The notes under the pieces are model-generated. The model searched no databases, was not told the DNA's origin, and saw nothing but the letters and a program-made list of their open reading frames with translations. A program made the translations under genes and the position numbers. Of a DNA stretch of 44,440 nucleotides, positions 1-44,440 are shown one piece after another; the stretch's first letter is position 1, and every line of letters begins with the position of its first letter. Origin of the DNA: Verrucomicrobiia bacterium (GTDB taxonomy: Bacteria; Verrucomicrobiota; Verrucomicrobiia; Limisphaerales; UBA8199). The DNA is taken from assembly GCA_035946615.1 (NCBI GenBank), contig DASYZB010000111.1, positions 1 through 44,440 on the forward strand. The letters are read 5' to 3'.

Positions 1-217
1 CGAACTGCCGCCCGAAGAGTTGAAGAAGGTGCCCAATGTGGCGGGGAGCCTGGGTGAGGCCCTGGATTGCCTCGAGAAAGACCACGAGTTCCTGCTCAAG
101 GGCGACGTGTTCACGTCGGATTTTCTGGACATGTGGATAGCAGCCAAACGCAAGGAGCATGACGCCTTGCGCCTCCGGCCCCATCCATATGAGTTCTATC
201 TCTACTACGATGTATAA
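1..217 (+). CDS. glnA: glutamine synthetase, C-terminal end (partial)
   Basis: This is the last 71 codons or so of a gene that begins before the window; complete codons start at base 2. The visible end, with the segments [28 protein letters not shown] and the terminal [13 protein letters not shown], matches the C-terminus of type I glutamine synthetases, which end in a helix-rich segment and the strand 'HP.E...YYDV'. The enzyme makes glutamine from glutamate, ammonia and ATP in the cytoplasm. The adenylylation-site tyrosine and the active-site residues lie upstream and cannot be judged. It is followed by a 423-bp non-coding stretch before dnaA, so the two are probably separate transcription units. 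Confidence 0.93.
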
Positions 218-640
218 GCATGGTTGGAAACGAAAAGTTTTCGAAGCATGCGCCTAGTCGAAAAACCGAAAGAATTGCCTGAATTTATCGGTCAAAATGG
301 CCTGTGAATAACTCGTGAACAAAAGTTAATATGTTGTCCTCGCAAGTTGTCTCCCAATTTCCTACAAACTCCATCCGGCACTCGGTTCGGCCCGCAGGTT
401 TTGGGCATAGAAAAGAGCCCTTGGTCGAGTTCTGTTGGATCGCTTTCGCAAGTACTTGAATTGCAGTAAACTAGATTAAAACATTTAGTGCTACTTTTAA
501 CAATGGCCTCGACATGGAATGCGGATTTGATTGGCTTGCAAATACTTTGGCCGTATGGGCAAGGGGTTGAGACCACTTTTTTAGCGCGGTAAGTGCCAAG
601 TGAATAAAATGCCCGAAAAACGGGCTTTTGAGACACGAAA
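218..640. other. non-coding region between glnA and dnaA
   Basis: This 423-bp stretch has no convincing gene; the open frames on the minus strand here have no recognisable protein character. It is AT-richer than its neighbours around 450-510 and holds the DnaA-box-like sites at 303-311 and 599-607. It is the likely dnaA promoter region and a candidate, unproven, replication-origin region. Confidence 0.5.
303..311 (-). promoter_or_regulatory. DnaA box (TTATTCACA)
   Basis: The plus strand reads TGTGAATAA, so the minus strand carries TTATTCACA, a full match to the DnaA-box consensus TTATNCACA. It lies 330 bp upstream of dnaA in a non-coding stretch. A second site at 599-607 (minus strand TTATTCACT) has one mismatch. 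Either could serve autoregulation of dnaA or be part of an origin; two sites alone do not prove an origin. Confidence 0.5.
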
Positions 641-2005
641 ATGCAAACTTCCGCTGAGAAGATTTGGGGTTCAGCCCAGGAACATTTACGTTCCATGCTG
701 GCTGCGGACACTTACAATCTGTGGTTTGCGCCACTGAGGGCGTGTGGCCAGGAAGACACAAATCTTGTGCTGGAGGTCGCGAATGATTTTTGCGAAGTCT
801 GGCTCAAGGACAATTATATGGGGCTACTGCAGGATGTGGTAGCTGTGGCCTCGGGCCGCCAACTTCAGATCAAATTCAGGGTGGGCTCCAGCAATGGCAG
901 CCAGCCGCAGCCGCTTGCGGCTCCGCCCGCCGAAAAAGCCAAACTCGCTGAGGCGGCGCCCGAGCGCAACGCCGCTCTGCACGATTTCAGCTTCAATCCC
1001 AAGAATACGTTTGATTCATTCGTTGTCGGGAACAACAACAACTTTGCCTATGCCGCTGCTTTGGCCGTAGCGCAGTCCCCTGGCAAATCATACAACCCCC
1101 TGTTCCTCTACGGCGGGGTGGGATTGGGCAAGACGCATTTGCTGCATGCCATCGGCCAATACGTCTTCAGCCATAAGAAAGGCGCCCGAGTCGCTTACGT
1201 CTCATCGGAAAAATTCACCAACGAGTACATCGATGGAATTCAGAACAACCAGTTGGCCAAGTTCCGAAAAAGGTATCGGCAAACGGATGTCTTGCTGATC
1301 GACGATATCCAGTTTCTTGCCGGTAAAGAGCGGATTCAGGAGGAATTCTTCCATACATTTAACACCTTGCACGAAGGGCACAAACAGATCGTCCTGACTT
1401 GCGACCGCCCGGCCAGCGAAATACAGAATCTCGAGCATCGCCTGGTTTCGCGTTTCGAGTGGGGGCTGGTCACCGACCTCCAGCCGCCGGATGTGGAGAT
1501 GCGCCTGGCCATTCTCAATAAGAAGGCCCAACTCATGGGCGTCCAGTTGCCCGATGAAATCATGAACTTCCTGGCCAATCGGATTCGGACCAACATCCGC
1601 CGGCTGGAAGGGGCCCTGATTCGTGTCGCCTCGTACGCGGCGCTCACGGGCAAGAAACTGAGCCTGGAAGTGGTCGAGGGCCTCCTGCGCGAATTGCTGC
1701 ACGAGGAGGGCCGCTACTCGATCAGCATCGAGGTCATTCAAAAGAAAGTGGCCGAGCATTTTGACATCCGCCTGGCCGATATGACCAGCAAACGACGGCC
1801 TGAGAATATTGCGTTCCCGCGGCAGGTTGCCATGTTCCTTTCGCGCCAGATGACCGAGAGTTCGCTCAGCACAATTGGCGAGGCCTTCGGCGGACGTGAC
1901 CACGGGACCGTGCTGCACGCCTGCCGGCTGGTGAAGGATCGGATGGAGGTCGATGCCAATGTCCGGCAAGTGGTCAGCTACCTCGAAAAGCAGCTCATGC
2001 GCTAG
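641..2005 (+). CDS. dnaA: chromosomal replication initiator protein DnaA
   Basis: DnaA binds DnaA boxes at the origin, forms an ATP-dependent filament and opens the duplex. The 454-residue protein has the usual four parts: an N-terminal oligomerisation domain (about 1-80), a short variable linker (about 82-115), the AAA+ ATPase and the C-terminal DNA-binding domain (about 345-454). Walker A is GGVGLGKTH with K164, Walker B is LLIDDIQF with D221/D222, and the DNA-binding signature GRDHGTVLHA is at about 418-427. The ATG at 641 is chosen because the N-terminus (IWGSAQEHLRSMLAADTYNLWF) then matches domain I. No strong Shine-Dalgarno sequence precedes it. A DnaA-box match upstream suggests autoregulation. 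No dnaN follows; an ABC ATPase begins 27 bp downstream. Confidence 0.98.
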   Translation: MQTSAEKIWGSAQEHLRSMLAADTYNLWFAPLRACGQEDTNLVLEVANDFCEVWLKDNYMGLLQDVVAVASGRQLQIKFRVGSSNGSQPQPLAAPPAEKAKLAEAAPERNAALHDFSFNPKNTFDSFVVGNNNNFAYAAALAVAQSPGKSYNPLFLYGGVGLGKTHLLHAIGQYVFSHKKGARVAYVSSEKFTNEYIDGIQNNQLAKFRKRYRQTDVLLIDDIQFLAGKERIQEEFFHTFNTLHEGHKQIVLTCDRPASEIQNLEHRLVSRFEWGLVTDLQPPDVEMRLAILNKKAQLMGVQLPDEIMNFLANRIRTNIRRLEGALIRVASYAALTGKKLSLEVVEGLLRELLHEEGRYSISIEVIQKKVAEHFDIRLADMTSKRRPENIAFPRQVAMFLSRQMTESSLSTIGEAFGGRDHGTVLHACRLVKDRMEVDANVRQVVSYLEKQLMR

Positions 2006-2032
2006 GGCTGTCCTTAGGTTAGCTTCGGCGGT

Positions 2033-3058
2033 ATGCCTGCCATCGAAGTAAAGGGCCTGACCAAAGCCTTCCGCACGTACAAAAAGCAGCCGGGCTTTTC
2101 CGGGGCAGTCAAAGGTCTTTTCAGACGCACGTACGAGCAGACCCTGGCCGTCAACGAGGTTTGCTTCACTATCCAACCGGGAGAATTGGTCGGATTTCTA
2201 GGGCCAAACGGGGCCGGCAAAACAACCACACTTAAGATGCTCTCCGGTTTGCTTTATCCCACCAGCGGCTCAGCCCGGGTATTGGGTTACGTGCCTTGGG
2301 AACGCGACGATGGGTACCGGCGCCAGTTTGCCCTTCTGCTGGGGCAAAAAAACCAGCTTTGGTGGGACCTGCCCGCCCGCGAATCGTTCGAACTGAACGC
2401 TCAGATTTACGGGATTGCGCGCCACACGATGGAAAGCCGCGTAGCGGAGATGAGCCAGTTGCTTTCGGTGAGCGACAAGCTGAACGTGAGCGTGCGCGAG
2501 CTGTCGCTCGGTGAGCGAACGAAAATGGAACTGATAGCCTCGCTGCTGCACCAGCCCAAAGTTCTTTTCCTGGATGAGCCGACGATCGGATTGGACGTCA
2601 TTTCACAGAAAACGGTGCGCGAGTTCCTAAGAGAACACAATGCCACCAAAAAAACCACTATCCTGCTCACCAGCCATTATATGGCTGATATTCAGGAATT
2701 GTGTGATCGGGTGATCATTATCGACCATGGCGCCATCTTCTTCGATGGCCGGCTTGCCACGGTGGTGGACCGCTTTGCAGATTCCAAGCTGGTCACCATC
2801 CGGTGCGCGGGGCCAGCCGACTGTTTGGCCCAAGACCTGGCAAAATACGGCGAGGTCCTCGAACGCAATCCCGGCGCCATCCAACTCAAGGTCAAGCGCG
2901 AGCGGGTCATAGCGGTTTGCAAGGCCTTGTTGGATGAATTGCCCATCACTGATATTGATATTCAGGAGGTCCCGATCGAGGAGGTTATCCGGCGCATTTT
3001 CGCCGGACACGCCGGCCTGAGGCTCGATGCGGCATTAAAGGGCCCAGAGGCGCGGTGA
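2033..3058 (+). CDS. ABC-2-type transporter ATP-binding protein
   Basis: This is a 341-residue ABC ATPase. It shows Walker A GPNGAGKTTT (K63), the ABC signature LSLGERTK (from 157; the family usually has LSGGQ), Walker B VLFLDEPTIGLD (D181, E182) and the H-loop histidine H215. An insertion before the first strand (about 15-40) and the C-terminal extension (about 250-341) fit the COG4586 group, whose members pair with ABC-2-like integral membrane permeases for export of drugs or surface compounds. Such permeases are usually encoded next door, but the next genes here are an 84-residue soluble protein and a thioredoxin-like protein, so the partner must be elsewhere. The substrate cannot be inferred. 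The gene follows dnaA by 27 bp and may share its transcript. Confidence 0.9.
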   Translation: MPAIEVKGLTKAFRTYKKQPGFSGAVKGLFRRTYEQTLAVNEVCFTIQPGELVGFLGPNGAGKTTTLKMLSGLLYPTSGSARVLGYVPWERDDGYRRQFALLLGQKNQLWWDLPARESFELNAQIYGIARHTMESRVAEMSQLLSVSDKLNVSVRELSLGERTKMELIASLLHQPKVLFLDEPTIGLDVISQKTVREFLREHNATKKTTILLTSHYMADIQELCDRVIIIDHGAIFFDGRLATVVDRFADSKLVTIRCAGPADCLAQDLAKYGEVLERNPGAIQLKVKRERVIAVCKALLDELPITDIDIQEVPIEEVIRRIFAGHAGLRLDAALKGPEAR

Positions 3059-3131
3059 ATCCCGACTCGATCTGATTTGCCGAAACCCCTTGCCTTTAGG
3101 GACTTTTTGGGCACATCTTTACGGCTAAAAA

Positions 3132-3386
3132 ATGGGTTTGCCTACTGAGCCAGTTACTTTAACCGCAGGACAGCTCGAGGAGCTGAATCGCAAGCTATCG
3201 ACCATGCGCCATGACATAAATAACCATTTGTCACTGATTGTTGCGGCCGTCGAGTTGATCCACCACAAACCGCAACTGGCCGAGCGCATGATGGCCACCC
3301 TTTCTGAACAACCGGCCAAAATCACCGCCTCAGTCTCCAAGTTCTCCACCGAGTTCGAGAGCGCGCTGGGCATAACCCGGCCCTAA
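3132..3386 (+). CDS. small protein resembling a histidine-kinase phosphoacceptor (DHp) helix
   Basis: This is an 84-residue, largely helical protein without membrane segments. Residues about 24-45 read STMRHDINNHLSLIVAAVEL, which looks like the H-box of dimerisation/phosphoacceptor helices ('RHDxxNxL') in Spo0B-like and some PAS-linked histidine kinases. No HATPase domain follows: the frame stops after about 40 more residues. It could be a stand-alone phosphotransfer or dimerisation module or a kinase remnant. It lies 73 bp after the ABC ATPase gene and 49 bp before the thioredoxin-like gene on the same strand. The similarity is by eye, and no response regulator lies nearby. Confidence 0.7.
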   Translation: MGLPTEPVTLTAGQLEELNRKLSTMRHDINNHLSLIVAAVELIHHKPQLAERMMATLSEQPAKITASVSKFSTEFESALGITRP

Positions 3387-3435
3387 TGGGAAGATTTTCG
3401 TTCGACAGCAGAGCCCTCTGGTTGCAAATTCGGGC

Positions 3436-4014
3436 ATGGTTGCAGTGAATTCCACGATGCTTGCCTTGGGCGCGCGCGCGCCTGCGTTTCGTCTGCCGGA
3501 TACCACCGGCAAGAGCGTTTCGCTCGATGACTTCAACGGGGCCGAGGCATTGCTGGTGGCCTTCATTTGCAATCACTGCCCTTATGTAAGGCACATCCGC
3601 TCCGGGCTGGCGCAGGTCGCTCGCGAGTACATGCCGCGGGGCGCTGCCATTGTTGGGATTAGTTCCAACGACGTTGAACATTACCCCGCAGACAGCCCGG
3701 CCAAAATGGCCGAAGAAGCCAAAGCCGCTGGATACATTTTTCCCTACCTCTATGACGAAACCCAGGAGGTCGCAAAGGCTTATCGGGCAGCTTGCACTCC
3801 CGACTTCTTCCTGTTCGATGCCAGCCAACAGTTGGTTTATCGGGGGCAATTGGATGACAGCCGCCCCGGCAGCAGCATCCCCGTCACAGGCAAAGACTTG
3901 CGCGCCGCCCTCGACGCGGTCCTCGGGGGCAAGCCGGTTCCTGCCCAGCAGCGGCCCAGTATTGGCTGCAACATCAAATGGAAACCAGGTAACGAGCCCG
4001 GCTACTTTGGATAA
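3436..4014 (+). CDS. thioredoxin/AhpC-TSA-fold family protein
   Basis: This 192-residue thioredoxin-fold protein starts with a peroxiredoxin-like segment (LGARAPAFRLPDTTGK), then has the redox motif CNHCPYV with C45 and C48, and ends with SIGCNIKWKPGN (C178). That combination marks a widespread family annotated as 'thioredoxin family protein' or AhpC/TSA-like. It probably acts as a thiol-disulphide reductant or peroxide-scavenging protein, but the substrate is not established for the family. There is no signal peptide, so it is likely cytoplasmic. The ATG at 3436 puts the conserved 'LG..AP.F.LPD' strand at residue 10, as expected. Confidence 0.88.
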   Translation: MVAVNSTMLALGARAPAFRLPDTTGKSVSLDDFNGAEALLVAFICNHCPYVRHIRSGLAQVAREYMPRGAAIVGISSNDVEHYPADSPAKMAEEAKAAGYIFPYLYDETQEVAKAYRAACTPDFFLFDASQQLVYRGQLDDSRPGSSIPVTGKDLRAALDAVLGGKPVPAQQRPSIGCNIKWKPGNEPGYFG

Positions 4015-4073
4015 CAAAAGTGGTTGTTCCCACTGCCCTATTCCATTAGATTCCCGTGTATTGTAGGAATGAG

Positions 4074-4613
4074 ATGGATTCGGTCTATTCGGAGCAAGCC
4101 CCTTTCATGACACCCAATCGGCGCATTGGGCTGATTGCTCTGCTGGTTATCGGTTTGGACCAACTGACCAAGGGAATTGTCCTGCGCTTGCTGGGCTACG
4201 CCCAGGAGAAAGTAGTGGTTGAGGGCTTCTTCAAATTTGTTCATTGGGCCAATACGGGGGCCGCCTGGAGTCTGTTCCGGGGCAATAACGAGGCCCTGGC
4301 TGTTATCGCCTTGCTGGCTTTGCTCATCCTCTTTTTCAGCCGGCACCACTTTGATTCACGCACGCTGTTGGGCCAGGTCGCCTTTGGCTTAATCTTCGGT
4401 GGAATCGTCGGGAACCTCATCGACCGCCTGTTCCGCCATCATGTCATTGATTTTCTTTACTTTTACCTCCAGCAACGAGGCGGGACCGAGCTGGGTTTCC
4501 CCGCTTTCAATGTGGCCGACAGCGCTATTTGCACGGGTGTGGGATTGATCTTTTTGATGACCTGGCGGAACGAGCGCGATGCCAAAGGGCCCGCATCGGC
4601 TGTCGCAAAATAA
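4074..4613 (+). CDS. lspA: lipoprotein signal peptidase (signal peptidase II)
   Basis: This inner-membrane aspartyl protease removes the signal peptide of diacylglyceryl-modified prolipoproteins. The 179-residue protein has four hydrophobic segments and both catalytic motifs: NLIDR with D117 and FNVADS with D149. The early motif '[10 protein letters not shown]' and NTGAAWSLF also fit the family. The frame is open from a GTG at 4056, but the ATG at 4074 is preferred because AGGAA lies just upstream at a suitable distance; an ATG at 4107 is another option. The C-terminal 20 residues are charged and cytoplasmic. An rluD-type gene follows after 35 bp, a pairing (lspA-rluD) seen in many bacteria. 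Confidence 0.96.
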
Positions 4614-4648
4614 AACTCCTGCCTTGGATAGTTTCTCTTTATTGATCG

Positions 4649-5602
4649 ATGCCATCGCGCACTGAAGTCATAAGCATTGAGCAATCATTGCCTTCCGAAC
4701 GGTTGGATGCCTGGTTAAAAAGCCATTTCCCGGCTGTCTCCCGAGGGGCCATCCAGCGCCTCATCCAGGAGGGCCATATCCGCATCAATGGCCGGGTGGT
4801 CAAACCGACCCATACCCCGCGCGCAGGCGAGCAGGTTCAGGTCCATTGGCCGGAGGCGCAGCCGGACCAAGCGCTCCCCGAAGCGATTCCATTGGAGATT
4901 CTATATGAGGACGAGGCCTTGTTGGTGCTCAATAAACCGCCGGGATTGGTGGTTCACCCTGCAGCAGGCCACGAAACCCGCACCCTGGTCAATGCGCTGC
5001 TGCATCATTGCCGCGGAGAACTGAGCGGTATCGGTGGGGTGGCCCGTCCTGGGATCGTCCATCGTCTGGATAAAGACACCAGCGGCTGCATGGTCGTAGC
5101 CAAAAGCGACGCAACCCATCTCGCGTTGTCCGCCCAGTTTGCCGGCCGAAAGGTGGAAAAGATTTACAATGCGATTGTGTGCGGCGAGATGGAGCGTGAG
5201 CGGGGGGAAATCCGGGCTGCCATCGCCAGACATCCCTCGCATCGCAAGTGCATGGCGGTGGACGAGGAATTCGGGCGCGAAGCGCACACCAGTTATCGGG
5301 TGCTGGAACGGTTGCGCGGCACCACACTGGTTGAAGCCCGCTTGCACACCGGGCGGACCCATCAGATTCGAGTGCATTTCAAGTTCCTGGGATACCCGCT
5401 GCTAGGCGACTCCACCTACGGTCAGCGCCAGAATCAGCGCCTGGGGGACCTGACCGGTTACCTGGCACCGCGTCAGATGCTGCATGCCTTGCGCCTGGCC
5501 TTTATCCATCCGCGCACTGGCAAACGGTTGGGTTGCGAAGCCCCGTTTCCTGAAGATTTCACAGACGCTCTCGCTCGCTTGCGCCCGCCAATGAGAACGT
5601 AA
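4649..5602 (+). CDS. rluD: RluA/RluD-family 23S rRNA pseudouridine synthase
   Basis: The protein has 317 residues. An N-terminal S4 RNA-binding domain (about 12-75, SRGAIQRLIQEGHIRINGR) precedes the catalytic domain with the RluA-family motif GIVHRLDKDTSG, whose aspartate D141 attacks the target uridine. Later conserved segments are RTHQIRVHF and GDSTYG. Length and S4 domain fit RluD, which modifies helix 69 of 23S rRNA, but RluC-like specificity cannot be excluded by eye. It lies 35 bp downstream of lspA on the same strand and is probably co-transcribed with it. Confidence 0.93.
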   Translation: MPSRTEVISIEQSLPSERLDAWLKSHFPAVSRGAIQRLIQEGHIRINGRVVKPTHTPRAGEQVQVHWPEAQPDQALPEAIPLEILYEDEALLVLNKPPGLVVHPAAGHETRTLVNALLHHCRGELSGIGGVARPGIVHRLDKDTSGCMVVAKSDATHLALSAQFAGRKVEKIYNAIVCGEMERERGEIRAAIARHPSHRKCMAVDEEFGREAHTSYRVLERLRGTTLVEARLHTGRTHQIRVHFKFLGYPLLGDSTYGQRQNQRLGDLTGYLAPRQMLHALRLAFIHPRTGKRLGCEAPFPEDFTDALARLRPPMRT

Positions 5603-5768
5603 CCGGTTGAAAAACAAAACAAAGGAATTCCGCTGCAATGGAACCCTCCCGTCCCGAGCGATTATTAGGCGTATTTATACTTCCAGTTATTCAAACTACA
5701 ATCCGCTTGCGATCCCTTGTCGTGGGTGCTATTCTTCCTCGGATTTTTCTCGGACCATTTGCGCATTT

Positions 5769-6479
5769 ATGAATAAAACTACTACTGTTGTCTTCATCGC
5801 CGCACTGGCGGGCTCTCTGCACCTGGCCACTGCGGGTGAAATCATCGGCACCGTCACTCTCAAAGGAACCCCGCCCAAAGAAAAGGACATCACCCCGCTC
5901 AAGGACGACCCTAATTGCGGCAAGCTCTATCCCAACACGATGCCTACGACCCATTTCTATGTCGTCGGCTCCAACCACGGCCTGGCCGATGTGGTCGTTT
6001 CGCTGCAGGGCATCACCGGCAAATCCACCGGCGCTTCGGCTCCGGCTGTGGTGCTCGATCAGAAGGGATGCGAGTATCATCCCCAGATTTTTGCCGTCCA
6101 GACCCATCAAAAGATCACGGTGCGGAATTCCGACCAGGTCCTGCACAATGTGCATGACCTGCCCACTGCCCCGAGCAACAAGGAACAGAACATGGCCCAA
6201 ATGCCGGGCGGCGCCGACCTGACATTCTCTTTCGACGACCCGGAGATGTTCCTCAAGTTTAAATGCGATGTTCACCCCTGGATGTTTGCCTGGGCAAGCG
6301 TGTTCGATCATCCTTATTTCGCCGTGTCGGGCGAGGACGGCTCGTTCAAAATCGAGAATGTTCCTGCAGGCAAGTACACCATTCAGGCAGCGCATCGCAA
6401 GGCCGGGACCGCAACACAGGAGGTTGAGGTCAAAGAAGGCCAGCCTGCAAAGGTCGATTTTACACTCGAAGCCAAGTAA
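5769..6479 (+). CDS. exported cupredoxin-like protein with C-terminal carboxypeptidase-regulatory-like domain
   Basis: This is a 236-residue exported protein. The ATG at 5769 gives a signal peptide (MNKTTTVVFIAALAGSLHLA, cleavage near ATAG). The middle part resembles a plastocyanin-type copper fold: H126 in SDQVLHNVHD and the C-terminal ligand loop CDVHPWM with C166, H169 and M172, the classic His-Cys-His-Met set of type 1 copper sites. Residues about 190-236 form a carboxypeptidase-regulatory-like (CnaB/Ig-like) domain (GSFKIENVPAGKYTIQAAHR). It lies 25 bp upstream of ctaA in the cytochrome oxidase locus, so a role as periplasmic electron carrier or copper donor is a reasonable inference. 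The longer open frame from 5607 has no signal-like N-terminus. Confidence 0.85.
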   Translation: MNKTTTVVFIAALAGSLHLATAGEIIGTVTLKGTPPKEKDITPLKDDPNCGKLYPNTMPTTHFYVVGSNHGLADVVVSLQGITGKSTGASAPAVVLDQKGCEYHPQIFAVQTHQKITVRNSDQVLHNVHDLPTAPSNKEQNMAQMPGGADLTFSFDDPEMFLKFKCDVHPWMFAWASVFDHPYFAVSGEDGSFKIENVPAGKYTIQAAHRKAGTATQEVEVKEGQPAKVDFTLEAK

Positions 6480-6504
6480 GTTTTTGGTCGAGCGGCATCT
6501 GTCA

Positions 6505-7785
6505 ATGAACGAAAGAAAAGTGCTTCCGGTGGGAAATCGGGAGGGCAGTTTAATTTGTCCTGGCCTGCACCGGTTTGCTGTGCTCACAGCCGGCGCCACG
6601 TTTCTGCTGCTGGGAGCGGGCGGATTGGTCACCAGCCACGGTGTCGGAATGGCCGTGCCGGACTGGCCCAATACCTACGGGTATAACATGTTCTTTTTCC
6701 CGTTCTCGAAATGGGTTGGCGGTGTCTTTTATGAGCACACCCACCGCTTGCTGGCTTCAGGTGTGGGCCTACTGACTGCCATCCTGGCCCTCTGGCTTTA
6801 CGGGCGGAGCGCCCGCCCATTCTTGCGCTGGACAGGTCTGGGGCTTCTGGCACTGGCCATTGGGACCGTGCTGATGGCGCCTAAACATTGGACCGATGCG
6901 ATCGTTCTTGGCGTCACGGGCCTCAGCGCATTCTTTGCGAGCCGTGTCTGGCCCCGTTGCGAGCCGAGCCCGCGCTGGATGCGCCGATGCGGCCTGGCGG
7001 CTTTTGTGGCGGTGGTGCTTCAAGGTGTCCTGGGCGGGTTGCGCGTCGTTCTGTTCAAAGACCAAATTGGCATCTTCCACGCCACCCTGGCGCAACTCTT
7101 TTTTGCCCTCACCTGCGCGCTGGCCCTATTGACCAGCCGCGCATGGCAAGAGGCAGCCGCTTCCGGTCATTGGCTAGAGGCCGGGTTCCGCCCGCCCTTA
7201 TGGTTGTCGCGCCTCGTGCTGACCGCCGCCCTATTAATCCTGGCTCAGCTTGTTTTAGGCGCGACCATGCGCCATCAACACGCCGGTCTGGCTATTCCCG
7301 ACTTCCCCATGGCCTACGGCAAACTCTGGCCCGCGATGGACCCCCAGTCTGTGGCGCGCTATAACCAGCAGCGCATCGAGGTGCTGGCCGTCCATTTAAT
7401 TACTGCTTTCCAAATCCTCCTTCAAATGCTCCACAGGTTGATGGCAGCCCTTATTCTTGGGCTGGTCGCCCTTTGCGCCGGGTTGGCCCGTCGCCGCCTC
7501 GGCACTAACCATCCCATCAGCAGGCTGACCTTAGCCTGGAGCGCGCTGATAATAGTCCAGGCCCTCTTGGGCGCGGCGACAATTTGGTCCGACAAGGCGG
7601 CCGACATCGCCACAGCCCACGTGCTGGTTGGCGCTCTCTCACTGGCGCTGGCCATGATTGTATGTATAATGTCATTTTGGCAGCCCGTGTTTGATCATTC
7701 GCCGGTGGAAGACTTGGTCGCCTCCGGCACCTTGTCCGCTGCGCGCTGGCCCCAACGTCCTTGGCCCGTAGGCGGACTGGACTAA
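6505..7785 (+). CDS. ctaA: heme A synthase (COX15/CtaA family)
   Basis: CtaA oxidises the C8 methyl group of heme O to a formyl group, giving heme A for aa3-type oxidases. The 426-residue polytopic membrane protein has eight or so hydrophobic segments in two similar halves. The four conserved heme-ligand histidines are visible: YEHTHRLLAS (H78/H80), IFHATLAQ (H192), MLHRLMAA (H310) and ATAHVLVGA (H372). The repeated 'G.A.PDWP/PDFP' motif (GMAVPDWPNTYG, GLAIPDFPMAYG) also fits. The ATG at 6505 is chosen because it lies just after the preceding gene; the frame is open further upstream but overlaps that gene in another frame. ctaB follows after 129 bp. Confidence 0.95.
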   Translation: MNERKVLPVGNREGSLICPGLHRFAVLTAGATFLLLGAGGLVTSHGVGMAVPDWPNTYGYNMFFFPFSKWVGGVFYEHTHRLLASGVGLLTAILALWLYGRSARPFLRWTGLGLLALAIGTVLMAPKHWTDAIVLGVTGLSAFFASRVWPRCEPSPRWMRRCGLAAFVAVVLQGVLGGLRVVLFKDQIGIFHATLAQLFFALTCALALLTSRAWQEAAASGHWLEAGFRPPLWLSRLVLTAALLILAQLVLGATMRHQHAGLAIPDFPMAYGKLWPAMDPQSVARYNQQRIEVLAVHLITAFQILLQMLHRLMAALILGLVALCAGLARRRLGTNHPISRLTLAWSALIIVQALLGAATIWSDKAADIATAHVLVGALSLALAMIVCIMSFWQPVFDHSPVEDLVASGTLSAARWPQRPWPVGGLD

Positions 7786-7914
7786 GCCGATGTAATCATT
7801 AATAGAGTTGAAGATTTTTATGCCGAGTAGCACCTGTGTAGCTAACCCAACTGTTCAGTCATCGATTAATAGGTCGCGCCCTGCCGCAGCCCACTTCATC
7901 CTGCAACCCGCTCG

Positions 7915-8817
7915 ATGAGAGCCACGGCCCAATCATTACTCCGCGCCGCTGCGCCGGACAAGAGCTGGGTTGCCGTGTACGCCGACCTGTTCAAAGCCCG
8001 GCTGACCTTCCTCGTCCTGCTCACCACCCTGGTCGGCTTTTACATCGGCTCCCGCGGCGCAGTCAACTGGCTGCTCATGGTCCACACCGTCCTGGGGACC
8101 GCTCTGGTTGCCGCCGGCGCATCCGCCCTCAACCAGTTGTCCGAGCGCGAGTTTGATGCGCGGATGCGCCGCACACACGACCGCCCGCTCCCCTCGGGCC
8201 GGCTCAGACCGGTAACGGTTCTCTTCGTCGGCTGGGCGACTGCTGCGGTCGGACTGGTTTACCTAGCGCTGGCGGTCAATCTCGCGACCAGCTTGCTTGG
8301 GGCCGCATCGCTGCTCAGTTATTTATTCATTTACACCCCGCTCAAACGGGTCACCTGGCTCAACACCGCCGTCGGCGCTATACCCGGCGGTTTGCCCCCC
8401 CTCATGGGATGGACTGCCGCGCGCGGCCAGCTCGATGCGCCGGGCTGGGCCCTCTTCGGCATCCTGGCTCTGTGGCAGCTCCCTCATTTCATGGCCATCG
8501 CTTGGATTTATCGCGACGAATACGCCCGCGCCGGCTTCAAAATGCTCTCCGTCATCGACCCCGAAGGTCGCCGCACTGGACACCAGGCCGTCGCCCACGC
8601 CCTCGTCTTGCTGCCTGTCAGCCTCTCCCCATTTCTGCTGAAACTCACCGGGCCCATTTATTTCTTCGGGGCCTTGACCCTTGGCCTGATGTTCTTATGG
8701 TGCGCCGTCCGCTTTGCCCGCCAGTTGACCATCCCCCGCGCGCGCCAGTTATTTTATTTCTCGATCTTGTACCTGCCATTGCTGCTGGGGGCGATGGTGT
8801 TGGACAAAACCCGCTAG
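7915..8817 (+). CDS. ctaB: protoheme IX farnesyltransferase (heme O synthase)
   Basis: This integral membrane UbiA-type prenyltransferase converts heme B to heme O, the step before CtaA. It has 300 residues with nine or so hydrophobic helices. The first prenyl-diphosphate/Mg motif is ALNQLSEREFDARMRRTHDR (from N73), and the PLPSGR that follows is typical of CtaB. The second conserved loop is YTPLKRVTWLNTAVGAIPGG. The DEYARAGFKMLS segment is the second Asp-rich region of the family. It sits between ctaA and ctaD, which confirms the assignment. Confidence 0.97.
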   Translation: MRATAQSLLRAAAPDKSWVAVYADLFKARLTFLVLLTTLVGFYIGSRGAVNWLLMVHTVLGTALVAAGASALNQLSEREFDARMRRTHDRPLPSGRLRPVTVLFVGWATAAVGLVYLALAVNLATSLLGAASLLSYLFIYTPLKRVTWLNTAVGAIPGGLPPLMGWTAARGQLDAPGWALFGILALWQLPHFMAIAWIYRDEYARAGFKMLSVIDPEGRRTGHQAVAHALVLLPVSLSPFLLKLTGPIYFFGALTLGLMFLWCAVRFARQLTIPRARQLFYFSILYLPLLLGAMVLDKTR

Positions 8818-8848
8818 ATAAGGAATGGCAACTCCCGACGAAAGCCAG

Positions 8849-8876
8849 TTGACAGGGTAAAACGCACTAATACAAT
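8849..8876 (+). promoter_or_regulatory. sigma-70-like promoter upstream of ctaD
   Basis: A perfect -35 hexamer TTGACA (8849-8854) and a -10 hexamer TACAAT (8871-8876, five of six matches) are separated by 16 bp. The predicted start near 8883 leaves a leader of about 58 nt before the ctaD ATG. This suggests that the structural oxidase genes have their own promoter and do not depend only on read-through from ctaA-ctaB. Confidence 0.6.
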
Positions 8877-8940
8877 ATTTGCTTTTGCAATGGCAAGATA
8901 AGTTGAATTAGATATACTAAATCATAACATCAGCGACGAC

Positions 8941-10746
8941 ATGCAGGCCACTACTCCCGCTATCCCGCACCCTACCCTCCACGATACCGCCCATGACGAG
9001 GCCGGGTTCTGGAGCAAATACGTCTTTTCCACCGACCATAAGATCATCGGCATCCAGTACGGGCTGACGGCGCTCTGTTTTCTTTTCTTCGGCCTTTGCC
9101 TGATGCTTATCATGCGCTGGCAGATAGCGCATCCGGGCCAGCCCGTGCCAGTCCTGGGCCCGTTGCTGGAATCGATTTTCGGCAATGTCGCCTCGAAAGG
9201 GACGGTCTCGCCTGACCTTTACAACATGTTCGGCGCAATGCACGGGACGATCATGGTTTTTATGGCGATCGTGCCGCTGGCCTTTGCCGCTTTTGGCAAT
9301 TACCTGGTTCCATTGCAGATCGGGGCGCCGGACATGGCCTTCCCGCGCGTCAATATGGCCAGCTACCAGTTTTATGTGCTGGGGGGGCTGATCATGTTTA
9401 TGAGTTTTTTCATCCCGGGCGGGGCGGCCCAGGCTGGCTGGACTTCCTACCCGCCACTCGCCGAGGTCGTTCCAACCGACGGCCAGACTTTTTGGATTAT
9501 TGGCATGGTCTGTTTAATTTCCTCTTCGCTGTTGGGAGCGGTCAACTTCATCGCGACCGTCATCCAATTGCGGGCGCCGGGAATGACGTGGATGCGTCTG
9601 CCCTTTTTTGTTTGGGCGCAATTTGTGACGGCGTTCCTGCTGTTGCTGGCCTTTCCCCCGCTGGAAGCCGCGGCGGTCCTGCAGTTGATGGACAAGGTGG
9701 CGCACACGAGCTTCTTCCTGCCGACGGGCCTGGCGGTGGGCGGGCAACTGGCCCACGTCAGCGGGGGCGGCAATCCCTTGTTATGGCAGCACCTGTTTTG
9801 GTTCCTGGCGCATCCGGAAGTTTATGTGCTCATCCTGCCGGCGATGGGGATCGTTGCTGAAATCATTGCTAACAACACCCGGAAGCCGATTTGGGGTTAT
9901 AAATCGCTGGTCTATTCCGTCCTGACCATCGGGTTTCTCTCGTTCATTGTTTGGGCACATCACATGTATTTGACCGGGATGGGCACCCGGATAGCCACCT
10001 TCTTCCAGACCACCACCATGATCATCTCGATCCCTTCGGTGATCATCCTGACCTGCATGTTCATTTCCTTGTGGGGAGGCTCCATTCGCTTCAATACCCC
10101 GATGCTCTTTGTGATGGCCTTCCTACCTATGTTCGGCATTGGCGGCTTGACTGGGTTGCCCCTGGGGTTCAGTTACAGCGATATTCACCTGCACGATACC
10201 TATTACGTCATCGCTCATTTCCATTACATCGTCGCTCCGGGCACCATTTTCGCCCTGTTCGCCGGCATCTATTATTGGTTCCCGAAAATGACCGGGCGGT
10301 TCATGAACGAGTTCTGGGGCAAGGTGCATTTCTGGTCCTCGCTGATTTTTATGAACCTCATCTTCCAGCCGATGTTCGCCCAGGGCATGGCCGGCATGTT
10401 GCGGCGCATGGCTGACGGGGGCGCCAATTACTCCGCTGCGCACGTGCCGGGCGCCATCGGCGGGTTGAGCGATCATATCATGGCCCTGCACACCTACATC
10501 CTCTGGGCGGCTGTGGGTTTGGCCCTCGCCCAAATCCCGTTCATGATTAATGTGTTTTGGAGCATCAACAACGGGCCGAAAACCAATTCCGATAATCCTT
10601 GGGATGCCACCACGCTCGAGTGGCAGACGCCAACCCCGCCGCCCCACGGCAACTTCGCCACCGCTCCGGTCGTCCATCGCGGCCCTTATGAATACAGCGT
10701 CCCCGGCCACGCAAAGGACTTTACGCCGCAAAACGAGCCAGACTGA
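8941..10746 (+). CDS. ctaD: cytochrome c oxidase subunit I (aa3 type, divergent K-channel)
   Basis: Catalytic subunit of the terminal oxidase in the cytoplasmic membrane. The 601-residue protein has about 12 helices. Heme ligands are H101, H426 (heme a3, VIAHFHYI) and H428; CuB ligands are H291 of HPEVY and H340/H341. The cross-linked tyrosine (Y295 of HPEVY) and glutamate E293 are present, as is the D-channel entrance GAPDMAFPRVN (D131, N138), which places it with A1-like oxidases. The oddity is helix VIII: the usual 'PTGIKIFSW' segment with the K-channel lysine reads PSVIILTCMF, so an isoleucine (I369) sits at the lysine position. ctaE follows after 8 bp. The first 30 residues are a polar extension before the first helix. 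Confidence 0.97.
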   Translation: MQATTPAIPHPTLHDTAHDEAGFWSKYVFSTDHKIIGIQYGLTALCFLFFGLCLMLIMRWQIAHPGQPVPVLGPLLESIFGNVASKGTVSPDLYNMFGAMHGTIMVFMAIVPLAFAAFGNYLVPLQIGAPDMAFPRVNMASYQFYVLGGLIMFMSFFIPGGAAQAGWTSYPPLAEVVPTDGQTFWIIGMVCLISSSLLGAVNFIATVIQLRAPGMTWMRLPFFVWAQFVTAFLLLLAFPPLEAAAVLQLMDKVAHTSFFLPTGLAVGGQLAHVSGGGNPLLWQHLFWFLAHPEVYVLILPAMGIVAEIIANNTRKPIWGYKSLVYSVLTIGFLSFIVWAHHMYLTGMGTRIATFFQTTTMIISIPSVIILTCMFISLWGGSIRFNTPMLFVMAFLPMFGIGGLTGLPLGFSYSDIHLHDTYYVIAHFHYIVAPGTIFALFAGIYYWFPKMTGRFMNEFWGKVHFWSSLIFMNLIFQPMFAQGMAGMLRRMADGGANYSAAHVPGAIGGLSDHIMALHTYILWAAVGLALAQIPFMINVFWSINNGPKTNSDNPWDATTLEWQTPTPPPHGNFATAPVVHRGPYEYSVPGHAKDFTPQNEPD

Positions 10747-10754
10747 TTGCATCT

Positions 10755-11591
10755 ATGGATATTCCCTATACCGTCGAACCCCGCGCTGATACCGGCCTGT
10801 ACAATGCCAAGGTGGGCATCTGGCTTTTCCTGGCGTCTGAAGTGATGCTTTTCGGCGCGCTGTTTTCGTCCTACATCCTGCTGCGGGTGGGGGCTCCTGA
10901 GGGCTATTGGCCGCATGGCTGGCTGAACATCCCCATCGGCACCTGCAATACCCTGGTCCTGATTACTTCCAGCATTACCACCGTCATGGCCTGGGCTTCC
11001 TGCAAGATGAACCAGTTGGGCCGCTTCAAGTTCTTCCACGCCTGTACCCTCTTGCTGGCCATGACCTTCGTTGGCATCAAGTCCTACGAGTATCACGATA
11101 AATTCATGCACTACTCGATTACCCTGGCCGATGGCCGCACCGCCGACGGCCACCTCGTCGAGAAATCCAAGGACTTCGACCTCGCTAAGAAAACCGGTGA
11201 GGTAACCATTCACGGATTTGTCGTCAACTTTGCCAACAAGACCGGTGAAGAACTGCAGAACGAGCTGAAAAAGATTTATGATCTCCGCTCGCCGGAAGCC
11301 CGGGCGGTGAAGCACGAGGAACTGACCTTCAAGGCCTCGCAAATTGCTTCCATGGAAACCTATGGTCCCTGGCACAATACCTATACGGCGATTTATTTTA
11401 CGCTCACCGGCCTGCACGCGCTGCACGTCATTGGGGGGGCGATTGTCATTGGGTTCCTTTGGGGACCCGGCAGCAAGCTGTGGGGGCGCGACCCGGAACG
11501 ATTCACCAATCGCATCGAGGTTTCCGGCTTGTTCTGGCACTTCGTTGACCTGGTCTGGATTTTCCTCTTCCCTGTCTTATACTTGCTATAA
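10755..11591 (+). CDS. ctaE: cytochrome c oxidase subunit III with a large soluble insertion
   Basis: The 278-residue protein has the five-helix core of bacterial subunit III: KVGIWLFLASEVMLFGALF, the lipid-cleft helices, and the C-terminal pair with LTGLHALHVIGG and FWHFVDLVWIFLF. Subunit III stabilises subunit I and helps proton delivery. Between the third and fourth helices lies a hydrophilic stretch of almost 90 residues (about 117-205), rich in Lys and Glu, that ordinary five-helix subunit III proteins lack. It starts 8 bp after ctaD and ends 6 bp before the subunit IV gene, so the genes form one operon. Confidence 0.95.
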   Translation: MDIPYTVEPRADTGLYNAKVGIWLFLASEVMLFGALFSSYILLRVGAPEGYWPHGWLNIPIGTCNTLVLITSSITTVMAWASCKMNQLGRFKFFHACTLLLAMTFVGIKSYEYHDKFMHYSITLADGRTADGHLVEKSKDFDLAKKTGEVTIHGFVVNFANKTGEELQNELKKIYDLRSPEARAVKHEELTFKASQIASMETYGPWHNTYTAIYFTLTGLHALHVIGGAIVIGFLWGPGSKLWGRDPERFTNRIEVSGLFWHFVDLVWIFLFPVLYLL

Positions 11592-11597
11592 TATATT

Positions 11598-11966
11598 ATG
11601 GACGCACACGCATCGACCGCCGGTTCCGCCCAGCCCGCCCCTGGCCCCCGAACCGTCGTGCACGACGAGCATTTCAGCCAGCATGTCCGGCGCTATCTCT
11701 ATGTCTTTTACGCGCTGATCTTCGGCACGCTCCTGACCGTGGCAGCGTCGTACATCCCTTTCGGTAATCGCGAGTTCAACATTGCCGTCGCCCTGCTTAT
11801 CGCGATTTGCAAGGCCTCGCTGGTGGCCGGTTACTTCATGCACTTGATTTCGGAACGCAAAATGGTTTATGGCGTTCTATCCTTTACGGCTTTCTTTTTC
11901 ATTGGGTTGATGTTCCTGATCCTGTGGTCCTACAGCGATTTTCCAAACCACACCATCCGCCACTGA
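11598..11966 (+). CDS. cytochrome c oxidase subunit IV-like membrane protein
   Basis: The 122-residue protein has a polar 30-residue N-terminus followed by three hydrophobic helices (YVFYALIFGTLLTVAASYI, FNIAVALLIAICKASLVAGYF, FTAFFFIGLMFLILW). The central K-A-x-L-V-x-x-Y-F-M-H-L segment is the mark of the bacterial CtaF/COX4 family. It is a small structural subunit of the aa3 oxidase. Its position, directly after ctaE with a 6-bp gap, fits. Confidence 0.9.
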   Translation: MDAHASTAGSAQPAPGPRTVVHDEHFSQHVRRYLYVFYALIFGTLLTVAASYIPFGNREFNIAVALLIAICKASLVAGYFMHLISERKMVYGVLSFTAFFFIGLMFLILWSYSDFPNHTIRH

Positions 11967-11968
11967 TT

Positions 11969-12178
11969 ATGTCGCTTAAGGCATTCCATCTGATTTTCAT
12001 CACTGCCGCCTGCGCCCTGGCCTTCGGCTGTGGCGTTTGGGGGCTCAAGGATTACTGGTCGGCCAACGGCCAGGCCCTCGACCTGGTGTTTGGGTTGGGC
12101 TCGTTCGCGGCGGGCGTGGCGCTTATCCTGTACGAACGCTATTTCCTCAAGAAACTTAAAGACATTGGTTACCTATGA
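11969..12178 (+). CDS. small two-helix membrane protein of the oxidase operon
   Basis: The 69-residue protein starts at the ATG at 11969, three bases after the subunit IV stop, inside a longer open frame. It has two hydrophobic helices (AFHLIFITAACALAFGCGVW and LVFGLGSFAAGVALILYERYF) and a basic C-terminus (LKKLKDIGYL). I do not recognise a named family; position and topology suggest an accessory or assembly subunit of the oxidase. The next gene overlaps its stop codon (ATGA), pointing to translational coupling. Confidence 0.8.
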   Translation: MSLKAFHLIFITAACALAFGCGVWGLKDYWSANGQALDLVFGLGSFAAGVALILYERYFLKKLKDIGYL

Positions 12179-12606
12179 GAACAATCGTTCCGCCGAAGCG
12201 GTTCTGCAGAGTGCCTGGGTTGGCTATTGTGGCCCTTGCCACTTTGGCGCGGGGTTCAGCCCTCGCTTGCGCTGCCTGTTACGGTCAATCCGATTCGCCC
12301 CTGGCAGCGGGCATGAACTGGGGCATCTTCACGCTGCTGGGCACTATCGTGCTGGTGTTGGGCGGCGTAGCGGCCTTTTTCATTTATCTCGCCCGGAAAT
12401 CCGCGCGCATGCCCATTGCCGCTGAGGTTGCGGCGGGGCTGGACGATGCCCCGCTAAAACGCCGGAGTGCGCCCGTGCTCGGGCACAGGGATGCCTGGTC
12501 TGCGCGCGGGTCCAGCAAAGGCCCAGCCCTGGCGCGCGCGCGTGAGCGTTGCAGCGGAACAGGTGGGCGGCTCTCTGGTGAGCGGCTTAAACCAACCCGG
12601 CGCTGA
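12175..12606 (+). CDS. small exported CxxC membrane protein of the oxidase operon
   Basis: The 143-residue protein overlaps the preceding gene by 4 bases (ATGA). It has an N-terminal signal-like segment (LAIVALATLARGSALA), then CAACYGQSDSPLAAGMNWG, with a CxxC that could bind metal or be redox active, and one helix (IFTLLGTIVLVLGGVAAFFIYLA). The last 60 or so residues are low in complexity and rich in Arg, Gly and Ser, unlike a conserved domain, and may be a frame-extended tail. The site within a cytochrome oxidase operon suggests a part in copper insertion or assembly, but this is inference. The next gene, ctaC, starts 20 bp downstream. Confidence 0.72.
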   Translation: MRTIVPPKRFCRVPGLAIVALATLARGSALACAACYGQSDSPLAAGMNWGIFTLLGTIVLVLGGVAAFFIYLARKSARMPIAAEVAAGLDDAPLKRRSAPVLGHRDAWSARGSSKGPALARARERCSGTGGRLSGERLKPTRR

Positions 12607-12626
12607 CCTAACCGCAGCACAATTCT

Positions 12627-13403
12627 ATGATGGAAAAACTTCTTGGACTGCCGGTACTGGCCTCCGAGCACGGGCGGCAAGTGGATGACCTCATCATCTA
12701 TGTTCATTGGCTGATGATCGTCCTGTTCGTCGGCTGGATAGCTTATTTCGCCTACGTGCTCTTCCGGTTTCATCACTCGCGCAACCCCAAGGCGGATTAT
12801 TTCGGCGTGCGCAGTCACATCTCCAGTTGGATCGAAGGCATCGTCGCCCTGGTTGAAGGCATCTTGCTGGTGGCCATTGCCGTTCCCTTCTGGGCCCGGG
12901 CAGTTGATAAATTCCCCAAGGAAAGCGAATCGACTGTTATCCAGGTGGTAGCCCAGCAGTTTGCCTGGAACATCCGCTATCCCGGCAAAGACGGTATATT
13001 CGGAAAACAAGACATGCATTGGGTGACCCCGGACAACGTGTTTGGCGTGGACCCCAACGACCCGCATGGCAAGGACGACATCCAGACCCTCAACGAAATG
13101 CATGTCCCGCTTGTCAAAAACCCCGACGGCACCACGCGTCCCGTTATCATTTATATCTCGTCCAAGGACGTCGTTCATTCCTTTAAAGTCATCGCGCTGC
13201 GTGTGACCCAGGACGCCATCCCCGGGATGCGCATCCCCATCTGGTTCAGGCCGACCGAAGAAGGCCGATTTCAAATCAATTGCGCCCAGCTCTGCGGCAA
13301 TGGCCATTCCAGCATGTCCCAGGGTTTCCTCACCGTCGAGAGTGAGGCCGCTTACGAAAAGTGGCTCGCGTCAAAGGCCGGCTCCGCGACCAGCTTCGAG
13401 TAA
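12627..13403 (+). CDS. ctaC: cytochrome c oxidase subunit II (CuA subunit)
   Basis: Subunit II receives electrons from cytochrome c through its binuclear CuA centre. The 258-residue protein has two N-terminal membrane helices (about 25-50 and 70-95) and a periplasmic cupredoxin domain. CuA ligands are visible: H184 in DVVHSFKV, then CAQLCGNGHSSM with C219, C223, H227 and M230. The usual Glu between the cysteines is Gln (Q221); it binds copper through its main chain, so function should survive. A loop with FGVDPNDPHGKDD precedes the last strands. There is no C-terminal cytochrome c domain. An alternative ATG at 12630 differs by one residue. Having ctaC last rather than before ctaD is an uncommon order. 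Confidence 0.96.
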   Translation: MMEKLLGLPVLASEHGRQVDDLIIYVHWLMIVLFVGWIAYFAYVLFRFHHSRNPKADYFGVRSHISSWIEGIVALVEGILLVAIAVPFWARAVDKFPKESESTVIQVVAQQFAWNIRYPGKDGIFGKQDMHWVTPDNVFGVDPNDPHGKDDIQTLNEMHVPLVKNPDGTTRPVIIYISSKDVVHSFKVIALRVTQDAIPGMRIPIWFRPTEEGRFQINCAQLCGNGHSSMSQGFLTVESEAAYEKWLASKAGSATSFE

Positions 13404-13720
13404 AGAGCGCGCTCATCATGGAGAAGCGGATTTGAGGTGGAGAGGGTAGTGAGCAGGGGGTGCGCGGATTTCACGGATGGTGAGAACGCTGATAAACGCT
13501 AATGAACGCTGATGGGAACCGAGGGATTCAACGCAGAGACGTAGAGAGGAAAGACGTAAAGGTGGAGGAAGGGAACCGGTGATATTGAAGCTGAGGATGT
13601 TCATGGTAAGGTTTGGAGAAAGGGTGAACTGCAATTTGGCGCAATAAGCTGCCGGGGCGATGATCTAGTCACAGCCGAGCTTTGAGCGCCGCTACGAGAA
13701 GTTTTCTCCAGCCGTTCCTG
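13404..13720. repeat. non-coding stretch with degenerate direct repeats
   Basis: No gene is supported in this 317-bp stretch. It contains two copies of GAACGCTGAT (13484-13493 and 13504-13513), and a purine-rich run from about 13530 (AACGCAGAGACGTAGAG) that resembles the arms of the foldback segment inside the polymerase gene at 33.56-33.71 kb. It looks like the decayed remains of a small dispersed repeat. Confidence 0.4.
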
Positions 13721-14650
13721 CTATCTGGCAAAGAAGCTGCGCTGTTTGTCGCTGATCGGCATCTCCAACCTTTCCATCACTTGCAGCATATCCTCCCAGA
13801 CGCGGCGCTTCTCGCTTAGGGCCTGGTTTCGCAAAAGAAACGACGGATGATACGTCGGCATTAACGGAATGCCCCGGTAGCTCTGCCAATGGCCGCGCAG
13901 TCGGGTGATTCCGGCGGTCTTGCCCAGCAACCCCTCGACGGCGGTCCCGCCTAAAGCGACCAGCACTCGCGGCCGGATAAGGTCAATCTGCTCGTGCAAA
14001 AACGGGATGCAGGTCTGCATCTCTTCGGTGGTGGGCTTGCGATTGCCCGCGCTCCAGCCGGGTGTGTCCGGGCGGCACTTGAGAATATTGGCGATGTACA
14101 CGCTTTCACGGCTTAAGCCCATGGTCTGGATAATTCGCGTCAATAACTGGCCGGCCCTGCCAACGAAGGGTTCGCCCTGCGCATCTTCATCGGCGCCCGG
14201 GGCTTCGCCCACAAACATGAGCTGGGCGTTGATGTCGCCCACCCCGAACACCACGTTCTTTCGGGCGGCAGCCAAGTTCGCGCATTTGACGCAGGCCAGG
14301 GCGCGTTGACGCACGGCTGCAAAGGCGGCGAGCTTCTCCTCCGCCCCGAGCGCCGGGATTGAAGGCGCGCGGGCATCGGCTGAGCTTGCGTTCAGCTCCT
14401 CGACTGGCGCGGCCAGCGCCCTCCTGGCAGCCGCCGGTTCGCGCGATGCGATAGGAGAGCGCGGTGGGGTGGGCGGTTGTTGAGCGCGAGCCGGCCTATG
14501 GATTGGGGGCCGGGTCGGGCTTGTTGGCGCGGGACGCGTCAGACGCGCCAGCGTCTCGATATGGACGGGGACGAAGCGTGCCCCGCTCTGCTTCAGCTCG
14601 TGCAAATGCTGAATGGCGGCCTCGAGTAGTCGATCATAGGCCACGGACAT
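13721..14650 (-). CDS. family 4 (Fe-S) uracil-DNA glycosylase
   Basis: The 309-residue protein removes uracil from DNA. The catalytic domain (about 110-309) has motif A GEAPGADEDAQGEPFVGRAGQLL, the tract IANILKCRPD, and motif B PTYHPSFLLRN, as in family 4 enzymes. Four cysteines for the [4Fe-4S] cluster are visible: CVKC before motif A, the Cys of LKCRPD and the Cys of MQTCIPFL. The N-terminal 100 residues are a Pro/Ala/Arg-rich, probably disordered extension after a short helical start (YDRLLEAAIQHLHELKQSG), a layout common among bacterial members. The ATG at 14650 is preferred; the frame is open to 14752 but that part is unlike the family. Confidence 0.93.
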   Translation of the reverse strand: MSVAYDRLLEAAIQHLHELKQSGARFVPVHIETLARLTRPAPTSPTRPPIHRPARAQQPPTPPRSPIASREPAAARRALAAPVEELNASSADARAPSIPALGAEEKLAAFAAVRQRALACVKCANLAAARKNVVFGVGDINAQLMFVGEAPGADEDAQGEPFVGRAGQLLTRIIQTMGLSRESVYIANILKCRPDTPGWSAGNRKPTTEEMQTCIPFLHEQIDLIRPRVLVALGGTAVEGLLGKTAGITRLRGHWQSYRGIPLMPTYHPSFLLRNQALSEKRRVWEDMLQVMERLEMPISDKQRSFFAR

Positions 14651-14740
14651 CGCCGACCATCCTAGTAGCCCGCGTTGGAATTGGCCAGAATCTCTTGCGG
14701 CGAGTTGATAACAGTGCTGCCGGTTTGCTACCCTGCGGGC

Positions 14741-15475
14741 GTGGGACGTCAATGGTTACATGCCAAACGGGCGGTCGCCTCGATGAAAAAGGCGCAAGCG
14801 ACCGGCAAGCTCGTGCGCGAAATCATGGTGGCCGCCAAAATGGGCGGCGCCGACATCGAGGGCAACGCGCGCCTGGCGGCAGCAGTCGAAAAGGCCCGCA
14901 AAGAGAGCGTCTCGCGCGAAGTCATTGAACGGGCCGTCAAAAAGGGAGCGGGAACCGGTCCGGAAAAACTGGTGATGGACCATGTGGTCTTTGAAGGTTA
15001 TGCTCCGCATAAGGTCGCGGTCATCGTCGAGGTTTATACCGACAATGTAAACCGCACCGCGCCCGAGGTTCGAAACCTTTTCCGCAACAAAGGCCAGCTC
15101 GGCACGACCGGCAGCAATAAGTTTCTCTTCGACCACACCGGCATTGTGGAGGCCGGCCACCCCGGCGTGAACGTCGATATCGAAGCGGCCGCCATCGAGG
15201 CCGGCGCCAACGAAGTCCTGCCCCTCACCCGTGAGCAAAACGACGATATTCCCGAGGGATACGCGGGCGCCAGGTTCCTGACCGACCGGACCGCTGTCCA
15301 CACTGTTTCCAAATGGCTTTCACAAAACGGCTGGACTGTGGTGACGAGCGAGATCGGCTACATCGCAAAGAACTATCCCGAGCTGACAGAGTTCCAACGA
15401 GCCGAGGCCGGCGAGTTTTTGCAGGCGTTAGAGGACCACGATGACGTGCACAGGGTCTGGGCCGCGCTCCGGTAA
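14741..15475 (+). CDS. YebC/PmpR-family protein (GTG start)
   Basis: YebC/PmpR proteins are described both as transcriptional regulators and as factors that help ribosomes through difficult stretches. The 244-residue protein has the family hallmarks GNARLAAAVEKARKESV, VIERAVKKGAG, FEGYAPHKVAVIVEVYTDN and NRTAPEVRNLF. The GTG at 14741 gives MGRQWLHAKRAVASMKK, which aligns with the usual YebC N-terminus (G-[HR]-x-W-x-x-x-K), so the upstream frame from 14675 is not used. The start lies 91 bp from the divergent uracil-DNA glycosylase start, so the two promoters share a short region. Confidence 0.94.
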   Translation: MGRQWLHAKRAVASMKKAQATGKLVREIMVAAKMGGADIEGNARLAAAVEKARKESVSREVIERAVKKGAGTGPEKLVMDHVVFEGYAPHKVAVIVEVYTDNVNRTAPEVRNLFRNKGQLGTTGSNKFLFDHTGIVEAGHPGVNVDIEAAAIEAGANEVLPLTREQNDDIPEGYAGARFLTDRTAVHTVSKWLSQNGWTVVTSEIGYIAKNYPELTEFQRAEAGEFLQALEDHDDVHRVWAALR

Positions 15476-15896
15476 ACTGGCTGATGGTCCCGCCTACGCT
15501 CCTTTTATCTGCGAGGACCGTGGGATGGATTACACACTGAGGGAGCACGCTTTCAGCGTGCGAGGACGCCAAAGGCGTCCCTCATACCAGCCCACGGCAA
15601 TGCCGTGGGAAACGGGGTGCAAAGTGGATATGGTTGCAGGCCAACGGCCTGCTTTATAGATGACTCTATGAGGCAGGCTGTTGGCCTGCAGGCGGAGTGT
15701 TGTTTTCTCTTCCCAGGGCGCTGGCCGTGGGCTGGTTTAAGCGAGGCCTTTGGCCTCGGACCCCGCTGAAAGCGGGGTACCTCCCCTTCGGAAGGGGAGA
15801 GGAAGAAGAATCCGCAGATTAAAGATGGAGTTCATGTCAGGGACTCCTCAAGTAAATCATTTCCACCACGCTGTTTTTGATTTATAACGCCCGCCC
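15476..15896. repeat. array of eight short hairpins between yebC and the DedA gene
   Basis: This 421-bp gap has no gene. It holds eight short hairpins, most with 7-9 bp stems and 3-nt loops: 15545-15561 (loop TTC), 15564-15580 (AAA), 15591-15609 (AAT), 15636-15652 (AAC), 15673-15689 (GTT, closed by a wobble pair), 15742-15758 (TTT), 15760-15778 (GAA) and 15781-15799 (CGG). The fifth is close to the reverse complement of the fourth. One hairpin could be a terminator, but eight with different stems and no poly-T runs point to a repeat array. Confidence 0.8.
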
Positions 15897-16574
15897 ATGC
15901 TCAAAGCCCTGACAGAGTTGATTACGCGGTTGGTGGAATGGTATCGAGGCGCCCTGGTGAGCGGCGGATACCCTTTAGTGGGCTTGCTGATGGCTATCGA
16001 GAGCTCGATTCTGCCTGTGCCAAGCGAGGCGGTCATCCCACCCGCTGCGCACCTGGCTTACACTGGAAAAATCCCACTCACTCTTAGCGGGATTGTGATT
16101 GCGGGCATGTTAGGGTCCTGGCTGGGCGCGACGGCGATGTATTGGGCAGCCCGGCTCGGTGGGCGTCCGCTCCTGATGCGTTACGGACGTTACGTCCTCA
16201 TCACGCCTGAAAAAATTGAAGGAGCTGAACGTTGGGCATCGCACTATGGTTCGGTCGGAATCCTGATTTCCAGGCTGATGCCCGTGGTGCGCCACTTGAT
16301 AGGCATTCCGGCAGGCATCGTGCGCATGAGCTATAAGGCCTTCTCGCTCTATACCCTGTTGGGTTCGGGGATTTGGTGCTCTGTGCTTTGTTATATTGGC
16401 ATCAAAATGGGCCAGGATGAGCGCCTGTTGCGGGGCGAGGTCAAACACGTTTCACTCTGGCTCGGTGGAGCGGTTCTGGTGCTCGGGGGGATGTATTACG
16501 CCTTTGTGCATCGTCACATGAAACGCGACGCCAAGTTGCCGGAGTCCACGACAGCGGGCGGTAAACTGGGATAG
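15897..16574 (+). CDS. DedA-family membrane protein
   Basis: The 225-residue polytopic protein of the DedA/SNARE-associated (VTT domain) family has the typical helix-loop pattern: ESSILPVPSEAVIPPAA near the N-terminus and the conserved RLMPVVRHLIGIPAGIVRM segment with the essential arginines. Members act in the cytoplasmic membrane in envelope integrity, undecaprenyl-phosphate or phospholipid recycling and resistance to cationic agents; the substrate here is unknown. The start is ATG 15897. A hairpin array lies upstream and a foldback element begins 19 bp downstream. Confidence 0.93.
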   Translation: MLKALTELITRLVEWYRGALVSGGYPLVGLLMAIESSILPVPSEAVIPPAAHLAYTGKIPLTLSGIVIAGMLGSWLGATAMYWAARLGGRPLLMRYGRYVLITPEKIEGAERWASHYGSVGILISRLMPVVRHLIGIPAGIVRMSYKAFSLYTLLGSGIWCSVLCYIGIKMGQDERLLRGEVKHVSLWLGGAVLVLGGMYYAFVHRHMKRDAKLPESTTAGGKLG

Positions 16575-16592
16575 CGTTGGAGTAATCGGTTA

Positions 16593-16671
16593 GTGACGGC
16601 GGGCGCTGCCGCCTAAAGGCGGCGTTCCGCGCGTCCGGAACGCCGGCTTCAGCCGGCAGCCCCGCAGTCAC
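16593..16671. repeat. foldback element with inner hairpins
   Basis: Outer arms GTGACGGCGGGCGCTGCC (16593-16610) and GGCAGCCCCGCAGTCAC (16655-16671) are inverted copies with one indel and one mismatch. Inside are three hairpins: GCCGCC-TAAA-GGCGGC (16608-16623), GCGTTCCG-CGCGTC-CGGAACGC (16622-16643) and GCCGGC-TTCA-GCCGGC (16642-16657). The element is about 79 bp long, encodes nothing evident and lies just after the DedA gene. Confidence 0.75.
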
Positions 16672-16800
16672 TGAGGCATTACGCGTTGGACTGCGCATTG
16701 GGTTGAGATTTCCCCCTCATTGCAGCCGACCTGGGACTTTCAAACATGCTCGGAGGCATTTGTCCTGGACCAACTTCTGTGCGAGACTGGCGGCAAATAG

Positions 16801-17418
16801 ATGAAGACAAACATGATTTTATCGGCAGCCCTGCTGTTGGGCAGCATGAGCGCCGGTCGTTCGCAAACCAAGATTATGCAAAACTCAACCAATCTGACCG
16901 AAACCGCCACGCTGGGCGGCGGTTGTTTCTGGTGTTTGGAGGCCATTTTCCAAATGCTGCCCGGAGTCAAATCCATCGCCAGCGGATATGCGGGAGGGAC
17001 AAAGGCCAACCCGACTTATCAAGAGGTCTGCACCGGCACGACGGGCCACGCTGAGGTCATCCAGATTCAGTTCAATCCGCAGCTCATCAGTTACGAAAAA
17101 ATACTCGATACTTTTTGGGATGTGCACGACCCCACCACGATGAATCGGCAAGGACCCGACTCAGGAACTCAGTACCGGTCCATCATTCTTTACAACAGCG
17201 AAGCTCAAAAGGTGGCAGCCGAAAAGTCAAAGGCGGATGCGCAAAAGCATTTTGACCAGCCGATTGTGACGCAGATCGTTCCACTCAAGGCCTTCTACAA
17301 AGCCGAGAAATACCATCAGGATTATTTCCGCAGCAACCCCAACCAGCCCTATTGCCGGGCTATCATCCGCCCGAAGGTCGAGAAGTTCGAGCACAAGCTT
17401 CAGGAAGCCAAGCCGTAG
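16801..17418 (+). CDS. msrA: peptide methionine-S-sulfoxide reductase, probably exported
   Basis: MsrA reduces the S epimer of methionine sulfoxide in proteins. The 205-residue protein has the catalytic motif GGCFWCLEA with nucleophile C42, then GYAGG, the TGHAEVIQIQF strand and the WDVHDPTT and GTQYRSIILY segments. The first 25 residues (MKTNMILSAALLLGSMSAGRSQ) form a signal-peptide-like start, so the enzyme is probably periplasmic, unlike many cytoplasmic MsrA proteins. No MsrB domain is fused. The gene converges on alaS with a 12-bp gap. Confidence 0.95.
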   Translation: MKTNMILSAALLLGSMSAGRSQTKIMQNSTNLTETATLGGGCFWCLEAIFQMLPGVKSIASGYAGGTKANPTYQEVCTGTTGHAEVIQIQFNPQLISYEKILDTFWDVHDPTTMNRQGPDSGTQYRSIILYNSEAQKVAAEKSKADAQKHFDQPIVTQIVPLKAFYKAEKYHQDYFRSNPNQPYCRAIIRPKVEKFEHKLQEAKP

Positions 17419-17430
17419 GATAAGGGCTGG

Positions 17431-20247
17431 TTAAGGGCTGTGCAGCAATTGGCCGGCTTTGGCGAGGGCTTCGTTGAGTTTAGAAGAGTCTTTACCGCCG
17501 CCGCGGGCATTGTCTGGCCGCCCGCCGCCTTTGCCGCCGACAATCGGGGCAATGGCCTGGATGATTTTGCCAGCTTGGACTTGCTTGGCCAGCTCGGGTG
17601 AGACGGTTGCCACGAGGGCCACGGCCCCGTTCGAGGCGCTGCCGAGCACCACGACCCCTTTGAACTGGCTTTTGAGCGAATCCGCAACGGCCTGGAGGAA
17701 ATCGCCATCGCCTGTTCCGAGGTTCTCGATAATGGCTTGGGTCGAGCCGAAGGTCTGGGCTTTGGCGCTCAGGCCGCGCGCAATCTCGGCGGCTTGCTTT
17801 TGTTGCGCAGCCTTGAGTTGTTTCTCCAATTCTTTTTGCTGGGCAAGCAGCGATTCGATTTTCTTTTCCAGCTCGTTAACGGGCGAATTGACCTTGCCTG
17901 AGAGCGTTTTGATAAGCTGCAATTCCTGGCTTGCTTTCCTATAGGCCTCCAGCCCGGAGACCGCTTCGATGCGCCGGATGCCGGCTGCAATAGCGGATTC
18001 AGCAACAATTCGAAACAGGCCAACCTCGCCCGTGGCGCGGGTATGTGTGCCGCCGCACAGTTCCATGGAATAACCGTTCAACGCCCCTGTCCGCCCGCCG
18101 ATTTGGACAACCCGAACCCGCTCGCCGTACTTCTCGCCGAAAAACTGCATAATATCTTTGCGGGACTTGGCCTCCGCATAAGGGATTTCCGTCCAGCTTA
18201 CGGGCGCATTTTCCAGGATGCGTTCATTGACGAGTTTTTCGACATCGGCGACTTGCTGAGTAGTTATCGGCGCGCTGCTGAAATCAAACGTGAGTTTCTC
18301 AGGGCCGACGTAAGAGCCTTTTTGAACTGCATCGGGGCTGACGACTTCGTGCAGGGCCCAGTGCAAAAGATGCGTCACGGTGTGGTGGCGTTGGATGGCA
18401 AAGCGGCGCGGGCGGTCCACGGTCAGTGTCGCCTCCGAGCCAATGGCCGGCGCATTTGCATTGCGCGCCTCTTGTGGTCCATTTTCGCCGAGAAAATGCA
18501 ACCATGCGCTGCCGGCCTTTTGCGTGTTCGAAATTCGCCAAAGCTCAGCCCCGGAGCTAAGCTCGCCTGTATCACCGACCTGACCGCCCATCTCGGCATA
18601 AAGCGGGGATGCATCCAGGATGACGGCGGTTTTGTCTTTTATCTCGAGCACTTCAAGCACCTTGCCGGGGGATTCCAATTCGTCATAACCGACAAACTTC
18701 GTGGGCGTGGTCGTTTCGACCTGGGAAAGTTCGATGACTTGTTTCTTCTGGGCGGAGCGGGCGCGCGCCTTTTGCTCTTCCATAAACTTGTTGAATCCTG
18801 CCACATCGACGGTGAGGCCGCGCTCGCGGGCCATCAACTCGGTGAGATCAAGAGGGAAGCCCTGCTCGTCATAGAGCCGGAACGCGAAGGCGCCAGAAAC
18901 TTGCGCTCCGCCGCCTTGCTGGGGAGCGCGCCCGCCCCGAGCGCCGCTTGCCGTGAGCCGCGCGACTTCCTTTTCAAACAGCTCGATGCCGTTATCCAGC
19001 GTTTTGTTAAATGCCTCTTCCTCGCGCTGGATGACTTCTTCAATATGCTCTTGTTTGGCGCGCAACTCGGGGAAGACATGCCCCATCGTGTCGGCCAAGA
19101 CGGTGGTGAGCTTGTAAAAGAACGGCTCGTGAAAACCTAACGACCGGCCATAGCGCACCGCGCGGCGCAGGATGCGGCGCAGCACATAGCCACGGCCCTC
19201 GTTTGAGGGGAGAATGCCATCAGCAATAGCGAAGCTGAGCGCGCGGATGTGGTCGGCAATGACACGGAAGGCAATGTCTATTTTAAGCTGAGGATTCCTC
19301 GCGTAGGCGAGCAAATCGCTTCCTTGTTCGGAGCGTCCATGGCCGGGCAGCGAGCTTTGGTATTTCTCCCCGCTTAACTTCTCGATGCGGTCGAACAACG
19401 GCCTGAAGATGTCCGTTTCGTAATTCGAGATAACCCGGTTGAAATCGGTAAAGTTCCTCGTGTTTTGGATGATACTGGTGACCCGCTCGAAACCCATGCC
19501 GGTATCGACATGCTTGGCCGGCAGAGGCGAGAATGTTCCATCCGGGTTGGCATTGAATTGGATGAAGACCAGGTTCCAGATTTCGATGCACTCGGCGGCG
19601 CCCTGGTTGACCAACCGGCCTTTGGTATCCCCTTGCGGGGTGAGATCGACATGGATTTCGCTGCACGGCCCACACGGGCCGGTATCGCCCATCATCCAGA
19701 AATTGTCCTTCTTGCTGCCGCTGACGATGTGGATTTTGGGGTCGAATCCTGCGGCACTGAATCGTTCGGCCCAGATATCATATGCCTCCTGGTCAAAGAC
19801 GCTGGGGTCGCTCTTGCTTTTATCCGGCGAATAGACGGTCGCATAGAGACGGTTCTTTGGAAATTGCCAAATCCCTGTGACCAGTTCCCAGGCCCAATCA
19901 ATGGCCTCTCTTTTGAAGTAATCGCCAAAAGACCAGTTGCCCAGCATCTCGAAAAAGGTGTGGTGATAGGTGTCGAGCCCGACATCTTCCAAGTCGTTGT
20001 GTTTGCCACCGGCCCGGATGCATTTCTGCGTATCGGCTGCGCGGGTGTTGCTGCCCGGAATGGCGCCAGGCCATTGGGACACATCCGGCGGGCGTTGGGC
20101 GAGAAAGATGGGGACAAACTGGTTCATGCCCGCATTGGTAAACAGGAGATTGGGCGAATCGGGCATCAGACTCGACGAGGGCACGATGGTATGCCCCTTC
20201 GATTTGAAGAAATCGAGGAAAGACTCTCTTATCTGGGCGCTCGTCAT
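17431..20247 (-). CDS. alaS: alanyl-tRNA synthetase
   Basis: This 938-residue class II enzyme charges tRNA-Ala and edits mischarged Ser and Gly. The N-terminus SAQIRESFLDFFKSKGH, motif 1/2 tracts (LLFTNAGMNQFVPIFL, THHTFFEMLGNWSFGDYFK), the editing-domain zinc ligands (HHTVTHLLH, CGGTHTRATG) and the C-terminal coiled coil plus DHHA1 domain ending in GGKGGGRPDNARGGG are all present. The ATG at 20247 gives MTSAQIRESF; the 12 codons upstream are not family-like. A Gly/Ala/Gln-rich stretch of about 17 residues near 18.9 kb (ARGGRAPQQGGGAQVSG) interrupts the connector before FRLYDEQGFPLD. The sigma factor gene ends 44 bp upstream on the same strand. Confidence 0.98.
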   Translation of the reverse strand: MTSAQIRESFLDFFKSKGHTIVPSSSLMPDSPNLLFTNAGMNQFVPIFLAQRPPDVSQWPGAIPGSNTRAADTQKCIRAGGKHNDLEDVGLDTYHHTFFEMLGNWSFGDYFKREAIDWAWELVTGIWQFPKNRLYATVYSPDKSKSDPSVFDQEAYDIWAERFSAAGFDPKIHIVSGSKKDNFWMMGDTGPCGPCSEIHVDLTPQGDTKGRLVNQGAAECIEIWNLVFIQFNANPDGTFSPLPAKHVDTGMGFERVTSIIQNTRNFTDFNRVISNYETDIFRPLFDRIEKLSGEKYQSSLPGHGRSEQGSDLLAYARNPQLKIDIAFRVIADHIRALSFAIADGILPSNEGRGYVLRRILRRAVRYGRSLGFHEPFFYKLTTVLADTMGHVFPELRAKQEHIEEVIQREEEAFNKTLDNGIELFEKEVARLTASGARGGRAPQQGGGAQVSGAFAFRLYDEQGFPLDLTELMARERGLTVDVAGFNKFMEEQKARARSAQKKQVIELSQVETTTPTKFVGYDELESPGKVLEVLEIKDKTAVILDASPLYAEMGGQVGDTGELSSGAELWRISNTQKAGSAWLHFLGENGPQEARNANAPAIGSEATLTVDRPRRFAIQRHHTVTHLLHWALHEVVSPDAVQKGSYVGPEKLTFDFSSAPITTQQVADVEKLVNERILENAPVSWTEIPYAEAKSRKDIMQFFGEKYGERVRVVQIGGRTGALNGYSMELCGGTHTRATGEVGLFRIVAESAIAAGIRRIEAVSGLEAYRKASQELQLIKTLSGKVNSPVNELEKKIESLLAQQKELEKQLKAAQQKQAAEIARGLSAKAQTFGSTQAIIENLGTGDGDFLQAVADSLKSQFKGVVVLGSASNGAVALVATVSPELAKQVQAGKIIQAIAPIVGGKGGGRPDNARGGGKDSSKLNEALAKAGQLLHSP

Positions 20248-20291
20248 GAAAGCCAATTTAAACGAAAAAACCCCCAGGAGCACTGAGATTT

Positions 20292-21827
20292 TTAAAAATT
20301 GAAGCTGTAGCCGAACTTGCCGGGTTCGACCTGAAAGTGCGTGACAACTTCAGCGAATATCCTGGTTTGTTCGGGTGTTAAGAGGGCTTGGGTTTCCGTC
20401 TTGAATTGTTCCATAATCTGTTTGGCCGCGTCAGCGGCCTGCGGTGCTGGCGTCTCCTTCGAGAGACCTTTTTGCTTGGCCTCTTGCTGGATTTTTTGCA
20501 TCACGCCGTACACCGCGTTGAACTGTTGCTCATCCAGATTGAGCGCTCCATAGAGCAAGCAGGCTACTTCGTCGATCATCTCATTGGATTGAAGGTCCTC
20601 GGATTTGCCCATATCGTATTGTTTGGCGGCCTTCACCAGGTTAGGGAGGTCCTCCAGGGCCTTCGTCCGGGCCGCTTCGAGGGCGGATTTTTCATCCGTT
20701 GAAAGCTTGCTGTCATCCTCCTTCGAGAGTGCCCCAATGCGGCCCATCCGGCCAAAAGCGGCCCAGACGTGCCGTTGCGTGGGATACTCGTTGGTTGGGT
20801 TCAAATCCTTGGAATTGGCTTGCTCGACCAGTTCCTTGTACAGGGCGGCGCTGCGCCGGGCCTGTTCGCGTTCCGTTTGCAAGCGGGCCTTGTCGGTATT
20901 GGCCTTGCTGAGCGCGAGGGACAGTTGGTCGTTCTGAACCTCCAGCCCTTCGACCTTGGTTTGGAGGGTAGCGAGGGCTTTTGCCTTCGCCTGGTTGGAG
21001 GGTGAGGTGAGTTGCTGCTGGAGTGTCTTCACCTGGGCACGAAGGAGGGCGGCCTGGCGGGCCTGGTAGGTTCCCACTCCAATCGCGACGGTCAGGGCTG
21101 TGGCGATGAGGGTCTTTTGCAGGGTGGTCATAGCAAGGGCCTTTGCGGGAGTTGAGGTTATGAGAGTGCCGACGGCTGTGCCCGCCACCGCTGCCGAAGT
21201 GGTTATCGAGAGGGCCAAACCCGCGGGCGCAGCCTGGACGGCGTTGGGCGCGATGAGCACAGCGAGCCCGCCAGCGCCGGCAGTGACCCCGCGTTTGGCA
21301 AGCAATTCGCGCAGGTGGTCCACCGCGCGGCTGACGCGCTTTTGCGCCGCCTCTTGGCTCGTGCCGAGGGTCTGGGCTATTTCGTCCGCCGATTTGCCCT
21401 CGAAATAGCGCAGCAGCAGCGCGTCTCGGTCCGTTTCGCTCAATTCGCCCAGGGCGGCGTCCAACTGCGGGTCAACCTCATCCCATGGGGCGCCGGGTGC
21501 GGTGGAAAGCAAATCATTCATGACAGCGGCCTCCTGTTCGCGGGCGTGGCGGCGCACTTCTGAGCGGACGGTGTTGGCCGCAAGGTTTTGGGTCGTGCGA
21601 TGCAGCCAGCCGGATAAGACCGGGTGACTTGTGAGTTGCCCCGCGCTGCGCGATAGGGCAACAAACACGCCTTGCGTCACGTCTTCGGCGAGGTGCGCAT
21701 CCCGGACCATGCGCAAGGCGGCGGAATAGACAAGGTCAACATGCCGCCGCACCAGTTCGCCAAAGGCCGCCTCCGCGGGGTGCTCGGCATATTCGCGCAA
21801 CAATTCCAGGTCAGTCAGACCATTCAT
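20292..21827 (-). CDS. ECF sigma factor fused to a membrane-anchored coiled-coil domain
   Basis: The protein has 511 residues. Residues about 1-90 form sigma region 2 (LVRRHVDLVYSAALRMVRDAHLAEDVTQ) and about 118-175 region 4 (LSETDRDALLLRYFEGKSADEIAQTLG, then an HTH). An Ala/Gly-rich linker follows, with a likely membrane helix at about 234-254 (MTTLQKTLIATALTVAIGVG), a long coiled coil (about 256-335) and a helical C-terminal domain with no recognisable family. The sigma factor would be tethered to the membrane with the C-terminal half outside, acting as its own sensor or anti-sigma tail. No separate anti-sigma gene is adjacent. Transcription probably starts in the divergent region near 21.97 kb. 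alaS lies 44 bp downstream. Confidence 0.9.
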   Translation of the reverse strand: MNGLTDLELLREYAEHPAEAAFGELVRRHVDLVYSAALRMVRDAHLAEDVTQGVFVALSRSAGQLTSHPVLSGWLHRTTQNLAANTVRSEVRRHAREQEAAVMNDLLSTAPGAPWDEVDPQLDAALGELSETDRDALLLRYFEGKSADEIAQTLGTSQEAAQKRVSRAVDHLRELLAKRGVTAGAGGLAVLIAPNAVQAAPAGLALSITTSAAVAGTAVGTLITSTPAKALAMTTLQKTLIATALTVAIGVGTYQARQAALLRAQVKTLQQQLTSPSNQAKAKALATLQTKVEGLEVQNDQLSLALSKANTDKARLQTEREQARRSAALYKELVEQANSKDLNPTNEYPTQRHVWAAFGRMGRIGALSKEDDSKLSTDEKSALEAARTKALEDLPNLVKAAKQYDMGKSEDLQSNEMIDEVACLLYGALNLDEQQFNAVYGVMQKIQQEAKQKGLSKETPAPQAADAAKQIMEQFKTETQALLTPEQTRIFAEVVTHFQVEPGKFGYSFNF

Positions 21828-21974
21828 TCATTAGATAGTAACCGCCGCCGCCCAAAGCGGACAAATCCATGCAGGTTCGAGGGGTTCAAGCGTCGGGTTT
21901 GGATCGAGGTCCTCCGGCGTCATCGATGCCTTTGCATTTCCAATATGCAGCCTCATTTATGTAATAAAACCTTA

Positions 21975-22003
21975 TTGACCAACAGTTTGTCAAGGTTTAT
22001 CAT
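21975..22003 (+). promoter_or_regulatory. promoter for the 79-residue gene, overlapping a palindrome
   Basis: TTGACC (21975-21980) and TATCAT (21998-22003, five of six -10 matches) are 17 bp apart and point to the gene at 22071. On the other strand TTGACA (21988-21993) is a good -35 for the divergent sigma-factor gene, with a weaker -10 (TTTTAT) 18 bp further. The two -35 elements form an inverted repeat TTGAC-N9-GTCAA (21975-21993), which could bind a regulator controlling both directions. Confidence 0.5.
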
Positions 22004-22070
22004 ATTGGTGTGGCGTAAAGGATTAACTCCAATTTGACGCCAGTTATTTATTCAGCGAGGTCTGACGCGC

Positions 22071-22310
22071 ATGATTGGTGATATACGAAAGCATTTAAGA
22101 GCAACCCCCTTCGAGCCATTCACGATTGTGACCAGCAGCGGGAGGCGCTATGCGGTTCCCAGTGCGGATCATGCCAACTCCAATCCCCAGGGGACCCGCG
22201 TGGTCGTGTGGTTCGATGATGATACCAGTGTCACGATTGCAGGACTCCACGTCTCGGCCATTGAGGTGGGGAAGCCTTCGGGTGACGGAAACGGCGGTCA
22301 ATCCGCTTGA
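22071..22310 (+). CDS. small hypothetical protein (79 residues)
   Basis: The protein begins MIGDIRKHLRATPFEPFTIVTSSGRRYAVPSAD and ends with a strand-rich part (RVVVWFDDDTSVTIAGLHVSAIEV). The 'R..L...PF.PF.I..SSGR.Y.V' pattern is that of a small hypothetical family frequent in Verrucomicrobia and Planctomycetes, to my recollection; its function is unknown. There is no signal peptide. It is divergent from the sigma factor gene and has a recognisable promoter. Confidence 0.75.
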   Translation: MIGDIRKHLRATPFEPFTIVTSSGRRYAVPSADHANSNPQGTRVVVWFDDDTSVTIAGLHVSAIEVGKPSGDGNGGQSA

Positions 22311-22461
22311 GCGAATACCGAATTCATAGGCGTGCAAATGGTGGCGGTCTGATCATGCCTCGACTGCCAGTTCACACCAAAGGATTCAACAAACCTGAGG
22401 GACGCCAGTTCCACAGTTTAAGAGATTCTTTTGGCGACGTTTTGGCTGATTCCAGTTTGGC

Positions 22462-22476
22462 TTGACATTTGCTCTC
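22462..22476 (+). promoter_or_regulatory. possible -35 element upstream of the pseudopilin gene
   Basis: A perfect TTGACA hexamer lies at 22462-22467 within the 256-bp gap before the pseudopilin start at 22567. A matching -10 is weak (TAGACC at a 16-bp spacing), so this is only a candidate. I see nothing else definite in the gap. Confidence 0.3.
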
Positions 22477-22566
22477 AATTCGCTAGACCATTGGCTTTGG
22501 CCAGCCACTCCGGCGGCGTCGAGCGCTTCGCGAGGCTTTTCGGAAGGGCCAAAGCCGCAGTTGACT

Positions 22567-23226
22567 ATGAAAGTTCGCGCGCCTGCTTTTACTTTAATCG
22601 AGTTGCTGGTGGTGATTGCTATCATTGCCATCCTGGCGGCTTTGCTGCTTCCAGGGCTGGCGCGAGCCAAGGCAAAAGCCAAGGACATCGCCTGTATCAA
22701 TAATCAAAAGCAAGTCGGGCTGGGCTTGCGGATGTGGGCCAATGATCAAGGAGACAAATACCCCTGGTGCGTGAGCTACGATAAAGGCGGCAGCATGGGG
22801 TCGGCAGACTGGACGGACCATTTCCGGGTCTGTTCGAACGAATTGGTGACCCCAAAAATCCTGGTGTGTCCAACAGATTCCGCCAAGCAGCCGGGCACTA
22901 ATGGGTGGGGCCCCCTGCGAGGCGACTTCAACATCAGCTTTTTCGCCGGCACGAATTCGCTCGATGCCAAGACGTTCAATGTTCTCATAGGCGATCGTAA
23001 CGTGCTGGGCGGTGGCGGGGGGCTCGACCCGTCCTGGAGCGTGTTTCTGGGGACCTCGATTGATGCCGCCTGGGACCGGACACTGCATAATTTGCGCGGC
23101 AATCTGGGCATGGGCGACGGAAGCTCGCGCCGCACCACGACGCCAATATTGCGAGACGTGATTAGCGCCCAAATCGCCTCGGGGACAACGAATGTAGTGT
23201 TCTCCAAACCGCGTGGAGTGCTTTGA
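22567..23226 (+). CDS. type II secretion pseudopilin-like protein with H-X9-DG motif
   Basis: The 219-residue protein starts at ATG 22567: a short basic leader, then the prepilin cleavage site and hydrophobic helix ([20 protein letters not shown]). The globular part ends with [13 protein letters not shown], which fits the H-X9-DG motif found near the C-terminus of many verrucomicrobial and planctomycete pseudopilin-like proteins (DUF1559-like). Such proteins are cleaved by a prepilin peptidase and exposed at the outer face; single genomes often hold dozens, and their individual functions are unknown. The longer open frame from 22462 is not used because the pilin leader must be N-terminal. Confidence 0.9.
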
Positions 23227-23324
23227 GCTGTCGTGTTTATGCATTCCCCGCAGGTAACATGAGCGGCGGAAAGGTCATGTCGCCCCGCCTGCTCCAGCCG
23301 ATGCGCGACCCTTAGCCGATTTTA

Positions 23325-23984
23325 ATGCGAGACAGCAGAATAATGTGCATTGGCGCGACCCTGGTTACGCTGGGGGCGATTGCTGTCATTGGAGTCGAAC
23401 TGCAAGGGGGCTTGCCACCGCGGTTTAATAGCAAACCGCATGAGGCGGCCGGATGGTTCTTGGCACAGCAGGCACTGGGCCTTTTGCAGCCCGGTGGCCG
23501 CGTGATAGTCATCACTCGCGACACAACGGCTTTCAACAACCCGGCCACAGATGTCCAACTAGACAGCTTCCGAAAGGCGCTGCGCCGGGCCCATGCTACC
23601 TTGGGTCGTATTCATCTCTTGCAGGTGGACCCCTTACGGCCAGTTGAAGTACCCTCGGGGGACTTCGTCGAATTGATCCGGGCCACGCCCAAGGGCAGTG
23701 TCATCGTATCGTTCATGGGTCCGCCAGTGCTCACCGAGGGACAACGGCGGCAATTGGGTGACATCAAGCCGGCCATCATTGCCTTTTGCCCAGGTGAGCT
23801 GCCTGAATTGGTAGATTTGCGTGTTCTGTTCGCGCAAGGTTTGCTGCAAGCTGCCGTCATCAGCCGCACCCAGGGAATTGCAGCCGGTTCGCCTCCGCAC
23901 GACATGCAGGGCTGGTTTGATCAGGAGTTTGTTGCGATTACGGCCTCCAATGTAGCTGGGTGCTACTCAGAGGCCGGGCTATGA
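23325..23984 (+). CDS. membrane-anchored protein of unknown function
   Basis: The 219-residue protein has one N-terminal hydrophobic helix (IMCIGATLVTLGAIAVIGVEL) and a soluble alpha/beta-looking domain (GGRVIVITRDTTAF, GSVIVSFMGPPVL, KPAIIAFCPGELPELVDLRVLF, LLQAAVISR). I do not recognise the family. It lies between two pseudopilin genes, and its stop overlaps the next start (ATGA at 23981-23984), so it is translationally coupled to the second pseudopilin and probably works with it outside the membrane. Confidence 0.8.
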   Translation: MRDSRIMCIGATLVTLGAIAVIGVELQGGLPPRFNSKPHEAAGWFLAQQALGLLQPGGRVIVITRDTTAFNNPATDVQLDSFRKALRRAHATLGRIHLLQVDPLRPVEVPSGDFVELIRATPKGSVIVSFMGPPVLTEGQRRQLGDIKPAIIAFCPGELPELVDLRVLFAQGLLQAAVISRTQGIAAGSPPHDMQGWFDQEFVAITASNVAGCYSEAGL

Positions 23985-24661
23985 TGCAGTTTCTGAAAAC
24001 CGAACCTCAAGCATTCACCATAACGGACTTGCTGGTGCTGCTGGCCGTTTTGAGCGTTCTGGGCGCGATTGTCATCGGGCGGCTTGAAAGCGGGCGCCAG
24101 CAGGCTGCACAGGTGGTTTGCGCGGGCAACCTGGGCAAAATCGATCGGGCCATCCTGGATTACGCAGCGGACAATGGCGGGCTGCCGGACACATCGCCAA
24201 GCGATACACGGAACCTCTGGTGGTCGTACAAGGAACAAGTCAAACGTTACCTGGGCCTCACAGCGCCATCGAGCGCCAAGGACACCGCCTTTGCCTGTCC
24301 TCAGGACCGGGGCTACTCGGAACCCGTGCCTTTTCATCTGAGCTTCCGGTTCGATTTCAACAGCTACGTTTACAACGGGGTCACATTGCCCGGCATGCCA
24401 AATATTGCCGGCCTGCAACTTTCCGGCGTGAAGCATCCCCGAAAAACTTTGCTGGTCATGGAGTGGACAGCGCACGCCCCTCTGTCCTGGCACAAAAGCA
24501 AAACCGGAAAAGAGAACATGCCGTTTTATTGCGATGCGCAAAGCGTGGCGGGTTTCGTGGACGGCCACGTCGGCCTGACCAGGATTTATTATGATGGTTA
24601 CAACGCAGCCTATACTCGAGACCCAATCCCCGGCTATGATTACCAGTACAGCGCAAGGTGA
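23981..24661 (+). CDS. second pseudopilin-like protein
   Basis: The 226-residue protein starts at ATG 23981, overlapping the preceding stop by 4 bases. The N-terminal segment FTITDLLVLLAVLSVLGAIVIG is a type IV pilin-like helix, with aspartate (D) where the usual glutamate (E) of 'FTLIE' stands, which is less common. The rest is like the DUF1559-type proteins: CAGNLGKIDRAILDYAADNGG, FACPQDRGY and the late SVAGFVDGHVGLTRIY. It is likely processed and assembled with, or alongside, the pseudopilin at 22567. Confidence 0.87.
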   Translation: MMQFLKTEPQAFTITDLLVLLAVLSVLGAIVIGRLESGRQQAAQVVCAGNLGKIDRAILDYAADNGGLPDTSPSDTRNLWWSYKEQVKRYLGLTAPSSAKDTAFACPQDRGYSEPVPFHLSFRFDFNSYVYNGVTLPGMPNIAGLQLSGVKHPRKTLLVMEWTAHAPLSWHKSKTGKENMPFYCDAQSVAGFVDGHVGLTRIYYDGYNAAYTRDPIPGYDYQYSAR

Positions 24662-24707
24662 ACTGAACGAAAATAATCTCCTGCCAAGCAATGGATGGCT
24701 CTGGAAG

Positions 24708-24750
24708 GCGCGCCAGCGTCTTGGACTGCGGCAGCTCTCTGCCGCTTTTG
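24708..24750 (-). repeat. dispersed hairpin repeat, copy 1
   Basis: Read on the minus strand, this copy has a run of A, a hairpin GCGGCAG-AGAG-CTGCCGC (plus-strand stem 24728-24745) and the tail CAGTCCAAGACGCTGGCGCG. A second copy with the same tail lies at 30524-30564. It sits inside an upstream in-frame extension of the next gene and argues for the downstream start at 24768. Confidence 0.75.
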
Positions 24751-24767
24751 CCGGCATGGCCGGCCGT

Positions 24768-26711
24768 ATGAGTTCCACGAGGTTTCCTGCCCGTTTGCTC
24801 TTTGTCTGCCTGTGGGCGACGGCCCTCTGTAAAACCCAGGCGACAACCGTTCTGGGCCCATGGGTGCCTCTATTCAAAGCGGTGGATTGGGCGGTAGGGA
24901 CCAATACCCCTGACGGGACAAGCCTGCCCCACCTGCAGGTCGTCAACGCCCTCCGAGTGGACCTGACGGACCCCGATGTGCGGATGTTCGCAACGCCGAG
25001 GACGACGAATTACGTGCTCAATTTATATGAGACCGGCGGACTCACGACTACAAATTTCCTCACGACCTACACCCCGCAGCTCGTGATAAATGCCAATAAT
25101 TTCCATGACCCCAACACGCTCGATTCTCCCAGCTATACCCTTCCCCAATGGACCAAGTTCGTCGTGACTGGGGAATTGATGACCACTGGCCAGGTTGTGT
25201 CCGTGCAGGAAAGTGCGACCGATGCCGGGACTTTCATGTTCACCGCATCCAATCAGCCGACGTTCATCCCAACAAATTGGCCGCCAGCTTCAACCGCTGG
25301 GCAGTACACTATCGTTTCCGGGCTTTACGCGGTCCTGGTCAACGGTGTCAACATTGCTTACCCATACACCAACAGCGTGGATTTTGTTCATCAGGTTAAC
25401 CCCCGAACTGGTTTCGGGCTCTCGAAGGACCGGCGTTATCTGTATATGCTGACCATTGACGGACGGCAGTCAGGCTACAGCGATGGGGCATGGGATTGGG
25501 AAACGGCAGATTGGCTCGCGCTGGTGGGGGCCTGGGACGGGGCCAATATGGACGGAGGCGGTTCGACCTGTTTGGCAATCCGCGATACGACAGGCCATGT
25601 GGTGGAACTCAATCATGACAGCGCCTCGGCTTCTTACAGGGTCGAGCGGACGATAGGCTGTCATCTGGGCTTTTTTCTCAAACCGGTCCCTGCCTTCATC
25701 AATGATGTCTCGGCCCTGCCCGACGATACGGCAGCCACGGTCACCTGGACAACTCTGAGTCCTGCGACGACCCAGGTGCAATACGGGCCGACAACCAACC
25801 TGGGGTTTTCGACGCTATTATACTCGGCTCTGGTCACAAACCATGCTGCTTTGCTCACTGGGCTTGCTCCAGGCACAGGCTACTACTTCAAAGTCCTGTC
25901 CTCTACAGGCGGGAATCCCTATGTCTCGTCGAACTTCTTTCTGATTACGTCGAACTATGCCGTCACAAATGCCATGTTCGATCTGACCAATACCTGGCAA
26001 TACGACACAACCAATCTCGATGGAATCAACTGGACCTCACCTTCCTATGATGACTCAGCCTGGGACGGATCGGGACCGGGAGTGCTGTGGGTGGATAACC
26101 GGGGGCCAAACGCGGCGATTTATGTGCCGCTGAATACTGAGATGCCACTGGACCCAGCAAGCGGCTATCCGTTTCGCACCTATTATTTGCGCACGCATTT
26201 CACTTTTACCAATAATCTATCCGGCGTTTCGCTTTTGTTTCAGGATTTTATTGATGACGGCGCCGTGTTTTATCTCAACGGCACTGAAATCTACCGATTG
26301 CGAATGGCTGCTGCGCCTGCGCTGATTCAAAACTCGACCTTAGCGATAGGTTACCCATGCAGCGGCGATGCAACTTGCCCGGATAATTGGGCTGTGACAG
26401 GCCCCCTGACAACCAACCTTGTCAATGGCGATAACGTGCTGGCTGCCGAGGTGCACAATTACAATGCCCTCAGCCCGGATATCACCTTTGGCCTCTCGCT
26501 CGCCATCACCCTGCCGTACGTTTCGAATCCGCCTCTTGGCATCACCGTCTCGAATGATACCGCGAATCTGAGTTGGACCCGCGGCGGCTTTACCCTTCAA
26601 CAAGCCAACAGCCTGGCAGGGCCATGGACGGATGTCCCCGGGCCAATCGTCAGCAGCCCCTATGTGACTGGCTTCTCAAATCTGGCGACCTATTTTCGGT
26701 TGAAAAAGTAG
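24768..26711 (+). CDS. secreted phosphodiester glycosidase-family protein
   Basis: The protein has 647 residues from ATG 24768, which gives a signal peptide (SSTRFPARLLFVCLWATALC). Residues about 30-300 resemble the NAGPA/phosphodiester glycosidase domain, with VINANNFHD early and the hallmark WDGANMDGGGSTCLAI late; the family hydrolyses N-acetylglucosamine phosphodiesters or acts on exopolysaccharides. An FnIII-like domain follows (TAATVTWTTLSPATTQVQYG), then a jelly-roll-like part (YYLRTHFTFTNNLSGVSLL, DGAVFYLNGTEIYRLR) and a C-terminal module ending in TYFRLKK that also closes the NHL protein at 35.4 kb. Frames from 24591 or 24636 overlap the previous gene and cross a repeat. Confidence 0.85.
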   Translation: MSSTRFPARLLFVCLWATALCKTQATTVLGPWVPLFKAVDWAVGTNTPDGTSLPHLQVVNALRVDLTDPDVRMFATPRTTNYVLNLYETGGLTTTNFLTTYTPQLVINANNFHDPNTLDSPSYTLPQWTKFVVTGELMTTGQVVSVQESATDAGTFMFTASNQPTFIPTNWPPASTAGQYTIVSGLYAVLVNGVNIAYPYTNSVDFVHQVNPRTGFGLSKDRRYLYMLTIDGRQSGYSDGAWDWETADWLALVGAWDGANMDGGGSTCLAIRDTTGHVVELNHDSASASYRVERTIGCHLGFFLKPVPAFINDVSALPDDTAATVTWTTLSPATTQVQYGPTTNLGFSTLLYSALVTNHAALLTGLAPGTGYYFKVLSSTGGNPYVSSNFFLITSNYAVTNAMFDLTNTWQYDTTNLDGINWTSPSYDDSAWDGSGPGVLWVDNRGPNAAIYVPLNTEMPLDPASGYPFRTYYLRTHFTFTNNLSGVSLLFQDFIDDGAVFYLNGTEIYRLRMAAAPALIQNSTLAIGYPCSGDATCPDNWAVTGPLTTNLVNGDNVLAAEVHNYNALSPDITFGLSLAITLPYVSNPPLGITVSNDTANLSWTRGGFTLQQANSLAGPWTDVPGPIVSSPYVTGFSNLATYFRLKK

Positions 26712-26745
26712 CGTGGGTTGCGTGCCCTCTATGATGGAATCTCAC

Positions 26746-27603
26746 ATGAGGAACTTAAACATCAAACCATGCTTTGCTATCGTGCTGGCGCTCGGCCTTT
26801 GCGCCTCAGCGCGCGCGCAAACCCTCAATATCCAGCTCACAGACAGTCTGGCCGGCGTGGGCAAGAGGTTGTCCCGCGCGTATATGGAGGGACATCCCGG
26901 GCTAAAGATACAGACAACTGCAGGCAGTCTCGAGGCCGCCCTTGACGCGCTTGACCGCAAAGAGGCGCCGATCATTCTCTTGCCTCGGGCTATCCGCTAT
27001 AAGGAGGCTCGGGCGTGCCAGGAGGCCTTGGGCAAGCGCCCCGATGAATACAAAATCGGCGTAGAAGGTGTCGCCGTTTATGTCAATACGGCCAATCCGG
27101 TGAAGGCGCTGACCTACGAAGAACTTGAGGCGGTATTCACAGGCAAATACACGAATTGGAAGCTGGTAGGTGGTGACGATGGCGCCGTCAATGTTTACAG
27201 TCAAAACACCAATGCGGCCTGGGCCGAGTTGTTTCGGGATGAGGTCCTTAACGGCAAACCGGTTGTCGTATCTCAAGTGACTGCTCCCGCTGGCGCAGAG
27301 CCAACACAGGCGGTTGCTTCAGATAACCAAGGCATCGCAATAGGGCCGCTCGCAAAGTTGCAGGGCGCCCGCCCACTCGAAGTCAAGCGGGTCGTTTCCT
27401 CAACGCCTGTGGAACCTAACCAGGAAAACATTTCAAACCGGATTTATCCGATTACTCGTTACCTCTATGCATACGTCGGCCCGCTGGGCACGGAACCGAG
27501 GATGACCGCCTTTGTGGAGTGGATTCGAAGCGAGGCCGGCCAGCAAGTGATTCAGCAAGCCGGCTTTTACCCGCTCCCAGCTAAGTTAAGGAGTGGGCGC
27601 TAG
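26746..27603 (+). CDS. PstS-like periplasmic substrate-binding protein
   Basis: The 285-residue protein has a signal peptide (NIKPCFAIVLALGLCASARAQ). The fold features of phosphate-type binding proteins are visible: an early LTDSLAGVGKRLSRAYMEGHPGLKIQ strand, the hinge region VEGVAVYVNTANPVKALTYEELEAVFTGKYTNWK and the closing RYLYAYVGPLG and FVEWIRSEAGQQVIQQAGFYPL. It fits the PBP-like family that includes PstS. No pstCAB or phoU genes are adjacent; it sits among surface proteins, so a role in sensing or adhesion is as likely as uptake. ATGs at 26731 and 26734 are alternatives. A 10-bp-stem hairpin follows 45 bp after the stop. Confidence 0.85.
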   Translation: MRNLNIKPCFAIVLALGLCASARAQTLNIQLTDSLAGVGKRLSRAYMEGHPGLKIQTTAGSLEAALDALDRKEAPIILLPRAIRYKEARACQEALGKRPDEYKIGVEGVAVYVNTANPVKALTYEELEAVFTGKYTNWKLVGGDDGAVNVYSQNTNAAWAELFRDEVLNGKPVVVSQVTAPAGAEPTQAVASDNQGIAIGPLAKLQGARPLEVKRVVSSTPVEPNQENISNRIYPITRYLYAYVGPLGTEPRMTAFVEWIRSEAGQQVIQQAGFYPLPAKLRSGR

Positions 27604-27647
27604 ACCCAATGTGTTTCAGGAAAACCCTGTCTTTTCAATGTCTCATT

Positions 27648-27671
27648 AACACCTCGCTTCAGCGAGGTGTT
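27648..27671. repeat. hairpin AACACCTCGC-TTCA-GCGAGGTGTT
   Basis: A perfect 10-bp stem with loop TTCA, followed by only two further T residues. It could end transcription after the binding-protein gene, but the loop and form match the hairpins of the dispersed arrays here, so it may be one of these. Confidence 0.6.
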
Positions 27672-27718
27672 TGCCGGCTGAGGCGGCGCCCAAACCGTTT
27701 CAAAGGTATGTCCTAACC

Positions 27719-29419
27719 GTGCGTACAAGCCCGGCCATTTCCTTTTTTCTTGGGCTGCTCTTGAGCCAATGGCTGCTTCCAGCAGAAACCGCGACGAGAT
27801 CGGATCGGCCTGGCGACAAATCAAGTGCCTCGGTTCAGATTGAGCCCCCAAGTGGCTACCAGAATTCACCCTTTTCAATTACCCTCTCCAGTCCCGTTCC
27901 GCGAGTTGCAATCCTTTTCACCACAAACGGGACGGACCCCGACCTGAAAAGCGGAATTCGGTATCAGCATCCCATCTCTATTAAGGGGACCACCATCATC
28001 CAAGCCGCGGGATTCCTGGACGGGGCGATTGTTGGCCGAGCGACTGCCAGGACTTACCTGTTTATTCCGGACATTTTGCGGCAGCGCGGCGATCAATTCC
28101 CGGCCAACTGGGGCACCAATGGCGGGCGGGCTGTTCCAGCATCCTATGCCATTGCCGAGGACACCGCGCAAGAACCCGCCTCCCGAAGCGCATTTGTCGA
28201 AGGAATCAAATCGCTCCCCACACTCTCGCTTATCGCGGACCCGGAGAAGCTGTTCGGGGGCGGGCACGGGATTTACTCCCATCCGATGGAACGGGGGAGC
28301 GCGTGGGAATGTTCAGCGGCTGTCGAGATGGTGGATTCTAACGGCGACTCCGGGTTCAATACCATTTGCGGTTTGCGAATCCACGGCGCATCGAGCCGCA
28401 GCCCGGAAGAATCTCCCAAACACTCCTTTCGGTTGCGCTTCAGGCGCCGTTACGGATTGGGCGAGCTAAACTTTCCTCTTTTTGGAAAGGAAAAACCGGC
28501 TGAGTTCGACACCCTCATTCTCCGGGCTGGCAACAATAACTCATGGCTGCACAGCGACGGGACCGAGCGGCAACGGGCCGATTATCTCCGCGACCAATGG
28601 ATGCGCGACACACTGCGGGCGATGGGCTATCCAGCGCCCCGCGGCGCGTTCGTTCATCTTTACCTCAACGGGCTGTATTGGGGCGTGTACAATCTCTGCG
28701 AATCACCCGGGCCTGGCTTTGAAGAAAAAGGAAAGGCCGGCTATGATTTTCGAAAAGGAGCCAAAACCAAAAGCGGCGATGCCTCCGCCTGGGAAACGGT
28801 GCTTGAGCTTGCCAATTCCGGTTTAACCGATGAGCGCAATTACCAATCGATCACAAACCAGGTCGATCTGGCCCAATTCGCTGATTTCATGATACTTAAT
28901 TTTTATGCCGGCAACACCGATTGGGACCGCTCTGCCAATTGGTACGCCGTCCGGCCCCGCGCGCCCGCGGGCAAGTTCCGTTTTTTTGTTTGGGACGCCG
29001 AGCGGTCTCTCGAAGATTTGCATGCCAATACCTTGGGTTTCGATGATGACGAAAGCCCGGCGCGCCTTTTCCAGCGGTTATCAGAAAACGACAATTTCCG
29101 CCGTCTATTCGCAGAGCGGGTGCGTCAATGGCTGCTTGGCGATGGCGTTCTGGCGCCGGGGTCGGCGGCTGAACGCTATCGAATCCTGGCGAGAAACGTT
29201 GAGAAAGCCATGGCTGCCGAAGCGGCGCGTTGGGGCAATTATCGTCGGAGGGTTGACCGTTATAAGACCGGCCCGTATAAATTCTATACGGTGGCCGGCG
29301 ACTGGCAGCCGGAAGTCGATCGGCTCCTGACGCAATACTTTCCCCAAAGGACTAGCATCGTTCTCGACCAATTCAGAGAGCGGGGGATCTTTCCAGTTGA
29401 AGCAGGTTTGGACAAGTGA
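27719..29419 (+). CDS. secreted CotH kinase-family protein
   Basis: The protein has 566 residues from a GTG at 27719, giving a signal peptide (SPAISFFLGLLLSQWLLPAE). An N-terminal chitobiase/hexosaminidase C-terminal-like domain (about 40-110; AILFTTNGTDPDLKSG) precedes the CotH domain (about 165-560). CotH features seen are CGLRIHGASSRSPEESPKHSFRL, LGELNFPLFG, a central LRDQWMRDTLRAMGYPAPRG, VHLYLNGLYWGVYNLCE and FFVWDAERSLED. CotH proteins are atypical secreted protein kinases in spore formers, and bacterial homologues are common in Verrucomicrobia; the target here is unknown. A TTG at 27671 would extend the frame, but it overlaps a hairpin. It ends the exported cluster. Confidence 0.85.
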   Translation: MRTSPAISFFLGLLLSQWLLPAETATRSDRPGDKSSASVQIEPPSGYQNSPFSITLSSPVPRVAILFTTNGTDPDLKSGIRYQHPISIKGTTIIQAAGFLDGAIVGRATARTYLFIPDILRQRGDQFPANWGTNGGRAVPASYAIAEDTAQEPASRSAFVEGIKSLPTLSLIADPEKLFGGGHGIYSHPMERGSAWECSAAVEMVDSNGDSGFNTICGLRIHGASSRSPEESPKHSFRLRFRRRYGLGELNFPLFGKEKPAEFDTLILRAGNNNSWLHSDGTERQRADYLRDQWMRDTLRAMGYPAPRGAFVHLYLNGLYWGVYNLCESPGPGFEEKGKAGYDFRKGAKTKSGDASAWETVLELANSGLTDERNYQSITNQVDLAQFADFMILNFYAGNTDWDRSANWYAVRPRAPAGKFRFFVWDAERSLEDLHANTLGFDDDESPARLFQRLSENDNFRRLFAERVRQWLLGDGVLAPGSAAERYRILARNVEKAMAAEAARWGNYRRRVDRYKTGPYKFYTVAGDWQPEVDRLLTQYFPQRTSIVLDQFRERGIFPVEAGLDK

Positions 29420-29489
29420 AATTCGACTGCGCTTCTGACTCACAAACGCGTACAGGGGTGTAAAAAATATATCTGGACGAAAATACATT

Positions 29490-29507
29490 ACTGGTCTAAT
29501 GTCCAGT
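29490..29507. promoter_or_regulatory. candidate LexA operator
   Basis: ACTGGTC-TAAT-GTCCAGT has two 7-bp half-sites (one mismatched pair) around a 4-bp spacer. The layout is that of the published verrucomicrobial LexA motif TGTTC-N4-GAACA, with TGGTC/GTCCA in place of the consensus halves. A further half-site CTGGAC lies at 29473-29478. A -10-like TCTAAT (29495-29500) is inside the palindrome. It lies 367 bp before the lexA start. Confidence 0.45.
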
Positions 29508-29573
29508 ATGAATGTTGATGGCGTTGGCTAAAGGCCATTGCTCAAAGTCAGTTCTCATACCGGAGGGATGGCT

Positions 29574-29733
29574 GAGAATAGCCCAACGCTTCAGCGTTGG
29601 GGAGACGTTGGGAAAGGATTTTAGTCCCGGAGGGACGGCTGACTGGAAGGCGCAAGTGTGCAGGTTCAGCCGTCCCTTCGGGACTAAAGGACTGCGACAT
29701 CCCTCCCCAACGTTGAAACGTTGGGCTATTCTC
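29574..29733. repeat. nested foldback element upstream of lexA
   Basis: Two pairs of inverted arms are nested. The outer arms 29574-29603 and 29704-29733 match at 28 of 30 positions; each contains a hairpin, CCCAACGC-TTCA-GCGTTGGG on the left and CCCAACGT-TGAA-ACGTTGGG on the right. The two differences change a C-G pair into a T-A pair within the hairpin. The inner arms 29620-29642 and 29666-29688 match at 22 of 23 and contain GTCCC-GGA-GGGAC and GTCCC-TTC-GGGAC. The remaining 23 bp in the middle are unpaired. It encodes nothing evident. Confidence 0.85.
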
Positions 29734-29873
29734 GGATGTCCCTTCGGGACAGCCCGTCGCTGGTTTTGATTATGCAACGCTTCGGAAACCTGCGCTACGA
29801 CTGTCGACTCATCCCGCGTATTGGCGGTGGTGAATGGCGGCAATCGTCCGTGTAAATTCAAATCAGACCCCTT

Positions 29874-30503
29874 ATGAGAGCTCTCACCAATAAGCAAAGA
29901 CAGATTCTGGAATTTATTCAGCGAAAGCAGGATTCGGAACGGCTTACGCCCACCCTGCGCGAGATTGCCGCGCATTTCCGCTTTCGCAGTCCCAATGCGG
30001 CGCTGGCGCACGTTCAGGCCCTGCTGGTCAAAGGGGCGCTGAAAAATCTGCCCGGGCGCGCCCGCTCGCTGCAAGTGGTGAACCCGCATGGCCCCAAGGA
30101 CCAGCCTCGGCCCCGAGTGGTATCCATTCCCATCTATGGCTCGATCCCCGCCGGCCTGCCTCAGGATGCCGCCCAGGAGGAAGAGGGCTGTGTGCTAATC
30201 GACGTAAACACTTTAGGGATTAAACCGAGCGCCCGAACCTTCGGCCTGAAGGTCCACGGCGATTCGATGATCGGCAAAAATATTGTCGATGGCGACATCG
30301 CCATTATCGAGCATGGGGTGCAGCCGCGTCCGGGCGACGTGGTGGCCGCTCTAATCGATGGGCAGGTTACGCTAAAAACGTTCCTCATGCAGCGAGGCAA
30401 ACCCTATTTACGGGCGGAGAATCCTCGCTACCCAAACCTGATGCCCCGAGAGGAATTGCAGATTCAGGGGGTGATGATGGCGCTGGTGCGCAGGCGCAAA
30501 TAA
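29874..30503 (+). CDS. lexA: LexA repressor
   Basis: The 209-residue SOS repressor has an N-terminal winged HTH (LTNKQRQILEFIQRKQ, then LTPTLREIAAHFRFRSPNAALAHVQAL) and a C-terminal peptidase domain. Self-cleavage residues are in place: the A93-G94 bond in GSIPAGLP, nucleophile S131 in HGDSMIGKN and K168 in GQVTLKTF; the Ser-Lys spacing of 37 equals that of the E. coli protein. Cleavage on RecA filaments would release the SOS genes. The fused DinB-DnaE2 polymerase gene follows 103 bp downstream on the same strand, so repressor and mutagenic polymerase probably share control. The palindrome at 29490 is a candidate operator. Confidence 0.97.
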   Translation: MRALTNKQRQILEFIQRKQDSERLTPTLREIAAHFRFRSPNAALAHVQALLVKGALKNLPGRARSLQVVNPHGPKDQPRPRVVSIPIYGSIPAGLPQDAAQEEEGCVLIDVNTLGIKPSARTFGLKVHGDSMIGKNIVDGDIAIIEHGVQPRPGDVVAALIDGQVTLKTFLMQRGKPYLRAENPRYPNLMPREELQIQGVMMALVRRRK

Positions 30504-30523
30504 CAATTCCAAAACCCCGACTG

Positions 30524-30564
30524 AAAAACGCCAGAGGACTGGCGCAGTCCAAGACGCTGTCGCG
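30524..30564 (+). repeat. dispersed hairpin repeat, copy 2
   Basis: A run of A is followed by hairpin CGCCAG-AGGA-CTGGCG (30529-30544) and tail CAGTCCAAGACGCTGTCGCG. Compared with the copy at 24708-24750, the tail differs at one base and the stem differs by a compensated pair (G-C to C-G). It lies between lexA and the polymerase gene and could affect their joint transcript. Confidence 0.75.
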
Positions 30565-30606
30565 TTGTCCAGGACCGGGGACTTGAAATTTAGAGAATCG
30601 ATTTTT

Positions 30607-33600
30607 ATGACTCCGTGTCGGTCCATCGTGCATTTGGATGCCGATGCCTTTTTTGCCTCAGTCGAGCAGGCATCCGACCGGCGGCTGCGGGGCAAACCCA
30701 TAGCCGTCGGCGGAGAAAAACGCGGCATCATTGCCTCGGCTTCGTATGAGGCGCGCCAGTTCGGCATTTACACGCCCATGCCTACTGCCCTGGCGCGCCG
30801 GCTGTGTCCCAAACTGGTGTTGTTGCCCGGCGACTTCGAGAAATATGAGCTCTTTTCGCGCCTGATGTTTTCGTATGCCTACGATTTCACGCCGGATGTC
30901 GAGGTGGGCTCGATTGACGAGGGTTACATCGACCTGACCGCCACCCGCAAGCCGGCGGTGAGCATCGCCCAAACAATTCGCGGTGCGATTTGCCAGGCGC
31001 TGAGGCTCTCGGTCAGTGAAGGCATCGCCGGCAACAAACTCGTCAGCCAGATTGCTTCCAAGCTCAAGAAGCCCTCCGCCTTTGAGTTTGTGCCGAATGG
31101 AGGGGAGGCGCAGTTCCTGTCGCCCCTGGCCAGCCAGTGGCTGCCTGGGGTCGGGCCGAAGACCTCGATTCAACTCACCGCGGCCGGCCTGGCGCACATT
31201 GGCCAGATTGCGCAAACGCCCATCGACCTGCTAAACCTGCTGGTTGGCAGTCAGGCCCCGCAGTTGCGCCGATTCGCCCGGGGCATCGATGAACGGCCAG
31301 TCATCTCGATGCGCCCCGCAGCCAAATCTTACGGCGAGCAGGAGACATTCGCGGCCGATACGACCGATGAAGAGTTCCTGGACGCTACCTTGCGGCGGAT
31401 GGCCGATAAGCTCATGGCCAAAGTACGCGAGGACGGCAAAAGCATCCGCACAGTAACGGTGAAAGTCCGTTACAATGACATGGATGAAGAGCAAGCGAGC
31501 GAAAGCCTCATCGAACCCACCGCCCTGGAAACTGAAATTTATGGAATGATTTCGGGTCTGCTTCGCAGGGCCTGGCGCCGGCGGGTCAGCCTCCGGCTTG
31601 TCTCGCTCAAACTGGCTAATGTTTATGATGGCCGCTTCGGCGAGGAGTTGGTTTTGGACGGTTCCGCCCGCCAACACATGGCCCGGCAACGCCTGGCCGG
31701 CACCTTGGACGAGTTGCGCCAAAAATATGGCCGTGGCGTGGTCCTGCGCGGTCACGATTTTATTCTTAAAGTAGCGCAGGCATCCTCGCCGGCGGGTTTG
31801 GGCGGCGTCTCGCCGCACAAAAACCAGGCGAAACGCCTGGAAACCCGCAGGCGAGACACCTGCGCGGGTGTCAATCGCCCTGAGACAACGCCGCGAACGA
31901 GCTTTTCTCCCGGGCCGGAGCTCCGGTTTCGCGTGGAATTGAAATCTGCGGCTAATGCCATGCCTCATCTCGGATACAGTATCCGCCATCACGCGCCCCG
32001 CGCCACACAGCGCTCCTGCATCCCGCTCAATATTCACAGCTACTATTCCTTTCTTGATTCGACCCTCTCCATCCGAGCCATTGTCGAGTTGGCTAAACGC
32101 CATGAACTGCCGGCCATTGCCTTAACCGACAAGAACAACCTGCACGGCGCGGTAGAATTCGCGCAGGCGGCAGCCGAGGCGGGGATCAAACCGATTATTG
32201 GGGCTGAACTCAACTGGCGCGGCCATCGCGTCTGCCTCTACGTCCAAAACCAAACCGGCTATCGCAATCTCTGCCGCATTTTAAGCCGTGCGGGGAGCGC
32301 GCCTGCCTCCGATTTTGCGCCTCACACCGATGGTCTTTTGGCCGTAAGCGCCAATCCCGCTCTGGCTTCTTTATTTCCAGGCCGTTTTTATCTCGAAATC
32401 AACAGCCTCGAAGCTTTTGAATCCGTCAGCCTTCTTGCCTTGCCCTGTGTGGCATCATTGCCAATTCATTACGAACTGCCTGCGGACCGTTGGAAATACG
32501 ATATCGTGCAAAGCATCCGCACGCTGACCCTGCTGCGGCAGCAACATCCCGAAAAGCGGCTCGATGGGGATTATCATTTCCGGCCCGACGCCGAAATGCA
32601 GAAACGGTTTGGCGCGCACCCGGAACTGCTCGCACACAGCTTTGAAATCGCCGAGCGCTGTTCGTTTGAATTTTCACTCGGCAAACCGCAGTTCCCCAGC
32701 TACTCGCCGGACGGGTCCGCCCCAGCCGCTTTTCTGCGGCGTCTGGCGCTCGATGGGCTCGAGCGCCGTTACCCCGACAACCACGCCGCCCTCCGGCCGC
32801 AGCTCGAAGAGGAGTTGGCGATCATCATGGATGTCGGTTACGAAGAATATTTCCTGGTGATGTGGGATATCCTGCAGGAATGCCACCGCCGGGGCATCGA
32901 ATGGATCACCCGCGGCAGCGCAGCGGACTCGCTTGCCTGCTATTGTCTTGAGATCAGCGGTGTATGTCCCATTCGGTTCGATCTCTATTTCCGCCGCTTC
33001 CTCAATAAAGAGCGGATGGCGCTGAACAAGCTGCCGGATATCGATGTCGATTTCCCGCACGACCGCAAAGATGATGTAATCGATTTAATCTTCGAAAAAT
33101 ATGGTCCGGGGCACACAGCGGTGGTTGGCGGGTTCTCGACCTTTCAATCCCGGAGCGCCTTTGCGGAGGTGGCGAAGGTCCTGGGTGTTTCCGAGCATCA
33201 GGTGCGCCGATTGACCGAGCGGCTGCCCCATTTCTCGAGGGCCGGCGAGCTGGTTGAAACCGTTGCCAGCACGCTCGAATGCCGCGATTTGCCCCTTGAC
33301 CAGGAGCCTTACTCGACCGCGCTGCGCATGGCCCAGTTTCTGGATGGGTTCCCCCGCTATCCAAAAATGCATCCGTGCGGCCTGGTCCTCTCGCGCCAGG
33401 CAATAGATGAAATCACTCCCTGCTTCATTTCCGCCAAAGGCTATCCTGCCACGCATTTTGATATGGATTCGGTCGAAGCGGTCGGCCTGGTTAAAATGGA
33501 CATCCTGGCCCAGGGCGGCCTGGCTGTGATGCGGGATGTGATGGGAAATTGCCGCGAAAGAACGCATGGAACGCAAAGAAGCGAATCTGGAACTGAACGT

Positions 33601-35310
33601 CCTTTGCCATCGCATGTGCCGCAAATCTCTTGCGACCCGCAAACAAGCCGAACACCTATAGAGCAAACGAGCGCCTCACCTTCAGATTCTCTGCGTTCTT
33701 TGCGTTCTTTTGGGGCCCCAATTCCAATTTCGGCTTTGCCCTCAACCTCCGGTCCGTTTGATGATCCCAAGGTCTGGTCGCTGATTGCCAGCGGCAATGC
33801 CCGGGCCGTTCATCACATTGAAAGTCCCGCCATGATCTCCCTCTGCCGGATATGCAACGTGCGGGACATCGATACCCTCATTGCCATTGTCTCGGTTATT
33901 CGCCCCGGCGCCGCCAATGAGAGCAAGAAAATGGAGTTCGCCCGGCGTTACCAGGGTCTCAGCGCGGCGCATTACCCGCATCCATCGCTCGAACCATGCC
34001 TGCGCAGCACTTACGGACTGGTGGTCTATGAGGAGCATATCCTGCAAATCTGCGAGGCCTTTGCCGGCTTGCCACCTGGGCGGGCCGATATCCTCCGGCG
34101 GGCCCTGGCCAAAGACAAAACCGAGCTGATTGCGCAAATCCAAATCGAGTTCGCCAATTGCGCCCGGCGCCTTGGTCGCGCCGAAGCGGAGATTGCCGAA
34201 GTCTGGGACCTGGTAGCCGGCTTCCGCGGCTATGCCTTTTGCAAGGCGCACAGCACGGCCTATGGAGTCGAGGCCTATCAATCGGCCTGGCTCAAGCGGT
34301 ATTACCCTGCAGAATTTATGGCCGCTGTCCTCACCAACGGCAAAGGTTTCTATGACGCGCTGGTTTACATCCTCGAATGCCATCGGTTGCGCATCCCGCT
34401 GCTGCCGCCATCCATCAATGAACCCGGCCCTCAGTTTACGGTGACGCATCCCCCTCGTCCTCGATTTTGTGATGGTTTCGAGGATGAGGACGAGAACCAG
34501 AACCAAAATGATGGGAGGGGACGCGGTAAAACACGTTCTACTAAAAAAATCCGCGTCCCCGTCCTGCAGGTCAAGGGCCTCACCACCTGCACCAAAGAAG
34601 CTATCCTCCGCGAACGGGCTCTGGGCAAGTTTTCCTCGCTGGCCGATTTCTTGGCGCGCGTCCAACCGTTGCCGGAAGAAATGGAGGCCTTGATTCGCGT
34701 GGGCGCGTTTGATGAGTTCGGCCAAAGCCGGACCGCGCAATATTGGCAATTCAGAACCAATGTGGCACGCAATCTGGCAACCGCTACGCCGGCGCGCGCC
34801 CACAGCCAGAATACGCCGCGTAACGCGATAGCGCGCCTGCCAAGGCATCACCAACCCTGGCTGTTGCCTCCCGGAGACATCGATCGCTTGCCTTCCGTTC
34901 CATTGGCCGAACCCGGGCGCCTCGAATGCCTGCGGGCTGAAGAGGAACTCCTGGGTTACCCGGTGAGCGGTCATCCGCTTGAGCTATTCCCTGACATCGC
35001 CTGGGAGACTTATTGCCCCGTCAACCGCCTGGGCAATCATCTGGGTGAACAAATCGTTACCTGTGGCCTGGTCATCGAACAGCGCCTCTTTCACCAGGTC
35101 ACCGGTGAGCCGATGAAGTTCCTTACCCTGGCAGACTGGACCGGTGTGGTGGAGACCGAACTCTTTGCGCGCACTTACCGGTCCTATGGCCTGAGCACGA
35201 TCCGCTATCGCGTCCTGGAAATCACCGCCACAGTCGAGCCATTCGAAAACGGGCGCGGTTATACCTTGCGCGTGCTGCGGGCGGGGCAACCGAGGATAAA
35301 GAAGAAATAG
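30607..35310 (+). CDS. DinB (Pol IV)-DnaE2 fusion, SOS mutagenesis polymerase
   Basis: A single open frame of 1567 residues. Residues about 1-385 form a Y-family polymerase of the DinB type with intact metal ligands (HLDADAFFASVE with D11; SIDEGYID with D104, E105), unlike ImuB, which lacks them. Residues about 470-1567 are a DnaE2-type polymerase III alpha subunit: a shortened PHP domain with lost metal ligands (NIH at 475-477, TDK at 507-509), palm motifs PDIDVDF (D811, D813) and LVKMDI (D965), an HhH region and a C-terminal OB fold (KFLTLADWTGVVETELF). Three foldback DNA segments are read in frame (residues about 390-419, 983-1036, 1283-1318). An internal ATG at 31960 could start a separate DnaE2. 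No imuA is present. It lies downstream of lexA. Confidence 0.92.
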   Translation: MTPCRSIVHLDADAFFASVEQASDRRLRGKPIAVGGEKRGIIASASYEARQFGIYTPMPTALARRLCPKLVLLPGDFEKYELFSRLMFSYAYDFTPDVEVGSIDEGYIDLTATRKPAVSIAQTIRGAICQALRLSVSEGIAGNKLVSQIASKLKKPSAFEFVPNGGEAQFLSPLASQWLPGVGPKTSIQLTAAGLAHIGQIAQTPIDLLNLLVGSQAPQLRRFARGIDERPVISMRPAAKSYGEQETFAADTTDEEFLDATLRRMADKLMAKVREDGKSIRTVTVKVRYNDMDEEQASESLIEPTALETEIYGMISGLLRRAWRRRVSLRLVSLKLANVYDGRFGEELVLDGSARQHMARQRLAGTLDELRQKYGRGVVLRGHDFILKVAQASSPAGLGGVSPHKNQAKRLETRRRDTCAGVNRPETTPRTSFSPGPELRFRVELKSAANAMPHLGYSIRHHAPRATQRSCIPLNIHSYYSFLDSTLSIRAIVELAKRHELPAIALTDKNNLHGAVEFAQAAAEAGIKPIIGAELNWRGHRVCLYVQNQTGYRNLCRILSRAGSAPASDFAPHTDGLLAVSANPALASLFPGRFYLEINSLEAFESVSLLALPCVASLPIHYELPADRWKYDIVQSIRTLTLLRQQHPEKRLDGDYHFRPDAEMQKRFGAHPELLAHSFEIAERCSFEFSLGKPQFPSYSPDGSAPAAFLRRLALDGLERRYPDNHAALRPQLEEELAIIMDVGYEEYFLVMWDILQECHRRGIEWITRGSAADSLACYCLEISGVCPIRFDLYFRRFLNKERMALNKLPDIDVDFPHDRKDDVIDLIFEKYGPGHTAVVGGFSTFQSRSAFAEVAKVLGVSEHQVRRLTERLPHFSRAGELVETVASTLECRDLPLDQEPYSTALRMAQFLDGFPRYPKMHPCGLVLSRQAIDEITPCFISAKGYPATHFDMDSVEAVGLVKMDILAQGGLAVMRDVMGNCRERTHGTQRSESGTERPLPSHVPQISCDPQTSRTPIEQTSASPSDSLRSLRSFGAPIPISALPSTSGPFDDPKVWSLIASGNARAVHHIESPAMISLCRICNVRDIDTLIAIVSVIRPGAANESKKMEFARRYQGLSAAHYPHPSLEPCLRSTYGLVVYEEHILQICEAFAGLPPGRADILRRALAKDKTELIAQIQIEFANCARRLGRAEAEIAEVWDLVAGFRGYAFCKAHSTAYGVEAYQSAWLKRYYPAEFMAAVLTNGKGFYDALVYILECHRLRIPLLPPSINEPGPQFTVTHPPRPRFCDGFEDEDENQNQNDGRGRGKTRSTKKIRVPVLQVKGLTTCTKEAILRERALGKFSSLADFLARVQPLPEEMEALIRVGAFDEFGQSRTAQYWQFRTNVARNLATATPARAHSQNTPRNAIARLPRHHQPWLLPPGDIDRLPSVPLAEPGRLECLRAEEELLGYPVSGHPLELFPDIAWETYCPVNRLGNHLGEQIVTCGLVIEQRLFHQVTGEPMKFLTLADWTGVVETELFARTYRSYGLSTIRYRVLEITATVEPFENGRGYTLRVLRAGQPRIKKK
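31776..31863. repeat. in-frame foldback element in the DinB-DnaE2 linker
   Basis: The left arm (31776-31799) and right arm (31841-31863) are imperfect inverted copies; the right arm contains AGGCGAGACACCTGC. Between them are hairpins GCGGCG-TCT-CGCCGC (31802-31816) and CCAGGCG-AAA-CGCCTGG (31824-31840). The segment is translated as a Gly/Lys/Arg-rich linker after the DinB part. Confidence 0.8.
33555..33712. repeat. in-frame foldback element in the DnaE2 palm region
   Basis: The left arm begins AAAGAACGCATGGAACGCA (from about 33557), and the right arm ends TGCGTTCTTTGCGTTCTTTT (to about 33711); they are imperfect inverted copies of about 30 bp. The encoded 50 or so residues (rich in Ser, Arg, Thr and Pro) sit between the DnaE segments LAVMRDVM and DDPKVWSLI, where family members have a short connector. 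Confidence 0.75.
34454..34560. repeat. in-frame double hairpin in the DnaE2 C-terminal part
   Basis: Two inverted repeats follow each other: CTCGTCCTC (34454-34462) with GAGGACGAG (34486-34494), and GGGGACGCGG (34517-34526) with CCGCGTCCCC (34551-34560). They are translated as an Asp/Glu/Asn/Lys/Arg-rich insert between PGPQFTV and VPVLQVKGLT, which are adjacent or nearly so in ordinary DnaE2. Confidence 0.7.
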
Positions 35311-35351
35311 GCCACAGTCCCAAACGCCGGCGCGGGCTGCAGGGCGTCCGG

Positions 35352-36671
35352 CTACTGCTGATGCAGCCTGAAAAAGGCGGCGCCAGCAGTAGGATTGTTC
35401 GTCAGAAAAAAACTGTTCCCCGATTGGACCACACCATTGGTCGCCGGAGTCCAAAGGGCCGTAGCGCCTGCCACAGCACTCGTTTCCAGCACATAATTGG
35501 TCGCCGTGGCGGGCCAGGAAAGGATGAGCCGGTTTCCCGCCCTTATGGCCGTCAAAACCAGGCCCCGCTGACCAAAACGGATGGTGTCGTTATAGGTGTC
35601 GGCGATAAAAAGATTTCCGCTCGAATCGGTGGCCAAACCCTCGGGTTGGTAAAAGAGGGCCAGATTACCGACCTCATCGGTGCTGCCGCTGATTCCGGGC
35701 GCGCCGCCCAGGGTCCTGACGATCCAATTGGTCCCAATCGGCGTCACCTCGCGAATCGTATCGTTGTATGTATCCGCCACGTAAAGATTGCCTGCGGTAT
35801 CCACCGCCACGCCAAACGGATACTCGAAAGAGGCGCTATGGTTTGTGCCGTCAGCGCTGCCGGCGAACCCGTGCAATCCGGCCACAGTGCTCACGACCCA
35901 GTCATTGCCTGAGGGCGTCACAGAGCGGATAGTCGAATTGTAGGTGTCCGCTACATACAACTGGTCCACCCCTGTGACCGCAATGCCATACGGAAAATTG
36001 AATTGCGCGGAATTATTCGTGCCATCAGCGCTGCCGGGCGCGCCAGCCAGACCAACCGGGGTCGTCACATTCCACCCTCCCGCCCCTGGGCTGACCTCGC
36101 GAATCGTGTGATTGTAGGTATCCGCCACAAACAGATTCCCGGCGTTATCGACAGCCAAGCCGGAAGGATAATAGAAAGAAGCTGCGCCGCCCACGCCATT
36201 GGCGCTCCCGCGCGCCCCTGGCGAACCAGCGATGGTGTTCACCCACCAATTTGTGCCGGTTGAAGTCAATGTGCGGATCGTCTGATTGTAAGTGTCCGCC
36301 ACATAAACTGTGCCGGCGCTATCGACCGCTACACCGTAAGGAAAGAAAAAGCGCGCGGAACTGCCCGGGCCGTCATTGGTGCCGGTGGCGCCTGCCAACC
36401 CGGCCAAGGTGCTCACAACCCACCCATTGGCCGATGGGGTCAACTGGCGGATCGTATGATTCAACGTGTCCGCTACATAGATATTGCCCGAGGAATCCAC
36501 AGCGATGCCGGCGGGCTCATGAAGACGAGCGTGGCCGTCTATTCCGTTGGTGAAGCCAGCCTGTCCCGCCAGGCCGGCCAGGGTCGAGAAGGCGTAGGAC
36601 TGTCCTTGCGTATCAAACGCGCTGCATAAAATGCAGCCCGCCAGCGCCGCGATAGAAACGAAACTCCTCAT
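35352..36671 (-). CDS. secreted NHL-repeat beta-propeller protein
   Basis: The 439-residue protein has a signal peptide (SFVSIAALAGCILCSAFDTQG) and six NHL repeats of about 55 residues. Each has the core 'FxxPxGxAVDxxGNxYVADTxNxTIRxxTP' and a connecting 'TLAGxxGxxGxxDG' loop, which predicts a six-bladed propeller. The C-terminal 75 residues form a separate module (LILSWPATATNYVLETSA..., ending AAFFRLHQQ) resembling the end of the phosphodiester glycosidase at 26.7 kb. NHL proteins bind protein or carbohydrate partners; no active site can be named. It converges with the polymerase gene (41-bp gap) and follows the RodZ-like gene by 18 bp on the same strand. Confidence 0.88.
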   Translation of the reverse strand: MRSFVSIAALAGCILCSAFDTQGQSYAFSTLAGLAGQAGFTNGIDGHARLHEPAGIAVDSSGNIYVADTLNHTIRQLTPSANGWVVSTLAGLAGATGTNDGPGSSARFFFPYGVAVDSAGTVYVADTYNQTIRTLTSTGTNWWVNTIAGSPGARGSANGVGGAASFYYPSGLAVDNAGNLFVADTYNHTIREVSPGAGGWNVTTPVGLAGAPGSADGTNNSAQFNFPYGIAVTGVDQLYVADTYNSTIRSVTPSGNDWVVSTVAGLHGFAGSADGTNHSASFEYPFGVAVDTAGNLYVADTYNDTIREVTPIGTNWIVRTLGGAPGISGSTDEVGNLALFYQPEGLATDSSGNLFIADTYNDTIRFGQRGLVLTAIRAGNRLILSWPATATNYVLETSAVAGATALWTPATNGVVQSGNSFFLTNNPTAGAAFFRLHQQ

Positions 36672-36689
36672 GAAGAAACTCTCGATCAG

Positions 36690-37193
36690 CTACCGTTTTG
36701 AAGGCGAGGGCAGCGGCACGGTCTCGCCGGAGGTCTTCGGGTTAGTGTGATAGACCGCCGGTTTCAGACTGCGCAGGGGATCGATTTTTGCATAGTGCCG
36801 ATGGACGGCAACCGCCACCAGGACAGTCGTAACAACCACCAAGGCCCCTACGACTGCAATGCCCTTGCGCCAATCCACCTTTGAAAGCTGGAGCATCAGC
36901 AGGTCCAGCACGCCCCGCGGCGGACCCGAGAGCGGTGGCGGCTCGGCAAATTTTTGGGTCTGGCCCAGTTCGGCATCCAGACTGGCCATGATTTGGGGCA
37001 CGTCCAGCTTCAGCAACGTCGAGTAGGTTCGTACGAAACCGCGGATATAAACCGGGGCGGAGAAGATGTTAAAATCCCCTTTTTCGAGCGCCCGGAGGTG
37101 GTCGGAGCGGATTTTGGTTATTTCCGCCACTTGCTCGACGGTGAGGCGTCTGGCTTCGCGGGCCTGGTGCAGTTGAGCGGCAACAGTGGACAT
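36690..37193 (-). CDS. RodZ-like HTH membrane protein
   Basis: The 167-residue protein has an N-terminal Cro/C1-type HTH of the RodZ kind (LHQAREARRLTVEQVAEITKIRSDHLRALEKGDFNIFSAPVYIRGFVRTYSTLLKLD; the 'YIRGFVRTYS' motif is characteristic), one membrane helix (GIAVVGALVVVTTVLVAVAV) and a short periplasmic tail instead of the usual domain. RodZ links MreB to the envelope and helps set cell shape; this short version lacks the full C-terminal domain. The ATG at 37193 is preferred over a start at 37232 because MSTVAAQLHQAREARR aligns with the family. Confidence 0.85.
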   Translation of the reverse strand: MSTVAAQLHQAREARRLTVEQVAEITKIRSDHLRALEKGDFNIFSAPVYIRGFVRTYSTLLKLDVPQIMASLDAELGQTQKFAEPPPLSGPPRGVLDLLMLQLSKVDWRKGIAVVGALVVVTTVLVAVAVHRHYAKIDPLRSLKPAVYHTNPKTSGETVPLPSPSKR

Positions 37194-37494
37194 GACAGCA
37201 AACTTGTAACCTTTGGCCTGGCCCTTTGGCAAGGCTGGAAGCCGGGCTTGCCGGGCTTAAAACCTCGCTTACAAAGTTTTATCGAACCGCGGAATACGAG
37301 ATACGCGAAAGAATCAGGCGATTGCCGCGTATTCGGCGGTTTAATCCCTTTTCTATGGCAGCATGAATCCTGAGAGCGCAGGAGTGATGCGCTTCTGGTC
37401 ATACATTTCAGCCATTGGGCGAGGATTAAGGCCGGGCTGCTTTTCGTCGCTTGCATTCGCTTAAGAGCTTTCTTCTAATAATGCCAGTACCGCT
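37194..37494. other. divergent intergenic region with a foldback hairpin
   Basis: This 301-bp stretch lies between the RodZ-like gene and the esterase gene. It contains an inverted repeat of 14 bp (one mismatch), AACCGCGGAATACG (37285-37298) and CGTATTCGGCGGTT (37328-37341), with a 29-bp loop. No gene or clear promoter is visible; promoters for both flanking genes are expected here. Confidence 0.5.
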
Positions 37495-39540
37495 ATGAAA
37501 ACCCGCTTCGCCCCCCTGCTGCTCCTGCTGCCGCTGCTCGTTTTGTGCCGGAACCGCTGCCCCGCCGCTCCAGAGCAGGCCGGTCCCCATAAGGACCTGA
37601 ATACTCCGAGGGATTTCCCCCAAATCACCTCAGGCGAGCAATGGCAACACCGCGCGAGAGAAATCCGCCAGCAGGTTCTGGTCAGTTGCGGGCTTTGGCC
37701 TATGCCCGATAAAACCCCGCTCAAGGCGCATGTGTTCGGTAAAATCCTGCGCGATGGCTATACTATCGAGAAGGTCTATTTGGAGACCGCGCCTGGCTTT
37801 TATCTGGGAGGAAATCTGTACCGCCCGCGCGGCCAGGGCAGCGGACCTTTTCCGGCGGTGCTCAATCCGCACGGGCATTGGGATGAAGGGCGCTTCGCCG
37901 ACACGAAGGATGGCAGCATCGCGGCTCGCTGCATCAGCCAGGCGCGCCAGGGGATGATCGCATTTTCCTACGACATGGTCGGGTTCAACGATACGCACTT
38001 TATCGATAGCCCAACAAACGAACCCTTCTACCAGGTTCATCACCAGTTCGCCACGAACCGGGTCGATCTGCTCTGGAATATAGATTTGCTGGGCCTGCAG
38101 ACCTGGAACAGCATCCGGGCGCTGGATTTTCTCGCCTCTCTGCCGGATGCGGACATCAAGCGCCTGGCCTGCACGGGAGAGTCGGGCGGAGGCACCCAAA
38201 CCTACTTGCTGGGAGCGGTTGATGATCGCCTGGCAGCCCAGGTCCCGGTCGTCATGGTCTCCCATATCATGCAGGGCGGGTGCCTTTGCGAAAACGCCCC
38301 GGGCCTGCGTGTGGAGTATTCCAATATGGAGATTGCCGCTGCTGCAGCGCCCCGTCCCCAGCTCCTGGTCTCGGCTACCGGTGATTGGACCAAAGACACC
38401 ATGAGGGTCGAAGGTCCCTCGATTTCTCATATCTACAGACTTCTTGGAGCGCCCGAAAACTTTAGCTATGAGCAGTTCAACTTCGGCCATAATTACAATC
38501 AAACCAGCCGCGAAGCCGTTTATACCTGGTTCGCCAAATGGCTTTTGCACCGCCCGGGGGATGTCGTCGTGAAGGAAGCCTCCTATCGAAAAGAACCGAA
38601 TGCGGATTTGCGTGTCTTTGCCGGAAGTGCCTTGCCCGCCGATGCGATGACTCAGGAGCAGTTCATCCAATCCTTGCGCCGGCGGCATCGGGCACAATGG
38701 GAAGCCCTCGTCCCACGGAACAAACCCGGGCTAAGGAAGTACCAGGCCCTGATGCAGCCGGCCTGGCGGCACACCTTGCAGGTGCAATGGCCGCTCAGCC
38801 GGCCCGGGATTCAGGTCGAAGAATCCAAACAGGAGGGCCAGTTCCTGCGCGCTTCTCTGCGCCTCATGCGCCCAGGAGGAACTGTCCCGGTTTCCGCCAC
38901 CTACTGGGCGCCTCCGGGTATCCTGAGCAACGCCGCGCCTAAGCTGGTCGTGCTTTGCGATGCAACCGAGCACACCACTCCAGCCCAGAACGCGCCGAGT
39001 CAGGCGGCCTCCGAGTTTTTAGCTCGCGGTTTGGCTGTGTTGGAAATCGACCAGTTCAGCAGCGGCGCGACACCGGACCCATTTGCCGATTTCTTTACCA
39101 CCTACAATCGAACGGAGCTTCAGCAACGCGTACGCGACCTGTTGACGGTTTGCGCCGCCGCCGGGGGAGTTGACCCGCGACAATCCTTGCCTTTCCATGT
39201 CATTCTGGCAGGGACGGGTCATGCAGGACTCTGGGCGTTACTCGCCGCCCCGGGGGCGGACGCCGTTGTTGCCGATTGTGCCGGATTGGATGTCTCGGAT
39301 GAACAGGCGCTCCTGGCCCCCGACGTGTTCTGTCCCGGCATCCTGGCTATGGGCGGGTTCGAAGGCGCGGCCATTCTGGGGGCGCCGCATCCGCTCTTGT
39401 TGCACGATATAGGAGAGAATTTTCCCACGACCGGTTTGCGTTCGAGTTATAAGGCCGTGGCAGCGACCCGCAAGTTGAAGGTTCAGCCCGGACCCATGTC
39501 AACAGACCAAATTGCAAAGTGGGTTGAAACAGTAAATTGA
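37495..39540 (+). CDS. exported alpha/beta hydrolase, acetyl-esterase-like, two-domain
   Basis: The 681-residue protein has a signal peptide (TRFAPLLLLLPLLVLC). The first half is an alpha/beta hydrolase resembling acetyl xylan esterase-type and related 'abhydrolase' families: a lid and oxyanion region (PAVLNPHGHW), a nucleophile elbow CTGESGGGTQTY with S230, then PRPQLLVSATGDWT and FNFGHNYN, with a probable acid and catalytic His. The second half (from about 440) repeats a hydrolase-like fold with VVLCDATEH and ILAGTGHAGLWAL, where the elbow serine is missing, so it is probably non-catalytic. The substrate is likely a sugar ester or polymer, by analogy only. The flanking genes are not obviously part of one pathway. 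Confidence 0.85.
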   Translation: MKTRFAPLLLLLPLLVLCRNRCPAAPEQAGPHKDLNTPRDFPQITSGEQWQHRAREIRQQVLVSCGLWPMPDKTPLKAHVFGKILRDGYTIEKVYLETAPGFYLGGNLYRPRGQGSGPFPAVLNPHGHWDEGRFADTKDGSIAARCISQARQGMIAFSYDMVGFNDTHFIDSPTNEPFYQVHHQFATNRVDLLWNIDLLGLQTWNSIRALDFLASLPDADIKRLACTGESGGGTQTYLLGAVDDRLAAQVPVVMVSHIMQGGCLCENAPGLRVEYSNMEIAAAAAPRPQLLVSATGDWTKDTMRVEGPSISHIYRLLGAPENFSYEQFNFGHNYNQTSREAVYTWFAKWLLHRPGDVVVKEASYRKEPNADLRVFAGSALPADAMTQEQFIQSLRRRHRAQWEALVPRNKPGLRKYQALMQPAWRHTLQVQWPLSRPGIQVEESKQEGQFLRASLRLMRPGGTVPVSATYWAPPGILSNAAPKLVVLCDATEHTTPAQNAPSQAASEFLARGLAVLEIDQFSSGATPDPFADFFTTYNRTELQQRVRDLLTVCAAAGGVDPRQSLPFHVILAGTGHAGLWALLAAPGADAVVADCAGLDVSDEQALLAPDVFCPGILAMGGFEGAAILGAPHPLLLHDIGENFPTTGLRSSYKAVAATRKLKVQPGPMSTDQIAKWVETVN

Positions 39541-39582
39541 TTTCGGCCTTTTTGCTGAGCTTGTCGCCTGATCGAGCTTTCG

Positions 39583-39816
39583 CTAACTTCCCTTCATGCC
39601 GATTTCATGGAATGAAATCCGCCATAACGCCATAAAGTTTTCGCTCGGAAGCAAAAGCCGCTGTACGCGCAAAAGCCACCCGGGTTGCCCCAAGGCAAGA
39701 GCACTCCCGAGTCGGAGGCCCTCGCCGCTCATTTTTACTCCGCAAAGGAAACGCCCCCACCGGAATGATTGAGCATCTTGCCAAATCGTGTCCGGAAACT
39801 CATTCTTCATTTTCAC
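39583..39816 (-). CDS. possible small coupled ORF
   Basis: A 77-residue frame starts with GTG at 39816, overlapping the upstream stop by 4 bases (GTGA), the layout of translational coupling; an ATG at 39810 is an alternative. The sequence (with GLRLGSALALGQPGWLLRVQRLLLPSE) matches nothing I know. The surrounding 272 bp hold no other gene candidate. It may be a chance frame. Confidence 0.28.
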   Translation of the reverse strand: MKMKNEFPDTIWQDAQSFRWGRFLCGVKMSGEGLRLGSALALGQPGWLLRVQRLLLPSENFMALWRISFHEIGMKGS

Positions 39817-41264
39817 CCAATTCGCTCTCTGGAGGCATGGGCGCTAATCTCTCTAACTGCCGCTTCAGCCGCATGGAAGCCGCACATCCCGTGAACGCCC
39901 CCGCCGGGCGGTGTCGAGGAAGAACAAAGATAAACCCCACGCAGCGGCACGCGGTAGGGAACGGAACTCAACACCGGGCGCGCAATGAGCTGCCATAAAT
40001 TCGCCGCGCCACCGTTGATGTCGCCACCGATGAGATTTGGATTGCGGCTTTCCAGGTCGGCGCAGTTCATCGTGCGCCGCGCCAGGATGAGTTGGCGAAA
40101 CCCCGGCGCAAACCGCTCGATCTGTTGTTCGACGCGCTCGGTCATATCGAAAGAGGAATTGTGCGGGACATGGCAGTAGGCCCAGGCGGTGTGTTTGCCT
40201 TCCGGCGCGCGCGACGGATCGAATACGCTCGGCTGCGCCAGCAACACGAAAGGCCGTTCTGCCGGGTGACCATCCGCCACCGCCTGCTCGGCCGCCACAA
40301 CTTCGCCCAATGTGCCGCAGACGTGAACGGTCCCGGAGCGCCTGCACGCCTCGGCTCGCCACGGGATGGGGCCGTTTAGGGCATAGTCCAGCTTGAACAC
40401 ACCCGGGCCGTAACGGTAGCGTTCGAGTTTTCGCCGGTAACGCTCTGGCAAGCGGGCGCCGGCGATGCGGAGCAATTGTCTCGGAGTCACATCGAACAAA
40501 ACCGCCCGCGACTCAGGCAGCTCGTCCATGTTCTCCACCCGCCGGTTGGCGAGGATTTCGCCTCCGAGAGTGCGCAGGTGCGCGGCCAAAGCGTTGGAAA
40601 GCTGCTGCGAACCGCCCTGCGGCAGCGGCCACCCCACCGCGTGGCCCAGCATGCCCAGGACAAGTCCGAACGCCGCCGATGCCCTCGCATCGAGCGGCAA
40701 AAATGAATGCGCCGCCAGCCCGGCAAACAACGCCCGCGGCGGCTCGGTTCTAAACTTGGTCAACGCCAGGCCAGTTGCGGAGCGCAGCGCATTCCAGCCG
40801 AATCGCGACAACACGAGAGGATGCCGCGGCAGGTGCAGCAAAGGCTGGAGGAATTCCGAAGCCAGGTCTTCCCAGTTGCGCTCGAGTGGTGAAAAGAGGC
40901 GTTCGTACCGGCGCTGATCGGCGCCGAAGCCGGCTGCTGTTTGCGCAACGTCTCGCCGCAACACAGCCGCCTGGCCGTCCGGCAACGGATGGGCCAGCGG
41001 GCATTCAGGCTGAATCCATTTCAGCCCGTATTTGTCGAGCGGCAGGGTTTGAAAAAAAGGTGAAGCTGCCCCGAGCGGATGGATAGCCGAACAAACATCA
41101 TGAACGAAACCGGGGAGTGTCAATTCGGCGGACCTGCTCCCGCCGCCGATGGTGGCGTTGGCTTCCAGGACAAGAACGCGCAGGCCTTGCTGAGCCAGAC
41201 GGATGGCCGCTGCCAACCCGTTTGGCCCCGAGCCTACCACCACCGCATCGTATGGACTGGCCAT
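39813..41264 (-). CDS. phytoene desaturase-like FAD-dependent oxidoreductase
   Basis: The 483-residue flavoprotein of the COG1233 (phytoene dehydrogenase/carotenoid isomerase-like) group has a Rossmann dinucleotide site at the very start (DAVVVGSGPNGLAAAIRLAQQG), the second FAD segment (LEANATIGGGSRSAELTLPGFVHD), and the C-terminal FAD motif GVYLCSSSTPPGGGVHGMCGFHAAEAA. Members desaturate or isomerise polyenes or oxidise related lipids, but many verrucomicrobial members are uncharacterised. No carotenoid biosynthesis gene is adjacent, so carotenoid function is not supported by context. The start ATG at 41264 puts the Rossmann motif at residue 8, as expected. Confidence 0.9.
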   Translation of the reverse strand: MASPYDAVVVGSGPNGLAAAIRLAQQGLRVLVLEANATIGGGSRSAELTLPGFVHDVCSAIHPLGAASPFFQTLPLDKYGLKWIQPECPLAHPLPDGQAAVLRRDVAQTAAGFGADQRRYERLFSPLERNWEDLASEFLQPLLHLPRHPLVLSRFGWNALRSATGLALTKFRTEPPRALFAGLAAHSFLPLDARASAAFGLVLGMLGHAVGWPLPQGGSQQLSNALAAHLRTLGGEILANRRVENMDELPESRAVLFDVTPRQLLRIAGARLPERYRRKLERYRYGPGVFKLDYALNGPIPWRAEACRRSGTVHVCGTLGEVVAAEQAVADGHPAERPFVLLAQPSVFDPSRAPEGKHTAWAYCHVPHNSSFDMTERVEQQIERFAPGFRQLILARRTMNCADLESRNPNLIGGDINGGAANLWQLIARPVLSSVPYRVPLRGVYLCSSSTPPGGGVHGMCGFHAAEAAVREISAHASRERIG

Positions 41265-41318
41265 GTTAAGCTAAAACTGAGACATGCGCCCCGTGGGGGA
41301 TAGCGAGACGCCCACCCT

Positions 41319-41510
41319 TCAAGGCAATCCGGCGCGCCGTGGATCGTGAGACCAATGTGCGCAATTCAGGGCACTCAGAAAGCCGGAAGGGAGCAGGGCA
41401 GGAGCCGAATTGTTGGTTGAACTATAGCCGTGGCCTGGCGAGACGCACCCGAGAACGATTAGGGTCACAAGCCAGCAGGCACGGCCCCGCTGTTTCGGCT
41501 GCTTGAACAT
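41319..41510 (-). CDS. possible small lipoprotein
   Basis: The 63-residue frame from ATG 41510 (MFKQPKQRGRACWLVTLIVLGCVS; an ATG at 41513 is equivalent) has a basic N-terminus, a hydrophobic core and a lipobox-like VLGC, so it would be a substrate for LspA. The mature part is only about 40 residues with no recognisable motif. It begins about 24 bp after the DUF1080 gene on the same strand. Its reality is uncertain; it may be a truncated gene. Confidence 0.38.
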   Translation of the reverse strand: MFKQPKQRGRACWLVTLIVLGCVSPGHGYSSTNNSAPALLPSGFLSALNCAHWSHDPRRAGLP

Positions 41511-41533
41511 CATAAGCCGCCGCGCGCCTTGCT

Positions 41534-42484
41534 TTACTTCGGCACGACCCAGATGTTGCGGTAGCAAACCGGGTTGCCGTGGCCCTGGAGCTGCAGCGGG
41601 CCGCCCTGCGGGCTTTCTGCCTTGCCGCCGGGGGTGGGTCCTTTCAGCTTAACCTGGTCGAGAACCAGCACGCCATTGTGGCGCAGCGTGACGATCGCGT
41701 CCTTGGTCTTCTTGCCAGCGTCATCGAACTGCGCAGCGGTGAAATCCACGTCGTAGGTCTGCCAGGTGAGCGGCGGATAACACATGTTTACGGCGGGCGC
41801 AGTTTGCGAGTAGATGGCGCCGCATTCGTTGTCCAGGCCCTTGAGCCCGAAGGAATCGAGCACCTGAATCTCGTAACGGTCCTGGAGATAAACGCCGCTG
41901 TTGGCGCGCTCCTGGCCGCGGGCAAACGGCTTGAACGGCAAATAAAACTCCACATGCGCGGTGAAGTTGGTGAATTCCTGTTTGCTCTTGCAACCGGAGG
42001 CCAGGCAATGCTGGTCAGTCATATGCCCGCCGTTCCAGGCCGCGGGGCTGGCGCCGTCGAACAAGACGAGGGCATCGGCGGGCGGCTTCGCGCCGAGCGT
42101 CGGGCTTTTGCGCTCGACCTTTTCCATCGTGTAGGGGCCGCCACTGGGAGTGGTAATAGTTATCTTGCCGTTGGCCAATTCGGCGCGGTACCCGTTCTCT
42201 CCGGTGAACACCACCTGCGCGCCCTCCCGTTTGCCGGCGCTTTCGCTCCTGGCGCTTTGGTCCCAACCTTCGCCGGGCAGCCCGCCGGGATAGGTCACCA
42301 TCCGGAAGTTGCCGTTGCCGAGCGCGATCACCTGCGACCCGCCCCAGTCGTTTTTGTATTCCCCCTGGCCGGCGTAGTCCGGCCCGGCGGTTGCGGGGCT
42401 TAGGAAGGTGATTTCGCTAAGTTTTTCAGCGGCATAAAGGACCGTCGATGTGGTGAGCAGCACAATTGGCAGCAGTGTTTTCAT
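41534..42484 (-). CDS. secreted DUF1080 (3-keto-disaccharide hydrolase-like) protein
   Basis: The 316-residue protein has a signal peptide (KTLLPIVLLTTSTVLYAAE). The C-terminal 190 residues form the concanavalin-like DUF1080 domain: ALVLFDGASPAAWNGG, KQEFTNFTAHVEFYLPF, RANSGVYLQDRYEIQVLDS, TWQTYDVDFTAAQF and the closing PLQLQGHGNPVCYRNIWVVP, all typical. Characterised members cleave 3-keto-glucosides, but most are unassigned. The N-terminal part (about 20-130) is a smaller beta domain found in some members. Divergent from the DUF2264 gene, with a 207-bp shared upstream region. Confidence 0.93.
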   Translation of the reverse strand: MKTLLPIVLLTTSTVLYAAEKLSEITFLSPATAGPDYAGQGEYKNDWGGSQVIALGNGNFRMVTYPGGLPGEGWDQSARSESAGKREGAQVVFTGENGYRAELANGKITITTPSGGPYTMEKVERKSPTLGAKPPADALVLFDGASPAAWNGGHMTDQHCLASGCKSKQEFTNFTAHVEFYLPFKPFARGQERANSGVYLQDRYEIQVLDSFGLKGLDNECGAIYSQTAPAVNMCYPPLTWQTYDVDFTAAQFDDAGKKTKDAIVTLRHNGVLVLDQVKLKGPTPGGKAESPQGGPLQLQGHGNPVCYRNIWVVPK

Positions 42485-42691
42485 AATTCCAAGATCGAAC
42501 TATCAGAGCGAAGGCAGTCAACATCGCTGCGCGGCAGAAGTCAAAGCAGGATTTGGAATTGCTCGATTTCGCCGGGATTCCACAGGAAAACGCCACCACA
42601 AGCCATTTTCATATTGTGAATGCAAAAGCCTCCCGACAACCTATTGGAAGCATACGATGGTTTACGGGCTGGCCCCATCGGTTCAGTTGTG

Positions 42692-43981
42692 ATGAAAACA
42701 CGCCGCGAATTCTTCAAGTCCGCCGCCCTGGCGGGTGTTCTGGGCGCCCGGGTGTTGCCGCTCAGGGCAGCGGAGAGCAAACCGCAGGACCCGACGGGCG
42801 CTGATGAACGGCGCTATTGGGTCTCCATTGCGGAAAAGCTTGCGCGGCCTGTGCTGGCAAATTTGGCTCAGGGCCAGTTGAGGTCAAAAATGCCTATCGA
42901 AGAGCGGCCCGGTTCGAACCGCGCAGCCTGCACCCATCTCGAGGCCTTTGGCCGGTTACTCTGCGGCATTTCGCCTTGGCTTTCCCTGGATGATCCACCC
43001 GAAAGCGAGCGAGCGCTGCAGCGGGAGTTGATTCATCTCGCACAGGTCTCCCTGGATAAAGCGACCGATCCGCACTCGCCTGACTTCATGAATTTCACTC
43101 AGGGCGGCCAACCGCTGGTTGACACTGCCTTTCTGGCCCAGGGCATCTTGCGCGCGCCGGGCGTTTTGTGGAAGGCGCTCAAGCCGCGGGTCAGAGAGCA
43201 GGTGCTCGCCGCCTTCAAATCCTCGCGGGCGATAGCCACGCCGGCGAGCAATAACTGGGTGATGTTCGCCGCGACAATCGAGGCGGCGCTGCTGGAGTTC
43301 GGCGAGCCGACGCTTGAAGAGCGCCTCGAGAACTGTGCGCGCAAGATGCTCGGTTGGTATGTCGGTGATGGCGTGTACGGCGACGGCGAGTTTTTCCATT
43401 TCGATTACTATAACAGCTTTGTCATCCAACCGATGCTGCTCGATGTGCTCTCTGTGTTGAAGAGGCGCGACGCGCGATTTGTGGCCGCTTACGAAACCAT
43501 TTTGCAGCGGGCGAAACGCTTCGCGCAAATCCAGGAGCGGCTTATCGCCCCGGACGGAACGTTTCCGTCGCTTGGCCGTTCGACGGCGTATCGTTTCGGC
43601 GCCTTTCAGACCCTCGCGCTCATCGCATGGTTGCGCGAACTCTCCGGGAATATCAAACCAGCCCAGGTGCGTTGCGCGCTGACAGCGGTCATCCGCAAAA
43701 TGATGGAAGCCGCGGGAACATTCGATGCCACCGGGTGGTTGCAAATTGGTTTCTGTGGTCATCAACCTGCGCTGGGTGAGCGCTATATTTCTACTGGCAG
43801 CCTTTATTTGTGCTCGGCTGGTTTGCTGCCCCTTGGCCTGCCGCCAACCGCTGAATTCTGGAATGCCCCTGCTGAGCGATGGACCTCGCAAAAGATTTGG
43901 TCGGGCGAAAATCTGCCCCCGGACCATGCCCTTCGCGACGTGCGGGAAGCGGAGCTGCCGACTCTAAATCGCCCACAATAA
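42692..43981 (+). CDS. DUF2264-domain protein with Tat signal
   Basis: The 429-residue protein starts with MKTRREFFKSAALAGVLGA, a twin-arginine signal, so it is exported folded. The body fits DUF2264: an all-alpha toroid-like domain with HLEAFGRLLCGISPWL, NNWVMFAATIEAALLEFGEP, VGDGVYGDGEFFHFDYYNSF and APDGTFPSLGRSTAYRFGAFQTL. Related proteins act on carbohydrates such as pectin or glycosaminoglycan fragments; the substrate here is unknown. The ATG at 42692 is chosen because it starts the Tat signal; the frame is open to 42620. Adjacent to a DUF1080 gene, it may be part of a polysaccharide-use locus. Confidence 0.92.
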   Translation: MKTRREFFKSAALAGVLGARVLPLRAAESKPQDPTGADERRYWVSIAEKLARPVLANLAQGQLRSKMPIEERPGSNRAACTHLEAFGRLLCGISPWLSLDDPPESERALQRELIHLAQVSLDKATDPHSPDFMNFTQGGQPLVDTAFLAQGILRAPGVLWKALKPRVREQVLAAFKSSRAIATPASNNWVMFAATIEAALLEFGEPTLEERLENCARKMLGWYVGDGVYGDGEFFHFDYYNSFVIQPMLLDVLSVLKRRDARFVAAYETILQRAKRFAQIQERLIAPDGTFPSLGRSTAYRFGAFQTLALIAWLRELSGNIKPAQVRCALTAVIRKMMEAAGTFDATGWLQIGFCGHQPALGERYISTGSLYLCSAGLLPLGLPPTAEFWNAPAERWTSQKIWSGENLPPDHALRDVREAELPTLNRPQ

Positions 43982-44052
43982 AAAACAACCTCCCGATGAG
44001 GGCCTCTTCGGTATCTTGGCCATGTAGTCGATGAAGTCAGGCGCAGGAGGCC

Positions 44053-44440
44053 TTGAGCCCTCCCGCAAGTTTACGGAGCAAACCCGGCGCGGATGCAAAG
44101 AAGCGAATCAGCTTGCGCCGCACCAAGACCAAGTATTTTCGCGTAACGGCATTGTCCAACGGCGCTTATCTACTGGAGCCGAGAGTCCTCGTACCCCCGC
44201 AGGCCATTTCCCCTCGCGTCCTCAAAATGTTGGACCGTTCGGCCGCAAACCTTAAAAAGGGCATTGCGTCACCACCGATTGACCGTCAAGATTGGCTTTC
44301 GGGTTGCGCGCGGTGGCCCGTATTGCGCGGTTTTAGCCTTTTTCACAGTCCCAATGGCCAGCCAGTGTCTGGGGGCGGTTTGGTTACCGTGACCGTAGGC
44401 GACCGTACGGTTACCGTGGGTTACCGGCGGATGCCGATTG
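44053..44440 (+). CDS. open-ended small gene, possible antitoxin-like DNA-binding protein (partial)
   Basis: From a TTG at 44053 a frame runs off the window end without a stop. It begins MSPPASLRSKPGADAKKR, continues ISLRRTKTKYFRVTALSN, GAYLLEPRVLVPPQAIS and RVLKMLDRSAANLKKGIA, ending near SPPIDRQDWL. The strand-strand-helix pattern is like small antitoxins of toxin-antitoxin pairs in Verrucomicrobia, by recollection only. A strong AGGAGG (44045-44050) sits unusually close to the TTG (2 nt). After about residue 80 the frame continues into a repetitive part (TVTVGDRTVTVGYRR), so either the protein is longer or the stop was lost. No in-frame ATG or GTG lies upstream. Confidence 0.5.
   Translation, partial: MSPPASLRSKPGADAKKRISLRRTKTKYFRVTALSNGAYLLEPRVLVPPQAISPRVLKMLDRSAANLKKGIASPPIDRQDWLSGCARWPVLRGFSLFHSPNGQPVSGGGLVTVTVGDRTVTVGYRRMPI

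Follow-up and report, generated by a model that had tools for sequence, protein, structure and literature searches.

Active Y-family polymerases (PolY) are known with DnaE2B in Bacteroidetes, and inactive ones with DnaE2B outside Bacteroidetes, as separate genes in both cases, from the polymerase surveys of 2019 and 2026 (PMC6511836, PMC12926913). The DnaE2B-PolY-RecA combination was put forward as a putative mutasome by Timinskas and Venclovas in 2019 (PMC6511836) and by Timinskas et al. in 2026 (PMC12926913). This type of mutasome has not yet been characterised experimentally (PMC12926913), and the PolY-DnaE2 complexes outside ImuABC and Pol V are predictions from gene neighbourhoods and AlphaFold models (PMC12926913).

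The fused gene and the described mutasomes

The window, meaning the whole 44,440-nucleotide stretch of DNA analysed here (contig DASYZB010000111.1 of a Verrucomicrobiia bacterium), encodes both kinds of polymerase in one frame. The features of the locus are as follows.

29874 to 30503, + strand: lexA, 209 aa, with LexA_DNA_bind and Peptidase_S24 domains (Pfam, TIGR00498)
30607 to 35310, + strand: DinB-DnaE2B fusion gene, 1567 aa, a single open frame with a stop-free translation
30607 to 31767, + strand: DinB half, residues 1 to 387, with the complete Y-family domain set
31660 to 31767, + strand: C-terminal helix of DinB and RecA-NT-like tail, RQRLAGTLDELRQKYGRGVVLRGHDF (model, profile comparison)
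31768 to 32016, + strand: linker, residues 388 to 470, predicted to be disordered
32005 to 35310, + strand: DnaE half, residues 467 to 1567, probably DnaE2B-like (Pfam domains, tree, alignments)

The lexA product scores 147.1 bits with TIGR00498 (cut-off 110.95), and its gene ends 103 bases before the fusion ATG at 30607, on the same strand. All Pfam domains of the fusion are above cut-off, with IMS (10–152) and IMS_C (240–339) in the DinB half and PHP (474–565), DNA_pol3_alpha (709–968), DNA_pol3_finger (1049–1187) and HHH_6 (1263–1377) in the DnaE half. The N-terminal half also passes the Pol IV/DinB model NF002677, at 257.3 bits against a cut-off of 256. A first-pass annotation, made before any database search, had placed DinB and DnaE in one frame at 30607–35310, without a stop between them and behind lexA; translation, Pfam and the position and strand of lexA bear this out. 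The exact start of the fusion remains unproven because the frame is open upstream of the ATG, from 30478, where the earliest start codon of any kind is a TTG at 30565.

In its domains, active site and fold (IMS, IMS_C, D + DE) the N-terminal half resembles Pol IV (DinB), from which the fusion differs through the addition of a RecA-NT-like tail and a second polymerase. The likeness to DnaE2B-PolY-RecA lies in the pairing of an active-site-intact Y-family polymerase with a probable DnaE2B-type partner, apparently without ImuA or ImuB. There the two are separate genes, whereas here they are one chain, and lexA usually adjoins the fusion, while no LexA homologues were found in Bacteroidetes (PMC8565304). 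The fusion should therefore be seen as a variant, with its parts covalently linked, of an already recognised kind of mutasome, since the published PolY-DnaE2B pairs are separate genes. The first-pass annotation knew of no description of the architecture, and this is consistent with the literature searched, in which no DinB-DnaE2 fusion was found; the search did not include supplementary files or the 2016 Verrucomicrobia LexA paper, which could mention the cassette. The passages of PMC6511836 and PMC12926913 consulted here mention no PolY-DnaE2B fusion.

Plasmids carry two clusters for comparison. In Persicobacter (Bacteroidota), PolY and then DnaE are neighbouring separate genes. The Desulfosarcina ovata cluster has the order lexA, DUF72, Y-family homologue, DnaE and is taken here, by gene context, to be DnaE2B-iPolY-RecA. 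It is led by lexA and has the Y-family homologue before DnaE, the same order as in the fusion, but the genes are separate and the catalytic positions of the Y-family member are replaced (judged by eye). The DnaE proteins of both plasmids are likewise taken to be DnaE2B by gene context and not from a published list.

The ImuA-ImuB-DnaE2 (DnaE2A) system is also an SOS-linked Y-family protein with an error-prone DnaE. However, ImuB is catalytically dead, whereas the Y-family half of the fusion keeps its acids, and the DnaE half, at 474.7 bits, falls below the cut-off of 939 for the NCBIfam model NF004225 'error-prone DNA polymerase', which the Burkholderia ImuABC enzyme (DnaE2A) passes with 1516.3 bits. 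The Desulfosarcina (585.1 bits) and Persicobacter (496.1 bits) DnaE proteins are both under this cut-off. In the DnaE tree all the halves, fused or split, group together (SH-aLRT 100). Beside them are the Desulfosarcina and Persicobacter proteins (SH-aLRT 96), with two DnaE2A and the replicative DnaE of the genome itself (DnaE1) elsewhere in the tree; this is a quick tree in which two long outgroup branches meet at this point. Although the references were assigned by context, the DnaE half is likely to be DnaE2B-like and not of the ImuA/ImuB-linked type. The label DnaE2 in the first-pass annotation is therefore valid only in the wider DnaE2B sense, because this half is below the error-prone cut-off. 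That annotation also needs correcting in its comparison with ImuA/ImuB cassettes, since pairs of DnaE2 and an active Y-family polymerase that lack ImuA and ImuB had been described before, as separate genes (PMC6511836, PMC12926913).

None of 24 genomes, the window's included, exceeded the cut-off of the NCBIfam ImuA model, and none of 14 control genomes passed either. The sub-threshold matches lie at recA, with one further frame in G017. A search for ImuA and ImuB using the Burkholderia proteins found nothing, without a positive control.

Recurrence of the fusion among relatives

An initial search covered 58 genomes, the window's own included, and 20 loci were picked from it for their long frames; in all 20 one frame, 1441–1678 aa long, spans both halves. 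Twelve stretches were doubtful; two of them, in G003 and G043, hold a DinB but no DnaE. In G050, G030 and G008 the junction is in frame with a frameshift or stop elsewhere, in G016 an in-frame junction is cut by a contig end, and in G012, G025 and G009 the halves are parted by contig ends.

A class survey of 384 genomes, not chosen by the fusion, gave 59 close DinB copies (E 1e-100 or better) in 56 genomes. Frames of at least 1343 aa contain 49 of these copies, each with a DnaE half on the same contig in a frame of identical length. The order to which the window belongs accounts for 19 of the families with such fusions, and a further 9 lie outside it. Three copies are contig-cut or frameshifted (G372, G008, G016) and seven are separate (G003, G170, G133, G187, G173, G043, G349). 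Where the two halves are adjacent on one contig the junction is in frame in 51 of 52 cases, made up of the 49 full frames with G016 and G008. The sole out-of-frame pair is that of G187, with two frames about 500 bases apart and a free-standing DnaE frame that has an ATG just before the PHP domain. Separate genes for both halves are present in G170, G133 and G187, while a search at E 1e-90 detected no DnaE half in G003, G173, G043 and G349.

In the named genomes the best 80 of 192 relatives were kept. These were ranked against a fused query, and the fused share among them therefore leans upward. Sixty-nine of the 80 loci are fused throughout (one, L143, starts at a contig end inside DinB), six are fused across the junction and frameshifted or cut elsewhere, four are interrupted by a contig end no later than the junction, and one, L141, has DnaE without DinB.

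Most of these records are metagenome bins, which would favour an assembly or binning artefact as the source of the joined frame. Against this, the fusion is found in a one-contig genome (G258, L165), in the cultured isolate Brevifollis gellanilyticus (L122) and in a single-cell genome (L077), as well as in dozens of bins, and an artefact is all but excluded. The first-pass annotation would have been refuted by relatives that encode the two proteins separately, with the fusion unique to this assembly; the result is the opposite, with the fusion in many families, an isolate and a one-contig genome. The architecture and its conservation are shown by sequence, and the joined protein appears to be a lasting invention of this bacterial group, rather than a sequencing error, because it recurs across so many relatives.

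In the DinB tree, the fused and split DinB halves group together in a single clade (98/96). Two stand-alone DinBs, the lexA-linked one of G349 and that of G043, fall outside it, as do four DinBs of family f65. The separate cases G003, G170, G133, G187 and G173 are nested inside the fused clade. At least five changes between the fused and separate state are needed on this tree, a number compatible with a single fusion followed by four splits or losses, but the count cannot tell gain from loss. From the sequences alone, a single origin of the joined gene followed by later splits appears likely. With 7 of the 59 copies separate, the covalent link is not indispensable, and since split versions exist the parts may also work apart or be discarded. 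The splits suggest that the fusion is an advantage and not a necessity.

The f65 DinBs are 44–48% identical and stand alone, with no lexA or DnaE nearby in the 8 regions fetched; two other f65 genomes, G281 and G373, carry the fusion. In L159 (G292; 3585–5930) an f65-type stand-alone DinB ends a 782-aa open frame, and it is possible that it is fused to an unidentified N-terminal part. The close relative L057 (G003) keeps lexA and a 404-aa fusion-type DinB, with no DnaE half at E 1e-90, and is read as a natural deletion of the DnaE half. In L263 (G371:C22, 5903–8347) there is an 815-aa partial frame of DnaE2B-like type, additional to the fusion. Bins titled Klebsiella pneumoniae or Akkermansia muciniphila (L098, L125, L080 and others) carry a verrucomicrobial fusion locus and are probably mislabelled.

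A phylum-wide draw of 383 genomes gave one match outside the class, in G595. This genome (L262, G595:C53), which is assigned to a different class of the phylum, has DinB joined to the beginning of DnaE in one contig-cut frame of 532 aa, a pattern that may reflect wider spread, transfer or misplacement. The DnaE half matches 2036 plasmid records and the DinB half 413, each below 60% identity and unsorted as to fused state. The DinB half was matched by none of the best 80 viral-contig loci. Carriage by phages or plasmids was rejected.

The window genome has another dinB (L261, 3870–4965; G000:C3), which is frameshifted or misassembled, and the search found no further Y-family copy in this genome. 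For this reason the fusion may carry the only intact Y-family copy visible to the search.

Catalytic sites, DinB tail and linker

The first-pass annotation listed six catalytic acids, all of which are present at the following positions in the alignments.

30637 to 30639, + strand: D11 of DinB
30916 to 30921, + strand: D104 and E105 of DinB
33037 to 33039, + strand: D811 of the DnaE palm
33043 to 33045, + strand: D813 of the DnaE palm
33499 to 33501, + strand: D965 of the DnaE palm

These acids are unchanged in all 21 full-length fusions aligned. In a larger alignment of 93 distinct fusions none is ever substituted where it is aligned, with D11 present in 89, D104 and E105 each in 91, and D811, D813 and D965 each in 90. 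The remainder are gaps, and these 2–4 gap cells per catalytic site were set aside. The 93 are the distinct sequences of 108 loci chosen for having both halves in one frame, so that they are in frame by construction. In the DnaE half the first histidines of the PHP metal site are replaced, as is usual in DnaE2. Activity of either site is inferred from the sequence.

Comparison of the window and three close relatives gives, for both halves, dN values of 0.12–0.20 and dS values of 1.2–1.8, with dN/dS of roughly 0.07–0.17 (near 0.1 for the DinB half). No such constraint was found in the linker in this comparison, where the alignment is poor. Selection is shown by sequence; that it is purifying in both halves is a likely inference, made with dS near saturation.

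These results bear on the possibility that the DinB half is an ImuB-like adaptor, which would target the DnaE2B enzyme to the clamp and RecA, its own catalysis being vestigial. In favour of this, the Y-family partner is dead in ImuA-ImuB-DnaE2 and in DnaE2B-iPolY-RecA (PMC6511836, PMC12926913), and, judged by eye, catalytic positions are replaced in the Y-family protein encoded next to the Desulfosarcina DnaE. Against it, the three Y-family acids are unsubstituted in the 93 distinct fusions and the DinB half has the low dN/dS given above, whereas inactive Y-family homologues diverge far more (PMC6511836). A pure adaptor is therefore considered unlikely.

In the AlphaFold model of window residues 1–478 the core pLDDT is mostly above 80, and a helix at 352–374 follows the little finger of the DinB half. 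Foldseek matched this model to DinB-DNA structures (4r8u, E 7e-32) with an rmsd near 20, and the placement of the domains therefore differs from that in the matched structures. A model of the first 1196 residues of a shorter relative (L127) matched DnaE and DinB structures. With pTM of 0.59 (window DinB half) and 0.61 (L127), the relative placement of the two cores could not be used and was dropped. The models predict two folds joined by a disordered tether.

A RecA-NT motif has been described for the Y-family members of mutasomes (PMC6511836). The known Y-family member of DnaE2B-PolY-RecA has this motif, whereas the tail of the fusion is only RecA-NT-like. The tail and the RecA N-terminal segment, the latter taken from relatives with the window genome included, align in register; on this basis the tail fits the published motif, but the match is weak (HHalign probability 1%, P 0.02). 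The RecA profile was built from 20 of 21 RecA loci, one being without the search motif. Its score with the tail was reached by none of 200 column shuffles and exceeds that of ten other stretches of the DinB half, although the HHalign probability is only 1%. A stretch resembling the ELxL clamp motif possibly precedes the tail, as read off the alignment by eye.

The linker is 23–133 aa long (median 33) in the 93 distinct fusions and rich in P, A, R and S. Three features within the frame of the window are relevant here.

31765 to 31885, + strand: dispersed repeat, in frame in the linker, matched 14 times in the genome with itself counted, mostly over part of its length
31960 to 31962, + strand: internal in-frame ATG, proposed as a start in the first-pass annotation; not conserved in the closest relatives
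33540 to 33765, + strand: second in-frame repeat stretch, in the DnaE half between the palm and finger domains, with 22 other matches in the genome

Both repeats lie there without loss of frame, and the second lies at a place of variable length in the relatives. These are dispersed repeats inside coding sequence and are read as repeats used as protein spacers.

A different reading, offered in the first-pass annotation, is that two proteins are made, a recent stop loss having merged the genes, with DnaE2 starting at the internal ATG at 31960. Such a codon is present, and the free-standing DnaE frame of G187 does contain an ATG just before its PHP domain. However, an in-frame ATG is present in the linker of only 21 of the 93 distinct fusions, and 13 linkers lack ATG, GTG and TTG alike; in the 21 aligned fusions, four have the ATG and four have none of the three codons. 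The check proposed with that annotation, alignment of the linker, showed it to be variable. Two of the window's three closest fetched relatives, L037 and L039, have no linker start codon at all and so no counterpart of the 31960 ATG, and no Shine-Dalgarno-like stretch was seen by eye before it. With a linker ATG in only a minority of the fusions and the fusion recurrent among relatives, stop loss with an internal start was rejected as very unlikely, being contradicted by the linker alignments.

It is also conceivable that one chain is translated and then cut in the linker, giving two working proteins in equal amounts. The predicted disorder and lack of conservation of the linker would suit this, as would the separate genes in G170, G133 and G187. 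Against it, no conserved cleavage motif was seen by eye in the linker alignment, and cleavage does not require the single frame that 51 of 52 adjacent pairs keep. This explanation is regarded as improbable.

The lexA-led cluster and a putative two-step bypass

The gene lexA lies at most 700 bases upstream in 20 of the 21 full fusions, the window included, and is upstream in 54 of 59 named fused loci that have at least 1 kb of upstream sequence. Two further features are found upstream of lexA in the window.

29489 to 29508, + strand: LexA-type operator TACTGGTCTAATGTCCAGTA, exact TACTG-N10-CAGTA, 385 bp upstream of lexA
29556 to 29751, no strand assigned: palindromic repeat cluster of two inverted Acido-Lenti-1 RNA-family elements, between the box and lexA

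The Verrucomicrobia LexA motif is TGTTC-N4-GAACA. A paper on this motif by Erill and others was reportedly published in 2016 (cited in PMC7739468). This motif was tried first and was ruled out as the operator of the window, where its best match has 4 mismatches (3 in a longer stretch); TACTG-N10-CAGTA then emerged from the data. The box at 29489 is the sole match to the latter in the window at one mismatch or fewer. Since such a match also turns up in 29 of 100 shuffled versions of the window, the box alone proves little and its weight comes from the relatives. In the close relatives L037 and L067 a TACTG-N10-CAGTA box starts about 20 bp before lexA.

A set of 78 distinct lexA upstream regions was compared with plain letter shuffles. 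The set holds one copy of each region of at least 150 bases for which the LexA match starts within the first 6 residues, and includes some non-fused loci. Exact TACTG-N10-CAGTA is present in 26 of the 78 against 0 of 1560 shuffles, and exact TGTTC-N4-GAACA in 10 against 0 of 1560. One or other box is found at one mismatch or fewer in 37 of the regions and in 33 of the 1560 shuffles; neither is found at this threshold in the other 41 regions. The linkage to lexA and the operator-like box are shown by sequence. That a LexA operator is present upstream of the lexA-led cluster rests on sequence and on position in the relatives, without binding or induction data. The cluster at 29556–29751 is read as an insertion and looks like a mobile palindromic repeat cluster. 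The Acido-Lenti-1 pair may alter the control of lexA in the window genome.

The reading preferred here is that of a LexA-linked mutasome, with two polymerases in one polypeptide acting as an SOS-induced two-step translesion machine. This is held to be moderately likely (probability about 0.6) and is favoured over its alternatives. Following DNA damage, LexA would be cleaved and the joint protein made. The fusion would be brought to a stalled primer by the sliding clamp and by RecA, the latter acting on the RecA-NT-like tail. There the DinB site would insert opposite the lesion, and the DnaE2B site, held close by the tether, would extend the distorted end. The outcome would be a two-step inserter-extender bypass with the enzyme ratio fixed at 1:1. 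The order, DinB first and DnaE second, has its basis in general knowledge of translesion synthesis. Damage induction, recruitment by RecA and the clamp, insertion by DinB, extension by DnaE2B and equal dosing are all inferred, with no protein or activity data.

A bolder form of this reading has a single chain with two unrelated working active sites, of the Y and C families, passing the primer end within the molecule at the lesion while positioned by RecA and the clamp. The first-pass annotation had proposed such a handover in one chain; its fused architecture held, and the handover itself is plausible but, on balance, leans slightly towards the doubtful.

For the SOS-linked mutasome reading, a fusion kept across a class is independent natural evidence that both polymerases work at the same site and in equal amounts. 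The fusion also offers a single protein for purification, in which the two active sites can be mutated independently. With it, one may ask which of the two inserts and which extends, and whether the primer end is passed on inside one molecule.
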